Origin: Bacteroidaceae bacterium
GTDB lineage: Bacteria; Bacteroidota; Bacteroidia; Bacteroidales; Bacteroidaceae
NCBI GenBank assembly: GCA_017940605.1
Contig: JAGAYF010000041.1
Span: 1 to 57,550 of the forward strand
Direction: 5' to 3'
DNA: 57,550 nt
Shown here: in pieces, positions 1 through 57,550 of the stretch
How the letters are laid out: each line of letters starts with the position of its first letter
Position numbering within the stretch: the stretch's first letter is position 1
Made by a program: the position numbers and the translations under genes
The notes under the pieces: generated by a model
Told to the model about the DNA's origin: nothing
The model's database searches: none
What the model saw: only the letters and a program-made list of their open reading frames with translations

Positions 1-579
1 CACGTCCTGCCCGCCATGATACGCAAAATCCACCTGGCGAAATGCCTGAACGAGGGAGACTGGGCCGCCGTGCGCCGCGACTTGGACCTGAGGCCCGTGG
101 AGGGCATCGACGGAAAGGCTTCGGAGGCGGATATCACCCAAGTCCTTTTTAAATATGGTATAGCGGCCGACGCCGTGACGCTGTGGGGAACAGGACGGCC
201 GCTCAGGGAGTTCCTGTGGAGCGAGGAGATGGCCGATGCCAGCGTGCATGTGCTGATTCACGTGGACTTCAAGGACACTTATCCCCATGCAGCCAAGAAT
301 GCAGACGGCATTCAGGAAATCAGGAACTGCCACATCAACGTGGGAACGGGCAAGGAAATCAGCATCAAGGACGTAGCCACGCTCATCAAGGAAGAAATCG
401 GGTTCAGGGGACGGCTGGAATGGGATTCGACAAAGCCCGACGGAACTTTGAGGAAGCTGACCGACGTGACAAAGCTGCACCAGTTGGGCTGGCACCACAA
501 AATAGAGATAGACGAGGGCATCCACCGGCTATATGACTGGTACAAAAAGGGCATATGCCTGAACCACAAGACTCAATAG
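1..579 (+). CDS. fcl: GDP-L-fucose synthase, 3' part (5' end outside window)
   Basis: Partial gene: the frame is open from base 1 (reads HVLPA before the first Met at 16), so the N-terminal Rossmann half lies to the left. The remaining ~190 residues match the C-terminal half of GDP-4-keto-6-deoxymannose epimerase/reductase: the HVLPAMIRK segment, WGTGRPLREFLW substrate-binding stretch, NVGTGKEISI, and WDSTKPDGTLRKLTDV near the end. It would make GDP-L-fucose from GDP-mannose in the cytoplasm. The manA gene two places downstream supplies mannose-6-phosphate metabolism to the same pathway, so this looks like the tail of a GDP-fucose/exopolysaccharide cluster; gmd is expected just outside. Confidence 0.93.
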   Translation, partial: HVLPAMIRKIHLAKCLNEGDWAAVRRDLDLRPVEGIDGKASEADITQVLFKYGIAADAVTLWGTGRPLREFLWSEEMADASVHVLIHVDFKDTYPHAAKNADGIQEIRNCHINVGTGKEISIKDVATLIKEEIGFRGRLEWDSTKPDGTLRKLTDVTKLHQLGWHHKIEIDEGIHRLYDWYKKGICLNHKTQ

Positions 580-673
580 CAATCGCAAATGAACTAAAAG
601 CGTTGAAAAAACAAAACATGACTACCGGAGAATTGTTAACACCGAATTTCAACCATTTTATCATTAAACGACG

Positions 674-2599
674 ATGAAACTATTCAACAAGATATTCAAT
701 TGGTACTTCCGCAAGGACGCACTCCCCTACTGGTGCATCATTCTCATGGACTGCCTGCTGTGCATCATAGCGGGGCTGTTCATCCTGTGGGTCTTCTTCC
801 GCGGAGACGACGTGCTGAGCCACTGGGGCATGATTATGAAAACCTTGCTGCTGTACCAGCTATGCAATCTGGTCGGCTTCAGAATCTATCACACCTACCA
901 GGGCGTCTTCCGATACAGCTCATTCGTCGACTTGAGCCGCGTAGCACTGGCATTGGTCGTAGGAAGCATCCTTTTTGCCACCGTCAATTTCCTGGAAGGC
1001 CGCAACTACATCGAATTGAACCTGCTGCCCCTCACCAACACCGAGATTTTCTCCATTGGCATCACGTCTATTTTGATTTTGTGGAGTCTGAGAATTCTTG
1101 TGAAGATGCTTTACGAGAATTTCTTCGCGAATTCGGGTGCTAAGCGTACATTTATATATGGTGTCAAGAGCGGCGGCGTGGGATTGGCCAAGAACATACG
1201 CAACCAAAAACCGACCCGATTCATCCTGAAGGGCTTCCTGGCCGACGACAAGGCTTCGGAGCACAAGGAACTCTTGGGAAAAAGGATTTTTTACATTGAC
1301 CAAAACCTGCCCAACTTGTTGAAAGACTACCGAATCGAGGCCGTGCTGGTAAGTCCCCTGCGGTTGGATGCCTTCCGCCAAAACGGTGAGCTGCAGGACA
1401 TGCTCATGCAGGCCGGCGTGCAGATTTACCTGTCCGAATCCCTGCACGAATGGAGCGGAGAGGGCGACATGCACGTTTCAGAGCAACTCAAGGAGGTCAG
1501 CATTGAGGACTTGTTGCCACGGGACGAGATCAATGTCGACATGGACACGATTGGCGAAATTTTGACTGGCAGCAAAATCATGGTTACCGGCTCAGCAGGC
1601 AGCATTGGCAGCGAAATCGTGAGACAGGTTGCGGCATTCAAGCCCGAAGCCTTGATGCTAATCGACCAAGCTGAGACTCCGCAGCACGATATCCGCCTCA
1701 TGATGGAACGGGAGTTCCCTGAAATCAAGACGGAGACCGTTGTCACCAGCATTGCCAAGCGTGAGCGCATGGAAAAGATATTCCAGGATTTCCGTCCCGA
1801 CTATATTTTTCACGCTGCCGCCTACAAGCACGTCCCAATGATGGAGGACAACCCGTGCGAGAGCGTAGAGAACAACGTTGTGGGCACGCAAATTCTGGCT
1901 GACTTGGCCGTAAAATACGGAACGACCAAGTTTGTGATGATTTCCACCGACAAAGCCGTCAACCCCACCAACGTAATGGGCTGTTCCAAGCGCATCTGCG
2001 AAATCTACGTGCAGTCACTCAACGAAAAGCTGGCCCATGCGTCGGGCAACGCCCCAGCCACGCAATTCGTCACGACGCGCTTCGGCAACGTCTTGGGGTC
2101 AAACGGCAGTGTCATCCCGTTGTTCACAGAACAAATCAAGCAAGGCGGCCCTGTCACCGTGACCGACCCGAACATTATCCGCTATTTCATGCTGATTCCC
2201 GAGGCATGCAAATTGGTACTCGAGGCAGGAACGAAGGGACAGGGAGGCGAAATTTTCGTATTCGACATGGGCGCGCCCGTCAGGATTTCCGATTTGGCCA
2301 AGCGCATGATATACCTGAGCGGAGCCAAGAACATACAGATCAAATACACAGGATTGCGCGAGGGAGAGAAACTTTACGAGGAGGTTCTCAACCACGAGGA
2401 AAAGAGCAAGCCCACATTCCACAAGAAAATCCGCATTGCCGAAGTGCGCAAGTACGACTACGACGAAGTATGCCGCCAACTGGACGAACTCGTCCAAGTG
2501 GCCCGTACCTACGATGCCATGGAAACCGTGCGCATCATGAAGCGAATCGTACCCGAATACAAAAGCAACAATTCCGTCTACTCCATACTGGACAAGTAA
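674..2599 (+). CDS. CapD/FlaA1-type membrane nucleoside-diphosphate sugar epimerase/dehydratase
   Basis: 641 residues, the usual length for the membrane-anchored PglF/WbpM/CapD family, which makes 4-keto-6-deoxy UDP-GlcNAc derivatives for surface polysaccharides. About four hydrophobic helices occupy residues ~15-150, a CoA-binding-like Rossmann domain follows (~160-280), then the short-chain dehydrogenase/epimerase domain with the NAD motif TGSAGSIGSEIVRQ near residue 305. The usual YxxxK is replaced by the family's STDKAVNPTNVMG segment. It lies 94 bp after fcl and 43 bp before manA, all on the plus strand, consistent with one polysaccharide transcription unit. The exact product sugar cannot be told from sequence. 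Confidence 0.92.
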   Translation: MKLFNKIFNWYFRKDALPYWCIILMDCLLCIIAGLFILWVFFRGDDVLSHWGMIMKTLLLYQLCNLVGFRIYHTYQGVFRYSSFVDLSRVALALVVGSILFATVNFLEGRNYIELNLLPLTNTEIFSIGITSILILWSLRILVKMLYENFFANSGAKRTFIYGVKSGGVGLAKNIRNQKPTRFILKGFLADDKASEHKELLGKRIFYIDQNLPNLLKDYRIEAVLVSPLRLDAFRQNGELQDMLMQAGVQIYLSESLHEWSGEGDMHVSEQLKEVSIEDLLPRDEINVDMDTIGEILTGSKIMVTGSAGSIGSEIVRQVAAFKPEALMLIDQAETPQHDIRLMMEREFPEIKTETVVTSIAKRERMEKIFQDFRPDYIFHAAAYKHVPMMEDNPCESVENNVVGTQILADLAVKYGTTKFVMISTDKAVNPTNVMGCSKRICEIYVQSLNEKLAHASGNAPATQFVTTRFGNVLGSNGSVIPLFTEQIKQGGPVTVTDPNIIRYFMLIPEACKLVLEAGTKGQGGEIFVFDMGAPVRISDLAKRMIYLSGAKNIQIKYTGLREGEKLYEEVLNHEEKSKPTFHKKIRIAEVRKYDYDEVCRQLDELVQVARTYDAMETVRIMKRIVPEYKSNNSVYSILDK

Positions 2600-2642
2600 T
2601 GGCACAGCGGCATACCTGACCCCGAATAAAACACCGCCGGAC

Positions 2643-3623
2643 ATGTCAAAGATTCCCCTATTGAAGTTTGCCCCCATCCTGAAGGAGAAACCCTGGGGCG
2701 GAAGCCTCTTGGCGCAGATGAAAGGCATGGAAGCAGGCACGGGAAAGATTGGAGAGACGTGGGAAATCTCAGCATACCCAGGCGACATCTCGACAGTGGA
2801 CGGCGGATACTATCAAGGGAAGACGCTGACCGAGTTGGTAACCACGCTGCAAGGCGCATTGGTCGGCCACAAGGTGTATGCCACCTACGGAGACCTTTTT
2901 CCGCTGCTCTTCAAGTTCATTCATTCCGAGGATGACCTCAGCCTGCAAGTCCACCCAGGCGACCAATTGGCCCAGCAACGGGGAATGCCCTTCGGCAAGA
3001 CCGAAATGTGGTACGTCTACCAGTCTCAGGAAAACGCCATGCTGTACAGCGGCTTCAACCAACCCGTAACGCAACGCCAATACCTGGAAAGCATTGCCCA
3101 GGACCAGTTATCCACGCTGCTGCAGCCGTGGCCGACGCATGCAGGCGACACATTCTTCATCCCTGCGGGCACTGTGCACGCCTTGTGCAAGGGGAACATT
3201 GTCATTGAGGTGCAACAGACCAGCGACACCACCTACCGTTTGTACGACTACAACCGCAAGGGACTGGACGGCAAGCTGCGCCCCCTGCACATCGAGGAAT
3301 CGCTGCAGGCCGTCAACTACCACGCACCGCGCAGCAAGGTTGACTACACGCCCGTCAAGGAGGGGAAAGTCCAGTTGGTATCCTGCCCCTACTTCGTCAC
3401 GTCATTGTACCACCTGACACGCCCAACGGCCATCGATTTCAGCCCATTGGACTCGTTTGTCGTATTCATCGCCATCGAAGGCCAAGCTGAAATTTCGGCC
3501 GATGCCACCGAGAGCCAGCCATTGCATTCCGGCCACAGCCTGCTGCTTCCAGCCAACAACTGCCAGGTGGAAATACGCCCCCAGTCGCCCGCTTTCCGTT
3601 TCCTGGAGGTACATTGCCCATAG
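2643..3623 (+). CDS. manA: Mannose-6-phosphate isomerase, class I
   Basis: 326 residues, typical of the short bacterial type I phosphomannose isomerase, a cytoplasmic zinc cupin that interconverts fructose-6-phosphate and mannose-6-phosphate. Visible metal-site motifs are QVHPGDQLA (~residue 100), GKTEMWYV and GTVHALCKGN (~175). It opens the route to GDP-mannose and, through the fcl gene at the window start, GDP-fucose, which fits its place at the end of this cluster. The gene ends facing the acyltransferase on the other strand, with 57 bp between the two stops and no clear terminator in that gap. Confidence 0.93.
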   Translation: MSKIPLLKFAPILKEKPWGGSLLAQMKGMEAGTGKIGETWEISAYPGDISTVDGGYYQGKTLTELVTTLQGALVGHKVYATYGDLFPLLFKFIHSEDDLSLQVHPGDQLAQQRGMPFGKTEMWYVYQSQENAMLYSGFNQPVTQRQYLESIAQDQLSTLLQPWPTHAGDTFFIPAGTVHALCKGNIVIEVQQTSDTTYRLYDYNRKGLDGKLRPLHIEESLQAVNYHAPRSKVDYTPVKEGKVQLVSCPYFVTSLYHLTRPTAIDFSPLDSFVVFIAIEGQAEISADATESQPLHSGHSLLLPANNCQVEIRPQSPAFRFLEVHCP

Positions 3624-3680
3624 GGATTCCCGTTTCAGTCTTTTTCCTTCGCCCCTGCCGCCAACCCGACGGCCACAAGG

Positions 3681-4745
3681 TCACAGCCACCCCGTCCAGC
3701 GGCTCTTCACTACGTCATAGGCACGGCACAAGGGAACTTCCGCCCTTTCCCACGCCCACCGGCGCAACCCGTCGGCCAGCAAGCCCGCCGCACAGAAAGC
3801 CAAGACCAACGCCACCGCACCCAGGGCAAACCCCGCGTGCGTCCATTGGGCGTGCATGCCCTGTATCCAGCGGCGGAAGTAGGGTATCATGAGCGGGTGC
3901 ATCTGCAAGAGGAAAATGCCAAATGTTCCCTTTGCCACGCGGTTGACCCAGGGACTCTGGAACTGAAGTTTGATGAAAACCAAGAAGAAGCAAATCGTTC
4001 CGTACAGCTGTATGGGGTTGTTCAGTGCAAACAAGCTCATCCTGTAGGGGTTCTTCATGCGCCACAGGGCAATGGCGGTATTCACCACGACGTAGATGAG
4101 AAAATGGACGGCATCCGTTTTCCAACTGCGCCGCACCCAACGGCCGCCGTACAGGCGCAGGTAGCGCCCCGCAAGGTAGAGCCACATGAGCGACACAAAG
4201 GAATAGCCGTCGTTAAACTCCTTGCTGTAATGCTTGGCCCACCCCAGATAGGTCGATGCGGCCAGGAACAGGACGATCATCAGCAGAAGATGCCGTCGCG
4301 GCGCATTTTGGCAGAAGGCATTGAGGGCCGGCGCAAAGAGCATGAGCAGCAAGTAGGCCGCAATGAACCAATTGTACCTCGTCAGCACCATACAGGCATT
4401 GCCCACCTGCCTCCACCCCACGGCCGTGCCGCTCGTCACCGCGTCCACGCAGGCCAGCACGCCCACCACTGCGAGCGAGAAGAACAGTACCTGAAACAAG
4501 AAGGCCGCCACGCCGCGAAACCGGGGCTTGATGGCGAAATAGCCCGAAATCAGGATGAAAAGATTGACCCCGATGTAGGTAAAGCTCTGCGCAGCGAAGC
4601 GCAGGCCTATCCACACGGGCTCGGCCTCAAAGGCAGCCGCCTTGGGCCGCCCCAGCGAGAAGAAATTGGCATGGGTCATGAGGATGAGGAACATGGCCAC
4701 CAGCCGCAGCAATTCCACGTTGGACTGTCTCGTCTTCGTTGCCAT
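3681..4745 (-). CDS. Acyltransferase 3 family integral membrane protein
   Basis: About 354 residues, with some ten hydrophobic segments. The N-terminus (SNVELLRLVAMFLILMTHAN) carries the R/H pattern of the acyltransferase-3 (OatA/NolX/WzyC-neighbour) family, which transfers acyl groups to sugars of surface glycans across the inner membrane. A Met three codons upstream (4754) is possible, but a perfect TAnnTTTG promoter box at 4752-4759 overlaps that codon, so translation more likely starts at 4745 on a leaderless or near-leaderless mRNA. Substrate unknown; nearness to sugar-nucleotide genes suggests polysaccharide O-acetylation, which is inference only. Confidence 0.85.
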   Translation of the reverse strand: MATKTRQSNVELLRLVAMFLILMTHANFFSLGRPKAAAFEAEPVWIGLRFAAQSFTYIGVNLFILISGYFAIKPRFRGVAAFLFQVLFFSLAVVGVLACVDAVTSGTAVGWRQVGNACMVLTRYNWFIAAYLLLMLFAPALNAFCQNAPRRHLLLMIVLFLAASTYLGWAKHYSKEFNDGYSFVSLMWLYLAGRYLRLYGGRWVRRSWKTDAVHFLIYVVVNTAIALWRMKNPYRMSLFALNNPIQLYGTICFFLVFIKLQFQSPWVNRVAKGTFGIFLLQMHPLMIPYFRRWIQGMHAQWTHAGFALGAVALVLAFCAAGLLADGLRRWAWERAEVPLCRAYDVVKSRWTGWL

Positions 4746-4751
4746 AGGATG

Positions 4752-4759
4752 CAAAGTTA
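4752..4759 (-). promoter_or_regulatory. Bacteroidetes -7 box for the acyltransferase gene
   Basis: Reads TAACTTTG on the minus strand, a full match to the TAnnTTTG -7 consensus of Bacteroidetes sigma-ABfr. Only 6 bp separate it from the ATG at 4745, so the mRNA would have almost no 5' leader. Confidence 0.6.
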
Positions 4760-4794
4760 CATCTTTTTCACATAAACAGCTTGGGGCATCAACG

Positions 4795-4825
4795 GAAAAG
4801 TGGGCGCACCCGCGGCGCGCCCACT
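4795..4825 (-). terminator. Rho-independent terminator after pckA
   Basis: Minus-strand hairpin with 9-bp arms AGTGGGCGC and GCGCCCACT, loop of seven bases, followed by TTTT. It lies about 50 bp past the pckA stop and upstream of the acyltransferase promoter. Confidence 0.8.
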
Positions 4826-4875
4826 CTCAATTCAAAGCTATTGTACTATTAGAAATTACAACATGTATCCCCTCA

Positions 4876-6498
4876 TCAGAGCTTAGGACCGGCAGCAACC
4901 AGGGCCTTGCCGGCCTCGTTGCCCGTGTACTTCACGAAGTTCTTGATGAAGCGGCCTGCCAAGTCCTTGGCTTTCTCTTCCCACTGGGCAGCGTCGGCGT
5001 AGGTGTCGCGCGGATCGAGGATCTTGGGATCAACGCCAGGCAGCGCGGTGGGCACTTCAAAGTCGAAGTAGGGAATCTTCTTGGTAGGAGCCGTCTTGAT
5101 GCTTCCGTCGAGGATGGCGTCGATGATACCGCGCGTATCCTTGATGGAAATGCGCTTGCCCGTGCCGTTCCAGCCGGTGTTCACCAGGTAGGCCTTGGCA
5201 CCGCTCTTTTCCATTTTCTTCACCAGCTCTTCAGCGTACTTGGTGGGGTGCAGTTCCAGGAATGCCTGACCAAAGCAGGCGCTGAAGGTCGGTGTAGGCT
5301 CGGTGATGCCGCGCTCCGTACCAGCCAGCTTGGCGGTGAAACCGCTCAGGAAGTAGTACTTGGTCTGCTCGGGGGTGAGGATGCTCACGGGAGGCAATAC
5401 GCCAAATGCATCGGCCGACAGGAAGATGACGTTCTGGGCAGCAGGGCCTGCGCTCACGGGGTTGACGTTCTTCACAATCTTTTCAATGTGCTCGATGGGG
5501 TAGCTTACGCGCGTGTTCTCGGTCACGCTCTTGTCGGCAAAGTCGATTGTGCCGTCCTCGGCCACGGTAACGTTCTCCAACAGGGCGTCACGCTTGATGG
5601 CGTTGTAGATGTCGGGCTCGCTCTCCTTGTCCAGGTTGATGACCTTGGCATAGCAGCCGCCCTCAAAGTTGAACACGCCGTTGTCGTCCCATCCGTGCTC
5701 GTCGTCGCCGATGAGAAGACGCTTGGGGTCGGTGGAGAGGGTCGTCTTGCCCGTACCCGACAGACCGAAGAAGATGGCTGTGTTCTCGCCGTTCATGTCG
5801 GTGTTGGCCGAGCAGTGCATGGAGGCAATGCCCTTCAGGGGAAGGTAGTAGTTCATCATGGAGAACATACCCTTCTTCATTTCACCGCCGTACCAGGTAT
5901 TGATGATGACCTGCTCGCGCGTGGTGGTGTTGAATGCCACGCAGGTTTCGCTGTTCAGGCCCAGTTCCTTGTAGTTCTCCACCTTGGCCTTGGAGGCGTT
6001 GTACACGACAAAGTCGGGGGTAAAGCCTGCCAGTTCCTCCTCGGTGGGCTGGATGAACATGTTCTTTACGAAATGGGCCTGCCAAGCCACCTCAACGATG
6101 AAGCGCACGGCCATGCGGGTATCCTTGTTGGCACCGCAGAAGGCGTCGACCACGTAAAGGTTCTTGTTGGACAGTTCCTTCTTGGCTATGTCCTTGACCT
6201 GAGCCCACACGTCCTCGCTCATGGGGTGGTTGTCATTCTTATACTCATCGGTGGTCCACCAAACGGTATTCTCGGAGTTGCTATCCTTAACGATGTACTT
6301 ATCCTTGGGGCTGCGGCCGGTGTAGATACCGGTCATTACGTTCACTGCGCCCAGTTCTGTCACCTTGCCCACCTCGAAACCCTCAAGGCCGGCCTTGGTC
6401 TCTTCCTTGAACAATTCGTCATAGGAAGGATTGTAGGCAATCACGGTTGCACCGGTGATGCCGTACTTCTCTAACACTGCATTGTCAAATTTTGCCAT
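4876..6498 (-). CDS. pckA: Phosphoenolpyruvate carboxykinase (ATP)
   Basis: 540 residues, full length. The enzyme interconverts oxaloacetate plus ATP with PEP plus CO2; in fermenting Bacteroidetes it usually works in the carboxylating direction, feeding succinate formation and conserving ATP. Diagnostic motifs are the kinase P-loop [11 protein letters not shown] (~residue 245), the metal/nucleotide motif [11 protein letters not shown] just after it, the substrate segment [12 protein letters not shown] (~60) and [12 protein letters not shown] (~385). Monocistronic: its own promoter at 6576-6583 and a strong terminator after the stop. A long antisense open frame on the plus strand is a composition artefact. 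Confidence 0.98.
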
Positions 6499-6575
6499 AA
6501 TAAATATAAATGAATAAATGATTTGTACTTGTCCTCGTCGGGCGCCCCCACGGGCAAGGCCCTGCTATGACCCTG

Positions 6576-6583
6576 CAAAATTA
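6576..6583 (-). promoter_or_regulatory. -7 promoter box for pckA
   Basis: TAATTTTG on the minus strand, a perfect TAnnTTTG match, 78 bp before the pckA ATG. The leader between is AT-rich near the start codon with no Shine-Dalgarno. Confidence 0.65.
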
Positions 6584-6770
6584 CAAAAATTACCTTACAC
6601 CACCATTTTTTCGCGGCAAGAAAAGATGCCAGCCTGGCAGATTAAAATATTTTTAAGATTTCGGCCATTCATTTGCCACATACACATGACATTAAGCACA
6701 CCTCGGCAGAACTGCGGGCCGGGCGGGAGGCACGCCGGCGGGCAACGGGGCGGCGCAGGGCCGCCAAAGT

Positions 6771-6860
6771 CGGTTTTTTACGCCCCGGAGGGATTTTTTC
6801 AGGCCGCATTGGCATGGCTTTTACGCCTTGTCGGCCCATCTTTTACGCCCCATCGGGCCG
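6771..6860 (-). repeat. A-tract array, copy A (minus orientation)
   Basis: Four units read on the minus strand: GGCGTAAAAG, GGCGTAAAAG, GGCCTGAAAA, GGCGTAAAAAA, with starts 22, 22 and 21 bp apart. It sits in the 502-bp divergent gap between pckA and tRNA-Arg, so no gene 3' end is near. Immediately right (6861-6960) is GC-rich sequence with a decayed further unit and nothing else recognised. Member of the seven-copy family described in the findings. Confidence 0.75.
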
Positions 6861-6973
6861 CACTGTGGCGGCACGGGCGTTGCACATACCTGCCCGGGCC
6901 GTTGGGGAGGGGGCGCTGAGGGGGTTTTCTGCTTTTTTTAGGGGCGCATGGGGGACAATTCAGTAAAATTACG

Positions 6974-6981
6974 TACCTTTG
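6974..6981 (+). promoter_or_regulatory. -7 promoter box for tRNA-Arg
   Basis: TACCTTTG on the plus strand, matching TAnnTTTG, 19 bp before the first base of the tRNA. Confidence 0.65.
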
Positions 6982-7000
6982 CAGCCACAATCATACTGTT

Positions 7001-7072
7001 GTCCCTGTAGTTCAATGGATAGAACAGCAGTTTCCTAAACTGCTGATTTGGGTTCGATTCCCAGCGGGGATA
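7001..7072 (+). tRNA. tRNA-Arg (anticodon CCT)
   Basis: A 72-nt cloverleaf can be folded by eye: acceptor GTCCCTG with CGGGGAT (first pair G-U), D stem GTTC/GAAC, anticodon stem GCAGT/ACTGC with loop TTCCTAA giving anticodon CCT (reads AGG), a four-base variable loop, and T stem TTGGG/CCCAG around TTCGATT. The discriminator is A. The 3' CCA is not encoded (genomic sequence continues CAAG), so it must be added enzymatically. Confidence 0.95.
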
Positions 7073-7075
7073 CAA

Positions 7076-7107
7076 GTGGGCGATGCTCCTGTCGGAACAT
7101 CGCCCAC
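7076..7107. terminator. Shared terminator hairpin, tRNA-Arg / GH9 gene
   Basis: Perfect 10-bp arms GTGGGCGATG and CATCGCCCAC around a 12-base loop, starting 3 bp after the tRNA and ending 15 bp from the stop of the convergent GH9 gene. The T-run on the plus side is short (TTCTTG), so strength is uncertain; it could serve either direction. Confidence 0.6.
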
Positions 7108-7122
7108 TTCTTGTCCTGTCCG

Positions 7123-9639
7123 CTAGCGGCCCATCCCGAGGGCCTCCCTGACCGACACGAACTGGTAGCCGCGCTGCCTGAGGGTGTCGATGAGCTGGGG
7201 CAGGTGCTTGTAGAACTTGTCGGTGCGGTCGGGGTGCGTGCCGAAGTGCAGCATGAGGAAATGGCCGTTGAGCCCGCCGGGCTGCGTCGCCTCGTAGCGC
7301 AGCAGGTTGTCCATCAGCGTCTGGCTGGAGCGGTAGTTCTTCATCGACGGTATGGTGTAGTCGGCATTGCTGCCCGTGCCGGGCGTGAAATTGATGACCC
7401 GCAGCCCCATCCGGCGCGCCCAGGAACTCACCAGCTCGTTGTAATGCTCGTAGGGCGGGATGAAGAACGGCGCATCCTCCTTACTGATGCCAAACTGTCG
7501 CATGAGAGCATAGCTTTTCAACATGTCGCGTTGGAATTCTTCCTGGGTTACCAGCATGGAGTCACGGTTTTCCCACGTGCTGTACAGGAGATGGCCGTAG
7601 GAATGGCTGCCCACGTAATGGCCGTCGCGCACCAGGCGGCGTATGACCTGGGGAAATTTCTCGTAGAATTCGCCCGTGAAGAAGAATCCGCCCTTGACAC
7701 CTTTCTGCCTGAGCGTGGGAATGATGTAGTCAGCACCGTCGGCGCGGTCGGCGGCGGTAAAGACGAGGCAGATGCGCTTCAGCTGGGGATTGGTGCGGAC
7801 AATGCCGCCGTTGACATAGACGTTGCGGTCGGCATCGGCGCGCAGCTGTGCCCTGCCCTCTTCGGCATAGGCCGCAAGCGGGAAGATGAGGGCCGCCGTG
7901 CCGTCCATGGTCGGTTCGTTGGTGGAATAGTCGTGAATGTTGTCGTGGTAGACCATGTTGTCGGGCTGGAACATCTCGTAGTTATTGCTCAGGCCGCGCG
8001 CGTCGGGAGCAAGGTAGACCCCGCGCAGGCTGTTGAAGATGGATGCATAGACCGGGCCGTCAACCAATCCGCCGCGCGCCGTGCCGAGGGCCAGCTTGAC
8101 AATCGCTTGGTGCGCCTGGCGCGGATAGTTGCCGCTGAGGGGCAAATCGACCACCATGCTGACGCCCCAGGGGTTGCAGCCGAAAAGCCAATCGCGCAAC
8201 GCACCCTCCATTTCCTCGTAGCGGCGGTCGCCGGTCAGCCTGCGGTACAGGATGCACTGGGTCAGCATGGCCGTTGTCAGGTTGTTGGAGCACCAAATGG
8301 AGGGAATACCGTACAGGAAAGGCGTTCCCTGCGCCCTTTGCCAGACAGCCTCGATGCCGGCGCGCATGTGAGCCACGAATTCCTTGCGGGCGTGGCCGTC
8401 GCCCAGTTGTGCTATCTGGTAATGCCCCATGTTCATGAACGGATACCATTGGTAGTGGCGCGCCGTGTCCTTGCCCATCCACGGGGTCACCGTTTCCTGC
8501 CGCCCGTAGGCCACCGCGTCGGCCAGGTACTTGGCATCGCCCGTCATTCGGTACAGTTCCGCCGCCCCGAGCTCCATGTCGTCCACCCAATTCCTTTCTT
8601 CGTAGATGTATGGGGAGCGCACCGAGACCGTTTGGCAGCATCCGGGCTTCTCCACGCCCACCGCGTAGGCATCGGCCGCCTTGCGGCCGATGGTTTCGGC
8701 CAGTGTGGGGTCAAATGGGCGCAGGATCTGCGAGCCCAAGGCGAAGTCGGCGGCAAATTTGCCCGCCGTGCTGGCCACTCCCTCGGTTGCGTTGAGGAAT
8801 TGCCCGCGTTGCTGCGGCTTTCCGTCGCAGAAGTAGACGGGCCGCCCCTTTCCCGCACCCCATCCGTAGTCTGCGGGGTCGTCATGCGGGCGGCGCATTC
8901 CCACATGGTCGCGATCGTCGGCAATTTGGTTGTATAGCTCACCCTTTTCGGGGTTCATGCGGTTCAGCCAGTCCAGTCCCCAGCGAATTTCGTCCACTAC
9001 GTCGGGGATTCCGTTGCTTCCGCGTGTGCCATTGGCCTGACAGACATCGCCGAAAGCCGCAGGAAACTGCTGGTAGGCCGCCATCATCTGATATATCGCG
9101 TTGGCACTCGTCGCTGTGTACTGCAAGCAGTCCCCTGCGTCATGCCAGCCGCCGCGGACATCCAATCGCTGGCCGTTTTTCGTGGGGTGGTTGGTGATGA
9201 ATGCGTCCCACTGGTGGCAACTGTCCCCAAAGACGGGATTCCAGCCGCACCGCTGCTCCCGCATATAGCTTAGGAGAAAATCTGCCGTCCCATAGTAAAC
9301 CGTTCCGTTGACCGGAAAAACGGGAGACTCCGCGCCCGCGGCACGCAAGCGGTAGGTGCCGGGTTTTTGCAGCGCACTGAAATCCAATCGATAGGTGCTC
9401 TGCATCTTTCCCAGCCTGCCGCACGCCTTTATCCTGCGCCCGCCAATCTTCTGCACCACGTTTCCAGTGAAAGCGTCCACGACCTCGGCGTTTTCCAACG
9501 CAATGGATTCCTGACTCATCAGCACTGCAACCTTTGTCGCCTTGGGCAGATAGCCCAACTGGTTGATGCGAATCCAACTTTCGGCCCGCAGCGCAGCTGC
9601 CACCGCCGCAAGCGCGATTGTCAACAGATATTTCTTCAT
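7123..9639 (-). CDS. Secreted GH9 endoglucanase fused to a polysaccharide-deacetylase-like domain
   Basis: 838 residues from the Met at 9639, which begins a clean signal peptide (MKKYLLTIALAAVAAALRAE); an upstream in-frame Met at 9687 lies inside a terminator hairpin and is rejected. Order: signal peptide, cellulase N-terminal Ig-like domain (INQLGYLP start, ~25-105), GH9 (alpha/alpha)6 catalytic domain (~110-600) with GGWHDAGDCLQY carrying the catalytic Asp near 165 and STNEPTMDG with the acid Glu near 575, then a NodB-like domain from ~620. In that last domain the usual TFDDG motif reads VFTAADRADG, HSYGH is kept and RxPY reads IPPYEHYN. GH9 hydrolyses beta-1,4-glucans outside the cytoplasm; the second domain may bind or deacetylate a decorated glycan. 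No SusC/D genes adjoin it. Confidence 0.9.
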   Translation of the reverse strand: MKKYLLTIALAAVAAALRAESWIRINQLGYLPKATKVAVLMSQESIALENAEVVDAFTGNVVQKIGGRRIKACGRLGKMQSTYRLDFSALQKPGTYRLRAAGAESPVFPVNGTVYYGTADFLLSYMREQRCGWNPVFGDSCHQWDAFITNHPTKNGQRLDVRGGWHDAGDCLQYTATSANAIYQMMAAYQQFPAAFGDVCQANGTRGSNGIPDVVDEIRWGLDWLNRMNPEKGELYNQIADDRDHVGMRRPHDDPADYGWGAGKGRPVYFCDGKPQQRGQFLNATEGVASTAGKFAADFALGSQILRPFDPTLAETIGRKAADAYAVGVEKPGCCQTVSVRSPYIYEERNWVDDMELGAAELYRMTGDAKYLADAVAYGRQETVTPWMGKDTARHYQWYPFMNMGHYQIAQLGDGHARKEFVAHMRAGIEAVWQRAQGTPFLYGIPSIWCSNNLTTAMLTQCILYRRLTGDRRYEEMEGALRDWLFGCNPWGVSMVVDLPLSGNYPRQAHQAIVKLALGTARGGLVDGPVYASIFNSLRGVYLAPDARGLSNNYEMFQPDNMVYHDNIHDYSTNEPTMDGTAALIFPLAAYAEEGRAQLRADADRNVYVNGGIVRTNPQLKRICLVFTAADRADGADYIIPTLRQKGVKGGFFFTGEFYEKFPQVIRRLVRDGHYVGSHSYGHLLYSTWENRDSMLVTQEEFQRDMLKSYALMRQFGISKEDAPFFIPPYEHYNELVSSWARRMGLRVINFTPGTGSNADYTIPSMKNYRSSQTLMDNLLRYEATQPGGLNGHFLMLHFGTHPDRTDKFYKHLPQLIDTLRQRGYQFVSVREALGMGR

Positions 9640-9664
9640 TTTCTTCCTTGTCTGTGCATATACA

Positions 9665-9695
9665 AAGGTGCGCTGACGGAATGTCAACGCACCTT
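9665..9695 (-). terminator. Terminator hairpin after the barrel gene, overlapping the GH9 promoter region
   Basis: Minus-strand arms AAGGTGCGTTGAC and GTCAGCGCACCTT (13 bp, one G-U), 5-base loop, followed by TTGTAT. It starts 20 bp past the stop of the barrel gene at 9716. Its 3' arm contains CACCTTTG, one mismatch from the TAnnTTTG box, 23 bp before the GH9 start, so termination and initiation signals may overlap here. Confidence 0.65.
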
Positions 9696-9715
9696 GGATT
9701 TTTCTCCTGCAGGTA

Positions 9716-10330
9716 TCAGAACAAATAAGCGACCTGAATCTGCCAGCTGTTGCTCTTGAAGGATGCGTCGGCGTTCGTTCCCACGCCCGTCAGCTTGGCA
9801 TACTTGCTCAGCGCGATGTTATAGCCAATGCCCACCTCAAGATGGTTGATCAGCTGCACGCCTGCGCCGATGTTCCACGAGAAGCTGGATTTCTTGAGCT
9901 GGAAATCGGTGGTATTGGGCAGGGCCCAACCCTTGTTGCCCAGGTTAAACCCAAACTGCGGACCTGTTGCCACGAACACCGAGGCCAATGAGATGCCGAA
10001 GTTGTAGCGCAAATTAATGGGCACTTCAATGGAACGCAGGGTCTTCGAGGTAGCGGCATCGGTCGACTCGACATTTCCCTTGAGTTCGCGCTGGGCGTAG
10101 TGCACGGCGGCATCGAAGCCCACGCCCACCACGGGAACCTTGAACTCTACCTTAGGACCTAAGTACCAGCCCGCGCGATTGTCGGAAGACATATCGGGAA
10201 CTTTGTCAAAGGACATCTTACTCACGTTCATACCAGCCTGAAGGCCGAATTTCAACTGTGCGCTTGCGTTCTGGGCTGCCATCAAGCCGCAGGCAAGCAA
10301 CATTGTCACAAAGAATTTCTTCATATTCAA
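9716..10330 (-). CDS. PorT-family outer-membrane beta-barrel protein
   Basis: 204 residues: signal peptide (start could be this Met or MKKFF two codons on) ending ALA-like at NASAQ, then alternating-hydrophobic strands with KFGLQAGMNVSKMSF near the N-terminus and an aromatic C-terminal residue (QIQVAYLF), as expected of an eight-strand outer-membrane barrel of the Bacteroidetes porin-family type. Specific role unknown. It has its own promoter box and a terminator after the stop, so it is probably monocistronic. Confidence 0.85.
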   Translation of the reverse strand: MNMKKFFVTMLLACGLMAAQNASAQLKFGLQAGMNVSKMSFDKVPDMSSDNRAGWYLGPKVEFKVPVVGVGFDAAVHYAQRELKGNVESTDAATSKTLRSIEVPINLRYNFGISLASVFVATGPQFGFNLGNKGWALPNTTDFQLKKSSFSWNIGAGVQLINHLEVGIGYNIALSKYAKLTGVGTNADASFKSNSWQIQVAYLF

Positions 10331-10355
10331 ATTGTATTAAGCATTATTCTGCATG

Positions 10356-10390
10356 CAAACTTACGCATTTTTTTCATTTCCACGGCAAAA
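10356..10390 (-). promoter_or_regulatory. Promoter of the outer-membrane barrel gene
   Basis: Minus strand: -33 element TTTTG at 10386-10390 and -7 box TAAGTTTG at 10356-10363, spacer 22 bp, about 26 bp before the start codon. Confidence 0.6.
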
Positions 10391-10415
10391 GCAGCCAAAA
10401 TTTCCTCCAATGGGA

Positions 10416-11906
10416 CTACGATTCCTTGTAGAAGTCGGCCCAGCCCGCCGAAATTTTCTTCCAGCCCCATACCAGGAGCACCCCGCAGAGCACCGCCACG
10501 GCAGCGATCTCGGCCATGGCCCACGACGCGGGCCACAGACTGACGGCCAGCCACGACGGCAGCAGCCCCGTCACTGTCCAGGGCTCGCGCCCCATTTCGG
10601 CCAACAGCCAGCCGCACAAGGAACAAGTCAATGCCAGCGGAAGCCCCCACCGAGCCGTCCTCCATATCGCGTGGCGGTGTTTCGATGCCGGGCGCACAAG
10701 CGGGATGAACTGCAAGCCAAGCAAGACAACGAGCGACAGGCCCAAAAGCACCATCACCCTGAAGGCCCAGAACAACAGCCCCTCCCTTTGGGGCAACGCA
10801 TCGGCAGGCTGCTCCAGCGACGAGTAGCCTAAGTACCGGCCCTGCTCCCGCCACTGCGCCTGATAGCGTCGGGCACGCTCACCGTCGCCCTGAGCCACGG
10901 CCTTGCGCCAGCGCAACTGGGCCACACGGGCCGCCTGGGCCTCGGCCTGCTTCTGCGCCACGGACGGTTCTTGGCCATAACCATTTAAAATATCCTGCCG
11001 ACCGGCCACGTAGCCGCGATTGCTGTGCGTTCCCAGGCGCGAGAGCATCTTGGGTATCTTAACCTGGCCCACCAGGGTGAAAGGCACTTCGCGGCCGCCC
11101 TGCTCCACGCCCTGCATGGCCGCCATCTTGGCCGACTGGTTGTGCACGACACCGTAGCCCGTGCTGTCGCCCGTGCACATCACGCCAAACCAGCACAGCA
11201 GCCCCATGGCGACACCCGTCCACAGTACATACTTCTCCTGTCGGCCCTCCGTGCCGCGGGCCAGGGCCATGCGGCCGCCCACAAACAGCAGGACCATGGC
11301 TCCCACGAGCCACGAGGTCAACAGGATATGGAAAAACTTCAGTACGGCCCACGATGAGAACAGGACGCGCAGCACGGACGTAACGTCCAGCGCACCCGTC
11401 GCAATGTCGGGGCTCGCACCGACAGGCACTTCCAACCAAGCCTCGACGGCCACGGGACACCACAGCAGCAGTCCCATGAACATGGCCGACAGCCACACGA
11501 AAAGCAGATGGTGATTCTCGTCGGCATCGGGCCCCTGACGGCCCTTAAGTGCCAGCAGAAGCCACAGGATTTCCAGCAGCAGGATGACACCCTCAGCCAG
11601 GAGCAACGTGCCATCGGTAAGCCACGGCAGCCGCTGCCACAGGCCCACCCAGTGGAAAGCCACCGCGCCGCCCGTCAGCAGCATGCCCGCAAGCGACAGC
11701 GCGCCGCCCACCACCATGGGCCGCCGCCAGCGCTGCGCCATGCGCCACCACACGCCATCGCCCGTAAGGTGGGCTATGGTCTCCATGACGACCCACACAA
11801 AGGCCAGCCCCAGCGTAAGGGCGGCAAATATCCATGACAGACAGGCAGGCAAAGCCACCAGCCACTTGCTCCACGTCAGGAAGGAAATGTCAGAAAGTAA
11901 CATCAT
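10416..11906 (-). CDS. Divergent orphan cytochrome bd oxidase subunit I (CydA-like)
   Basis: 496 residues with about nine membrane helices. Clearly CydA-derived: WSK...LTLGLAFVWVVMETI at the N-terminus, EG...LLLE (helix with the two conserved Glu), KFFHILLTSWLVGA (equivalent of E. coli His186), FRVMV (Met393) and LLAEMGREPWTVTGLLP (Glu445 region and GRxPW). Aligned without gaps to ordinary Bacteroidetes CydA from memory, the N-terminal MYHxLFVPLTLG segment reads CLSWIFAALTLG, so the His19 heme ligand is Ser, and the GTNW motif is missing. No cydB follows (the next gene is a barrel on the same strand after 85 bp) or precedes. It may still bind quinol and heme b558, but oxygen reduction as in normal bd oxidase is doubtful. 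Confidence 0.8.
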   Translation of the reverse strand: MMLLSDISFLTWSKWLVALPACLSWIFAALTLGLAFVWVVMETIAHLTGDGVWWRMAQRWRRPMVVGGALSLAGMLLTGGAVAFHWVGLWQRLPWLTDGTLLLAEGVILLLEILWLLLALKGRQGPDADENHHLLFVWLSAMFMGLLLWCPVAVEAWLEVPVGASPDIATGALDVTSVLRVLFSSWAVLKFFHILLTSWLVGAMVLLFVGGRMALARGTEGRQEKYVLWTGVAMGLLCWFGVMCTGDSTGYGVVHNQSAKMAAMQGVEQGGREVPFTLVGQVKIPKMLSRLGTHSNRGYVAGRQDILNGYGQEPSVAQKQAEAQAARVAQLRWRKAVAQGDGERARRYQAQWREQGRYLGYSSLEQPADALPQREGLLFWAFRVMVLLGLSLVVLLGLQFIPLVRPASKHRHAIWRTARWGLPLALTCSLCGWLLAEMGREPWTVTGLLPSWLAVSLWPASWAMAEIAAVAVLCGVLLVWGWKKISAGWADFYKES

Positions 11907-12105
11907 GAGGTCGCTCTATGTGAATGCAAATTAAACATTTTTTTGGCACACAGGCAAACGTATGGGCCAAAATTTTAACACACCGCCGCCACTTTCCCAT
12001 AGGTACATTCACCCACCAAGAGAAATTCAACAAACTATGAATCAACACCTTCCAATACAATAAACCACAGCAGTCAGCATTCCTTGGGAAAAAGCAGGAC
12101 AACGG

Positions 12106-12182
12106 GGCGCAAAAACCTGCAGAACAAGGCGCAAAAGCCGCACGAACGCGGCCCGAAAAAATTCATACAGGGCGTAAAAAAC
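12106..12182 (+). repeat. A-tract array, copy B
   Basis: Units GGCGCAAAAA, GGCGCAAAAG, GGCCCGAAAA, GGCGTAAAAAA, with starts 22, 22 and 21 bp apart. It lies in the 409-bp gap between the cydA-like start and the cysS stop, about 200 bp upstream of the cydA-like gene. The rest of this gap holds the cysS terminator and AT-rich sequence with only a weak promoter-like TTTAATTTG near 11930. Confidence 0.75.
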
Positions 12183-12251
12183 GGGCGCTGACAGGCACAG
12201 GTCGGCCATTTGCGCCCCACTCATTTTTCCGTGCCACAGCAAACAGGTTTC

Positions 12252-12296
12252 CATCAAAACAGGCATTCCCCCGGAATCCATCCAGGGGAATGCCTG
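12252..12296 (-). terminator. Terminator after cysS (rpoN operon end)
   Basis: Minus-strand arms CAGGCATTCCCC and GGGGAATGCCTG, 12 perfect bp around a 13-base loop, followed by TTTT. Starts 20 bp past the cysS stop. Confidence 0.85.
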
Positions 12297-12315
12297 CCGT
12301 GCGGGGCACTTGCCT

Positions 12316-13800
12316 CTACTTATTCAGCTTCCACGTAGCCCCGTCCTTGGTATCCTTGACCTCAAAGCCCATGGCGGCCAGTTCGTTGCGAATGCGGTCG
12401 CTCGTGGTCCAGTCCTTGTTGGCCTTGGCCTGCTGGCGTATGTCAAGCAGCAGGTCGATGGCACGGCCGTAGGCTTCCTCGCGCTGGCCGCTGCCACCCT
12501 GCTCGGCACGCAGGCCCAGGATTTCAAAGGTGAACGTCTCCATGACCTGCCTGAGTGCCTCAAGGCCTTCCTGGGTGATGGAGTTCTTGCGGTCGGTCAG
12601 CTGGTTCACCACGTGGCATGCCTCAAACAGGTGGCTGATGACGATGGGCGTATTCAGGTCGTCGTCCATGGCTTCATAGCACTTGGTCTGCAATTCCTTG
12701 GCATAGTCGGCCGTCAACTGGCCCTGCACCTGCGGTTGCACGCGCTCCAGCTGTTTGAGGGCGTCGAGCAGGCGCTCCAGTCCCTTGCGCGATGCCTGGA
12801 GGGCCTCATTGCTGAAGTCGACCGTGCTGCGGTAGTGCGCCTGCAGGATGAAGAAGCGGATGGTCATGGGCGAATAGGCTTCGGTCAGTTTTTCGTGGTT
12901 GCCGGTAAAGAACTGCTCAAGCGTAATGAAATTGCCCAGGCTCTTTCCCATCTTCTGGCCGTTGATGGTTATCATGTTGTTGTGCATCCAGTAGTGCACC
13001 ATGTCGCTTCCCTGGCTGGCCACCGACTGTGCAATCTCGCATTCGTGGTGGGGAAAGACGAGGTCCATGCCGCCGCCGTGAATGTCGAAGTGGCTGCCCA
13101 GATACTTGCGCCCCATGGCCGTGCACTCGGTGTGCCACCCTGGGAAGCCGTCGCTCCACGGGCTGGGCCAGCGCATGATGTGCTGGGGCTGGGCTTTTTT
13201 CCACAGCGCAAAGTCCACCTGGTTGTGCTTCTCGTCCTGTCCGTCAAGGGTGCGCGAATTGTTGATGACATCCTCCAGGTTACGGTTGGACAGCTTGCCG
13301 TAACGGTACTTCTGGTTGTATTTTTCCACGTCAAAGTAGACGCTTCCCTCGCTCACGTAGGCGTATCCGTTGTTGAGGATTTCCTTGACCAGTTCAATCT
13401 GCTCAATGATATGCCCCGTGGCATGGGGCTCTATGCTGGGCGGAAGGACATTGAGGGCCTCCATGGCCTGATGGTAGCGCAGCGTGTAGTATTCGGCCAC
13501 CTCCATGGGCTCGAGCTGCTCCAGGCGGGCCTTCTTGGCTATTTTGTCCTCGCCCTCGTCGGCATCGTGTTCCAAATGTCCCACGTCGGTGATGTTGCGC
13601 ACATAGCGCACCTTGTAGCCCATGTGCTTGAGATAGCGGAAAAGGATGTCAAACGTGATGCTGGGGCGTGCGTGGCCCAAATGGGGGTCGCCGTAGACCG
13701 TAGGACCACACACATACATGCCCACACGCCCCGGAACGAGGGGCTTGAAGAGTTCTTTCTGACGCGTAAGCGTATTGTATATAAAAAAAGAGTGTTGCAT
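12316..13800 (-). CDS. cysS: Cysteinyl-tRNA synthetase
   Basis: 494 residues from [11 protein letters not shown], the usual family start; an in-frame Met eight codons earlier (13824) would overlap the ispG stop by 4 nt and remains possible. Class I synthetase that charges tRNA-Cys in the cytoplasm. Motifs: [18 protein letters not shown] (zinc Cys and HIGH-type HLGH, ~28-45), WHTECTAMG (zinc site), [18 protein letters not shown], and KMGKSLGN in place of KMSKS (~275). Last gene of the apparent rpoN-PAP2-purE-ispG-cysS operon; a strong terminator follows. Confidence 0.97.
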
Positions 13801-13820
13801 ATAATTGGTATTGGTTATTG

Positions 13821-15698
13821 TCATGTTTCGTTCAGCACGCCGTCATTGCGCAGCAGTTGCAGCAAATGGGCCACGGCCTCCTCCTCGGGAATGTTCTTCT
13901 CCACGCATTCGCGCCCACGGTACAGCGAGATTCTGCCACGGGCCGCCCCCACGTATCCGTAATCGGCATCGGCCATTTCACCCGGCCCGTTGACAATGCA
14001 GCCCATCACGGCAATCTTCAGGCTGGGCAGGCCCTGCGTAGCGGCCTTGATGCGGGCTATCGTACCCTGCAGGTCATACAGCGTGCGGCCGCAGCCTGGG
14101 CAGGACACGTATTCCGTGCGTGTGCGGCGCAGGCCGGCAGCCTGAAGCAGGCTGAAGGCCGTGTGTTCCACGGTGGCTTCGTCGATGGACTTGCGGCGGA
14201 CCTGCGCGTCGTCGGCCAGGTACAGCCCGTCGCACAGTCCGTCAAACAATACCGCGCTGCAATCCACCGCGCTCCTTATCTGGAAATCCTCAAGGGCTTC
14301 CTGCTGCAGTTCGTAGTGGAGGAACAACACGATGGGGTTCGTCAGTCCGCGGTTCATCATCCGGTGGATGGCCGAGCGGAACTCGCCGATGGTGTTTCCC
14401 TGTGTGGGTTGCAGAATCAGGACCAATTCGGGGTGCTCCCGCAGGCAGTTCACCGTGGCCACATCGAGCGCGGGACACGGAAGGAACAAGAATTTCAGAG
14501 GAGCGTCGTAGGCGTCAATCTGGGACAGCATGTGAAACGAGAATGCGGGGTATACGTTGGGGCGCGACCGCCACGCATTGGCGTCAACGATGTATGCACC
14601 GCCATAGTCCTTGCGCGACTTGGGCATCCGTGCGCCGCAATACAGGAAATCGGCCTGCGACGGCCGTTTGCGGTCATTGTAGTCAGCAATGACCACAGGC
14701 GCATTCTCTCCGCCCACGTGAAAGACAGGCTCTGTGCGGCGGCGCTGAGGGCTCACGTAGTTGAAGCCGTCGTTCATGCGGCCGCCTATCGTGCGCAGGC
14801 CCTCGCGCGCCAATATGTAGTCGCGCATCTTCCGCGCAACGGGAATCTCATTCTCGGGAGCTTCGCTCAGCGACACGCGAATCGTATCGCCAATGCCGTC
14901 GGAGAGCAACGCGCCAATGCCAACCGCGCTCTTGATGCGGCCATCCTCGCCCTCGCCCGCCTCAGTCACGCCCAGGTGGAGCGGATACCGCATCCCCTCG
15001 CGCTCCATCTGCTGCACCAACAGGCGAACCGAGCGCACCATCACGGCAGTGTCGCTGGCCTTGATGGAAATCACGACTTCGCGGAAGTTTTCACGCTTGC
15101 AGATGCGCAGAAACTCCATGCAGCTCTCCACAATCCCCGCCGGCGTGTCCCCATAGCGGCTCATGATGCGGTCAGAGAGCGACCCATGGTTCACTCCTAT
15201 GCGCAACGCCGTGTGATGGACGCGGCAGAGGTTCAATAACGGCCTCAGACGCTCGTCAATCCGCTTCACCTCCTCGGCATATTCCTCGTCCGTGTACTCC
15301 AAGTGCTTGAACGTGCGCGCTGAGTCGACATAGTTCCCTGGATTAATGCGCACGGCCTCGACAATTGCGGCAGCGGCATCGGCAACAGCCGGATTAAAAT
15401 GGACATCGGCGACCAAGGGCGTGTATATTCCCTCGTCGTGAAGCGCTTTCCTGATGCTGCGCAGGTTCTCCGCCTCGCGCATCCCCTGCGTCGTGAGCCG
15501 CACGTACTCTCCGCCCGCCGAAATAATGCGTTTGCATTGCTCCACGCTTGATTCCGTGTCGGTCGTCGGCGTTGTCGTCATGCTCTGAAGCCTGACGGGG
15601 TATGTCCCGCCCATTGGAATGTTTCCCACGCGCACAATGCTGCTGCTACGACGGCGATAATTGAAATAGGCAACGCTTTTGCTCCTACTGTCGTACAT
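13821..15698 (-). CDS. ispG: 4-hydroxy-3-methylbut-2-enyl diphosphate synthase, long form
   Basis: 625 residues, the three-domain (plant/Bacteroidetes) form with an inserted domain between the TIM barrel and the iron-sulfur domain; the common bacterial form is about 370. It carries out the penultimate step of the MEP isoprenoid pathway, using a [4Fe-4S] cluster. Barrel start [16 protein letters not shown] (~30-45), cluster ligands SCPGCGRT and [12 protein letters not shown] near the C-terminus (~525-575), the Glu of NGPGE completing the site. The stop is 5 bp from purE upstream and overlaps or abuts cysS downstream, so co-transcription is likely. Confidence 0.97.
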
Positions 15699-15703
15699 GA
15701 AAG

Positions 15704-16210
15704 CTAATTTGTCTTGTTGCGATATTGTATTTTTTGCAGTTCCGCATTGGCATTGACAATTTTCGTCTTCAGCCCTTCCTTGTAGGTTTTCAGCCGCCCT
15801 GCCAAACCTGCGTCGGAGAGCGCCAGCATCTCCGCCGCCAGGATTGCGGCGTTCAGAGCGCCGTTTACGCCCACCGTTGCCACGGGTATTCCCGGCGGCA
15901 TTTGGACTATGGAGAGCAGGGCATCAAGTCCGTCCAGCATGCCCTTGATGGGAACGCCTATGACGGGGACTGTCGTACCGGCGGCAATGACTCCGGGCAA
16001 GGCGGCGGCCATGCCCGCACCGGCTATGACGACCCGAATGCCGCGTGCTTCGGCTTCCTGCGCAAAGCGTTCAACCTCCAGCGGCGTGCGGTGGGCCGAC
16101 AGCGCATTCATCTCAAACGGAATCTCCATCTTGTCCAGGAAATCCGCCGCCTTCTCCATGACGGGCAAATCGCTGGTGCTTCCCATGATAATGCTTACGA
16201 TTGGTTTCAT
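15704..16210 (-). CDS. purE: N5-carboxyaminoimidazole ribonucleotide mutase
   Basis: 168 residues from MKPIVSIIMGSTSD (a Met four codons upstream at 16222 is an alternative). Class I PurE rearranges N5-CAIR to CAIR in purine synthesis. Visible: the phosphate/substrate loop GSTSDLPVM, the SAHRTP active-site loop (~40) and GAGMAAALPGV (~70). No purK is nearby; the gene is between a PAP2-like gene (43 bp) and ispG (5 bp). Confidence 0.97.
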   Translation of the reverse strand: MKPIVSIIMGSTSDLPVMEKAADFLDKMEIPFEMNALSAHRTPLEVERFAQEAEARGIRVVIAGAGMAAALPGVIAAGTTVPVIGVPIKGMLDGLDALLSIVQMPPGIPVATVGVNGALNAAILAAEMLALSDAGLAGRLKTYKEGLKTKIVNANAELQKIQYRNKTN

Positions 16211-16252
16211 ATCTTCATCCATTCTTATACGTTGTTGTATTATTCTAACATT

Positions 16253-16870
16253 TCAAACAAAAAAGATGCACACAAATCCGCACACAAATCCGATCAGCGT
16301 GCCCCATCCCACTTCCCCCAGGGTGTGTTGGCGCAGAATCAGTCGGCTCGTCCCTACAAGGCCTGCTATGAAAATGGTGATGCACAGCCATCCCAGCGGA
16401 TTAAAATGGAACAGCAGGGAGAACGCGAGCAGTGCGCCGTTCATAGCCCCTGCCGCGGCGGCGTGGGTGCTGACCCTGATCCAGTTGTTCAGCAGTGCGC
16501 ACACGACCTCAACAGCCAAAGCACCGCACAGTACGCTGATCATGAAGTGGGGAATGTGCATGTTCTGCATCAGGAACAGGCAGCACGCATAGCTCACGAT
16601 GGTAATGACATAGGGAACGAAGCGCAGTTCGCGCCGCGTCATTTGGTGGCGGCGCAGGCCGCTCAACTTGCGGTACGAGGCAATGGACAGCAGCGGAATG
16701 GCCACCGTAAAGGCGTAGACGATGCCCAGCACGAGCAGCTTGTAGTTCATGGGCAGCAATTTCATGTAGCTGAACACAAACATGACGATGAAAGCCAGCA
16801 TGCTGAAATAGAATGGCGCAAAGATGATGGACAGCAACTTCGCCCCGTATATCAAGTATTTTTCTTTCAT
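16253..16870 (-). CDS. PAP2-like integral membrane protein
   Basis: 205 residues with six or so membrane helices. The C-terminal half resembles the PAP2 phosphatase superfamily: STHAAAAGAMNGALLAF recalls the PSGH block and SRLILRQHTLGEVGWGTLIGF recalls SRxxxxxHxxxD, with Glu in place of the Asp. The N-terminal KxxxxxxRP block is not evident. It may act on undecaprenyl or lipid phosphates, which is inference. Its start overlaps the rpoN stop by 4 nt, indicating coupling in one operon. Confidence 0.75.
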   Translation of the reverse strand: MKEKYLIYGAKLLSIIFAPFYFSMLAFIVMFVFSYMKLLPMNYKLLVLGIVYAFTVAIPLLSIASYRKLSGLRRHQMTRRELRFVPYVITIVSYACCLFLMQNMHIPHFMISVLCGALAVEVVCALLNNWIRVSTHAAAAGAMNGALLAFSLLFHFNPLGWLCITIFIAGLVGTSRLILRQHTLGEVGWGTLIGFVCGFVCIFFV

Positions 16871-18399
16871 TGTCTTCGCAGTCTGGCGGTTGGGATGTTC
16901 ATTCTCATGCGGTACTTCACCACGGTGCGGCGGGCCACAGCCAGTCCCTCCTTGTTGAGAAGGGCGGTCAGTTCTATGTCGGAGAGCGGATGGCGCTTGT
17001 CTTCGCCGTCAATGAGCTCCTGAATGCGGTTCTTCACCTTGTCGCGCGAAAGCTCCTCGCCCGATGCCGTCTTGACCGACTGGGTAAAGAGCGACTTCAG
17101 GGCCACAAGGCCGAAATCGGTATCGGCATACTTGTCCTTGGTGGCACGCGACACGGTCGACACGTCCATCAGGGTGATGCGCGCCACGTCCTCCAGCTTC
17201 ATGGGCACGAGTTGTTCGCGGTCGCCCGTCTCAAAGTAGGCAGGCTGCAGCATTACGATGGTACGCATGGTCTTCAGCAGCGTGTCCTGCCGCTGCTGCA
17301 GTGCGTTGATGTACATCATGGCGCGGTTGATGCCGCTTTCTATCAGTTCTTTCTGGTTCTTCTGTTCCTGGGTCAGCTCCTTGCGGTTGCCCTTCAGTTC
17401 CTGCAGGGAGGCCTTGTAGGCAGGGCTTACGTAGAGCGTGGGGACGTCGCCCCGTGTCAGTTCAACGTCAAACCCACCCTTGTCATTGGCCCTCACGATG
17501 AAGTCGGGCAACTTGGGCGGTGCTACGGCCACGGCCGTCTCATTGAGCGAGCGCCCAGGCTGTGGGTTCAGGTGGGTCAGCACCTCCCACACACGCTGCA
17601 ATCCCTCTTCATCCAGGTTGCAGGCTTGCTTGAGGCGGTCCATCCGCTTGTTACGGAAATCGTCGTAGTAGCGTTCCACGATGCGCTGGGCCGTCTGTAC
17701 CTCGGGTGTCTGGCGGGGCTTGCGCCGCAGCTGGATAAGCAGGCACTCCTGCAGGCTGCGCCCTCCTACCCCCACGGGTTCAAAGGTCTGCAGCTTCCTG
17801 ACCATGCGTTCCACCGTCTCTTCGTCCACGTCAACATTATTGTTGATTGAGAGCAGTTGGGCCACCTTCCAGCTTTCCAGGGGCGCACCGTTGTTGTTGG
17901 GGTCGCGCAGCAGGCCGTCGTTGTCCAGGCTGCCAATGAGGAACTCCATGACCTGGTGCTCCGTGTCGTTCAGGTCCAGCTCGTCGGCCTGGGCCAGCAA
18001 TTCGTCCATAAACGACTCCTGCTCGCGCAGCTGGTAGCCCGTGCCCTGCTCCTCGGGAGCGTAGTCGGAATAATAGGCATCATCGTCGTCCGAACCGAAG
18101 TTGTCCCACAGGTCATTCTTCTCCTCGGGCGCAGGGCCTACGCCGTCCTCCTGCAGGCCGGCATCCTCCTCATAGGCATCGTCGCCGTCGGCCGTCTCGG
18201 CAGGCACGTCATCCGCGCCGGCATCGGCCTTCTCCAGGGCTGCGTTCTCCTCCAACTCGCGCTCAATGTCCGACTTCAGGTCATCGCCCGACTTCTCAAG
18301 CACGCGCACAAAGGTCATCTGCTGCGCCGACAACCTCTGCACCTGTACAGCAGTCTGTTCCAGGGCCAAAGCCGTTTCCATCGATTGTTTGGAAGCCAT
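16867..18399 (-). CDS. rpoN: RNA polymerase sigma-54 factor
   Basis: 510 residues from MASKQSMETALALEQ. The Met six codons upstream (18417) overlaps a TATTTTTG promoter box and so is probably untranscribed. Region I (SAQQMTFVRVLEK...IERELEENAALE, ~20-55) interacts with bacterial enhancer-binding proteins; then a very acidic linker of about 70 residues rich in Asp/Glu, the core-binding domain, and at the C-terminus the RpoN box ARRTVVKYRMRMNIP that contacts the -24 element. Heads the apparent operon with PAP2-like, purE, ispG and cysS. Confidence 0.97.
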   Translation of the reverse strand: MASKQSMETALALEQTAVQVQRLSAQQMTFVRVLEKSGDDLKSDIERELEENAALEKADAGADDVPAETADGDDAYEEDAGLQEDGVGPAPEEKNDLWDNFGSDDDDAYYSDYAPEEQGTGYQLREQESFMDELLAQADELDLNDTEHQVMEFLIGSLDNDGLLRDPNNNGAPLESWKVAQLLSINNNVDVDEETVERMVRKLQTFEPVGVGGRSLQECLLIQLRRKPRQTPEVQTAQRIVERYYDDFRNKRMDRLKQACNLDEEGLQRVWEVLTHLNPQPGRSLNETAVAVAPPKLPDFIVRANDKGGFDVELTRGDVPTLYVSPAYKASLQELKGNRKELTQEQKNQKELIESGINRAMMYINALQQRQDTLLKTMRTIVMLQPAYFETGDREQLVPMKLEDVARITLMDVSTVSRATKDKYADTDFGLVALKSLFTQSVKTASGEELSRDKVKNRIQELIDGEDKRHPLSDIELTALLNKEGLAVARRTVVKYRMRMNIPTARLRRQ

Positions 18400-18416
18400 C
18401 ACGTAGAATTGCACCA

Positions 18417-18424
18417 CAAAAATA
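18417..18424 (-). promoter_or_regulatory. -7 promoter box for the rpoN operon
   Basis: TATTTTTG on the minus strand, a full TAnnTTTG match, 17 bp before the preferred rpoN start at 18399. Confidence 0.6.
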
Positions 18425-18513
18425 CAAAAAATAGGCGACAGGCATCTTATTTTGCGCTACAGAATTTCGTCCCGACGGACCTGCCGCCTCCATTTCGCAC
18501 AGGAAAAAGGGAC

Positions 18514-18601
18514 GGCGTAAAACTGCGGGGCGCAAAAAGTGGCCAGACAAGGCGCAAAAAGAGCGCGAACGCGGCTTGAAAAAACGACTGCAAGGCGTAA
18601 G
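18514..18601 (+). repeat. A-tract array, copy C
   Basis: Five units: GGCGTAAAAC, GGCGCAAAAA, GGCGCAAAAA, GGCTTGAAAA, GGCGTAAGAA, with starts 15, 22, 22 and 21 bp apart. Lies about 90 bp upstream of the rpoN promoter box, in the gap before the tatD-like stop. Confidence 0.75.
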
Positions 18602-18677
18602 AAACCGTCACTGCATGGGCATGGCCCGTGGCCGATGCCTGCGTGCTCTGCCTAGCTGCGGGACGGGGCGGCTTGGG

Positions 18678-19304
18678 TCAGATGGGGAAAGTGTCCTGGC
18701 TGCACTTCTTCCCATCATCGGGGAGCAGGTCGCGTTGTTGCTTTTCCCAAACCTGACGCAGCGTAACCTCAGCTTCATCCGTCTCAATGTGGTAGCGGTC
18801 GGCAGGGCACAGGCGCAGGGACGCCACGTTGTAATGCCAGCCAAAGCTGAGATGCAGACCCGCCCGAAGCAACTGAGCGGCCAGTTGGGGCTTGCCCCTG
18901 AAACCGTGCACGATGCGCTGCACACCGGACGGATGGCGGCGGTGCAGTTGCAGCAACAAGTCCCAGGCCTGCACGCAGTGGATGATGAGCGGACGGGCAT
19001 AGCGGTCGGCCAGGAGCATTTGCCGCTCAAAGAAGGCCGCCTGGCGGTCCATTGGCACGGGGCTGCGCCTGTCCAGCCCACATTCGCCCACGGCTGCCAG
19101 CCGGCCCTGCTCCAGCAGGGCTTCCAGGTGTACGAGAGCCGCATCCCAGTCGCCCTCAAACAAGGGGTGGATGCCCGCGGAATACAGGCCAGAAGCGGCC
19201 CACTCAACGGTGCTTGGGTTCATCAGGACCGACATGGGCAGGTTGAGCAGCGAGCATTCCGGCAATGCCCGAGACGAATGGGTGTGCTGGTCAAACAGGG
19301 TCAC
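18678..19304 (-). CDS. Compact TatD-family metal-dependent hydrolase
   Basis: 208 residues against about 255-265 for ordinary TatD. Metal-site motifs of the amidohydrolase barrel are present in order: FDQHTHS at the start, [16 protein letters not shown] (~70), IIHC (~105), HGFRG (~130) and ETDE near 185. TatD proteins are metal-dependent nucleases/hydrolases linked to DNA repair or RNA turnover. The start overlaps yidD by 4 nt, so it is the last gene of rnpA-yidD-tatD. The shortening is mainly at the C-terminus after the ETD motif. Confidence 0.88.
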
Positions 19305-19540
19305 GGAACGGGGTCATAGCCGCTGCCGCCCCAGGGATGGCAGCGAAGGATGCGGCGCACAGCCAGCCACAGCCCCTTGGCAGGGCCATGCCTGCGCAAA
19401 GCCTCGACGGCATACTGGGAACAGGACGGCGTAAAGCGACAGGAAGAAGGGGTATAGGGAGAGATGGCCACCTGATAGAAGCGGATGGGCAGGACGAGCA
19501 GGACGGTCAGCGCCTTGCGCAACAGGAGGACGGCCTTCAT
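19301..19540 (-). CDS. yidD: Membrane protein insertion efficiency factor YidD
   Basis: 79 residues from [11 protein letters not shown]; the longer open frame upstream overlaps rnpA and is rejected. Strong family match: [19 protein letters not shown], the PTCSxYA-like [15 protein letters not shown] and the terminal [15 protein letters not shown] small membrane-associated protein helping YidC-dependent insertion. Start overlaps the rnpA stop by 4 nt and stop overlaps tatD by 4 nt. Confidence 0.96.
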
Positions 19541-19917
19541 CGGGCGGCGGCTATTTCGCGCAGCAAACGGCACATACTGGACGTAACGCGGCGCGTGGAC
19601 TGCGGTTCGTCGGAAAGCCACATAAAGGCCACGTTCAGCTGGCGACCCTGCCTGTCCAGCGCATTCCACAACAGCGACTTGTTCAGCCGGTAGGCTTCGC
19701 GCATCTGCCGCTTGGCACGGTTGCGGTCGACGGCATGCTTGAAGTGGCGCTTGGACACGTTGACCATCACCCGTACCGATACTTCTTCGTCACGGGTCTC
19801 CTGAAAAATGGCACGCAGGGGGTATACCGTCAACGACTTGTGACGGCCGGAAAACAAGGTGTCAATTGCTTTTCGGGACAGCAGATGCTCTTTCTTGGGG
19901 AAACCGTATTGCGACAT
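19537..19917 (-). CDS. rnpA: Ribonuclease P protein component
   Basis: 126 residues from [19 protein letters not shown]. Protein subunit of RNase P, which matures tRNA 5' ends. The RNR signature is [15 protein letters not shown] (~70-85), with [10 protein letters not shown] just before it. An in-frame Met at 19971 would place the N-terminus across the fucO terminator hairpin (19948-19990), so the shorter start is preferred. Clustered with yidD as in most bacteria, though not beside rpmH here. Confidence 0.95.
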
Positions 19918-19947
19918 GGGCGGGTGCCAGCCTGAAGGCGTATTCTG

Positions 19948-19990
19948 AAAAGGCCGTTCCCGTTGCCGCATTCATGCAACAGGAACGGCC
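19948..19990 (-). terminator. Terminator after fucO
   Basis: Minus-strand arms GGCCGTTCCTGTTGC and GGCAACGGGAACGGCC (about 14 bp with one offset), followed by TTTTC. Starts 18 bp past the fucO stop and separates it from rnpA. Confidence 0.8.
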
Positions 19991-20007
19991 GGTACTTATT
20001 GTTGGTT

Positions 20008-21162
20008 TTAGAGGACTTTCTTGTACAACTCGATGATTTCGGCCTCGGTCACATCGCGCGGATTGCCGGGCGTGCACACATCTTCAATGGCCTGGGCTGC
20101 CAGGGCGGGGATGTCCTTTTCCTGAATGCCCAGTTGGGTGAGGTGCTGCGGTATGCCTACCTGAATGGCCAGGGCCTTCACTGCGTCACAGGCGGCCTGG
20201 GCTGCCTCAGCGGGAGACATGCCAGTCGTGTCAACGCCCATGGCCTCGGCTATGCGGCCGTACTTCTCGATGCACTGGGGCATGTTGAACTCCATGATGA
20301 CGGGCAGCAGCAAGGCATTGGCCACACCGTGCGGCACGTCGAACAGCGCACCCATGGGGTGGGCCATGCCGTGCACGAGGCCCAGGCCCACATTGGAGAA
20401 TGCCTGGGCGGCCACATATTGCGCCAGCGCCATGCCCTCGCGGCCCTTGGGATTGGTGGGCTCCTCAACGGCCGTCACCAAGTTGGCCTTGATCATGCGT
20501 ATGGCCTCTATCTCAAACATATCGCTCAAAGCCCATGCGCCTTTTGTGATATATCCCTCAATGGCGTGGGTGAGCGCGTCCATGCCAGTGGCGGCCGTGA
20601 GCCCCTTGGGCAGGGAATACATCAGTTCGGGGTCGATGATGGCCACCGCAGGTATGTCGTTGGGGTCGACGCACACCATCTTCTTTTGCTTCTGCTCGTC
20701 AATGATGACATAGTTAATGGTAACCTCGGCCCCCGTTCCCGCCGTCGTCGGCAATGCCAGGATGGGGACACTCTTATTCTTGGTGGGGGCTACGCCTTCG
20801 AGCGAAACGACATCGGCAAACTCGGGATTGTTGATCACGATTCCTATTCCCTTGGCCGTATCCATGGAAGAACCACCGCCAACGGCAATCAGGCAATCCG
20901 CACCGGAGGCCTTGAACGCCTCAACTCCCTGCTGGACGTTGGTAACGGTGGGATTGGGTTTGATTTCACTGAAAATGTCATAGGGAATGGCCGCTGCATC
21001 CAACACGTCAGTGACCATTTTTGTCGTACCCACCTTGATCAGCCCCTTATCAGAGACAACAAGTGCTTTTTTCAGATTGAGACGCTTCATTACTGCGGGC
21101 AATTCCTGTCGGGAACCCGGTCCGAAATACGAAATTTCGTTCAAGATAAATCGGTTTACCAT
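20008..21162 (-). CDS. fucO: Lactaldehyde reductase / iron-dependent alcohol dehydrogenase
   Basis: 384 residues, full-length group III alcohol dehydrogenase; closest in pattern to FucO, which reduces L-lactaldehyde from fucose or rhamnose breakdown to 1,2-propanediol with NADH. Motifs: cofactor loop AVGGGSSMDTAKG (~95), PTTAGTGAEVT (~140), and the iron-site segments DALTHAIEGYITKGA, VHGMAHPMGALFDVPHGVANA (~260-280). Monocistronic, with its own promoter and terminator. No fucose isomerase, kinase or aldolase gene adjoins it, so the natural substrate is a family-level guess. Confidence 0.9.
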   Translation of the reverse strand: MVNRFILNEISYFGPGSRQELPAVMKRLNLKKALVVSDKGLIKVGTTKMVTDVLDAAAIPYDIFSEIKPNPTVTNVQQGVEAFKASGADCLIAVGGGSSMDTAKGIGIVINNPEFADVVSLEGVAPTKNKSVPILALPTTAGTGAEVTINYVIIDEQKQKKMVCVDPNDIPAVAIIDPELMYSLPKGLTAATGMDALTHAIEGYITKGAWALSDMFEIEAIRMIKANLVTAVEEPTNPKGREGMALAQYVAAQAFSNVGLGLVHGMAHPMGALFDVPHGVANALLLPVIMEFNMPQCIEKYGRIAEAMGVDTTGMSPAEAAQAACDAVKALAIQVGIPQHLTQLGIQEKDIPALAAQAIEDVCTPGNPRDVTEAEIIELYKKVL

Positions 21163-21234
21163 GATTCATTTCTTTTGAAGTGATTATACATATGTGTTTC
21201 TGAAGGAGTAGCACCTTCAAGTTACAAAATTAAC

Positions 21235-21242
21235 TTTTGTAA
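21235..21242 (-). promoter_or_regulatory. -7 promoter box for fucO
   Basis: TAATTTTG on the minus strand (perfect TAnnTTTG), 72 bp before the fucO ATG. The leader has a small hairpin with arms TGAAGG and CCTTCA. Confidence 0.6.
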
Positions 21243-21275
21243 TCCACATAACCGACATTTTTCCCGTTTTTATTT

Positions 21276-21308
21276 CGTTTTACGCCTTGTTTGACCCCCT
21301 TTTACCGC
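21276..21308 (-). repeat. A-tract array, partial copy G (minus orientation)
   Basis: Two units on the minus strand, GCGGTAAAAG and GGCGTAAAAC, 22 bp apart. Lies about 35 bp upstream of the fucO promoter box, in the gap before the vanZ-like stop. Confidence 0.5.
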
Positions 21309-21350
21309 GCAAACGGCAGAAATGGCCATGCAGGGAATTGGCCCGTGGCC

Positions 21351-21773
21351 TTACTCATTCTTCCTTGAGGCTGAACGGAAACGGATGCGCTGAGCCAGCA
21401 TCCTTATACAGGTGCGGCCAAAGGGATAGGCCAGCAACACGCCGAGGGAATTAGCCAGGAAATCGGCCCATTCACCACTGCGCCGGCCCTGCGTGCAATA
21501 GGCTTGGATTAATTCAATAGCACCGCTCAGCAGAATAGGGGCAGCCATGCTGAGGAGCAGCAAAAGACGGGGTGAGATACGGAAGCCACTACCCTTGCAA
21601 GCTCGCCAATATTCCCACCAAAAGACACTCATCGTGCCAAAGTACATGATGAAATGATATAACTTGTCAATGTTGCTTATTTCATCCAACCGTGTCTTGG
21701 GAGGAGTGAACAGGCACAGATAGAAGATGAGAATGACGCAACAAATTGTGAATTTGAACTTTTTCAACACCAT
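21351..21773 (-). CDS. VanZ-like membrane protein
   Basis: 140 residues from MVLKKFKFTICCV; the longer upstream frame runs through the rplQ terminator and is rejected. Four hydrophobic segments with the VanZ-family pattern: IDKLYHFIMYFG near 40, a central GAIELIQAY segment and EWADFLANSLGVLLAYPFG near the C-terminus. VanZ proteins are linked to glycopeptide tolerance in enterococci, but most Bacteroidetes homologues have no known function. A strong terminator separates it from rplQ; read-through is the likeliest source of transcription since no clear promoter box is seen. Confidence 0.8.
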   Translation of the reverse strand: MVLKKFKFTICCVILIFYLCLFTPPKTRLDEISNIDKLYHFIMYFGTMSVFWWEYWRACKGSGFRISPRLLLLLSMAAPILLSGAIELIQAYCTQGRRSGEWADFLANSLGVLLAYPFGRTCIRMLAQRIRFRSASRKNE

Positions 21774-21782
21774 GTGATAGCT

Positions 21783-21826
21783 ATAAAAAGGTACGCCATG
21801 TGAGCTTCTCCCACACAGCGTACCTT
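21783..21826 (-). terminator. Terminator of the ribosomal protein superoperon
   Basis: Minus-strand arms AAGGTACGC and GCGTACCTT extended inward by six weaker pairs, 9-base loop, followed by TTTTTA. Begins 26 bp after the rplQ stop. Confidence 0.85.
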
Positions 21827-21852
21827 CATCTTTGTATCTATTGTAAAATGAA

Positions 21853-22440
21853 TTACTCAGCCTTGGGCTCTTCGGCTGCTTCTTCGGCCGGAGCTTCGGG
21901 CGCAGCTTCTTCAGCAGCAGGCGCGTCGGCAACAGGAGCTTCAGCAGCAGTTTCTTCTGCAACGGGAGCTTCCTCTACAGCGGCCTCCTCAGCTACTGGC
22001 GCTTCTTCGGCCTTGGCAGCGGCTTTCTTGCCACCGCGACGGGTACGTGCTTTCTTCTTGCCTGAGGTCTTGAGCATGTTCTCATCGAAATCAACTAATT
22101 CGATGAAGCACATCTCGGATCCATCGCTTTTGCGTGCACCCAGCTTGATGATGCGGGTGTACCCACCAGGGCGATCAGCAATCTTTGCGGCAATTTGGCC
22201 AAAAAGTTCCTGAATAGCATACTTGTCCTGCAGGTAGCTGAATACGACACGGCGTGAATGTGTGGTATCGTCCTTGGATTTTGTCAACAGGGGTTCAACA
22301 TACATTCTCAAGGCCTTGGCCTTAGCCACGGTGGTGGTAATTCTCTTGTGCTTGATCAAAGAGACAGACATGTTTGCCAACATGGCTGCTCTGTGGGAAG
22401 CAGTACGAGAAAGATGATTAAATTTCTTATTATGTCTCAT
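21853..22440 (-). CDS. rplQ: Ribosomal protein L17 with acidic C-terminal extension
   Basis: 195 residues; the first ~130 are ordinary L17 ([24 protein letters not shown]), a large-subunit protein at the exit-tunnel rim. After a basic stretch [12 protein letters not shown] the last ~65 residues are low-complexity Ala/Glu/Pro/Val repeats of the type APVAEE. Such tails occur in other Bacteroidetes L17. Last gene of the superoperon, 3 bp after rpoA. Confidence 0.97.
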
Positions 22441-22443
22441 TGT

Positions 22444-23439
22444 TTATTCTTTTTCGTCTTCTAATTTATACCTAGAAATATCCATTCCAAAGGAAAGATT
22501 CAGGCTTGCCAACAGATTCTCTAATTCAGAGAGTGATTTCTTACCAAAATTACGGAATTTCAACAAGTCGTTCTTATTGAACTGTACCAAGTTTCCTAAC
22601 GTTTGCACGTCAGCAGCAGCCAAGCAATTCAATGCGCGAACAGAAAGATTCATATCCGTCAATTTTGTCTTGAGCAACTTGCGCATTCTCAAATCAACCT
22701 CGTCAATTGGGGAATCATCCTCAATGGTGTTCTCGAAAGTCATCTTGTCTTCTGAGAACAGGCTGAAATGATACATCAGTATTTTGGCAGCTTCCTTGAG
22801 TGCATCTTTCGGATGGATGGAACCATCTGTTGTCACTTCCAATGTCAAACGCTCATAGTCGGTCTTCTGCTCCACGCGATAGTCGTCCACGCTGTACTTC
22901 ACATTACGGATAGGAGTATAGATGGAGTCAATGGGCAATGTGTTGATTTCAGTACAAAACTCACGGTTTTCGTCCGAGATAACATAACCACGGCCTTTGT
23001 TTACCGTAAGGTCTACTTGCATTTTGGTCTTAGGATCAATGTGGCAAATCACTAGATCAGGATTAAGCACCTCGAAGCCAGAAATATGTTTCTGGATGTC
23101 GGCAGCCCTGAATTCTGTAGCATTTTCAATAGGTACACTGACAGAAGCTGTGTCAAATTCGTTAACAGTTTGCTTGAAACGTACTCTCTTTAAATTGAGA
23201 ATGATATTCGTAACATCTTCGCGGACACCAGGCACGGTTGAAAACTCATGCTCTACACCACTGATACGAATGGTATTAATGGCAAAGCCTTCCAAAGAGG
23301 AGAGTAAAATACGTCGTAATGCGTTTCCAATGGTTGTACCGAAGCCAGGTTCCAACGGTCGGAACTCAAACTTTCCGTAAGTTGGAGATTCCTCCAACAT
23401 AATTACTTTATCTGGTTTTTGAAATGCTAAAATCGCCAT
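22444..23439 (-). CDS. rpoA: RNA polymerase alpha subunit
   Basis: 331 residues from [12 protein letters not shown]; the Met eleven codons earlier is in the rpsD spacer. N-terminal assembly domain with [26 protein letters not shown] (split over residues ~18-45), and a C-terminal promoter-contact domain ([35 protein letters not shown]). Sits between rpsD and rplQ as in other bacteria. Confidence 0.98.
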
Positions 23440-23449
23440 GTATTTAATT

Positions 23450-24055
23450 TTATTTAGAGTACAATTCGACAATCAACTGTTCGTTGATATTTTCAGGTAT
23501 ATCCGCACGCTCGGGAAGATGGAGCAACTTGCCTGTCTTAGAACTGTCATCCCACTCAAGCCAAGGATACTTACTGTGATTGAAACCTGCCAAAGCATCG
23601 CCAATCACTTCCAAAGATTTGGATTTTTCACGTACACCCACTAACTGGCCAGGGGCAACAGAATAGGAAGCAATGTTCACCACCTTACCATCCACAACAA
23701 TGTGGCGATGATTTACTAACTGGCGAGCCGCAGCACGTGTAGGTGCTATTCCCAAGCGATATACGATATTATCCAAACGGCTTTCCAACTCCTGTAGCAA
23801 TGCCTCACCAGTGACAGCACTTGAACGAGCTGCTTTCTCAAAAAGATTGCGGAATTGACGCTCTAATACTCCATAGGTATATTTTGCCTTCTGCTTTTCA
23901 GCTAACATCGTACCGTATTCTGATGTCTTACGACGACGCCCATTACCATGCTGGCCAGGAGGATAGTTTCTCTTGCTTAACACTTTATCTGGTCCGAAAA
24001 TGGGTTCTCCGAACCTACGGGCTATGCGTGATTTGGGTCCTGTATATTTTGCCAT
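23450..24055 (-). CDS. rpsD: Ribosomal protein S4
   Basis: 201 residues from [21 protein letters not shown]. Nucleates 30S assembly on 16S rRNA; the S4 RNA-binding domain ([10 protein letters not shown]...[17 protein letters not shown]) covers ~90-155. No Cys zinc knuckle at the N-terminus, so it is the zinc-free type. Between rpsK and rpoA. Confidence 0.98.
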
Positions 24056-24078
24056 AATACTATGATATATTAATTCAA

Positions 24079-24468
24079 TTAAACTCTTCTTCTCTTTGGA
24101 GGACGGCAACCATTATGAGGTAATGGAGTCACGTCAACAATCTCAGTCACCTCAATGCCTGCTCCGTGCACGGAACGAATAGCCGATTCACGTCCATTTC
24201 CAGGACCTTTAACATATGCCTTCACTTTACGCAAGCCTAAATCATAAGCCACCTTGGCACAATCTTCAGCGGCCATCTGAGCTGCATATGGCGTATTTTT
24301 CTTAGAACCGCGGAAACCCATCTTACCGGCAGAAGACCAAGATATCATTTCACCATCATTGTTTGTTAAAGCGACAATGATGTTATTGAATGAACTGTGT
24401 ACATGAAGTTGACCTACAGCTCCTACTTTAACTACTCTTTTCTTCGCTGAAACAGTTTTCTTTGCCAT
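24079..24468 (-). CDS. rpsK: Ribosomal protein S11
   Basis: 129 residues. Platform protein of the 30S subunit; contains [18 protein letters not shown] near the start and the conserved C-terminal [18 protein letters not shown]. Confidence 0.98.
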
Positions 24469-24476
24469 ATTATCTA

Positions 24477-24857
24477 TTATTTAGTAGCTTTTTTCTTGTT
24501 AGCAACAGTCTTCTTCTTACCCTTACGTGTACGAGCATTGTTCTTCGTGCTCTGTCCGCGTACTGGCAGGCCAATACGATGACGGACGCCACGATAACAG
24601 CCAATGTCCATCAGTCGTTTGATGTTCATCTGGACTTCGGAACGCAAATCACCTTCCACTTTATAACCTGCACCAATTACTTCACGAATCTTAGCAGTTT
24701 GGTCATCAGTCCAGTCCTTAACTTTAATGCCGCGATCTATTCCTGCTGTATCAAGAATCTTAGCAGCACTACTGCGCCCTATACCATAAATATAAGTCAA
24801 CGCAATCTCACCTCTTTTATTCTGAGGTAAATCTACACCAACAATTCTTATTGCCAT
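24477..24857 (-). CDS. rpsM: Ribosomal protein S13
   Basis: 126 residues. 30S head protein that contacts the 50S subunit and P-site tRNA. Starts [19 protein letters not shown], contains the helix-two-turn-helix [14 protein letters not shown] and the conserved [20 protein letters not shown] tail. Confidence 0.98.
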
Positions 24858-24882
24858 ATATTATTTTAATTATTATCTTTTA

Positions 24883-24999
24883 TTATCCCTGACGCATTTT
24901 GTACTTGGGATTTTTCTTGTTAATCACGAACAGACGTCCCTTGCGACGTACAATCTTGCATTCTGGGGTGCGTTTTTTTATTGACACTCTTGTTTTCAT
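24883..24999 (-). CDS. rpmJ: Ribosomal protein L36
   Basis: 38 residues, found by translating the gap between rpsM and infA: begins [20 protein letters not shown] and ends [12 protein letters not shown]. Only one Cys, so it is the zinc-independent form. Placed between infA and rpsM as in other Bacteroidetes. Confidence 0.95.
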
Positions 25000-25010
25000 A
25001 TTTCTTCTAT

Positions 25011-25229
25011 TTATTTATATCTAAAAACAATTCTTCCCTTTGATAAATCATAAGGACTCATCTCAACCTTAACCTTATCTCCTGGAAGTATACGAATATA
25101 ATGTAATCGCATTTTACCTGAGAGATGAGCTGTTATCTTGTGCCCATTCTCTAACTCAACGCGAAACATAGCATTCGATAATGCTTCAATTATTATTCCG
25201 TCTTGCTCAATTACTAACTGCTTAGACAT
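25011..25229 (-). CDS. infA: Translation initiation factor IF-1
   Basis: 72 residues, a single OB-fold. Binds the 30S A site during initiation. Starts [20 protein letters not shown] and ends with the typical [14 protein letters not shown]. 11 bp from rpmJ and 13 bp from map. Confidence 0.97.
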
Positions 25230-25242
25230 ATAATCACTATTT

Positions 25243-26037
25243 CTAATATAATGAACCTTCTACACATTCAATCTCTTCAAAGGAAGATAATATGTCAGGC
25301 CCTCCATTGTGAATCGCTATTGTGTGCTCAAAATGAGCAGCAGGCAATGAATCGCGTGTAACAACGCTCCATCCGTCTTCATCTAAGTAGACGTCACGTT
25401 TTCCCATTGTTATCATCGGTTCAATGGCTATACACAACCCATTTTGAATCAGTATGCCATTACCACGCTTGCCATAATTTGGGACCATGGGATCTTCATG
25501 CATTTCACGTCCAATACCATGCCCGACCAACTCACGTACAACACCATAGCCATTGCCTTCACAATGTTTCTGTATCGCATACCCAATATCGCCAATTCTG
25601 CGACCGGGCAAAGCACTTTCTATTCCTAAATACAGACTCTCCTTTGTCGTTTTCAACAATGTTTTTACATCATCAGAAACCTCACCTACACAAAATGTGT
25701 AACATGAATCTCCATTAAAGCCATTAAGTAAAGTGCCACAATCAACAGATACTATATCACCATCCTTTAAGGGAACATCACTTGGTATACCATGCACAAC
25801 TTGCTCATTAACTGAACAACAAACAGAAGCTGGGAACGAATCGCCATAGGGCGAGGGTACGCCCTTAAAGGTAGGAATTGCTCCATTATCCCTAATGAAA
25901 GTATCAGCCAATTTATCTATTTCATTAGTTGTAACCCCTGGCTTAATAACACGTGCTATTTCTGCCAAAGTCTTCCCAACCAACAAATTGGCCTGTCTCA
26001 TTAGCTCAATTTCCTCTTCTGTTTTTAAATATACCAT
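25243..26037 (-). CDS. map: Methionine aminopeptidase, type I
   Basis: 264 residues. Removes the initiator Met from nascent proteins. Metal ligands of the pita-bread fold are all visible: Asp in SVDCGTL and GFNGDSC (~100-110), His in [13 protein letters not shown] (~170), Glu in AIEPM (~205) and AHFEHT (~235). Between secY and infA, 5 and 13 bp away. Confidence 0.97.
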
Positions 26038-26042
26038 TGGGT

Positions 26043-27383
26043 CTAATATGCGTTCACATTGGAATGACGTGTATGTCCTGCACTTAACAAACCATCATAG
26101 TGACGTACAAGCAGATAACTCTCTATTTGCTGGAGAGTATCTAATACCACTCCGACTAAGATTAACAATGATGTTCCACCAAAGAACTGAGCAAATCCTT
26201 GATTTACATTTAAGAGATTAGCAATTGAGGGCAGAATAGCAATCAACGCAATAAACAAAGAACCGGGCAATGTTATCAGCGACATCACGCGATCTAAGTA
26301 ATCTGCAGTATTTTTACCTGGTTTAACTCCAGGTATAAAACCATTGTTACGCTTCATCTCTTCTGACATTTGCACAGGGTTGAGCGTAATCGCTGTATAA
26401 AAATATGTAAATGCTATAATCAGAAGAACAAATACAATATTATACAACAAGCTATTTGAATTCAAAAAACTACGCAGAACCCACCCTGGGTTTTCTCTTC
26501 CGACGAAACCCGCTAAAGTCAATGGGATAAACATCAGTGCTTGAGCAAAAATAATTGGCATCACATTTGCTGCAAACAACTTAATGGGTATATACTGACG
26601 AGCTCCGCCATATTGCTGGCCTCCGACAACTCTTTTCGCATATTGAACAGGGATTCTCCTTGTTGCCTTAACAAGTAACACAGCAATAGCAATTACTGCC
26701 AACAATGCAAATACCTCAACTAGAAACTTCACTAAGCCTCCTGCACCTGGAGACGTTAATGCTGTAACAAATTCTTGTCCAATAGCCTGAGGCAAACGAG
26801 CGATAATTCCTATCATAATGATGATCGAGACACCGTTACCAATACCTTTATCAGTAATCCTCTCGCCCAGCCACAAGATGAACATTGCTCCACCGGCCAA
26901 GATAAACATTGAACTTATTAAGAACCAACTCCAAGGAACAGCAGAAGTAATTGCCAGTGTTGCTTGCGACTTCAAATTAATCAAATACATTGGACCTTGA
27001 AATAATAATATCACAATGGTCAAGTATCTAGTATATTGATTAATTTTTCTGCGTCCACTTTCGCCCTCACGTTGCATTTTTTGAAAAGCAGGAACTGCAA
27101 CAGCTAATAACTGCATCACAATTGAAGCAGAAATATACGGCATTATACCCAATGCAAAAATAGAAGCATTTGCAAAAGCACCACCAGAGAACATATTCAG
27201 TAGAGACATAAGCCCAGTATTCGTCTGCTCATGCAATTTTGCCAACTGAGCGGGGTCAATTCCAGGAATTACCACAAAAGACCCTAAACGATATATTGCG
27301 ACAAACAACAGAGTAACAAGAAGACGCTTACGCAAATCTTCTATCCTCCAAATATTTTTAATTGTCTCTATAATCTTTTTCAT
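26043..27383 (-). CDS. secY: Preprotein translocase channel subunit SecY
   Basis: 446 residues with ten membrane helices. The inner-membrane Sec channel. Conserved blocks: GIDPAQL in the periplasmic plug region, LGIMPYISASIVMQL (helix 2), LGERITDKGIGNGVSIIIMIG (split across ~170-195) and MSEEMKRNNGFIPGVKPG in the large cytoplasmic loop. Start overlaps the rplO stop by 4 nt. Confidence 0.98.
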   Translation of the reverse strand: MKKIIETIKNIWRIEDLRKRLLVTLLFVAIYRLGSFVVIPGIDPAQLAKLHEQTNTGLMSLLNMFSGGAFANASIFALGIMPYISASIVMQLLAVAVPAFQKMQREGESGRRKINQYTRYLTIVILLFQGPMYLINLKSQATLAITSAVPWSWFLISSMFILAGGAMFILWLGERITDKGIGNGVSIIIMIGIIARLPQAIGQEFVTALTSPGAGGLVKFLVEVFALLAVIAIAVLLVKATRRIPVQYAKRVVGGQQYGGARQYIPIKLFAANVMPIIFAQALMFIPLTLAGFVGRENPGWVLRSFLNSNSLLYNIVFVLLIIAFTYFYTAITLNPVQMSEEMKRNNGFIPGVKPGKNTADYLDRVMSLITLPGSLFIALIAILPSIANLLNVNQGFAQFFGGTSLLILVGVVLDTLQQIESYLLVRHYDGLLSAGHTRHSNVNAY

Positions 27384-27832
27384 CGTTTTTCAATGGTAAT
27401 GTTACCACCTAAAGCCTTGATTGCTTCTTCTGCCTTTTTTGAAAAGGCATTAGCCACAACATCTATTTTAGAAGTAAGTTCACCTTTTGCCAATATCTTT
27501 ACTAACTGACCTTTTCGCACAAAACCTGCATTTAACAAATCATTCACCATTATTACAGACAATGATTTATTCTCTGCAAGAGTTTGAAGTACATTTAAAT
27601 TAATCGATTTGTATTCTACACGATTAATGTTCTTAAAGCCATACTTTGGCAAACGACGTTGAAGAGGCATTTGACCACCTTCAAATCCTATTTTTTTCTT
27701 ATAACCAGAACGAGCCTTAGCTCCTTTTGTGCCCCTTGTCGAAGTTCCGCCTAAACCCGAACCAGGACCACGGCCGATTCTTCTACGCGAATGCGTTGAA
27801 CCTTTAGCTGGTTTCAAATTATGTAATTTCAT
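27380..27832 (-). CDS. rplO: Ribosomal protein L15
   Basis: 150 residues. Binds 23S rRNA late in 50S assembly. MKLHNLKPAKGSTHSRRRIG start followed by a Gly/Arg-rich loop (GPGSGLGGTSTRGTKGAKAR) and the FEGGQMPLQRRLPKYGF motif. Confidence 0.98.
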   Translation of the reverse strand: MKLHNLKPAKGSTHSRRRIGRGPGSGLGGTSTRGTKGAKARSGYKKKIGFEGGQMPLQRRLPKYGFKNINRVEYKSINLNVLQTLAENKSLSVIMVNDLLNAGFVRKGQLVKILAKGELTSKIDVVANAFSKKAEEAIKALGGNITIEKR

Positions 27833-27844
27833 ATATTAACAGTT

Positions 27845-28024
27845 TTATAAATCAACAATGCAGACCAAATGATTTACACGACGTATCATTCCTCTGATGG
27901 CAGCATTATCTTCATGTTCAACAATTTTATTCATTTTTGTAAGTCCCAGCGCATCTAATGTTCTTGTTTCAACCTTTGATGCACCGATTCTACTCTTGAT
28001 TTGCTTTACTTTTATTGTTGCCAT
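27845..28024 (-). CDS. rpmD: Ribosomal protein L30
   Basis: 59 residues, translated by hand from the gap between rplO and rpsE: MATIKVKQIKSRIGASKVET at the start, then TLDALGLTKMNKIVEHEDN and a C-terminal MIRRVNHLVCIVDL. The usual place for L30 in the spc operon. Confidence 0.95.
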   Translation of the reverse strand: MATIKVKQIKSRIGASKVETRTLDALGLTKMNKIVEHEDNAAIRGMIRRVNHLVCIVDL

Positions 28025-28031
28025 AATTCAT

Positions 28032-28538
28032 TTACCCGTTAAAAACTTTCTCTAAACTTATGTTACGGTCTTTGGCCACTGTATATGGATCACGAAGTTT
28101 TTCCAAAGCAGCGACAGTCGCCTTTACTAAATTATGAGGATTTGATGACCCTTTTGATTTAGCTAACACATCAGTTACACCCACACATTCAAGAACAGCG
28201 CGCATTGCACCTCCTGCAACAACACCAGTACCTGGGGAGGCAGGGAAAAGCACAACTTCAGCTCCTCCAAAATGAGCCGAAACCTCATGGGGAATTGTTC
28301 CTTTTAATACCGAAACTTTAACTAAATTCTTTTTCGCAGATTCAGTCCCTTTAGTTATAGCTGCTGAAACTTCCCCTGCTTTACCTAGACCATATCCAAC
28401 GATTCCCTTACTATTACCTACTACAACAATAGCGGCAAAGGTGAATGTTCTACCTCCTTTGGTAACTTTAACTACGCGATTTATCGCAACCAGCTTTTCT
28501 GTTAATTCTTCAGCACTTACTATTATTCTGTTTGCCAT
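28032..28538 (-). CDS. rpsE: Ribosomal protein S5
   Basis: 168 residues. 30S fidelity protein. The N-terminal dsRBD-like domain has [24 protein letters not shown] and the C-terminal domain has [19 protein letters not shown]; both are canonical. Confidence 0.98.
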
Positions 28539-28544
28539 AATTCA

Positions 28545-28889
28545 TTAAAATTTTAAACCGCCTTTGCGAGCCCCATTAGCCAATTCTTGTACACGACCAT
28601 GGTACAAATAACCATTTCTATCAAATACAACCTTAGAAATTCCAGCTGCGAGTGCTACTTGAGCAATTTTTTCACCTACTTTTGCAGCTTGTTCGGATTT
28701 ATTCATCTTATCCATCCCAAGAGAAGATGCAGCCGCCAAGGTCGTTCCATTCTCATCGTTAATTATTTGAACATATATCTGCTTATTACTTCTAAATACA
28801 CTCATACGAGGCATTTCCGCAGTTCCAGATATCTTGTTCCTAACACGATGTTTTATTCTTTGCCTTCTATCTATCTTTGATATTGTCAT
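28545..28889 (-). CDS. rplR: Ribosomal protein L18
   Basis: 114 residues. Binds 5S rRNA in the central protuberance. [14 protein letters not shown]-like segment ([18 protein letters not shown]) and the C-terminal [20 protein letters not shown] are diagnostic. Confidence 0.98.
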
Positions 28890-28907
28890 ACCTTGAAATC
28901 TTTAATG

Positions 28908-29477
28908 TTATTTAGCAGCTGCAGTCTTACCTGACTTGCGACGAATAATTTCTCCAACATACAGGATTCCTTTACCTTTATACGGCTCAGGCTTTCTAAA
29001 GGAACGGATTTTAGCACACACTAAACCTAAAAGTTGCTTATCACAAGATTCTAAGCATATATATGGACGCTTATTCCTTTCTGACTTTGTTTCGACTTTT
29101 ATTTGAGGTGGTAACTGTATGTAAATGGGATGAGTATACCCTAAGGCAAATTCAATCAAATTTCCTTGATTTGAAACTCTATATCCTACACCTACAAGTT
29201 CCATCTCTTTTTTAAAACCCTCAGAGACCCCTACTACCATATTATTAATTAGAGATCTATACAAACCATGAAAAGCCTGCTTTTGCTTCTGGGACACACC
29301 ATCAAACTTCTCATCGATGTCAAAAAGAACCTGAGCATCTTCAATCTTAACTTGAATTGAGGGATGCACTTCTTGGCTTAATTCACCCTTCGGCCCTTTT
29401 ACAGACACTACATTATCCTTCATGGTTATACTCACACCAGCAGGAATGTTAATCGGCAATTTACCTATTCTTGACAT
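28908..29477 (-). CDS. rplF: Ribosomal protein L6
   Basis: 189 residues from MSRIGKLPINIPAGV; a Met nine codons upstream is in the rpsH overlap zone and not preferred. Two-domain 50S protein near the factor-binding site; C-terminal domain ends with FRKPEPYKGKGILYVGE followed by IIRRKSGKTAAAK. Confidence 0.98.
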   Translation of the reverse strand: MSRIGKLPINIPAGVSITMKDNVVSVKGPKGELSQEVHPSIQVKIEDAQVLFDIDEKFDGVSQKQKQAFHGLYRSLINNMVVGVSEGFKKEMELVGVGYRVSNQGNLIEFALGYTHPIYIQLPPQIKVETKSERNKRPYICLESCDKQLLGLVCAKIRSFRKPEPYKGKGILYVGEIIRRKSGKTAAAK

Positions 29478-29488
29478 ATAACTAAACA

Positions 29489-29881
29489 TTAATACACATA
29501 ACACAGGACTTCTCCACCAATTTTTTCTAACAGAGCCTCCTTGTCCGTCATAACCCCCTTAGATGTGGAAATAATCGCTATACCCAAACCATTAATTACT
29601 CGTGGCATATTTTTATATCCAGTATATGAACGTAAACCAGGAGTGGAAACTCGTTTCAGACAACGTATCGCACTTTTATGATCTACTGTATACTTCAAGG
29701 CTATTTTAATTTGCCCTTGACAATTATCCTCAATAAATTTATAATTTAGGATATAACCTTTTTCAAAAAGAATTTTTGTGATATCTTTCTTAAGATTTGA
29801 CGCCGGAATTGTAACGACCTTATGATTTGCCATTATCGCATTGCGCATCCTTGTCAAATAATCTGCTATTGGATCTGTCAT
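29489..29881 (-). CDS. rpsH: Ribosomal protein S8
   Basis: 130 residues. Primary 16S rRNA binder and, in other bacteria, the spc-operon autoregulator. MTDPIADYLTRMRNAIMANH start and GLGIAIISTSKGVMTDKEA near the C-terminus. Confidence 0.98.
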   Translation of the reverse strand: MTDPIADYLTRMRNAIMANHKVVTIPASNLKKDITKILFEKGYILNYKFIEDNCQGQIKIALKYTVDHKSAIRCLKRVSTPGLRSYTGYKNMPRVINGLGIAIISTSKGVMTDKEALLEKIGGEVLCYVY

Positions 29882-29930
29882 ACTTTATAACTGATTAATT
29901 GATCGGGAACCCCCGACAATATTAAACATA

Positions 29931-30233
29931 TTACCAACTTGCTTTTTTAACACCTGGTATCAAGCCGTTAGATGCCATTTCTCTAAACTCAATACGAGAT
30001 AGTCCAAATTGACGTATATACCCCTTAGGCCTCCCCGATATTTTGCAACGATTATGCAAACGTATCGGGTTTGCATTCCTTGGAATACTTTGGAGTTGAC
30101 GTGCTGCCTCATATGCCTCCACCGGATCAGACGATTTATTAACTATCTCCTTAAGTGCAGCGCGTTTCTCAGCATATTTTGCCACCAATTTAGCTCTTTT
30201 AACCTCGCGAGCTTTCATTGATTCTTTTGCCAT
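29931..30233 (-). CDS. rpsN: Ribosomal protein S14, zinc-independent form
   Basis: 100 residues with only one Cys in the [19 protein letters not shown] motif, so the long zinc-free type. 30S head protein. About 50 bp of spacer before rpsH, 3 bp after rplE. Confidence 0.97.
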
Positions 30234-30236
30234 ATT

Positions 30237-30797
30237 CTAATTATTTTTATCTGTATTAAATGGTAGGCCAAATGCCTTTAACAAAGCATAACCTTCTTCA
30301 TCAGTTGGAGCTGTCGTCACAAAGGTGATGTTCATACCTTGAATTCTTTCAATTGAATCAATATTTATCTCAGGAAAGATAATTTGTTCTTCAATACCAA
30401 GAGTATAATTACCACTACCATCAAAATTGCCCTTTATACCTTTAAAGTCTCTTATTCGAGGTAATGCTACACGTACTAATTTTTCTAAAAACTCATACAT
30501 TCTTTCTCGACGGAGTGTTACCCTAACTCCTACAGGCATTTTTTTTCGTAACTTAAAATTTGCTATATCTTTTCGAGAAATTGTTGCAACAGCTTTCTGA
30601 CCAGCAATTGCTGAGATTTCATTGATTGCGACATCAATAATTTTCTTATCTTGAGTGGCAATACCTAAACCTTGATTAATTACTATTTTTTTCAATACAG
30701 GTATTTGCATTGCAGATGAATAATTGAATTGCTTCTTCAGTTCAGGTGCAATCTGCTCTAAATAGACCTGTTTCAGTTGTGCAGTTTTAATCATCAC
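30237..30797 (-). CDS. rplE: Ribosomal protein L5
   Basis: 186 residues. 5S rRNA-binding protein contacting P-site tRNA. Contains [30 protein letters not shown] and the C-terminal [15 protein letters not shown]. Start overlaps the rplX stop by 4 nt. Confidence 0.98.
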
Positions 30798-31114
30798 TTA
30801 ATCACCTCCCCTGATCTTTTTGAATAACGTACTAATCTACCATTCTCATCAAGTTTTCGACCGATTCTAGTAGGTTTACCAGTTTTAGGGTCTACCACAT
30901 TTAAATTGGATATGTGAACAGAAGCCTCTTGTTTCTGAAATCCCCCTTGAGGATGTTTGGCATCAGGCTTAGTACTTTTAGTTACCATATTGACACCTTC
31001 AACAATCGCTCGTTGTTTAGCGACAAAGACTTTCAACACCTTGCCTGTTCGACCTTTATCCTCACCTGAATTTACATAAACGGTGTCACCTTTTTTAATA
31101 TGCAATTTACTCAT
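30794..31114 (-). CDS. rplX: Ribosomal protein L24
   Basis: 106 residues from [21 protein letters not shown], the KOW motif. Assembly initiator of the 50S subunit. A Met four codons earlier is possible but less family-like. Confidence 0.97.
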
Positions 31115-31132
31115 AATAGGTTTCATTTTAGA

Positions 31133-31498
31133 TTAAAGAACCTCGGGAGCCAAAGAAACGACTTTCATGTTAATAGCACGTAGTTCTCGAGCTACAGGCC
31201 CAAAAATACGACTGCCCCTCAATTCATTATCACCATTAAGAAGCACACATGCATTGTCATCAAATCGAATATACGATCCATCAGTACGACGAATTTCCTT
31301 TTTAGTCCTAACAATAAGGGCTTTAGACACCGTTCCCTTTTTTATGTCACTTGACGGAATTACATTCTGTACTGCAACAACTATAATGTCGCCGACAGAT
31401 GCATACCTCCTTCTCGTACCACCTAAAACACGAATACATAATGCTTCTCTCGCTCCACTATTATCCGCAATAGTTAATCTTGATAATGCCTGAATCAT
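31133..31498 (-). CDS. rplN: Ribosomal protein L14
   Basis: 121 residues. Bridges 50S and 30S subunits. [20 protein letters not shown] at the start, [17 protein letters not shown] and FGPVARELR near the C-terminus are family hallmarks. Confidence 0.98.
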
Positions 31499-31501
31499 CT
31501 T

Positions 31502-31756
31502 CTACTTAGCTCTTTCGATTATTTCAACAACTCTCCATCTCTTCGTTCTACTTAAAGGGCGTGTTTCCATCAGCAGAACTTTATCACCTATATTACACTC
31601 ATTCTTTTCATCGTGAGCGTGATATTTTTTTGTCTTCAAAACAAATTTACCATATATGGGATGCATATCCTTAAAACGAGAAGACACTACGACAGTCTTG
31701 TCCATTTTATTACTAGTTACAATCCCTTGCCTTGTTTTACGCAAATTTCTTTCCAT
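31502..31756 (-). CDS. rpsQ: Ribosomal protein S17
   Basis: 84 residues. OB-fold 16S rRNA binder. [16 protein letters not shown] and [20 protein letters not shown] are diagnostic. Confidence 0.97.
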
Positions 31757-31762
31757 AAAATA

Positions 31763-31960
31763 CTACTTAATTTCTAATTCTCTTTGGCGCAATATGGTTT
31801 TGATTCTTGCTATATCACGACGTTTAGCCCTAATTTTTGAAGAATCAGCCAAAGGAGAAACAGCATGATTTAACAACATTTGGCTATAACTTGCCACTTC
31901 TGCATTTAATTTCTCAACCAATTCTTTAGTCGGAATATTCTTAATTTCTTCTACTTTCAT
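31763..31960 (-). CDS. rpmC: Ribosomal protein L29
   Basis: 65 residues, two-helix hairpin protein at the exit tunnel. MKVEEIKNIPTKELVEKL start and RRDIARIKTILRQRELE end. Confidence 0.96.
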   Translation of the reverse strand: MKVEEIKNIPTKELVEKLNAEVASYSQMLLNHAVSPLADSSKIRAKRRDIARIKTILRQRELEIK

Positions 31961-31962
31961 CT

Positions 31963-32388
31963 TTAGGCATTTTTATCGTAATCGCGTCTAACGACAAACT
32001 TAGTCAAAACAGGTAGTTTCTGTGCAGCAAGACGCAATGCTTCTTTTGCGATATCATATGAAACACCTTCGACTTCAAATATAATTCGCCCTGGTGTAAT
32101 AGGAACTACAAATCCTACTGGGTCACCTTTTCCTTTACCCATACGTACATCAGCAGGTTTCTTTGTTATTGGCTTATCCGGGAATACCCTACACCACACT
32201 TGACCTTGGCGTTGCATATAACGGGTTACTGCAACACGGGCAGCTTCAAGCTGACGACTATTAATCCACTCGGTATCTAGGCTTTTTATTCCAAAACTTC
32301 CAAAGGACAATTGATTTCCACGCTGAGCATTGCCCTTACTGCGGCCTTTCTGCGGTCTTCTATATTTTGTTCTTTTCGGTTGTAACAT
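31963..32388 (-). CDS. rplP: Ribosomal protein L16
   Basis: 141 residues. Organises the tRNA-binding region of the 50[20 protein letters not shown] start, [17 protein letters not shown] and [12 protein letters not shown] match the family. Confidence 0.98.
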
Positions 32389-32399
32389 AAATTTACATA

Positions 32400-33143
32400 T
32401 TAACGATTAGAATTACGTCTTTTGCGACCACCTCTATCACTACGACCCCGAGCATTTCCGCTAAATCCGCGCGGAGATTTGTCCTTTTGCTGGATAAAAT
32501 TCGGTGCAAGTTCTCTCTTCTCATATATCTCGCCACGACAGATCCAAACCTTTATGCCAAGTAGACCCACTTTTGTTAAAGCTTCCGTCTGGCAATAGTC
32601 AATATCTGCCCTAAATGTATGCAAAGGAGTCCTACCTTCTTTATACATTTCTTTGCGGGCCATTTCAGCACCATTCAAGCGACCTGAAATCTGTATTTTG
32701 ATACCTTCTGCACCTGCGCGCATTGTATTTGCCAGTGCAGTCTTAATAACACGACGATAAGCAACCATACCCTCAATTTGCCGGGCAATACTTTTACCGA
32801 CTATCTGCGCATCAAGTTCAGGTTTTCTTACCTCATATATATTAATTTGGATATCTTTATCTGTGATTTTCTTGAGTTCTTCTCTTAGTTTATCAACTTC
32901 AGCACCACCTTTGCCAATGATCACTCCAGGATGAGAAGAACATATTGTAATTGTTATTAATTTAAGTGTTCGTTCAATAACAATTCGTGAAACACTAGCA
33001 TTTGCCAAACGTGCATCAAGATACTTCCTTATTTTTGTATCTTCCAACAACGTATCAGCAAAATCTTTTCCACCATACCAATTGGAATCCCAGCCTCGAA
33101 TAATTCCTAATCGATTACTTATCGGATTTATCTTCTGTCCCAT
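32400..33143 (-). CDS. rpsC: Ribosomal protein S3
   Basis: 247 residues. Lines the mRNA entry tunnel. KH domain [19 protein letters not shown] (~60-80), C-terminal domain with [18 protein letters not shown], and a basic Arg/Gly tail ([15 protein letters not shown]). Confidence 0.98.
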
Positions 33144-33147
33144 GATT

Positions 33148-33588
33148 CTATTTAGTTTTTACTTCTTCTGTATCGGCTACTGGAACTTCCGAAGCCACAT
33201 TAATTGAACCAACATATAAAGTAACATGGTTTGAACGCTTACGTATTCTATAACCGCGGCCTTGAGGCGCAGGACGCATACGTTTTAACGTTGAACCAGC
33301 ATCCACAAAAACTTTTTGTACAAAAAGTTCTCCATCTTCAGCTTTTCTATCATTCTTCTGCTCCCAATTTGCAATAGCAGAACGCAGTAGTTTTTCAACA
33401 GATACAGAAGCTGCTTTTTTAGAAAACTTGAGGGTACTCAGAGCGCGTCCTACTTCCATGCCACGAATCAAGTCAACTACATATCGCATTTTTCGAGGCG
33501 AAGAAGGAACATTTCTCAATATGGCAAAAGTTTCACCTTTTAAGGCTTCCTTTCTTGCATTGGCTGAGTTTCTTTTTCTAGCTCCCAT
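33148..33588 (-). CDS. rplV: Ribosomal protein L22
   Basis: 146 residues. Exit-tunnel constriction protein. [18 protein letters not shown] and the beta-hairpin segment [18 protein letters not shown] are typical; a short acidic tail ([13 protein letters not shown]) extends past the usual end. Confidence 0.98.
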
Positions 33589-33621
33589 TATTTATTTTTC
33601 AATTTAATATCACACTTATAA

Positions 33622-33891
33622 TTATTTAGACTTATTACCAGCATGACCTCCAAACTTACGAGTAGGAGCAAATTCGCCCAACTTATGACCTACCATATTT
33701 TCAGTCACATAAACAGGAATAAATTTATTACCATTATGAACTGCTATTGTATGACCAACAAAATCAGGAGAAATCATGCAAGCTCTAGCCCATGTCTTAA
33801 CAACATTCTTCTTACCACTCTCATTCATTGAGAGGATTTTTTTCTCTAAAGAAACAGTAATATATGGACCTTTTTTTAACGATCGACTCAT
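33622..33891 (-). CDS. rpsS: Ribosomal protein S19
   Basis: 89 residues. 30S head protein. [19 protein letters not shown] start, [20 protein letters not shown] and [12 protein letters not shown] are diagnostic. Confidence 0.98.
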
Positions 33892-33915
33892 AATTTAATC
33901 AAATTTTACTGATAA

Positions 33916-34743
33916 TTATTTCTTATTACTTCTCTCAAGAATGTATTTGTCTGAATGCTTCTTTGGGCGTCTTGTCTTTAGACCCTTAGCGTACAAACCA
34001 GTACGTGAACGCGGATGGCCACCAGACTGGCGACCTTCACCACCACCCATCGGGTGATCAACAGGATTCATAACAACACCTCTATTATGAGGACGACGTC
34101 CCAACCAACGAGAACGGCCAGCCTTACCTGAACGTTCCAACGCATGGTCAGAATTTCCTACACTACCTATAGTTGCCTTACATGCACTCAAAATCTGACG
34201 AATTTCACCAGAAGGCAATTTAACTACACAATATTTTCCCTCACGAGATGTTAATTGAGCAAAATTACCAGCAGAGCGAACCAATATCGCCCCTTGTCCT
34301 GGGCGCAATTCCAAATTATGAATTATAGTACCTACAGGAATTTTTGATAATGGGAGAGTGTTACCCACTTCTGGAGCTGCATTTTCTCCAGACATAACAG
34401 TAACACCAACCTTTAAGCCATTTGGTGCTATAATGTAACGCTTTTCACCGTCAACATAGTACAACAATGCGATACGTGCTGAACGGTTTGGATCATATTC
34501 GATTGACTTTACAACTGCGGGAATTCCATCTTTTTCCCTCTTAAAGTCAATGAAACGGAACTTTCTCTTGTGTCCACCGCCTCTGTAGCGCATCGTGCGG
34601 TGGCCTTGGTTATTACGTCCACCTGTGGACCTTTTACCATATACAAGAGACTTCTCTGGTACAGATGCAGTTATTTCTTCGAATGTACCAATAATCTTGT
34701 GTCTTTGGCCTGGAGTTACAGGTCTTAATTTCCGTACTGCCAT
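33916..34743 (-). CDS. rplB: Ribosomal protein L2
   Basis: 275 residues. Central 23S rRNA binder needed for peptidyl transferase assembly. [20 protein letters not shown] near 40 and the C-terminal [13 protein letters not shown] motif with the conserved His. Confidence 0.98.
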
Positions 34744-34750
34744 CTAATTA

Positions 34751-35044
34751 TTAAATATTACTGTAAAAATCGATAGTTTCACCCTCAGCAAGAGTTACAA
34801 TTGCTTTCTTGAAAGCATTTCTACGGCCCTTTACTAAGCCTGTTTTTGTGTAACGCTGCTTCGTTTTACCTGCATAACGCATTGTAGTCACAGATTTAAC
34901 TGTCACATTATAGAATGCTTCTACCTCAGCCTTAATCTGCAATTTATTAGCTTCCGGACGTACCACAAAACCAAATTTGTTATTGGCCTTTTCTGTGATA
35001 CTTGTCATTTTTTCAGTAATCAGGGGCTTGATAATAAAATTCAT
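34751..35044 (-). CDS. rplW: Ribosomal protein L23
   Basis: 97 residues. Exit-tunnel docking site for trigger factor. IIKPLITEKMTSITEKANN start and FYNVTVKSVTTMRYAGKTK. Confidence 0.97.
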   Translation of the reverse strand: MNFIIKPLITEKMTSITEKANNKFGFVVRPEANKLQIKAEVEAFYNVTVKSVTTMRYAGKTKQRYTKTGLVKGRRNAFKKAIVTLAEGETIDFYSNI

Positions 35045-35055
35045 ATCTATACTGT

Positions 35056-35688
35056 TTACTTAGTTAAAACTTCATTGACCTGAGAAAGCGCTCCCTCCGT
35101 AAATACCAAAACTGCTGCATCCATAACACTGTATGTATTAAGCAGCCTGGCCGCCATTACTTTGGATTTTTTAAGATTACGCGCAGACAAATAGACATTC
35201 TTGTCAACTTCAGGCATCAATAACAGGACTTTTTTGTCTGCTACTTTCAGGTTCTCCACAAAAGAGATAAAGTCCTTGGTCTTGGGCGCATCAAATGTAA
35301 AATCCTCTACAACGACAATGGCATTTTCCTGAGCCTTGTATGTCAATGCAGATTTGCGAGCAAGTTGTTTTACCTTTTTGTTCAATTTGAAACCATAATC
35401 CCTGGGTTTCGGACCGAACACACGAGCACCGCCCACCAATAAGGGGGAATTGATGTCACCTCGACGAGCACCACCGCCACCTTTCTGGCGACCCAGCTTT
35501 CGAGTAGAACCACTCAACTCACTTCTTTCCTTCGTTTTAGCCGTACCCTGACGTTGATTTGCAAGGTATTGCTTTACATCCAGATATACTGCATGGTCGT
35601 TAGGTTCTATCGCAAAGATAGCTTCATTCAATGTAACCTTCTTACCGGTATCAACACCGTTTTTATTTAAAACACTAACTTCCATCAT
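35056..35688 (-). CDS. rplD: Ribosomal protein L4
   Basis: 210 residues. Tunnel-constriction protein and, in enterobacteria, the S10-operon autoregulator. [20 protein letters not shown] is the internal-loop motif. Start overlaps the rplC stop by 4 nt; MEVSVLNK one codon later is an equal choice. Confidence 0.98.
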
Positions 35689-36302
35689 TCCTTAATTAAA
35701 ACGATTGAACCATTACATCCTGCTACAGACCCCTTGATAAGCAAAAGGTTGTGTTCAGGAATCACTTTCAGTACCTCCAAGTTCTGAGTCGTGACACGGT
35801 CACCACCCATCTGGCCACCCATACGTGTACCTTTAAATACTTTGGCAGGGTAAGAACAAGCACCGATAGAACCCGGCTTACGGGCGCGGTCATCCTGACC
35901 GTGTGTAGATTGACCTACACCACCAAATCCATGGCGCTTCATTACACCCTGGAATCCGCGACCCTTTGAAGTACCTGTAACATCAACATACTTCACCTCA
36001 GCAAAGATGTCGACCGTCACAGTGTCACCCAACTTCAGATCTTGCTTAAAATCCTTGAACTCGGCCAAGTGTCTCTTTGGCGTTGTACCTGCCTTTTTGA
36101 AGTGACCCAACATCGGAGATGTCGTATTCTTTTCTTTGGCCTCCTGAAAACCAAGTTGAATGGCTTCATACCCATCCTTCTCTTGGTTCTTCACCTGAGT
36201 TACAACGCAAGGACCAGCTTCGATAACAGTGCATGGAATATTCTTTCCCTCGGCACTGAAAACGGATGTCATTCCGATTTTCTTTCCAATTAATCCTGGC
36301 AT
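35685..36302 (-). CDS. rplC: Ribosomal protein L3
   Basis: 205 residues. Early 50S assembly protein near the peptidyl transferase centre. [20 protein letters not shown] start, [20 protein letters not shown] loop and [20 protein letters not shown]. Confidence 0.98.
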
Positions 36303-36324
36303 TTCAATTATTATTAATAAAAAA

Positions 36325-36639
36325 CTATACTTTGATTTCTACTTCAACGCCACATGGCAATTCCAGCTTCATCAAGGAATCGACTGTCTGTGCAGACGAA
36401 CTGAATATGTCAATAAGACGCTTATATGAGCACAATTGGAATTGTTCACGCGACTTCTTATTAACAAACGTACTGCGGTTAACAGTATAGATGCGCTTGT
36501 GAGTAGGCAATGGAATAGGACCACTAACGATAGCACCCGTTGCCTTGACAGCATTTACAATCTTTTCAGCTGACTTCTCCACCAATGTGTGGTCGTAGGA
36601 TTTCAGCTTAATTCTAATTTTTTGAAAGTCTTGACTCAT
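36325..36639 (-). CDS. rpsJ: Ribosomal protein S10
   Basis: 104 residues. 30S head protein and, with NusB, an antitermination factor. [20 protein letters not shown] start, [18 protein letters not shown] loop. The 70-bp gap to fusA shows no TAnnTTTG box, so it probably reads through from the rpsL promoter. Confidence 0.98.
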
Positions 36640-36709
36640 TATTACTTTATGATTTTATTTATATGCCTTAAGAGTCATTCGTTAAGACACGTTTTAATAT
36701 TTAATTATC

Positions 36710-38827
36710 TTATACCAAATCTACGCGACCTTTGATTTCTTCCAGAACGGTCTTTGCAATTGAGCTCGACACTGGCGAATGATGATCATATTGCATAGAG
36801 GAAGTAGCTCTACCCGATGTAATGGTTCGGAGTGCCGTCACATAGCCAAACATTTCGGCCAATGGGACAGTGGCACGCACTACACGTGCACCTGAACGGC
36901 TTGCTTCCATGCCTTCAACCTGACCACGACGCTTGTTCAAGTCACCGATCACATCGCCCATGCTCTCCTCGGGGGTAACAACCTCCAATTTCATCATGGG
37001 TTCCATCAATACCGGCTTGGCCTTGGCGCATGCATTCTTGTATGCATTCAATGCACAGATTTCAAACGACAACTGGTCGGAATCCACGGGGTGGAAAGAA
37101 CCGTCAAGGAGTTCCACTTTCAGGCTGTCCATTGGATAGCCACCAAGCACACCGCTCTTCATGGCATTTTCAAAGCCCTTCTGAACAGCAGGTATGAATT
37201 CCTTGGGAATGTTACCGCCGGTCACCTTGTTGATAAACTGCAAGCCACCCTCCTTGTAATCTTCGTCAATAGGACCTACGTTTACAATGATATCGGCAAA
37301 CTTACCGCGGCCACCAGACTGCTTCTTGTACACTTCGCGCAAGTTGACGGTCTGCGTAATGGCCTCCTTGTAATTTACCTGCGGTTTTCCTTGGTTGCAC
37401 TCTACCTTGAATTCACGCTTCAGGCGGTCAATGATGATATCCAAGTGGAGTTCGCCCATGCCGGAGATGACAGTTTGTCCGCTTTGCTCGTCAGTCCTGA
37501 CGGTAAAGGTAGGATCTTCCTCTGCCAACTTGGCCAAGCCATTGGACAGCTTGTCCAAATCTTTCTGCGTCTTGGGTTCAACTGCAATACCGATGACAGG
37601 ATCGGGGAAATCCATGGATTCCAATACGATGGGTGCGTCTTCGTCACAGAGCGTATCGCCTGTACGGATATCCTTGAAACCAACGCCAGCACCGATATCA
37701 CCAGCACCAATCTCCTCCACAGGATTCTGGTGGTTGGAGTGCATCTGGAACAAGCGACTGATGCGTTCTTTCTTTCCAGAACGTACATTATAGATATATG
37801 ATCCTGCAACGACCTTTCCGGAATAGACACGGAAGAACGTCAAACGACCTACGTATGGATCAGTGGCAATCTTGAATGCCAAGGCCGCTGTCTTATCATC
37901 TTCCGACGGCTTGCGGTCTTCCTCAGCACCCGTATCGGGGTTGCTTCCGATTACATTGGGAGTATCCAACGGAGAGGGCAAGAACATACATACATAATCG
38001 AGCAGCGTCTGTACGCCCTTGTTCTTGAATGAAGAGCCACAGCACATGGGAGTAATGTCCATGGACAAAGTCCCCTTGCGGATGGCGGCAATCAGTTCAT
38101 CTTCGGTGATGGAATTGGGATCTTCAAAGAATTTATCCATCAAAGATTCATCACACTCGGCAGCCTGCTCCACCAATTTGGCGCGCCACTCATCGGCTTC
38201 AGCCTGAAATTCTGCGGGAATCTCATCCACCTCATATTCAGCCCCCATGGTTTCATCGTGCCACAGGATGGCCTTCATCTTAATCAGGTCGATAACGCCC
38301 TTGAACTTTTCTTCTGCGCCGATAGGCACATTGATTGGACACGGATTGGCACCCAGGACTTCCTTCATTTGGCGAACCACATCAAAGAAGTTGGCACCGG
38401 AACGGTCCATCTTGTTTACATACCCTATGCGGGGAACATTGTACTTGTCAGCCTGACGCCACACTGTCTCGCTCTGGGGCTCAACGCCGCCGACTGCACA
38501 ATAGGTGGCCACTGCACCGTCCAGGACGCGCAATGAACGCTCCACCTCGGCCGTAAAGTCGACATGCCCCGGGGTATCTATCAAATTAATCTTATACTGC
38601 TTATCATTCCAATTCCAATAGGTGGTCGTGGCGGCAGAAGTAATGGTAATACCTCTCTCCTGCTCCTGAGCCATCCAGTCCATGGTGGCTGCGCCTTCGT
38701 GCACCTCACCTATCTTATGGGTCTTACCCGTATAGAAAAGGATACGTTCGGATGTTGTTGTCTTACCGGCATCGATATGAGCCATGATGCCGATATTACG
38801 TGTCAAATGCAAATCTTGCTTAGCCAT
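36710..38827 (-). CDS. fusA: Elongation factor G
   Basis: 705 residues, full-length. GTPase that drives ribosomal translocation. G1 loop [18 protein letters not shown] near 15, switch [15 protein letters not shown] near 85, [14 protein letters not shown] (G4) near 140, then domains II-V ending with the [20 protein letters not shown] region. Placed between rpsG and rpsJ as in Bacteroidetes. Confidence 0.98.
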
Positions 38828-38851
38828 TTTTCTCTTTCTCTCTCTTTCTTA

Positions 38852-39328
38852 TTAGAACCTAAAGTGAGCGAATGCGCGGTTGGCCTCGGCCATGCGGTGC
38901 AGGTCTTCCTTGCGCTTGTATGCGCCACCTTGTTCATGGTATGCGTCCATAATCTCGGCTGCCAGTTTCTCAGCCATGCTCTTGCCGGAACGCTTGCGGG
39001 CAAAGTTAATCAGGTTTTTCATGGAAATGGACTCCTTGCGGTCGGGGCGGATTTCGGTAGGAACCTGAAATGTTGCGCCACCGATACGACGCGACTTCAC
39101 CTCCACCTGCGGGGTGATCTTGTCGAGGGCTTCCTTCCAGATGTCGAGGGATGTCTTTCCCTCCTCACTGCTCTTGGCTGCTACGATATCGAGCGATTTG
39201 TAGAAAATGCCGAAAGAAATGGACTTCTTTCCATCGTACATCAAGTGGTTGACGAACTTTGTCACTTTGGGGTCGTTGTATACCGGATCGGGCAGTACGA
39301 CTCTCTTCTTTGGTTTAGCTTTTCTCAT
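38852..39328 (-). CDS. rpsG: Ribosomal protein S7
   Basis: 158 residues. Nucleates 30S head assembly and binds the E-site region. [20 protein letters not shown] start, YQVPxEV-type [17 protein letters not shown], and the AFAHFRF end. Confidence 0.98.
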
Positions 39329-39426
39329 TTTCTTTGGTTTGCGGTTTCGGCTGCTTCCTGTGCTTCAAGTCTCTCACGAGAGCTTTACTCAACCTATCTG
39401 CGACCGTACCAATTACTAATTGTTAC

Positions 39427-39807
39427 TTACTTAGCTGCCTTGGGTTTTTTGGCGCCGTACTTGGAGCGGCGCTGCGTGCGGTTGGCTACACCGGCAGTAT
39501 CGAGTGTACCGCGCACGATGTGATAACGAACACCAGGGAGGTCCTTTACACGGCCACCGCGCACCATCACGATTGAGTGCTCTTGCAGGTTGTGGCCTTC
39601 TCCAGGGATGTAGGAGTTCACCTCCTTGGAATTAGTCAAACGGACACGCGCCACCTTGCGCATGGCCGAATTGGGCTTCTTGGGAGTGGTTGTGTACACA
39701 CGAACACAGACGCCACGACGCTGCGGACAACCGTCCAGCGCAGGCGACTTGCTCTTGCTGACAACTGTTTCCCTACCCTTTCTTACTAATTGTTGAATAG
39801 TAGGCAT
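39427..39807 (-). CDS. rpsL: Ribosomal protein S12
   Basis: 126 residues. Decoding-centre protein and site of streptomycin resistance changes. [20 protein letters not shown] start; [20 protein letters not shown] carries Lys43-equivalent and [20 protein letters not shown] Lys88-region. At both places the residues look wild type. First gene of the superoperon. Confidence 0.98.
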
Positions 39808-39889
39808 GTGATTGATTTTTAATATATTATTTTTATTTTTATTCTAAAATTCATGCTTCAAAAAGGGCGTAATACCACATTTTGGCTTG

Positions 39890-39920
39890 CAAAGTTACTA
39901 ATTTTTCTATATTCGGCAAA
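39890..39920 (-). promoter_or_regulatory. Promoter of the rpsL-to-rplQ superoperon
   Basis: Minus strand: -33 element TTTG at 39917-39920 and -7 box TAACTTTG at 39890-39897, spacer 19 bp, the ideal Bacteroidetes arrangement. Leader of about 75 nt, AT-rich near rpsL. Confidence 0.75.
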
Positions 39921-40117
39921 CTTTTTCAATGATTAATTTTTCAAAAAACTTCTTTTCTTGTATCATTTTGACTGCACACCAACATATCTGCGCCATTTTT
40001 TATGCCGTACAGCACAAATGGGGTAAAATTTCCCTAAAACAAGCTGTTTTACCCTTCATTTTTACACATACGGACCTCAAAAACGGCCCTAAACCCATGA
40101 CAGGGTTACCCATTCAA

Positions 40118-40207
40118 GGCAAAAACCGAGGCAAAGGCGCAAAAAGTACGCAAACACGGCCCGAAAAATCCTGTACGGGGCGTAAAAACTACGCAAACAA
40201 GGCGTAA
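40118..40207 (+). repeat. A-tract array, copy D
   Basis: A leading GGCAAAAACC unit then GGCGCAAAAA, GGCCCGAAAA, GGCGTAAAAA, GGCGTAATTC, with starts 22, 21 and 22 bp apart for the last four. In the 456-bp gap between rpsL and the aminotransferase stop, about 200 bp upstream of the rpsL promoter. The rest of this gap is AT-rich, with one 8-bp inverted repeat (GGGTAAAA/TTTTACCC, 40021-40054) and nothing else recognised. Confidence 0.75.
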
Positions 40208-40263
40208 TTCCTTACGCTTTGCTGCCATTCATGCACTATCAATGGGTTGGAGTTCTTTTTCGA

Positions 40264-41436
40264 CTAGGAACGGACGGCCCTGTGCAGACGTTGCATGGCA
40301 TCCTGCAGCACCTGGCGGGGAGTTCCCACGTTCAGCCGCATAAAGCCCGCACCTTCCTGTCCAAACGTAGTTCCGTCGTTGAGCGCCAGGCGAGCGCGGT
40401 TGACAAAAAGGTCGATTAATTGGGTTTGCGTCAGGCCAAGCCGGCGGCAATCCAGCCACACCAGAAACGAGGCCTGGGGGCGCACGGGGACGACTTGGGG
40501 CATGTGCTGCCGGCAGTAGTCTTCTACGAACAACACGTTGTCCTCTACGTATCGCAGCATTTCCCGCCGCCAGCCTTCCCCCTCCCGAAAGGCGGCCATG
40601 GTGGCAATGGTGGAGAAGAACGTAGGCTCGTTCAGTTCATTGGCGGCCAGCCAGGTGAAGAAGCGGCGGCGCAGCTGCGCATTGGGAACGATGGCGTAGG
40701 AACTGACGATACCGGCCATGTTGAACGTCTTGGAAGGTGCTCCGAATGTAATGGAATTCTGTGCCGCCGCATCGGAAACCGTAGCAAACGGCACATGATG
40801 GTTTCCGAACAAGGGCATGTCGCAATGAATCTCATCCGAGATGACCAACACACCGCGGGCGGCACAAAAATCGGCCAGGCGCACCAGCGCGTCGCGCTTC
40901 CACATGATACCTGCGGGGTTATGAGGATTGGAGAGGATGAGCATTTTGCATTTCTCGTCACACACCTGCGCCAAGTTCTCAAAGTCCATTTCGTATCCCT
41001 GGGGCGTTTCGCGCAAGGGGTTGAACACGACTTCGCGGCCGTTTCCCTGGGGCGTTAATCTGAAGGGATGGTAGACGGGCGGCTGGATGATCACCTTTTC
41101 ATCGGGGCGCAGGAACACATTCACCGCCATGCCGATTCCCTTCACAATGCCGGGGATGTAGGTGAACCACTCCTCGGGGACACGCCAGCCGTGATGATTC
41201 TCTATCCAACGCGCAACAACCTCCCAATACCCGTCGGGAGTGACCGTGTAGCCCATCACTTCATGGTTCAGCCGCTCACGCAGCGCGTTGACAATGAACG
41301 GCGGCGTTGCAAAGTCCATGTCGGCCACCCAGAGGGGCAGCAAATCTTCGCGCCCAAACTTGTCGGGCAGCATGCGCCATTTATAGGCATTCGTACCTCG
41401 GCGGTCAATGACTTTATCGAAATCGTAGTTTTCCAT
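40264..41436 (-). CDS. PatB/MalY-type PLP-dependent aminotransferase (cystathionine beta-lyase-like)
   Basis: 390 residues from MENYDFDKVIDRRGTNAYKW, the usual family start; a Met six codons earlier (41454) overlaps the upstream DUF3467 stop as TAATG and could be used by coupled reinitiation. Fold-type I PLP enzyme. Motifs: LPLWVADMDFATPPFIVNAL (~30-50), SNPHNPAGIMW (~165), ISDEIHCDM (~200, PLP Asp) and the Schiff-base Lys in APSKTFNMAG (~235). Family members cleave cystathionine or other C-S bonds in the cytoplasm, giving homocysteine, pyruvate and ammonia; real substrate not determinable here. Confidence 0.9.
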   Translation of the reverse strand: MENYDFDKVIDRRGTNAYKWRMLPDKFGREDLLPLWVADMDFATPPFIVNALRERLNHEVMGYTVTPDGYWEVVARWIENHHGWRVPEEWFTYIPGIVKGIGMAVNVFLRPDEKVIIQPPVYHPFRLTPQGNGREVVFNPLRETPQGYEMDFENLAQVCDEKCKMLILSNPHNPAGIMWKRDALVRLADFCAARGVLVISDEIHCDMPLFGNHHVPFATVSDAAAQNSITFGAPSKTFNMAGIVSSYAIVPNAQLRRRFFTWLAANELNEPTFFSTIATMAAFREGEGWRREMLRYVEDNVLFVEDYCRQHMPQVVPVRPQASFLVWLDCRRLGLTQTQLIDLFVNRARLALNDGTTFGQEGAGFMRLNVGTPRQVLQDAMQRLHRAVRS

Positions 41437-41453
41437 TACACAACCGGCCGTCA

Positions 41454-41771
41454 TTAAGCCTCGCCCGTAGCCGGCGGGAAAGGCATGGGGGGCATGGGAG
41501 GATTCATCGGGAGCTTGATTTCCCCAAACGTCTGCTCATATTTCCTGACGTTGTCAGCCAATGCCATGAACAGGCGCTTCGCATGCTCGGGCGCCAGCAC
41601 CACGCGGCTTTTCAGGATCGGACGGGGCAGCCCGGGCAGCACCCCGAAGAAGTCCACGACAAAATCGGCCGAGGAATGGGACACCATTGAACGGTTGGCA
41701 TACACCCCCTGAGCCACTTCGGCAGGCACATCCACCTGCAATTCTTCATTATTCACGTCCTTGTTTGACAT
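41454..41771 (-). CDS. DUF3467 family protein, copy 1
   Basis: 105 residues, no signal peptide or membrane segment. DUF3467 pattern: GVYANRSMVSHSSADFVVDF (~23-42) then RVVLAPEHAKRLFMALADNV and YEQTFGEIK, ending with a Pro/Met-rich tail (PMNPPMPPMPFPP). Function unknown. Paralogous to the next gene upstream, sharing the H-S-S-x-x-F-V-V-D-F core and the terminal FGEIK. Stop overlaps the possible upstream Met of the aminotransferase by one base. Confidence 0.85.
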   Translation of the reverse strand: MSNKDVNNEELQVDVPAEVAQGVYANRSMVSHSSADFVVDFFGVLPGLPRPILKSRVVLAPEHAKRLFMALADNVRKYEQTFGEIKLPMNPPMPPMPFPPATGEA

Positions 41772-41831
41772 ATTTCCTGTCTGTCTATATTATATAATGT
41801 ATTATCCTTTTAAAAAGAAGCCCAATTTTGG

Positions 41832-42149
41832 TCAGGCCTTGAAACCGGTGGGCATGTTCGGGATGGAGGGCACACTGTCCGCAATCTTGATTTCACCGAA
41901 CAGCTTTTCGTACTGCGCCAGGTTCTCTCGCAACTCCATCAGAAGCGTCTTGACGGCTGGCGGAGTAAGCACCAAACGCTCCTTCACGGGAACGCGCGAC
42001 ATTCCAGGCATCAAGCCCAGGAAATCCACGACAAACTCAGAACTGCTGTGGACAATAATGGCCAAATTGGCGTATATTCCCTCCAATACCTTGGGATCGG
42101 CATCCACGCTGGGCGCACCCGGCACGGTTTTCTTTTCTTGATTCTCCAT
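41832..42149 (-). CDS. DUF3467 family protein, copy 2
   Basis: 105 residues from MENQEKKTVPGAPSVD (Met five codons upstream at 42164 is an alternative). Same family core: GIYANLAIIVHSSSEFVVDF, LVLTPPAVKTLLMELRENL, YEKLFGEIK. Soluble, function unknown. First gene of a three-gene unit with its paralogue (60 bp downstream) and the PatB-like aminotransferase. Confidence 0.85.
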   Translation of the reverse strand: MENQEKKTVPGAPSVDADPKVLEGIYANLAIIVHSSSEFVVDFLGLMPGMSRVPVKERLVLTPPAVKTLLMELRENLAQYEKLFGEIKIADSVPSIPNMPTGFKA

Positions 42150-42176
42150 AAGAAACCCATTCAAAATATTTCAGGG

Positions 42177-42184
42177 CAAAGATA
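42177..42184 (-). promoter_or_regulatory. -7 promoter box for the DUF3467 unit
   Basis: TATCTTTG on the minus strand, a TAnnTTTG match, 27 bp before the preferred start at 42149. Confidence 0.6.
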
Positions 42185-42208
42185 CAACTTTTTCACGGGA
42201 AAAACAGC

Positions 42209-42241
42209 AAAAAAGCCTGCCACCGAAAAAGGATGGCAGGC
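42209..42241 (-). terminator. Terminator after the OmpA-family gene
   Basis: Minus-strand arms GCCTGCCA and TGGCAGGC, followed by TTTTTTG. About 33 bp after the stop at 42275. Confidence 0.8.
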
Positions 42242-42274
42242 AAAAATGATTGTAATAAGACGATTTGGTTCTCT

Positions 42275-43420
42275 TTATTCGCTCAAAGTAGAAATGGCAA
42301 CGCGGTTCCAGTCAGGCTCGCTGAACATATTTCCTACGCCCTGGCCCTCAGCCTCGATGCGACTGGAACTTATTCTGTATTTCTTGATGAGCAGGCTCTT
42401 CACAGCCTCGGCGCGTGCCTTGGCAAGCTTGGCATTGATTTCCGCACTGCCTTCCGGGGAAGCATAGCCCTTGATAACCACCTTGCTGTTGGCGTGATTC
42501 TTCAGGTAAGTGGCAATACGCTCCACGTTGGGGTACTGCGATGCGGCCACAACCGACTTGCCCTGTGCGAAAGTCACTACGCTCTCCAAATTGTTGGTGC
42601 TCGATTTTTCCGTCACCTTGACAACCTCGGGGGCTTTGTTGCGGCAGTCGTTCAGCTGGCGCTGCAAATCCTTCACATTGGCCTCAGCCTGTGCCTTTGC
42701 GTTGTTTGCGCTGTTCAGGCTGGTGCGCAGGTCGTTTATCTTTGCGTTCAGCGCATCCACCTCGGCCTGATCGTACAATTTGGCAATCTGGAAATTGTTC
42801 GTACCGTTGCTGTTCTTGAACTTATAGGTCACTCCAGCCAACAGACTCAGCGCGCTCTTGTTCACATTGTAGCGAATCCAGTCGTTGTTGTCGGTAACGT
42901 TCCACGTAATGGCCGGTTTGATATTAATCTGCCATGCTTTGGCCTCGCCCAGGTTGAAATTGAAATTTAGGCCGGCCTTGGAAGCCATGTAGTTGTGGTC
43001 AGAGCCACCTCCCACGAAGTCATGTCCCCATCCTGCGCCGAAAACGGCCACCAACTCGAGGAAGCGGGGCGTTCCCTTATAGCCTGCGATCAGGTTGTTC
43101 AGGTTTACCTGGCCCAACAGGTTTACATTGAGCACGTCAAACGTTGTCTTGCTGTGCACACCCGTCAGATGCGTCGTATTGAAGCCTGTTTCGCCTTCAA
43201 CGGCCAAGCCCAGGATGGGCGTTATCTGCTTAGCCAGTGTCAGGTTGGCCACGGGACGCATGTCGCTGAAGAAAGCGTGGTGTGCCGAGGGCGTTACCAC
43301 TCCGCCGGCCAAGCCTACGGAAATGTTGTCGGTCAACTTGCTGCCCTTAACGGTCACCTGAGCGTTGGCAGCCACTGCGCCCAACACGAGAGCGCAACAT
43401 AAGGTAAATAATTTCTTCAT
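42275..43420 (-). CDS. OmpA-family outer-membrane protein
   Basis: 381 residues: signal peptide (MKKLFTLCCALVLGAVAANAQ), a beta-barrel to ~205, a short coiled-coil linker (ALNAKINDLRTSLNSANNAK region, ~215-255) and a C-terminal OmpA/MotB peptidoglycan-binding domain (VVIKGYASPEGSAEINAKLA, then ISSSRIEAEGQGVGNMF). Tethers the outer membrane to the wall, as major OmpA-like proteins of Bacteroidetes do. Monocistronic with promoter and terminator. Confidence 0.93.
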   Translation of the reverse strand: MKKLFTLCCALVLGAVAANAQVTVKGSKLTDNISVGLAGGVVTPSAHHAFFSDMRPVANLTLAKQITPILGLAVEGETGFNTTHLTGVHSKTTFDVLNVNLLGQVNLNNLIAGYKGTPRFLELVAVFGAGWGHDFVGGGSDHNYMASKAGLNFNFNLGEAKAWQINIKPAITWNVTDNNDWIRYNVNKSALSLLAGVTYKFKNSNGTNNFQIAKLYDQAEVDALNAKINDLRTSLNSANNAKAQAEANVKDLQRQLNDCRNKAPEVVKVTEKSSTNNLESVVTFAQGKSVVAASQYPNVERIATYLKNHANSKVVIKGYASPEGSAEINAKLAKARAEAVKSLLIKKYRISSSRIEAEGQGVGNMFSEPDWNRVAISTLSE

Positions 43421-43479
43421 TTTAAATAATATTAGAAAGATTCGTACTATCTCTTGTGCTTGACAATATTTACACGGTG

Positions 43480-43511
43480 CAAAAATACGGCCTTTGTTCT
43501 ACCCAGCAAAA
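43480..43511 (-). promoter_or_regulatory. Promoter of the OmpA-family gene
   Basis: Minus strand: -33 TTTTG at 43507-43511 and -7 TATTTTTG at 43480-43487, spacer 19 bp, about 59 bp before the ATG. Confidence 0.7.
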
Positions 43512-43569
43512 TTTTTGACGGGGAAAAAGCCTATTATCGTCCACCGGACGGGCCAAAGGGCCGCCTAAT

Positions 43570-44967
43570 TCAGATGACTGCCCCCCATTTTTTCAGCGTA
43601 CTTACCAATTCGGCCGTATCGATGCCCTGCACATCCCTGCCCGTGCGCACGCTTTGGGCCGCCGCAGCACCGGCAGCCTGCCCCATGCCCATGCAACTGG
43701 CCTGCACGCGCAGCGACGCCAGCGCATGCCGGTCGGCCGACACACAACGCCCTGCCACCAGCAGGTTAGGATAGTCCTGGGCTATCATGCAACGGTAGGG
43801 GACGTAGGCCGCCTGCTTCAGGTCGGAACGCACCTGGCCCGCACCCTTGCTGGAATGGATGTCAATGGGGTGCGCCCCACGCGAAACGCTGTCCTCATAG
43901 CGATAACCGCCCAGGTATTCCTCGGCCGACACCGTATGCACGCCCAGGATTCTCCTGGACTCACGTATGCCTGCCTGGGGCGCGGTGGAGGACACGTAGC
44001 AATGCTTGAAGTCCTCGAAATTCTCGCGCAGGATGCGTACAAACTTGAATATATCCTCCCGCAGGCGGCATTCCGCCTGCATAAACCCACGGTTGTCGCA
44101 CGCGTCGGCCGCCAGGCGCGTCATATTCACGGCCACCGACCCCTTGTGCATGACATTATTGAACCACGGACCGCCAAAGTCGGGCAAGTCCGCGCCTTCC
44201 TCCTTCATCTTCAGCAACTTTTCGCGCACGGGCAGGCATTGGCTCGGCCCTGAGCGCCCGTCGTGGTACATGCACCTCATCATCATGTCCGAATCCGTCT
44301 TCACGCCCGACAGGATGAAACAAAACGACGACGGCTGACGCTCACCGTCGGCATCGGGCTGCATGGGCACGTGCGCCATGTGGGCCAAATCGGCATCGCC
44401 CGTGGCATCGACAAACGTCTTGCCCTCAATGGCCTCAGCCCCGTTCTTATTATGGATAATGATCTGCTGCAGGCGGTTTCCGTCCATCGTGCAACCCGTC
44501 ATGTAGGAGTGCATGTACAGGTCCACGCCTGCCTCGAGCACCATGCGCTGCATGCACAGCTTGTACAGTTCCACGTCAAAATCGACGTTGCCCTTGGGAG
44601 TCTCAATGTAAGCCCCGCCCATGCTTTCCAGCCGCTTGATGAATTCCCAGGGAATGCCCCCGATGACCAGGTGTCCGTTAAAAGTAAATTCGCTGATGGG
44701 CATCACATAGCCCATCGTGGCCATGCCGCCCAGGAATCCGTAGCGCTCCACGAGTGCCACCTTCATTTTCTGCCGGGCCGCTGCCAATGCCGCCATGACT
44801 CCTGCCGGACCGCCGCCGCACACCACGACATCGTAGCTGCCCACAACGGGCGGTTGCTGCACGGACGGCCTTTCACCGCTGCACGAGGCCAATGGGGTCG
44901 ACACGGCCATGGCCGCAACGCCGGCCACGCCACCGCGCAAGAATGAACGTCTTGAAATTTTATCCAT
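43570..44967 (-). CDS. Tat-exported FAD-dependent oxidoreductase, probable lipoprotein
   Basis: 465 residues. The N-terminus has a twin-arginine signal (KISRRSFLRGG) whose hydrophobic core ends in LASC, a lipobox with Cys near 29, so a Tat-secreted lipoprotein is likely. Then the FAD Rossmann motif VVVCGGGPAGVMAALAAARQ (~47-66), ERYGFLGGMATMGYVMP, VDATGDADLAH (~190) and near the C-terminus LLVAGRCVSADRHALASLR, all typical of the FAD-dependent oxidoreductase family PF12831. Substrate unknown; many homologues sit in glycan-use loci. Monocistronic here. Confidence 0.88.
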   Translation of the reverse strand: MDKISRRSFLRGGVAGVAAMAVSTPLASCSGERPSVQQPPVVGSYDVVVCGGGPAGVMAALAAARQKMKVALVERYGFLGGMATMGYVMPISEFTFNGHLVIGGIPWEFIKRLESMGGAYIETPKGNVDFDVELYKLCMQRMVLEAGVDLYMHSYMTGCTMDGNRLQQIIIHNKNGAEAIEGKTFVDATGDADLAHMAHVPMQPDADGERQPSSFCFILSGVKTDSDMMMRCMYHDGRSGPSQCLPVREKLLKMKEEGADLPDFGGPWFNNVMHKGSVAVNMTRLAADACDNRGFMQAECRLREDIFKFVRILRENFEDFKHCYVSSTAPQAGIRESRRILGVHTVSAEEYLGGYRYEDSVSRGAHPIDIHSSKGAGQVRSDLKQAAYVPYRCMIAQDYPNLLVAGRCVSADRHALASLRVQASCMGMGQAAGAAAAQSVRTGRDVQGIDTAELVSTLKKWGAVI

Positions 44968-44995
44968 TTTCAGTCATATTTTATGCAAAGATAGG

Positions 44996-45003
44996 GATTT
45001 TCG
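44996..45003 (-). promoter_or_regulatory. -7 promoter box for the FAD oxidoreductase gene
   Basis: TATCTTTG on the minus strand, matching TAnnTTTG, 28 bp before the ATG. Confidence 0.6.
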
Positions 45004-45137
45004 CACAGTTGGGCCGCAAAACATCCTTTTTTCTCTGGAAAAAACATCAAGGACGCCCCTGACACGGCGAAAGACAACCCTCACAGTGGACAGGGACGCA
45101 CCATACCGCGCATCTTCAGGAAAGCGAAAAACCGAAA

Positions 45138-45210
45138 GGCGCAAAAGTTGGGACAACGCGGCCCGAAAAGCACCAGGACAAGGCGCAAAAGATTTCAAAC
45201 AAGGCGTAAG
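45138..45210 (+). repeat. A-tract array, copy E
   Basis: Units GGCGCAAAAG, GGCCCGAAAA, GGCGCAAAAG, GGCGTAAGAA, with starts 22, 22 and 21 bp apart. In the 419-bp gap between the FAD oxidoreductase start and the sbcC-like stop, about 135 bp upstream of that oxidoreductase's promoter. The remaining sequence in the gap (45211-45386) shows nothing I recognise. Confidence 0.75.
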
Positions 45211-45386
45211 AATCCCCACCTGTGCCTTGTTGTATTTTTCAGTTACTTTTCTGCTATTCTTCAACCACTTACCGTCATCCTTCCTGCCGTCTTCCATGCG
45301 CCAAGGCCTGTTCACGTCTCCCATGGGGTGCGACAACAGCGGCCACACGCCCTTCGGCAACGTCATGGCCACGGCCGGCATGGCCG

Positions 45387-48300
45387 TCAGCCCTGTGTCA
45401 CCGTGGCTTGTCCGTCAGGGCCGGCCTCTATCCTTATCTGCGGGGCAATGCGTTCCTGCATCAGCGGATGCTGGCTCAGCACGCACACCACCCGCCCCGA
45501 CACGCCCGGCCAACGGCCCAGCATGCCCACCAGTTCGTTGAGGCTTCTGTCGTCCCACTGCGCAAAGCTGTCGTCTATCCACAGCATGTCCACGCCGGCA
45601 TCCTGGCTTTGCCATGCCGACAGGCCCATGGCCAGTGCCATGCACGCCAGGCTGCGCTCGCCTCGCGTCAGCGCGCCCATAGGGCGCGTCACGTCCATCA
45701 TGTCATGGTCCTGCCACTCCAGCGACAACGAGTCGGCATGGGCCAGCAGGGCATAGCGCGGTGCCAACACCTGCAACTGGCGGTTGGCATGGGCCACCAA
45801 CGTGGCCAGGACGCGCGACTGAACCATCGTCCTGAAGTCCGTTCCGTCCTGCCCCGACATGGCCTGGTCCAGCTGCTCCCAGCGCAACAGTTTTTCCTTC
45901 AGTTCTTTTTTTCTGTCTTCCTCGGCCGCCATCTCGGCCAGGCAGCGGCGGTGGCCGTCCAGCACAAGATGAATGTCGGCCAGTGCCCGGCGGTCCTCCT
46001 CTATTTGGTGCGTCAGGCGGCCGCACTGGCTTTCCAGTGCCGGCTGGTTCTCCATTTCGCCAATATGGTGTTCCGATTGCCTCAGGGCCACCAGTTCCTG
46101 TTCGGCACGCTCATAGTCCCTCTGAGCCTCGCGCAGGGCTTGGTGGCAGGCCTGGACTTTTTCCCTAAGCCCACTCCAGTCGCGGCCATCGGCAAACAGG
46201 CGTTCCAATTCCGCAAACTGCACCGGCGAATGGAGGGCATTGAACTGCGCCATGCGGGTGTCCAGCGCGGTCTGCACCTCCTTCAATTCCTGCTCCGTGC
46301 ATTGCTGCTCCTGCGCCAGGGTCGCTATGCGTATGCCCCAAGCGCGGGACTGTTCCTGCAACTGGTGCAGCCGCTCATGCACCTCATCCTGGGCCTGCGA
46401 CGCCTGCGCCACGCGATCCGACGACTTGCACTCAACCGCTTGGGGGCTTTCGTCCCTGAACATCTGGCGCAGCTCGCCATCATTCTTGGACAGGCTGTCG
46501 CGCAGGGCCTGAATGGCTGCCTGCACATCCTGAATCTCGGCCTGGGTGCGCTGCACCTGACGGTTTTGCGCGGCCAGTTCCCGCTCTGTCAGCAACAGGT
46601 TCTGCTCATCGGCCTGCAGCGACTCGTTGTAGGTGGTCCACGTCTGCCCCATCTGGTCCAGCAGTGCCACCAACTTGTCATAGCTATGGATAACGTCCTC
46701 CTTCCATCCGGTAATGGAGAGCAGGGGTTCTATCTTGCCCGTTATCTCGGCAATCTTGCCCTTGGCCGTGCTGATGGCTTCCTCATGGCGTTCCACAAGA
46801 GCCTGGCACGCCCTGACCTGAGCCTGTATGGAGTGCTGCTGCTCGGCATTTTGCAACTGCCTGAGCGTCACAGCCTGAATATCCTTGTTGATGCGGTTTA
46901 TTTCACCCTGATGAAGCAGGAACTCGCGGCTGCTCCTGGCACTGTCGTCCTTTTCGCGCGTGGCATTGTCGAGCAACAGTGCCAATATCTGGGCACGGGT
47001 GGCGCGGTTGGCCGTCACCGACGCATCGGCAAAGCTGCCATCCAGATAGACATACCGCTGCCATTCCTCGCGATCGCCCTGCAGGAATTTTTCTGCACTG
47101 ATCTTGTTCTTTCTCTTCTCATTCAGCAAGACTTCGGTCGAGACTATCTCGTTCTTCAACGCATGAAGATCCTCCCTGGCCTGCCTGAGCCGCGCTTCCG
47201 CCTCTTCGTAATCCGATTTCAGCTTGAGGTGAAGTTCCCCCAAGGCTTGCTCCGTCTCAGAGTGGAACGGATGGTGCGTTCCGCCGCACACGGGACACGG
47301 CGCGCCCTCCTTGAGTTGGGCGCGAAGCTCGCCGATGTGCATGTTCTGGCTGAGAAAATAGCTTTGGTAGGCATTTTCGCACCGCTTTTCGCCCTCGGCA
47401 CACACCGACTCCTGCTGTTGTTTCTCTTTCCCCTTTTGCGCCAGTTGGGATTCCAATTGGCGGATTTCGGAATCCAATGCCCCGATTTCATCGAACTCGA
47501 GGCAAATCTTGTTCCACAGGCTCTGCGCCACGCGGATATCGCCTTCTTTCTGATGGATGCTGATGGCATTTTGCTGAATGGCCTCGGCATCCATTCCCTC
47601 GTTGGCCATAGCATGCAAGTTCAGTTGGGCCTGGTGCGTGCCCAGGGTTTCCTCCAGTTTCACCGCATCCTCGTGCAACGTCCGCAGGGCTTGTTCAAAC
47701 TCTGCCTTGGACTGATTCTCTTTCTCTATCTTACGTTGGTGTTCCTGTATGCCCAATACATTTTCATGGATGCGCGACAGTTCGTATTTCACTTGTTCAA
47801 ACCGTTCCAGCAGGGGGCGGTGCATGACCATCGTGTTCAGCATGAGGTTGGTCTGCTGGCGATGGTGCTCCAGGCGTTCCCTTTCCGCCGTGCCTTGTGC
47901 CAACTCCTGTTGCAGCGCGTCCAGGAGGTGTTGCTTGGCTTGCAGGCTGTGTTCCTGCTGGACAAGCATTGTCTTCAGGCTTTTATTCTCAGCCACAAGC
48001 TCGTGCCCCTTGCGCAGGTCGGCCTGGCGGTTTTCCTTTTCCTGGACCACCTGCTGCAACAACGTGCTGGCCGACGAAAATTCCTTTTCCGCATCATCAA
48101 TCTGACCCTGCAGCGCGCGTTGCCGCTCGCGGAAATCATTCAGTTGCTCACGCAGTTGACGGATGCGGGCCGACTTTTCCCCCACGATGCTGTATGCGTG
48201 CTGGAATGGCAGCAGTTCATCGTATCTTTCCAACTCAGCCTGCTGCGACATCAGGCCATGAAAATTCTTCTGGGCCTCGGCCAGGGCTGTCTTCCGTTTT

Positions 48301-49082
48301 CCCAACTGGTTCTCGGCCACATCGTAGCGCTCCTTCCAGGCCAATTTTCCCTTGGTCCGCGCCAGCTCGTTTTCGGCCAGCCTTATCTTGTTGCCCAACA
48401 GTTGGTATTCATCTTCCTTCTGCCTTAGGGTGGATTCATTCAGTAGGCGGTGGGCCGACATGCCCTCCAAGCGGTTTAACAGCGCATCATATTCCTGCCG
48501 TGCCTGTTGTCTTCTCTCCTTTACGCGGTCCGAAATTTCTCCATAGCCTTCCGTCCCCGTCAAGTCCTCCAGAATTTTCACTTTTTCCGCATCGGGAGCA
48601 TCGATAAATTGGAAGAATCGTTGTTGCGACAGGAAAAAGGCGGTGGAAAACTGTCGGAAACTGAGTCCCACGGCCTGGGCGGTCTTTTCCAAGGCCTCCG
48701 CACCCTGCCAAGCCCTGCCCTTGGGGTCTATCATGCGCAGGGAATGGGACGAAATCAGTTCAGGGTCGTGTCCATCGGCCCGTCCGACGTGCCATTCGGC
48801 GCAATACAGTTCTCCGCTGGGCACAGAAAAGGTGATCTTGCAGTTTCCTTTCCCGTTTTTCGGCCCAAGCAGTTCCGCAGGGGCGATACATCCCGTTCCG
48901 ATGGGGGCAGGCTGGTTGTACAACGTCATGCAAATGCAGCTTACCAATGCCGCTTTGTCTGCTTCCCTGTCGGCAACGACGGCCATGAGGTCGGCATGGC
49001 GCAGGACGCCCTGTGAAAAATCCATGACTTGGTGGCCGACAAAGGATGCAAGGTTCGTAATCTCTATTTTCTCGATTCGCAT
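45387..49082 (-). CDS. sbcC: SbcC-like SMC/Rad50-type protein with degenerate ATPase motifs
   Basis: 1231 residues from MRIEKIEITNLASFVGHQ, the family start; the longer upstream frame overlaps sbcD. Architecture is that of SbcC/Rad50: N-terminal ATPase lobe, long coiled coil, zinc hook APCPVCGG near 594, second coiled coil, C-terminal lobe. The Q-loop region FFLSQQRFFQFIDAP and EDLTGTEGYGEISDRV are kept. But Walker A, normally GPTGAGKTT, reads ADREADKAA at ~36-44; the signature SGGE reads TRGE (~1141); Walker B hhhhDE reads MLWIDD (~1164); the H-loop His is Gln in VLSQHPLM (~1199). No frameshift or stop is present. The intact partner sbcD lies 19 bp upstream. It could be a structural, ATP-independent or altered SbcC. 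Confidence 0.88.
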   Translation of the reverse strand: MRIEKIEITNLASFVGHQVMDFSQGVLRHADLMAVVADREADKAALVSCICMTLYNQPAPIGTGCIAPAELLGPKNGKGNCKITFSVPSGELYCAEWHVGRADGHDPELISSHSLRMIDPKGRAWQGAEALEKTAQAVGLSFRQFSTAFFLSQQRFFQFIDAPDAEKVKILEDLTGTEGYGEISDRVKERRQQARQEYDALLNRLEGMSAHRLLNESTLRQKEDEYQLLGNKIRLAENELARTKGKLAWKERYDVAENQLGKRKTALAEAQKNFHGLMSQQAELERYDELLPFQHAYSIVGEKSARIRQLREQLNDFRERQRALQGQIDDAEKEFSSASTLLQQVVQEKENRQADLRKGHELVAENKSLKTMLVQQEHSLQAKQHLLDALQQELAQGTAERERLEHHRQQTNLMLNTMVMHRPLLERFEQVKYELSRIHENVLGIQEHQRKIEKENQSKAEFEQALRTLHEDAVKLEETLGTHQAQLNLHAMANEGMDAEAIQQNAISIHQKEGDIRVAQSLWNKICLEFDEIGALDSEIRQLESQLAQKGKEKQQQESVCAEGEKRCENAYQSYFLSQNMHIGELRAQLKEGAPCPVCGGTHHPFHSETEQALGELHLKLKSDYEEAEARLRQAREDLHALKNEIVSTEVLLNEKRKNKISAEKFLQGDREEWQRYVYLDGSFADASVTANRATRAQILALLLDNATREKDDSARSSREFLLHQGEINRINKDIQAVTLRQLQNAEQQHSIQAQVRACQALVERHEEAISTAKGKIAEITGKIEPLLSITGWKEDVIHSYDKLVALLDQMGQTWTTYNESLQADEQNLLLTERELAAQNRQVQRTQAEIQDVQAAIQALRDSLSKNDGELRQMFRDESPQAVECKSSDRVAQASQAQDEVHERLHQLQEQSRAWGIRIATLAQEQQCTEQELKEVQTALDTRMAQFNALHSPVQFAELERLFADGRDWSGLREKVQACHQALREAQRDYERAEQELVALRQSEHHIGEMENQPALESQCGRLTHQIEEDRRALADIHLVLDGHRRCLAEMAAEEDRKKELKEKLLRWEQLDQAMSGQDGTDFRTMVQSRVLATLVAHANRQLQVLAPRYALLAHADSLSLEWQDHDMMDVTRPMGALTRGERSLACMALAMGLSAWQSQDAGVDMLWIDDSFAQWDDRSLNELVGMLGRWPGVSGRVVCVLSQHPLMQERIAPQIRIEAGPDGQATVTQG

Positions 49083-49101
49083 TTTCTTTCTGGGCAAAAG
49101 T

Positions 49102-50352
49102 TCATTTCGCAGCCGCCTCGGAAGGACCTTGCTCGCATTCGCGCTTGACTTCGGCAAAGAGTTGGGCCGTTTCATCGGGCATATCCTCTCGGAAACACCG
49201 TTTATAGGCCTCTCGCGCCAGTTTGGCCACATTCAGGGGCGCACATAATTCCTCTTCTTCCACGGAATCCGCATAGGCAGGCCGTGTACCGTCGGCATTG
49301 ACGCGCACAATCCTGCACAGACGCACCTGCCGGCGATCCGCCTCGGCTTGCAGTGCGCGCAGTTGGGCTGGTTCGGCCGTTTTCTCGGCCACCATAATTT
49401 CCACATAGGGACAACCGTCGGCCGAACTGCCTTTCTCACACAAGGGAAAGCGTTTCAACTCATCCAACACCTCCTCAAAACGGGCCGCGCCCTGCTGCGG
49501 AATACTTAAGAGCGGGCACAACGGCTGGTATTCCTCAAACCGGACCGCTGCGCCGCCGTCCGGCGAAATTTCCACGACGTTCACGCCGTGCTTGTAGGCT
49601 TTCTCGCCAAACGAAAGGGGGACGGCACTTCCGCAATACCGCACATTTTCCAAATGCTCGGCCGCCATGGGCTTGTGGATGTGCCCAAGGGCCACATAAG
49701 CCGCATCGAGCGCCACTTCCTGCATGTCAACGCCGACCAATCCCTTGATAACGGGAATCTTTCGGTCCTCACACAATTCCCTGAGCACCCCTTCGACAAA
49801 CACATGGGCCATCAGGACGACGGGCACGCCTTTCCATTTTTTCGATGCGCCCTTCAGCAAATCCTTCATCAGCTGCGCCGCGCCTTCCTCCAGGGAATTC
49901 CCCCCGACATCGCCCCTCCGCAGATAGGGAGCGGCCACAATGACCGCCTGGTCGTCGGCATCTTTTCCCTCAATGGGGATATAGAGGTCATCCAACAGGA
50001 CGCGCCCTCCCTCATCGCGCGGAAGGATACCGCGCACCTGTACTCCGATGCGCCGGTACAGCGCAGCCTGCGCCTCCAGCCTGGCGGCCGAGTCGTGGTT
50101 GCCCGATGTGATGATGATTCTCAGTTGCGGATTTTCCTGCGTCAGCCTGTCCAGGAACTCCCACAGGAGTTTCTCGGCCTTGGGCGCAGGCTGGGCATTG
50201 TCAAACACGTCACCCACGACAAGCAGGGCATCGGGGCGTTCGCTGCGCACCATTGCGAGCAGCCAAGCCAGGAAATGGGCGTGCTCGGCCGTGCGCTCGT
50301 GCTGATGGAACACGTTTCCGATGTGCCAGTCGGCTGTATGTATGATTTTCAT
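49102..50352 (-). CDS. sbcD: SbcD/Mre11-type exonuclease subunit
   Basis: 416 residues. Manganese-dependent nuclease partner of SbcC that trims DNA ends and hairpins. All phosphodiesterase motifs are intact: HTADWHIG (~5-12), VVGDVFD (~50), SGNHDSA (~85), LMAHVFVEG (~190) and GHIHKP (~225). A C-terminal SbcD-type domain follows. It is 42 bp after the HD-phosphodiesterase gene; a weak GAATTTTG box at 50358 might give a separate promoter. Confidence 0.94.
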   Translation of the reverse strand: MKIIHTADWHIGNVFHQHERTAEHAHFLAWLLAMVRSERPDALLVVGDVFDNAQPAPKAEKLLWEFLDRLTQENPQLRIIITSGNHDSAARLEAQAALYRRIGVQVRGILPRDEGGRVLLDDLYIPIEGKDADDQAVIVAAPYLRRGDVGGNSLEEGAAQLMKDLLKGASKKWKGVPVVLMAHVFVEGVLRELCEDRKIPVIKGLVGVDMQEVALDAAYVALGHIHKPMAAEHLENVRYCGSAVPLSFGEKAYKHGVNVVEISPDGGAAVRFEEYQPLCPLLSIPQQGAARFEEVLDELKRFPLCEKGSSADGCPYVEIMVAEKTAEPAQLRALQAEADRRQVRLCRIVRVNADGTRPAYADSVEEEELCAPLNVAKLAREAYKRCFREDMPDETAQLFAEVKRECEQGPSEAAAK

Positions 50353-50394
50353 CTTGCAAAATTCAGTTTGTCACGGCCCGGCGGGACATGCGTC

Positions 50395-52533
50395 TCAGGA
50401 ATGTTTCCCCTTGTGGCCGTGATAGTAGTAGCCTTGCCCGTTCTTGAAGAAGGATTTCCCTCGGTGGCGCGCCGGAGAAGCCTCCTTTTTCTCGTTGATG
50501 GTGGGATAGCTGATGCGCGTGTGGTATATCGTCTTCAATGTCTGCACCAGGACATCCTTGGCCACCTGAACGTCGCTGAATGTCAAGGGGCAGCCCGACA
50601 GGTAGCCGTCCTTCACCTTGCCGTCCACGATGTTGTTGACCAGCGAGCGCAGGGACTCCTCGTCTATCGTCTTCAGGCTCTTCGATGCCGCCTCCACCGA
50701 ATCGGCAATCATGAGGATGCCCTGCTCCTTCGTCGATGGATTGGGCCCGGGATAGGTAAAGACCGACTCATCCACGGGTTCGTCAGGATGGGCGTTCTTC
50801 CATTTTATATAGAAATAGCCCGCCTTGGAACAACCGTGGTGCGTGGCAATGAAGTCCTTGACAACCTTGGGCAGGCGGTACTTGTCGGCCAGCTCCAGCC
50901 CGTCGGTCACATGCTGGATGATGATTTGCGCGCTGCGCTCCTCCGACAGACTGTCGTGGGGGTTCGTGCCGCTCTGGTTTTCCGTGAAATAGGCCGCATT
51001 CATTATCTTGCCAATGTCATGATAGAGCGCGCCGGTGCGCACCAGCAGTTGGTCGGCATCTATCTTGGCGGCAATTTCGCCCGCCAGGTTGGCCACCTGC
51101 ATGGAATGGTTGAACGTTCCCTGCGCCTCCTTCGACAGCTTGCGCAGCAACGGGTTGCTCACGTTGGACAGCTCGATCAGCGTAATGGGGCTCGTGAAGC
51201 CAAACACTTTCTCCAGTACAAACAGGAACGGATAGGCAAAGAGCAGCAGCACGCCGTTGATGGCACCCGAAATGTACCACGACGTATCCAGCATGCCGAG
51301 CGTATGGCCCTGGCTCAGCTCATATCCCAGCATGAACAGTTCCATGGCCACCGTGGCTATGAAGGCCGTTCGTATGAGCTGGGAGCGCGAAGTCAGCTGC
51401 TTCAGCGAATAGATGGCCGTCACGCCCGATATGAACTGTGTCAGGGCAAAGGTGTACGGCTCATGCAGGGCCAGCGAGGCCAGGACGATGGCTATGAAAT
51501 CCGTCACGAAAGCCGTGCGCGAATCCATGAACACGCTGACAAAGATGGCCACAATCGTCACTGGCAGGATGTACACGCTCTGCAGGTTGCTCTGCGCCAG
51601 CAGCGATGCCGCAATGGGAAAGACCGTCAGCAGCAGGTACAGCAGGCACATGCTGCGCAGGTTCTGCCAGTAGTCGCGCCGGTACAGGGCCAGGTAGACG
51701 GCAAATACCGTAAGCAGCATGAGCACGATGAGCAGCTTGCCGCCCATCTGCATCTGCTCGCCGCTCTTATTCTCGTGGCGGCGCACCGATTCCCGCTTCA
51801 TGCTCTCTATGATGCTCGCCACGTGGGGGGTCACGATGTCGCCGCGGTCCACAATCTTTTCGCCCGCCTGCACCATGCCGCTGGCATAGGTCACACTCAT
51901 GCGCAGTTCCTGTTGTTCCTGCCTCGTTTTCCTTACATCGGCCACGAGGTTGGGCATCAGGTAGTTGTTGATGTCGCAACGCGCCAGTATCTCACGGCTG
52001 TAGTGGGCCGAATCGGCCAGCGACAGGATGTTCACATAGGCCGAGCGCGTCGTATACAGGTTCTTCACCAGCCGGGGCGTGGCCGAAGTACCCTGCTCAA
52101 TGCGCACCGCCGTCAGGTTGCTGTCCAGCAGGGCCGCATGCTCCTCATTGTCCAGGATGCCGGCCGCATACACTTCGGCCAGGCTGTTCAGCAGGTAGCG
52201 CACGTACTCCTTCGGAATATTGTCGGCCTGCTGCGAGGCCATGTCTTTCTGGAAAGCCGCCATCTGCGTCTTCCCCACCGTGGTGTCCAGCTTGTAGTAG
52301 GGCTGGAAGCGGCTGAAGGCACTGTCCAGTTCCTCGCGTATGGCCTGCTCGCTCTTGTAGATGGGAAAATCATAGGCAGCCATGATCTGGCCGTAGCGCC
52401 AGGGCTTGCCTATCGTGTATTCATAGGTCATGGTACGTTCACGCGGCAGGAACAGCACGATGAGCACTGCCGCCGCCAGCGTCAGCAGCACGCGGAACAG
52501 CACCCCGCCGGAACGATGTCTGGATTCTGTCAT
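50395..52533 (-). CDS. 7TM-HD family membrane phosphodiesterase (PgpH-like)
   Basis: 712 residues from MTESRHRSGG; the upstream frame to 52641 crosses the promoter box at 52556 and is rejected. Order: one N-terminal membrane helix, extracytoplasmic 7TMR-HDED domain (~45-270), a block of about seven helices (~275-475), then a cytoplasmic HD domain with GALYHDIGKIMNAAYF near 503, KDFIATHHGCSKAGYF and MIADSVEAASKSL. PgpH proteins hydrolyse cyclic di-AMP; that activity is family knowledge, not shown here. Likely first gene of HD-sbcD-sbcC. Confidence 0.92.
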   Translation of the reverse strand: MTESRHRSGGVLFRVLLTLAAAVLIVLFLPRERTMTYEYTIGKPWRYGQIMAAYDFPIYKSEQAIREELDSAFSRFQPYYKLDTTVGKTQMAAFQKDMASQQADNIPKEYVRYLLNSLAEVYAAGILDNEEHAALLDSNLTAVRIEQGTSATPRLVKNLYTTRSAYVNILSLADSAHYSREILARCDINNYLMPNLVADVRKTRQEQQELRMSVTYASGMVQAGEKIVDRGDIVTPHVASIIESMKRESVRRHENKSGEQMQMGGKLLIVLMLLTVFAVYLALYRRDYWQNLRSMCLLYLLLTVFPIAASLLAQSNLQSVYILPVTIVAIFVSVFMDSRTAFVTDFIAIVLASLALHEPYTFALTQFISGVTAIYSLKQLTSRSQLIRTAFIATVAMELFMLGYELSQGHTLGMLDTSWYISGAINGVLLLFAYPFLFVLEKVFGFTSPITLIELSNVSNPLLRKLSKEAQGTFNHSMQVANLAGEIAAKIDADQLLVRTGALYHDIGKIMNAAYFTENQSGTNPHDSLSEERSAQIIIQHVTDGLELADKYRLPKVVKDFIATHHGCSKAGYFYIKWKNAHPDEPVDESVFTYPGPNPSTKEQGILMIADSVEAASKSLKTIDEESLRSLVNNIVDGKVKDGYLSGCPLTFSDVQVAKDVLVQTLKTIYHTRISYPTINEKKEASPARHRGKSFFKNGQGYYYHGHKGKHS

Positions 52534-52555
52534 TTCAGGTAGTCTATTTTCAAGG

Positions 52556-52563
52556 CAAAGGTA
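52556..52563 (-). promoter_or_regulatory. -7 promoter box for the HD-phosphodiesterase unit
   Basis: TACCTTTG on the minus strand, matching TAnnTTTG, 22 bp before the ATG at 52533. It decides against the longer start at 52641. Confidence 0.65.
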
Positions 52564-52728
52564 GCAATAAAAAACGAGAGAACGGGGAAAACCGCCATGA
52601 AATACGCCTTTGCACCCCATCACGCCCCACCGGCCCGACAAGTCCTACCGGCCCGGCAAGCCCTGTTTGCCCGAGCCGCCCCACAACGTCTCCCTGATTT
52701 TCACAGCCCCTTCCATCCCTTCCCCCAA

Positions 52729-52807
52729 GGCGCAAAAACCCCGCCAATGCGGCCTGAGAAATTTCGGACAAGGCATGAAGACGCAGCCGACAAGGCGTAA
52801 AAAAACG
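52729..52807 (+). repeat. A-tract array, copy F
   Basis: Units GGCGCAAAAA, GGCCTGAGAA, GGCATGAAGA, GGCGTAAAAA, with starts 22, 21 and 22 bp apart. In the divergent gap between the HD-phosphodiesterase and the sialidase-fold gene, where no gene 3' end occurs. Confidence 0.75.
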
Positions 52808-52867
52808 ACATTTCCGCCTTTGCGCATTTTTACTGCCAATGGGGGGGCGTTTCAAAAATAAATCAAC

Positions 52868-52875
52868 TAATTTTG
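52868..52875 (+). promoter_or_regulatory. -7 promoter box for the sialidase-fold gene
   Basis: TAATTTTG on the plus strand, a perfect match. It ends only 4 bp before an in-frame ATG at 52880, so the ATG at 52904 is the likelier start. Confidence 0.65.
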
Positions 52876-52903
52876 TAGCATGACTGACAAAACAAGAAAA
52901 AGC

Positions 52904-54727
52904 ATGTCCCTACGATTCACAAGCCTCGTCTGCACCTGGCTTCTGACGGTTGGCCTCCATGCCCAGACCTACTATGACGGAATCCGCGTCTGCTGGGACT
53001 TCCATACACGGCAGTTCCTCAACGCCGGGGTCTACTCCAGGGTGAAACAGCTGTCGGACGGAACACTGGCCTGTGCATACAGCGCAGGCGACAACGTATA
53101 CCTGCGCACCTGCAGAAACGGCAGGTGGGGTGCGGCCACACTGGTGGCAAAGCCCAAGGAGGCAGGACACTACTACACCAACTCAGAACTGCTGGAGCTG
53201 GCCGACGGGCGGCTCATGTATGCATGGAACGCACGGGCCAGGGAGGGCTCGGGGTTGCCCTACAAGATCATGGCAGCCTACTCATCCACCCGCGGAAGCA
53301 CATGGCAGGACGTACAGGATCTCTATGTGGCCGGAACAACGGGCAGCGACGGATGTTGGGAACCGGCCATGATGCAGCTGCCCAGCGGCGAGGTGCAAAT
53401 GTTCTTTGCCAACGAGCACAACGTGCCCAACTCCGACCAGAACATCACCCTGCTGCGCTCCACCGACAACTGCGCCACGTGGGCAGCCCCCGAGGTGGTG
53501 AGCTTCCGCCAAGGCGCGCGCGACGGGATGCCCGTCCCCGTCTGCCTTCAGGACGGCAAGGGGCTGGCATTCGCCATCGAGGACAACGGACTGAACGGAA
53601 CGTTCAAGCCCGTAACCATCCATTCCACGCTGCAGGACAACTGGCGCAGCGGAACGGTTACGGGCAGCAGCGCACAGCGTCGTTCCGCACTGGCCCAGGA
53701 GGAACAGTTGGCAGCTTCAGTCTATGCCGGCGCACCCTACCTGGTCCAACTGCGCTCAGGCGAGACCCTGCTGTCCTGCCAGTCGAGCGAGGGGCGGCAG
53801 TCGGCCGACCATGCCCTGATGCAGGTGTATGTGGGCGACTCCCTGGCACGCGATTTCCGCGGACGCTCCACTCCGTTCCCCTTTGACCACAACCCCGATG
53901 CAAAAACACTGTGGTGCAGCATGACACAGACGGACGACAGCACCGTAACGGCCACTTCGTCCATCTCGGGCCTGACATCGCAGAACGGCATATGGACAGT
54001 GAACGGACACATCGTGCGCCCCATCAGCGCATTGCACGCACCGGGCGGTCCACGGGAGTGGCAGTACGTCCCCATGGGCATGTTCATAGGAGCAGAGTCG
54101 CAGGCACAGGCACAAATCCGCACTGCGTGGGACGATGACAGCCTGTACCTGTGCTTTCACGTCACCGACAGAAAGATAGTGACTGCCGAGGGCGGCAATG
54201 TGTGGGACAGCGACGGCGTGGAATTCTACATGGACAAGAACCAGCGCGGCATTACCAACCTGCTGATGGGCATGTACAAAATATTGGTCAATGTAGCCGA
54301 CCAGACACTGTTGCAGCGCGCATCGGAGAACCGATGGGTGGACTGGACGGCCCAGATAGGCCATGCCGTAGAGCGCAATGCACAAGGCTACCGCATCCTT
54401 ATCAGCCTGCCGTGGAGGGCCGTGGGAGGGAAGCCGAAGACGGACAGGTTCACAATCTTCTTCAAGTTGCACAACAACGACGGGGACGGCACAGTGTACC
54501 ACGAAAACATGTCGGGAGGCCATCCCGACAAGCCCAACACATGGCTGCGCTGCACCCTGTCGGGCGAAACCGTCACGGGAATAAGACAGGCTGCAACCCC
54601 ACGGGACAACGGCAGCGCGGAGACCGTAACTCATGCCTACTTACCCGACGGGCGCAAAGTGAACTGGGACAACCTGGCCGCTCCTCACGGGCTCTACATT
54701 ATCAAAGGGAAAAAGGTGATTCGGTAA
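52904..54727 (+). CDS. Secreted sialidase-fold glycoside hydrolase-like protein with CBM9-like and T9SS domains
   Basis: 607 residues from MSLRFTSLVCTWLL, or 615 if the ATG at 52880 is used. Signal peptide ends at HAQ. A six-blade beta-propeller of the sialidase type covers ~25-340: Asp-box-like repeats SSTRGSTWQ and RSTDNCATW, plus GCWEPAMMQLPSGEVQMFF, a pattern shared with GH33 and GH93 relatives. The FRIP motif of true sialidases is not obvious. A CBM9/DOMON-like domain follows (~375-540; WDDDSLYLCFHVTDRK, WDSDGVEFYMD). The end, YLPDGRKV...GLYIIKGKKVIR, looks like a type IX secretion sorting tail. Acts outside the cell on a glycan; specificity unknown. Confidence 0.85.
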   Translation: MSLRFTSLVCTWLLTVGLHAQTYYDGIRVCWDFHTRQFLNAGVYSRVKQLSDGTLACAYSAGDNVYLRTCRNGRWGAATLVAKPKEAGHYYTNSELLELADGRLMYAWNARAREGSGLPYKIMAAYSSTRGSTWQDVQDLYVAGTTGSDGCWEPAMMQLPSGEVQMFFANEHNVPNSDQNITLLRSTDNCATWAAPEVVSFRQGARDGMPVPVCLQDGKGLAFAIEDNGLNGTFKPVTIHSTLQDNWRSGTVTGSSAQRRSALAQEEQLAASVYAGAPYLVQLRSGETLLSCQSSEGRQSADHALMQVYVGDSLARDFRGRSTPFPFDHNPDAKTLWCSMTQTDDSTVTATSSISGLTSQNGIWTVNGHIVRPISALHAPGGPREWQYVPMGMFIGAESQAQAQIRTAWDDDSLYLCFHVTDRKIVTAEGGNVWDSDGVEFYMDKNQRGITNLLMGMYKILVNVADQTLLQRASENRWVDWTAQIGHAVERNAQGYRILISLPWRAVGGKPKTDRFTIFFKLHNNDGDGTVYHENMSGGHPDKPNTWLRCTLSGETVTGIRQAATPRDNGSAETVTHAYLPDGRKVNWDNLAAPHGLYIIKGKKVIR

Positions 54728-54770
54728 TCTGTCCCATCCATACCCCCCTGCGAGACAGACATCCCAATAT

Positions 54771-54817
54771 AAAAAGAAAAACTGCCCAAGGGCATCATTC
54801 GGTAGCCCTTGGGCAGT
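54771..54817 (-). terminator. Terminator of the alpha/beta hydrolase gene
   Basis: Perfect 13-bp arms ACTGCCCAAGGGC and GCCCTTGGGCAGT around an 11-base loop, with a T-run (TTTTTCTTTTT) on the minus side. It also lies 53 bp past the convergent sialidase-fold gene and may stop that transcript less efficiently. Confidence 0.85.
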
Positions 54818-54884
54818 GTCACTTCCCGCAAGTCTCTTGCCATCCTGCCTCCGCAATGCACAGAGAGGCATGAAACTTGGTATT

Positions 54885-55817
54885 TTACTTGATAACCTTG
54901 GCAAGAAACTTGCGCATCAGGGCGGCAATCTCGGCATGGTGGCTTTCGAGTGCGAAGTGGCCGCTCGGCACAAAGTGGATTTCGGCATTGGGCACATCGC
55001 GCCTGAAAGCATGGGCTCCGGCAGGGATGAACGACGGGTCGTTCTCTCCCCACACAGCAAGCAACGGGGGTTGATAGGTGCGCAGATACTGCTGAAAATT
55101 CGGATAAAGAGCCACATTGGAGCGATAGTCAAGAATGAGGTCGTTCTGCATCTCAGCCCTCCCTGGCAGATTGACGTAATAGTAGTCAAGCGAGTAGCCA
55201 TCTGGTCCGACACTGTTTTCGGGTGTCCCGAAAGTGTACTGCCCAATGATGGTTTCGAGTTCAAAAGCCGAGGCAAACTGTTGGCGGAGCTCGGATGTCG
55301 GATGCTTCCAGTACTCCTTGCGGGCCGCCCACTTCTTGCCAAGGCCCTCATCATACATATTGCCGTTCTGCGACACGATGGCCGTAATGCGATCGGGATG
55401 CCACATCGCCAAACGGTAGCCGATAGGCGCACCGTAATCAAAGACATACATCGCAAAACGAGTCAGTCTCACCGCCTCGGTAAACTTATCAACAATCTTT
55501 GCCAAATGGTCAAAAGAATAGGTGAAGTGCTCGCGGTCGGGGCTCTCCGTTTGTCCGAACGACGGGAAATCGGGAGCAATCAGGTGAAAGTCACCAGCCA
55601 GTTCGGGCATCAGTTCGCGGAACATGTGGCTGCTTGACGGGAAACCATGCAGCAGCAATACGGCAGGCTTGTCCGAAGCACCTGCCTCCCGATAGAAGAC
55701 GTTGCAGTCTTCTATTTGAATTTTGTGATAGGTTATCATTTTATCTTTCATTTTGTTTTGGGCGACAGCCACGAATGCCAACATGATGGCTGCCATTACC
55801 ATAGATATTCTCTTCAT
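54885..55817 (-). CDS. Secreted alpha/beta hydrolase, epoxide hydrolase / dehalogenase type
   Basis: 310 residues with a signal peptide (MKRISMVMAAIMLAFVAVAQ). Alpha/beta-hydrolase fold: oxyanion motif HGFPSSSHMF (~53), DFPSFGQTESP (~85), nucleophile elbow VFDYGAPIGYRLA with Asp (~127) instead of Ser, acid in WGENDPSF (~257) and catalytic His in PSGHFALE (~287). An Asp nucleophile marks the haloalkane dehalogenase/epoxide hydrolase branch rather than esterases. Periplasmic location is inferred from the signal; natural substrate unknown. Confidence 0.88.
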   Translation of the reverse strand: MKRISMVMAAIMLAFVAVAQNKMKDKMITYHKIQIEDCNVFYREAGASDKPAVLLLHGFPSSSHMFRELMPELAGDFHLIAPDFPSFGQTESPDREHFTYSFDHLAKIVDKFTEAVRLTRFAMYVFDYGAPIGYRLAMWHPDRITAIVSQNGNMYDEGLGKKWAARKEYWKHPTSELRQQFASAFELETIIGQYTFGTPENSVGPDGYSLDYYYVNLPGRAEMQNDLILDYRSNVALYPNFQQYLRTYQPPLLAVWGENDPSFIPAGAHAFRRDVPNAEIHFVPSGHFALESHHAEIAALMRKFLAKVIK

Positions 55818-55885
55818 TTTGTAAATCTATTATATATCATTAAGTCGGAGAGTCTCTTCAATCTGAGGACAATTATGTTGTTTCA

Positions 55886-55918
55886 GTAGCTGCAAGCAGC
55901 CTGAGCAGGCTCAACTAC
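55886..55918 (-). promoter_or_regulatory. Leader hairpin of the alpha/beta hydrolase mRNA
   Basis: Inverted repeat with outer arms GTAG/CTAC and inner AGCCTG/CAGGCT, in the ~110-nt leader between the promoter box at 55933 and the start codon. Role unknown; could be a stabilising or regulatory hairpin. Confidence 0.35.
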
Positions 55919-55932
55919 AAGCATTTCGGCTG

Positions 55933-55940
55933 CAAAATTA
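55933..55940 (-). promoter_or_regulatory. -7 promoter box for the alpha/beta hydrolase gene
   Basis: TAATTTTG on the minus strand, perfect TAnnTTTG, 116 bp before the ATG. Confidence 0.6.
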
Positions 55941-56046
55941 CATCAATTTCCTTATCTACGGACGCCAATACAGCCAGAAAGCGTATTGGGCTTCCCTCTT
56001 TGTCATTTTTAGGATGATTGACAGCAATTTATTCGGAAATAATATG

Positions 56047-56054
56047 TAATTTTG
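56047..56054 (+). promoter_or_regulatory. -7 promoter box for the structured RNA
   Basis: TAATTTTG on the plus strand, perfect TAnnTTTG, with no coding frame directly after it. A second, weaker box (TGTTTTTG, about 56149-56156) could start a shorter transcript. Confidence 0.55.
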
Positions 56055-56060
56055 CTGCGA

Positions 56061-56396
56061 TTTACCCATGCCGAACCGACTTGCAAAATGTCGGAGCGGT
56101 GATAGGGTGGGATCAACTACATATTGAAAATGCGTTTGCTAACGCTTGTTTTTGACCGTTGGAACTTAGGAACTTCAGACGTGTATGTCAGAAACAATGC
56201 AGAGGTAGATGCTACGGGTGTGGTATAATACATGCTACAATCCGTTAGTGTGCAGAGGCTCATACAGCCTCGCGCACACTTTACGGGTGTACGACTATAC
56301 CAACGGCGTGGGTATCAAATTCTGCTCTGTTCATATACACAGGTTTCCTAAGACCTCAACGGTGAACAGGCAGAGGCCAGATACCCCGCTTTTCTT
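56061..56396 (+). ncRNA. Candidate structured non-coding RNA with its own promoter and terminator
   Basis: The region has strong nested helices. Domain 1: 56222-56227 (GGTATA) with 56296-56301 (TATACC) encloses a long hairpin 56242-56286 built from CCGT/ACGG, AGTGTGC/GCACACT and GAGGCT/AGCCTC with small internal loops. Domain 2: 56306-56316 with 56380-56389 (10 bp, one bulge) encloses 56321-56333 with 56363-56374 (12 bp, one bulged T) and an apical AGGT/ACCT. The closing helix is followed directly by TTTTCTTTT, a terminator. A perfect promoter box lies upstream. A small hairpin GCGTT/AACGC sits near 56132. It may be an instance of a known Bacteroidales RNA (for example Bacteroidales-1 or 6S-Flavo) or a leader of the gene at 56467. 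The 5' end is uncertain (56061 or ~56163). Confidence 0.5.
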
Positions 56397-56466
56397 TTGT
56401 GGTTCAAAAAATCTTTATTTAACCGCCTGTGTTTGGGTGTCTGACGGGCATAACTTTTCAAACAAA

Positions 56467-56961
56467 ATGAAAAAGTTATTTTTTAGTTTGGTTCTGTGCA
56501 CGATGTCAATGGCCACATTCGCACAGAAGGAAGTAACGGTAAAGGCAGGAACGCTGGTACCGTTACAAGTTGTTAACCCCACACAAGCTGCCGATGTCAA
56601 AAAAGGGCAAAAAGTGGCTTTCCGCGTCTCACGCGACATCAGTGTCAATGGCGTCACCGCCATTCCTTATGGCACGACTGCGAACGGCACGGTGTATGAA
56701 GCCAGAAAATCTTCTTGGTGGGGTACAAAAGGGCGTCTGGGCATCAAGATTAACGAGCTGATAGCTCCTAATGGGGAAGTGATGCCCTTGACAAATGGCG
56801 ATGTCTATGTAACAGGGAAAAACCGCACGACATTGTCAGTTGCTCTCTTTTGTTTAGTAGTCTGGCCTGCTTGCTTTATCTGTGGTTCAAAGGCAGAGCT
56901 TCCAGCAGGCTATGAAGTACAAGCCAATGTAGCAGCAGACACATCAATTAAGGTTAACTAA
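56467..56961 (+). CDS. Small secreted hypothetical protein
   Basis: 164 residues from MKKLFFSLVLCTMSMATFAQ, a clear signal peptide; the open frame runs further upstream through the structured RNA, but that extension has no support. The mature part begins KEVTVKAGTLVPLQVVNP, has a beta-rich central segment (VAFRVSRDISVNGVTAIPYG, TANGTVYEAR) and one hydrophobic segment LSVALFCLVVWPACFICG near 125-143 before a short tail. I do not recognise a named family. The AGTLVPLQ...GTxxxGTV arrangement suggests a small beta-domain envelope protein. No clear promoter just upstream; it may be read from the RNA promoter at 56047. Confidence 0.7.
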   Translation: MKKLFFSLVLCTMSMATFAQKEVTVKAGTLVPLQVVNPTQAADVKKGQKVAFRVSRDISVNGVTAIPYGTTANGTVYEARKSSWWGTKGRLGIKINELIAPNGEVMPLTNGDVYVTGKNRTTLSVALFCLVVWPACFICGSKAELPAGYEVQANVAADTSIKVN

Positions 56962-56979
56962 CCAGTTGAAGTAACTATC

Positions 56980-57014
56980 AAAATGGGGGAGTATATTTAA
57001 ACGCCCCCCATTTT
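56980..57014 (+). terminator. Terminator after the small secreted protein gene
   Basis: Arms AAAATGGGGG and CCCCCATTTT (10 bp) around a 15-base loop, 18 bp past the stop. Confidence 0.7.
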
Positions 57015-57029
57015 GCAAAAACATCCCAT

Positions 57030-57081
57030 AACGGTCATTAGATACCATACCGTGAAATTTGGCCTAATGACCGTTTTTCTT
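57030..57081 (+). terminator. Second terminator hairpin in tandem
   Basis: Arms AACGGTCATTAG and CTAATGACCGTT (12 perfect bp), followed by TTTCTT. No gene lies between it and the first terminator, 15 bp upstream. Confidence 0.65.
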
Positions 57082-57366
57082 CAACACATACATTAATTTG
57101 GGAAAAGATTTCATCATAATACCGTTTACAGGTCACACCCGACCCATACCCCATGTTACCCATCGCAGCGGCGCAGGCAATGTCGATATCACAAAGGTAT
57201 GGCCATGGCCTTAATGGGACTTATTTTAAATATATAAATTGGTATGGCTGCAAGGAACATCCTGACTATCTAAGGCAGGGCCTTTTCATACCACGCCCCG
57301 ACCTCTACTGCCGCCTTCCCGTTATGGCGAAGAGGGCGATGCCGTCGTATATGCAAAAAATGCACG
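57082..57366. other. Intergenic region with no recognised content
   Basis: About 285 bp between the tandem terminators and the rRNA terminator. An 85-codon open frame (57153-57410) runs into the rRNA terminator and has no signal or family features. I see no promoter box, tRNA or repeat here. Confidence 0.5.
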
Positions 57367-57402
57367 AAAAAAAAGGAGTCCGCCCCATCCGGGCGGACTC
57401 CC
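57367..57402 (-). terminator. Terminator of the rRNA operon
   Basis: Minus-strand arms GGAGTCCGCCC and GGGCGGACTCC around a short loop, followed by eight T residues; starts about 16 bp past the 5S 3' end. Confidence 0.9.
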
Positions 57403-57417
57403 ACTGCTAAAAAAAAG

Positions 57418-57524
57418 ACGGCGGCGACCTACTCTCCCGCTTGCGCAGTACCATCGGCGCGCGTGGGCTTAACTTCTCTGTTCGGGATGGGAAGAGGTGG
57501 AACCCCACGGCTGTCGGCCACCTG
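57418..57524 (-). rRNA. rrf: 5S ribosomal RNA
   Basis: Reading the minus strand gives the 5S core GTGGGGTTCCACCTCTTCCC, CCGAACAGAGAAGTTAAGCC, CGCCGATGGTACTGCG and GGGAGAGTAGGTCGCCGCC. The closing helix pairs GGTGGC (57517-57522) with GCCGCC (57420-57425). The 5' and 3' ends are approximate to a few bases. It is the last gene of an rRNA operon on the minus strand; the 23S gene should lie just beyond base 57550. Confidence 0.93.
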
Positions 57525-57550
57525 AATTAAGGGTATCGGCACGATCATGA

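Follow-up and report, generated by a model that had tools for sequence, protein, structure and literature searches.

The coiled coil and zinc hook of Rad50/SbcC quite probably form a functional module that has shed ATPase and nuclease several times within one Bacteroidales clade. This process would have led to a family of headless proteins that is near-universal in two genera, with the helix-loop-helix of SbcD preceding the coil in some members as a fusion, and the SbcC-like protein encoded in the window (the whole 57,550-nucleotide stretch analysed) would be a surviving intermediate. Rad50/SbcC is regarded as a gate that uses ATP to control a nuclease; the role of the arms and hook apart from gating is a standing question. 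Evolution appears to have run the deletion several times, as either the ATPase was lost, ATPase and nuclease were lost together, or both heads are gone; the arms were kept, and so was the hook, except in the shortest forms. This wider pattern of losses and headless relatives is not visible from the single gene in the window. Searches of the literature found no description of it.

All features of the window described here lie on the minus strand. The sbcC-like gene (45387..49082) is read from 49082 to 45387 as a 1231-residue frame with no internal stop, and its product features head lobes flanking a coiled coil with an apical hook. Two NCBIfam SbcC models match the protein (E 1e-40 and 6e-32), both far below the model cut-offs, and the SbcC profile built here, in which the window protein was itself included, spans it at positions 1–1243 of 1245. 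Motifs were read in alignments with 20 relatives and with the nearest solved structure, E. coli SbcC (6s6v_C, E 5e-29), for which the aligned regions listed are residues 1–326, the hook and a stretch towards the C-terminus. Window SbcC has lost Walker A, the signature motif and the Walker B glutamate. Residues 37–45 (48948..48974) read ADREADKAA versus the canonical GxTGAGKST, so that the GxxGxGK[ST] pattern is absent, and no P-loop was seen by eye in the other reading frames at this position; the lone lysine, to which the initial annotation had drawn attention, is uninformative. The signature position (residues 1138–1142, 45657..45671) reads LTRGE versus LSGGE, and the Walker B and D-loop position (residues 1167–1177, 45552..45584) reads LWIDDSFAQWD versus LFIDEGFGNLD, with IDD for IDE. 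The H-loop histidine has probably been lost as well. At residues 1201–1206 (45465..45482), VLSQHP is aligned with VISHTE and Q1204 takes the place of the histidine, but a histidine follows Q1204 directly, the substitution depends on the alignment, and a crude automatic flag scored the histidine as present. The losses at the other three motifs are independent of this question. The initial claim that every catalytic ATPase motif is altered is thus borne out for Walker A, signature and Walker B, and for the H-loop it is alignment-dependent. The claim of an uninterrupted SbcC frame retaining the Q-loop region (with its glutamine, Q153; residues 151–156, 48615..48632, read against the canonical columns) and the CPVC hook was correct.

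Heads and coil have fared differently. Of the 136 columns that are near-invariant in 47 canonical SbcC proteins, the window protein keeps 13/27 in the ATPase motifs, 27/44 in the N-lobe and 25/41 in the C-lobe, versus 16/16 in the coiled-coil arms (approximately residues 206–1055, 45918..48467) and 8/8 in the zinc hook CPVCGGTHHP (residues 596–605, 47268..47297), counting the preceding glycine. Totals are 65/112 for the heads and 24/24 for coil and hook (Fisher p 2e-5, although sites are not independent). The pattern is reversed in the long-branch canonical proteins G462 and G043, which keep 108 and 111 of the 112 head columns and 13/16 coil columns, and which belong to the 47 proteins that defined the columns. 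The acidity of the coil is not distinctive, as canonical coils are equally acidic (median charge -26). DNA condensation by the coil was ranked low because the coils are acidic.

The partner gene sbcD (49102..50352, 416 residues) ends 19 bases before sbcC and is intact, as initially annotated, with 13/13 near-invariant catalytic-motif residues kept. The C-terminal helix-loop-helix of SbcD (49135..49224), which some headless relatives carry as a fusion with the coil, binds SbcC according to the excerpt of PMC7260605 drawn on here. A fully intact SbcD active site is a point against a pure tether, which leaves it unexplained. The pseudo-ATPase heads might instead keep SbcD permanently open and active, as an ATP-independent nuclease trimming DNA ends or hairpins. 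This reading, which we regard as possible but rather unlikely, is favoured by the retained helix-loop-helix, by the SbcD proteins of the ATPase-dead relatives G008 (13/13 catalytic-motif residues) and G005 (all five motifs by eye), and by purifying selection on the dead heads (codon ratio 0.136 in a trio of ATPase-dead proteins), which still look constrained and may therefore retain a function of their own. In contrast, the SbcD active site is damaged in the ATPase-dead relatives G143 and G018, and partly in G004, though the coil and hook persist, and at the loci examined no SbcD was detected next to headless genes. For these reasons, the role of scaffold for SbcD proposed in the initial annotation is not the whole story. 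DNA binding by the heads is also argued against by their net charge, which is -11 in the window protein (-6 to +9 in 55 canonical heads), -9 in G018 and -8 in G143; charges are in the canonical range in G008 (-2), G017 (-4), G004 (+3) and G005 (+3).

Mixed dimers in which a second ATPase provides window SbcC with the ATP cycle in trans are scarcely credible. The draft genome carrying the window is 73% complete, and a second gene could therefore be missing. In this assembly, a search with the window protein matched only itself, so the proposed check revealed no second, canonical SbcC; above the PF13476 cut-off there is one other protein (L001), which on inspection resembles RecN, and below the cut-off there is a single match. 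However, SbcC heads function as symmetric pairs, and there is one SbcC match each in the ATPase-dead relatives G004, G005, G008, G017 and G018 (93–99% complete) and in G143, the genome of which is a single contig.

Among 62 full-length SbcC proteins surveyed, all motifs are intact in 55 and seven are ATPase-dead, and the window motif loss is beyond chance because intact motifs are the rule. The CxxC hook is kept in all 62. G003 (g1) has a more distant SbcC that lies outside the motif survey, and a search for SbcC in G015 found none. The ATPase-dead proteins represent four or five separate losses, one of which occurred in single-contig G143, and a single origin was rejected in a tree test (p 1e-50). 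A sequencing error was rejected because six genomes of the genus, as well as G143, show motif loss with different letters. A viral origin was also rejected, as the P0001 search of viral contigs gave no relative.

Selection was assessed from IQ-TREE codon ratios for the ATPase-dead trio, canonical heads and coil, and five headless groups. The ratio is 0.133 in the trio, 0.05 in canonical heads, 0.06–0.09 in canonical coil and 0.02–0.13 in the headless groups. Branch-wise ratios were used as contrasts only. Ratios are raised in the heads of G143 (0.099 versus 0.032, LRT 25.6) and G018 (0.150 versus 0.057, LRT 13.4), but not in the coil (0.064 versus 0.104 and 0.080 versus 0.131, respectively). 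On the window branch, a four-species fit gave 0.127 for heads and 0.128 for coil, a rough ratio, as synonymous change is saturated and the branch length is at its upper bound; by this measure the window heads are barely more relaxed than the coil. The dN/dS check suggested initially therefore returned approximately 0.13 for the window, not a value near 1, with synonymous change saturated. Across ATPase-dead lines, codon ratios range from 0.06 to 0.15, indicating purifying selection.

It is very improbable that sbcC is a dispensable repair gene decaying slowly, caught before its first stop codon. Of the 399 genomes in the family, just 163 have an SbcD hit above the model cut-off, so many members may be able to do without SbcCD; in ATPase-dead lines the heads are relaxed, and the SbcC profile matches of G004, G005 and G143 stop 11–14 positions early. 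Decay would not be expected to leave an open frame and a hook after each of four or five independent losses, one of them in a single-contig genome. It is also at odds with the trio, members of which share 41–53% identity over some 1200 codons without a stop, with the codon ratios of the dead lines and with the full set of coil and hook columns in the window. A pseudogene was rejected given the open frame, the ratio of approximately 0.13 (synonymous change being saturated) and the kept coil and hook columns. The initial view that motif loss within an open frame reflects a retained non-ATPase function, rather than a fresh pseudogene, is upheld by the codon ratios, by the coil and hook columns and by retention of the hook through all of these losses.

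In two genera (g11 and g22), 129/139 and 17/18 genomes gave a match to the headless SbcC profile, as did 18/18 and 11/11 of those with at least 90% completeness and at most 5% contamination. Both ATPase lobes are absent at all 85 headless loci examined. Twelve coil and hook positions are kept in 48/48 headless proteins (a set excluding G314, G338 and frames of up to 800 residues). Canonical coil positions are not all kept among these 48 proteins, in which W262 is found in 35, D301 in 10 (Glu in 37) and P610 in 11. Among 95 headless proteins inspected, six lack the hook, and all six belong to the short type (615–674 residues per frame). Most headless proteins have a hook of the form C[ST]VC, not CP.C. 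A single origin of headlessness was rejected (tree test, p 9e-5). Seven genomes carry a headless gene together with a motif-complete SbcC with SbcD; the headless gene is therefore not merely a substitute for SbcCD. The window protein is not headless, as both lobes are present in degraded form. The headless profile hits its coil at 5e-114 and gave no other match at 1e-20 in 393 genomes of the order, a soft negative because at most two candidates were scored per genome. No match to a headless protein was found in plasmids.

Window SbcC is fairly likely, judging from sequence comparisons, to be a pseudo-ATPase form working as an ATP-independent spacer or tether. The retained working part would be the long antiparallel coiled coil, with the zinc hook mediating dimerisation and the helix-loop-helix of SbcD binding the base of the coil, and the dimer would keep two protein ends a set distance apart. 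Such a tether would need neither ATP nor, in some lines, the nuclease. We infer that the window protein is unable to bind or hydrolyse ATP, still binds SbcD and has been selected for tethering; SbcD in this species may have kept its DNA cleavage, no longer gated by ATP. Comparison suggests that the ATPase was lost first, the nuclease second and the heads last. The tether role raised in the initial annotation fits because two genera keep only the coil and, mostly, the hook. In strains carrying the headless form alone, what the arms do without heads can be tested directly, and headless SbcC proteins are natural coil-hook proteins for structural study. Moreover, an SbcC-like gene in g11 or g22 need not imply SbcCD repair activity.

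Window SbcC shares the sbcD-sbcC gene order, the lobe-coil-hook-coil-lobe layout and the CxxC hook with known SbcC/Rad50 and SbcD/Mre11 systems, but differs in the loss of Walker A, signature, Walker B glutamate and probably the H-loop; its headless relatives lack both lobes. Mre11/Rad50 (SbcDC) fusions occur in viruses, plasmids and bacteria, and two of them (from Anaerostipes and a Bacillus phage) showed no sign of one of the P-loop NTPase segments, according to the portion of PMC3175470 drawn on here. As described there, these fusions, like some headless proteins, join an SbcD part and an SbcC part in one chain and in the same order. They carry an Mre11-like part, however, together with one ATPase segment or more, whereas headless proteins have, besides coil and hook, no more than the SbcD helix-loop-helix. 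An artificial headless B. subtilis SMC (residues 160–1037) likewise combines coil and dimerisation domain without heads and compacts DNA in vitro, as stated in an excerpt of PMC4725763; however, it is an SMC construct made in the laboratory and does not occur naturally, and the coils of the proteins analysed here are acidic. ABC proteins with a degenerate nucleotide-binding site have lost catalytic residues while the protein is kept, but in the cases covered by the excerpt of PMC7544095 one site of the pair is lost, whereas a window homodimer would lose both.

Headless genes also differ in integrity and at the NH2 terminus. The headless gene of G338 is split into two frames. G454 was rejected as headless, being a full-length type interrupted by TGA, and was left out of the tree and of the 48- and 54-protein counts; G338 is also excluded from the 54-protein set. 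Seven of the 53 matching genomes of g15 (G454, G456, G468, G363, G464, G465 and G469) are unclassified, as the gene is broken or incomplete. The SbcD helix-loop-helix pattern in front of the coil occurs in only 24/54 headless proteins; the g15 clade beside nrdG lacks it, as does part of g11. This element is homologous to that of SbcD (hhalign probability 96.9%, versus at most 2.4% in 60 shuffles). An N-terminus of the M..FF.K type, found in 31/54 headless proteins, hints, speculatively, at a membrane or protein docking site.

The sbcC-like gene of the window (minus strand, 49082 to 45387) is a single open frame of 1231 residues. The protein matches SbcC family models (E values of 1e-40 and 6e-32, both far under the cut-offs of the models), and its nearest solved structure is that of E. 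coli SbcC (6s6v_C, E value 5e-29). Pfam detected AAA_23 and SbcC_Walker_B in the canonical relative G012, which keeps all ATPase motifs, and gave no domain for the window protein; a PF13476 search of the window genome returned it as a weak match (33.2 bits, over the cut-off). Alignment with relatives revealed that the Walker A site reads ADREADKAA, the signature site LTRGE, and the Walker B and D-loop site LWIDDSFAQWD. The H-loop site reads VLSQHP and is the least firm of the motif losses, the Gln being directly followed by His. The Q-loop Gln and the CPVC hook are retained. The sbcD gene (minus strand, 49102-50352) lies 19 bases upstream, and its product matches solved SbcD (E value 5e-28). 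Other neighbours, all on the minus strand, encode an OmpA-family protein (42275-43420), an FAD-dependent oxidoreductase that weakly matches a TAT signal (43570-44967) and a 7TM-HD phosphohydrolase (50395-52641), none with an apparent tie to SbcC function.

Walker A, signature, Walker B, H-loop and hook are all intact in 55 of the 62 full-length proteins encoded by the fetched SbcC loci (11 from g1, the genus of the window, 35 from genus g15, 2 others and 7 of a more distant type). ATPase motifs are degenerate in the window genome, G004, G005, G008, G017 and G018, all belonging to g1, and in G143, a g15 genome of 2.92 Mb in one contig. Thus 6 of the 17 g1 members carrying the window's SbcC type are degenerate (19 g1 genomes in the set). 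In G008 the P-loop and the His remain, whereas the signature and Walker-B Glu are gone. The CxxC hook is present in all 62 proteins. No second SbcC was found in G004, G005, G008, G017, G018 (93-99% complete) or G143, each genome yielding one match. One g15 sbcC gene (L085, genome G454), otherwise full-length, is interrupted as assembled by a single TGA about 177 codons into the stop-to-stop frame, either a real break or an assembly error. Genus g15 includes Alloprevotella rava, A. tannerae, Alloprevotella sp. oral taxon 473 and Prevotellamassilia timonensis; for g1 members, the matched records are assemblies of uncultured Prevotellaceae, Bacteroidaceae or Bacteroidales, and three of them (G001, G011 and G014) have rumen or omasum in the title.

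At 136 near-invariant columns, where 46 or more of 47 canonical SbcC proteins share the residue, the window protein retains 13/27 residues in the ATPase motifs and, elsewhere in the heads, 27/44 in the N-lobe and 25/41 in the C-lobe, versus all of those in the coil (16/16) and the hook (8/8) (heads vs coil plus hook, p 2e-5, the sites being non-independent). The other six degenerate proteins are alike, with 13-16 of 16 coil and 7-8 of 8 hook residues. The opposite pattern is seen in the canonical long-branch proteins of G462 and G043 (108/112 and 111/112 in the heads, 13/16 in the coil), which belong to the 47 proteins that defined the columns. Codon ratios obtained using IQ-TREE are 0.133 for the degenerate trio G004-G005-G017 (heads 0.136, coil 0.133); canonical groups have 0.05 in the heads and 0.06-0.09 in the coil. 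The branches tested are saturated for synonymous change, and branch-model ratios are therefore contrasts rather than measurements: those of G143 and G018 are raised in the heads but not in the coils, while on the window branch the contrast between heads (0.127 vs 0.099, LRT 5.4) and coil (0.128 vs 0.119, LRT 0.6) is small.

The adjacent SbcD proteins vary in their near-invariant catalytic-motif residues. All 13 are kept in the window and in G008. SbcD of the window species may still act as a nuclease without ATP control, a reading less likely than a separate role of coil and hook. G017 SbcD retains 12/13, the altered residue being the last D of GDxxD, which also varies in canonical lines (e.g., G332 and the second G190 copy). 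G004 SbcD retains 11/13, with GDSD replacing GNHD, and the numbers are 10/13 in G018 and 7/13 in G143. Among 61 aligned SbcD proteins, damage to DxH, GNHD and GHxH is restricted to lines that have lost the ATPase; in G002 and G016 the first motif lay outside the stretch fetched for this alignment and is intact in a separate reading. The SbcC-binding C-terminal helix-loop-helix is recognisable in 6/6 SbcD proteins, with 21-26 of 27 residues inside the canonical repertoire. Within family f1, SbcD scores above the model cut-off in just 163 of 399 genomes; the matches listed for genus g6 are mostly weak, and that genus may lack SbcCD.

A family-wide search with the SbcC coil identified headless proteins, mostly of about 840-1010 residues (E values down to 5e-159), which match the SbcC profile from positions 182-232 to 1050-1098, approximately, of 1245 and miss both lobes. 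The headless profile matches 129/139 genomes of genus g11 and 17/18 of genus g22, including every genome with completeness of 90% or more and contamination of 5% or less (18/18 and 11/11, respectively). Both lobes are absent in all 85 loci examined (70 g11 and 15 g22), and a profile search of the fetched stretches found SbcD beside none of these genes. Ten further headless genes occur in g15. Order-wide, the headless profile at 1e-20 matched the window alone among 393 evenly drawn genomes (with scoring limited to two candidates per genome). The hook is retained in 89 of 95 headless proteins and absent in six short ones with frames of 615-674 residues (L128 in G055, L129 in G183, L121-L123, and L253 in G538); the arms themselves shorten in some lines. 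The headless gene of G338 is split into two frames. Genes named by eye adjoin several loci: hisS, on the opposite strand, at 28 (25 upstream, 3 scored downstream; flanks were 1-2 kb, and further loci may have it), and an nrdG-like gene at five g15 loci.

All 48 aligned headless proteins retain W536, R600, L603, C609, C612, G613, H617, P618, W687, D694, R709 and R987 (G012 numbering); W262 (35/48), D301 (10/48, Glu in 37) and P610 (11/48) are less conserved. Some carry, before the coil, a segment resembling the SbcD C-terminus (hhalign 96.9%, E value 2e-10; at most 2.4% in 60 column shuffles). A simple pattern finds it in 24/54 proteins, an undercount, as near forms escape. According to PMC7260605, the Mre11 segment corresponding to this helix-loop-helix is in contact with Rad50 at the base of its coil. 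When one headless protein (927 residues) was modelled with AlphaFold2 (mean pLDDT 80.6), a disordered N-terminus preceded predicted helices 36-48 and 54-75, joined by a short loop; long helices with a loop at the hook followed, and the whole model contained no strand. The overall arrangement is unreliable because pTM is low (0.31). The window SbcC and SbcD lack the short M..[FLI]F..[KR] start of 31/54 headless proteins (loci L054-L083 and L114-L153), which might resemble a membrane or docking motif; in those read, polar residues and proline abound in the stretch that follows.

Origins were counted on a tree of the coil regions. Exact numbers are soft, as the trees were built quickly, have long branches and include sequences of uneven composition. 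Degenerate full-length SbcC requires four changes, or five if motifs cannot be regained, and a single origin is rejected both for all seven proteins (p 1e-50) and for the five from the tree region that holds the window (p 0.006). For the headless proteins the count is five changes, of which well-supported branches force four, and a single origin is likewise rejected (p 9e-5).

Several lineages have thus lost the ATPase and retained the arms, as well as the hook in every full-length form surveyed; some have additionally lost the nuclease. Others have shed the heads and kept the coil, mostly the hook and partly the helix-loop-helix. The headless form occurs even in genomes that encode an intact sbcCD at another locus, as in G190, G216, G229, G242, G400, G311 and G470, where motif-complete SbcC and SbcD coexist with it. 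The sbcCD of these seven genomes is of the canonical, more distant type (L134-L138, L126 and L127) and looks like a later gain by transfer. Since ATPase, nuclease and heads are lost in various lineages while the coil is kept, the simplest account is that coil and hook have a selected role of their own. Searches of open full-text literature, a scope outside which lie most subscription papers and all bioRxiv preprints, turned up no account of natural ATPase-dead or headless SbcC.

The hook is reported to be a constitutive dimerisation module (PMC6969161), so coil and hook would be expected to form a dimeric rod independent of ATP. DNA can be compacted by an artificial SMC without heads (PMC4725763); in contrast, the coils considered here are acidic (net charge -33 in the window, median -24 in headless and -26 in canonical proteins). 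The window heads have also turned acidic (-11, versus a canonical range of -6 to +9). Because of both features, a link between proteins is favoured over one between DNA molecules. The heads of G018 and G143 are shifted like those of the window, and those of the other four degenerate proteins are unshifted.
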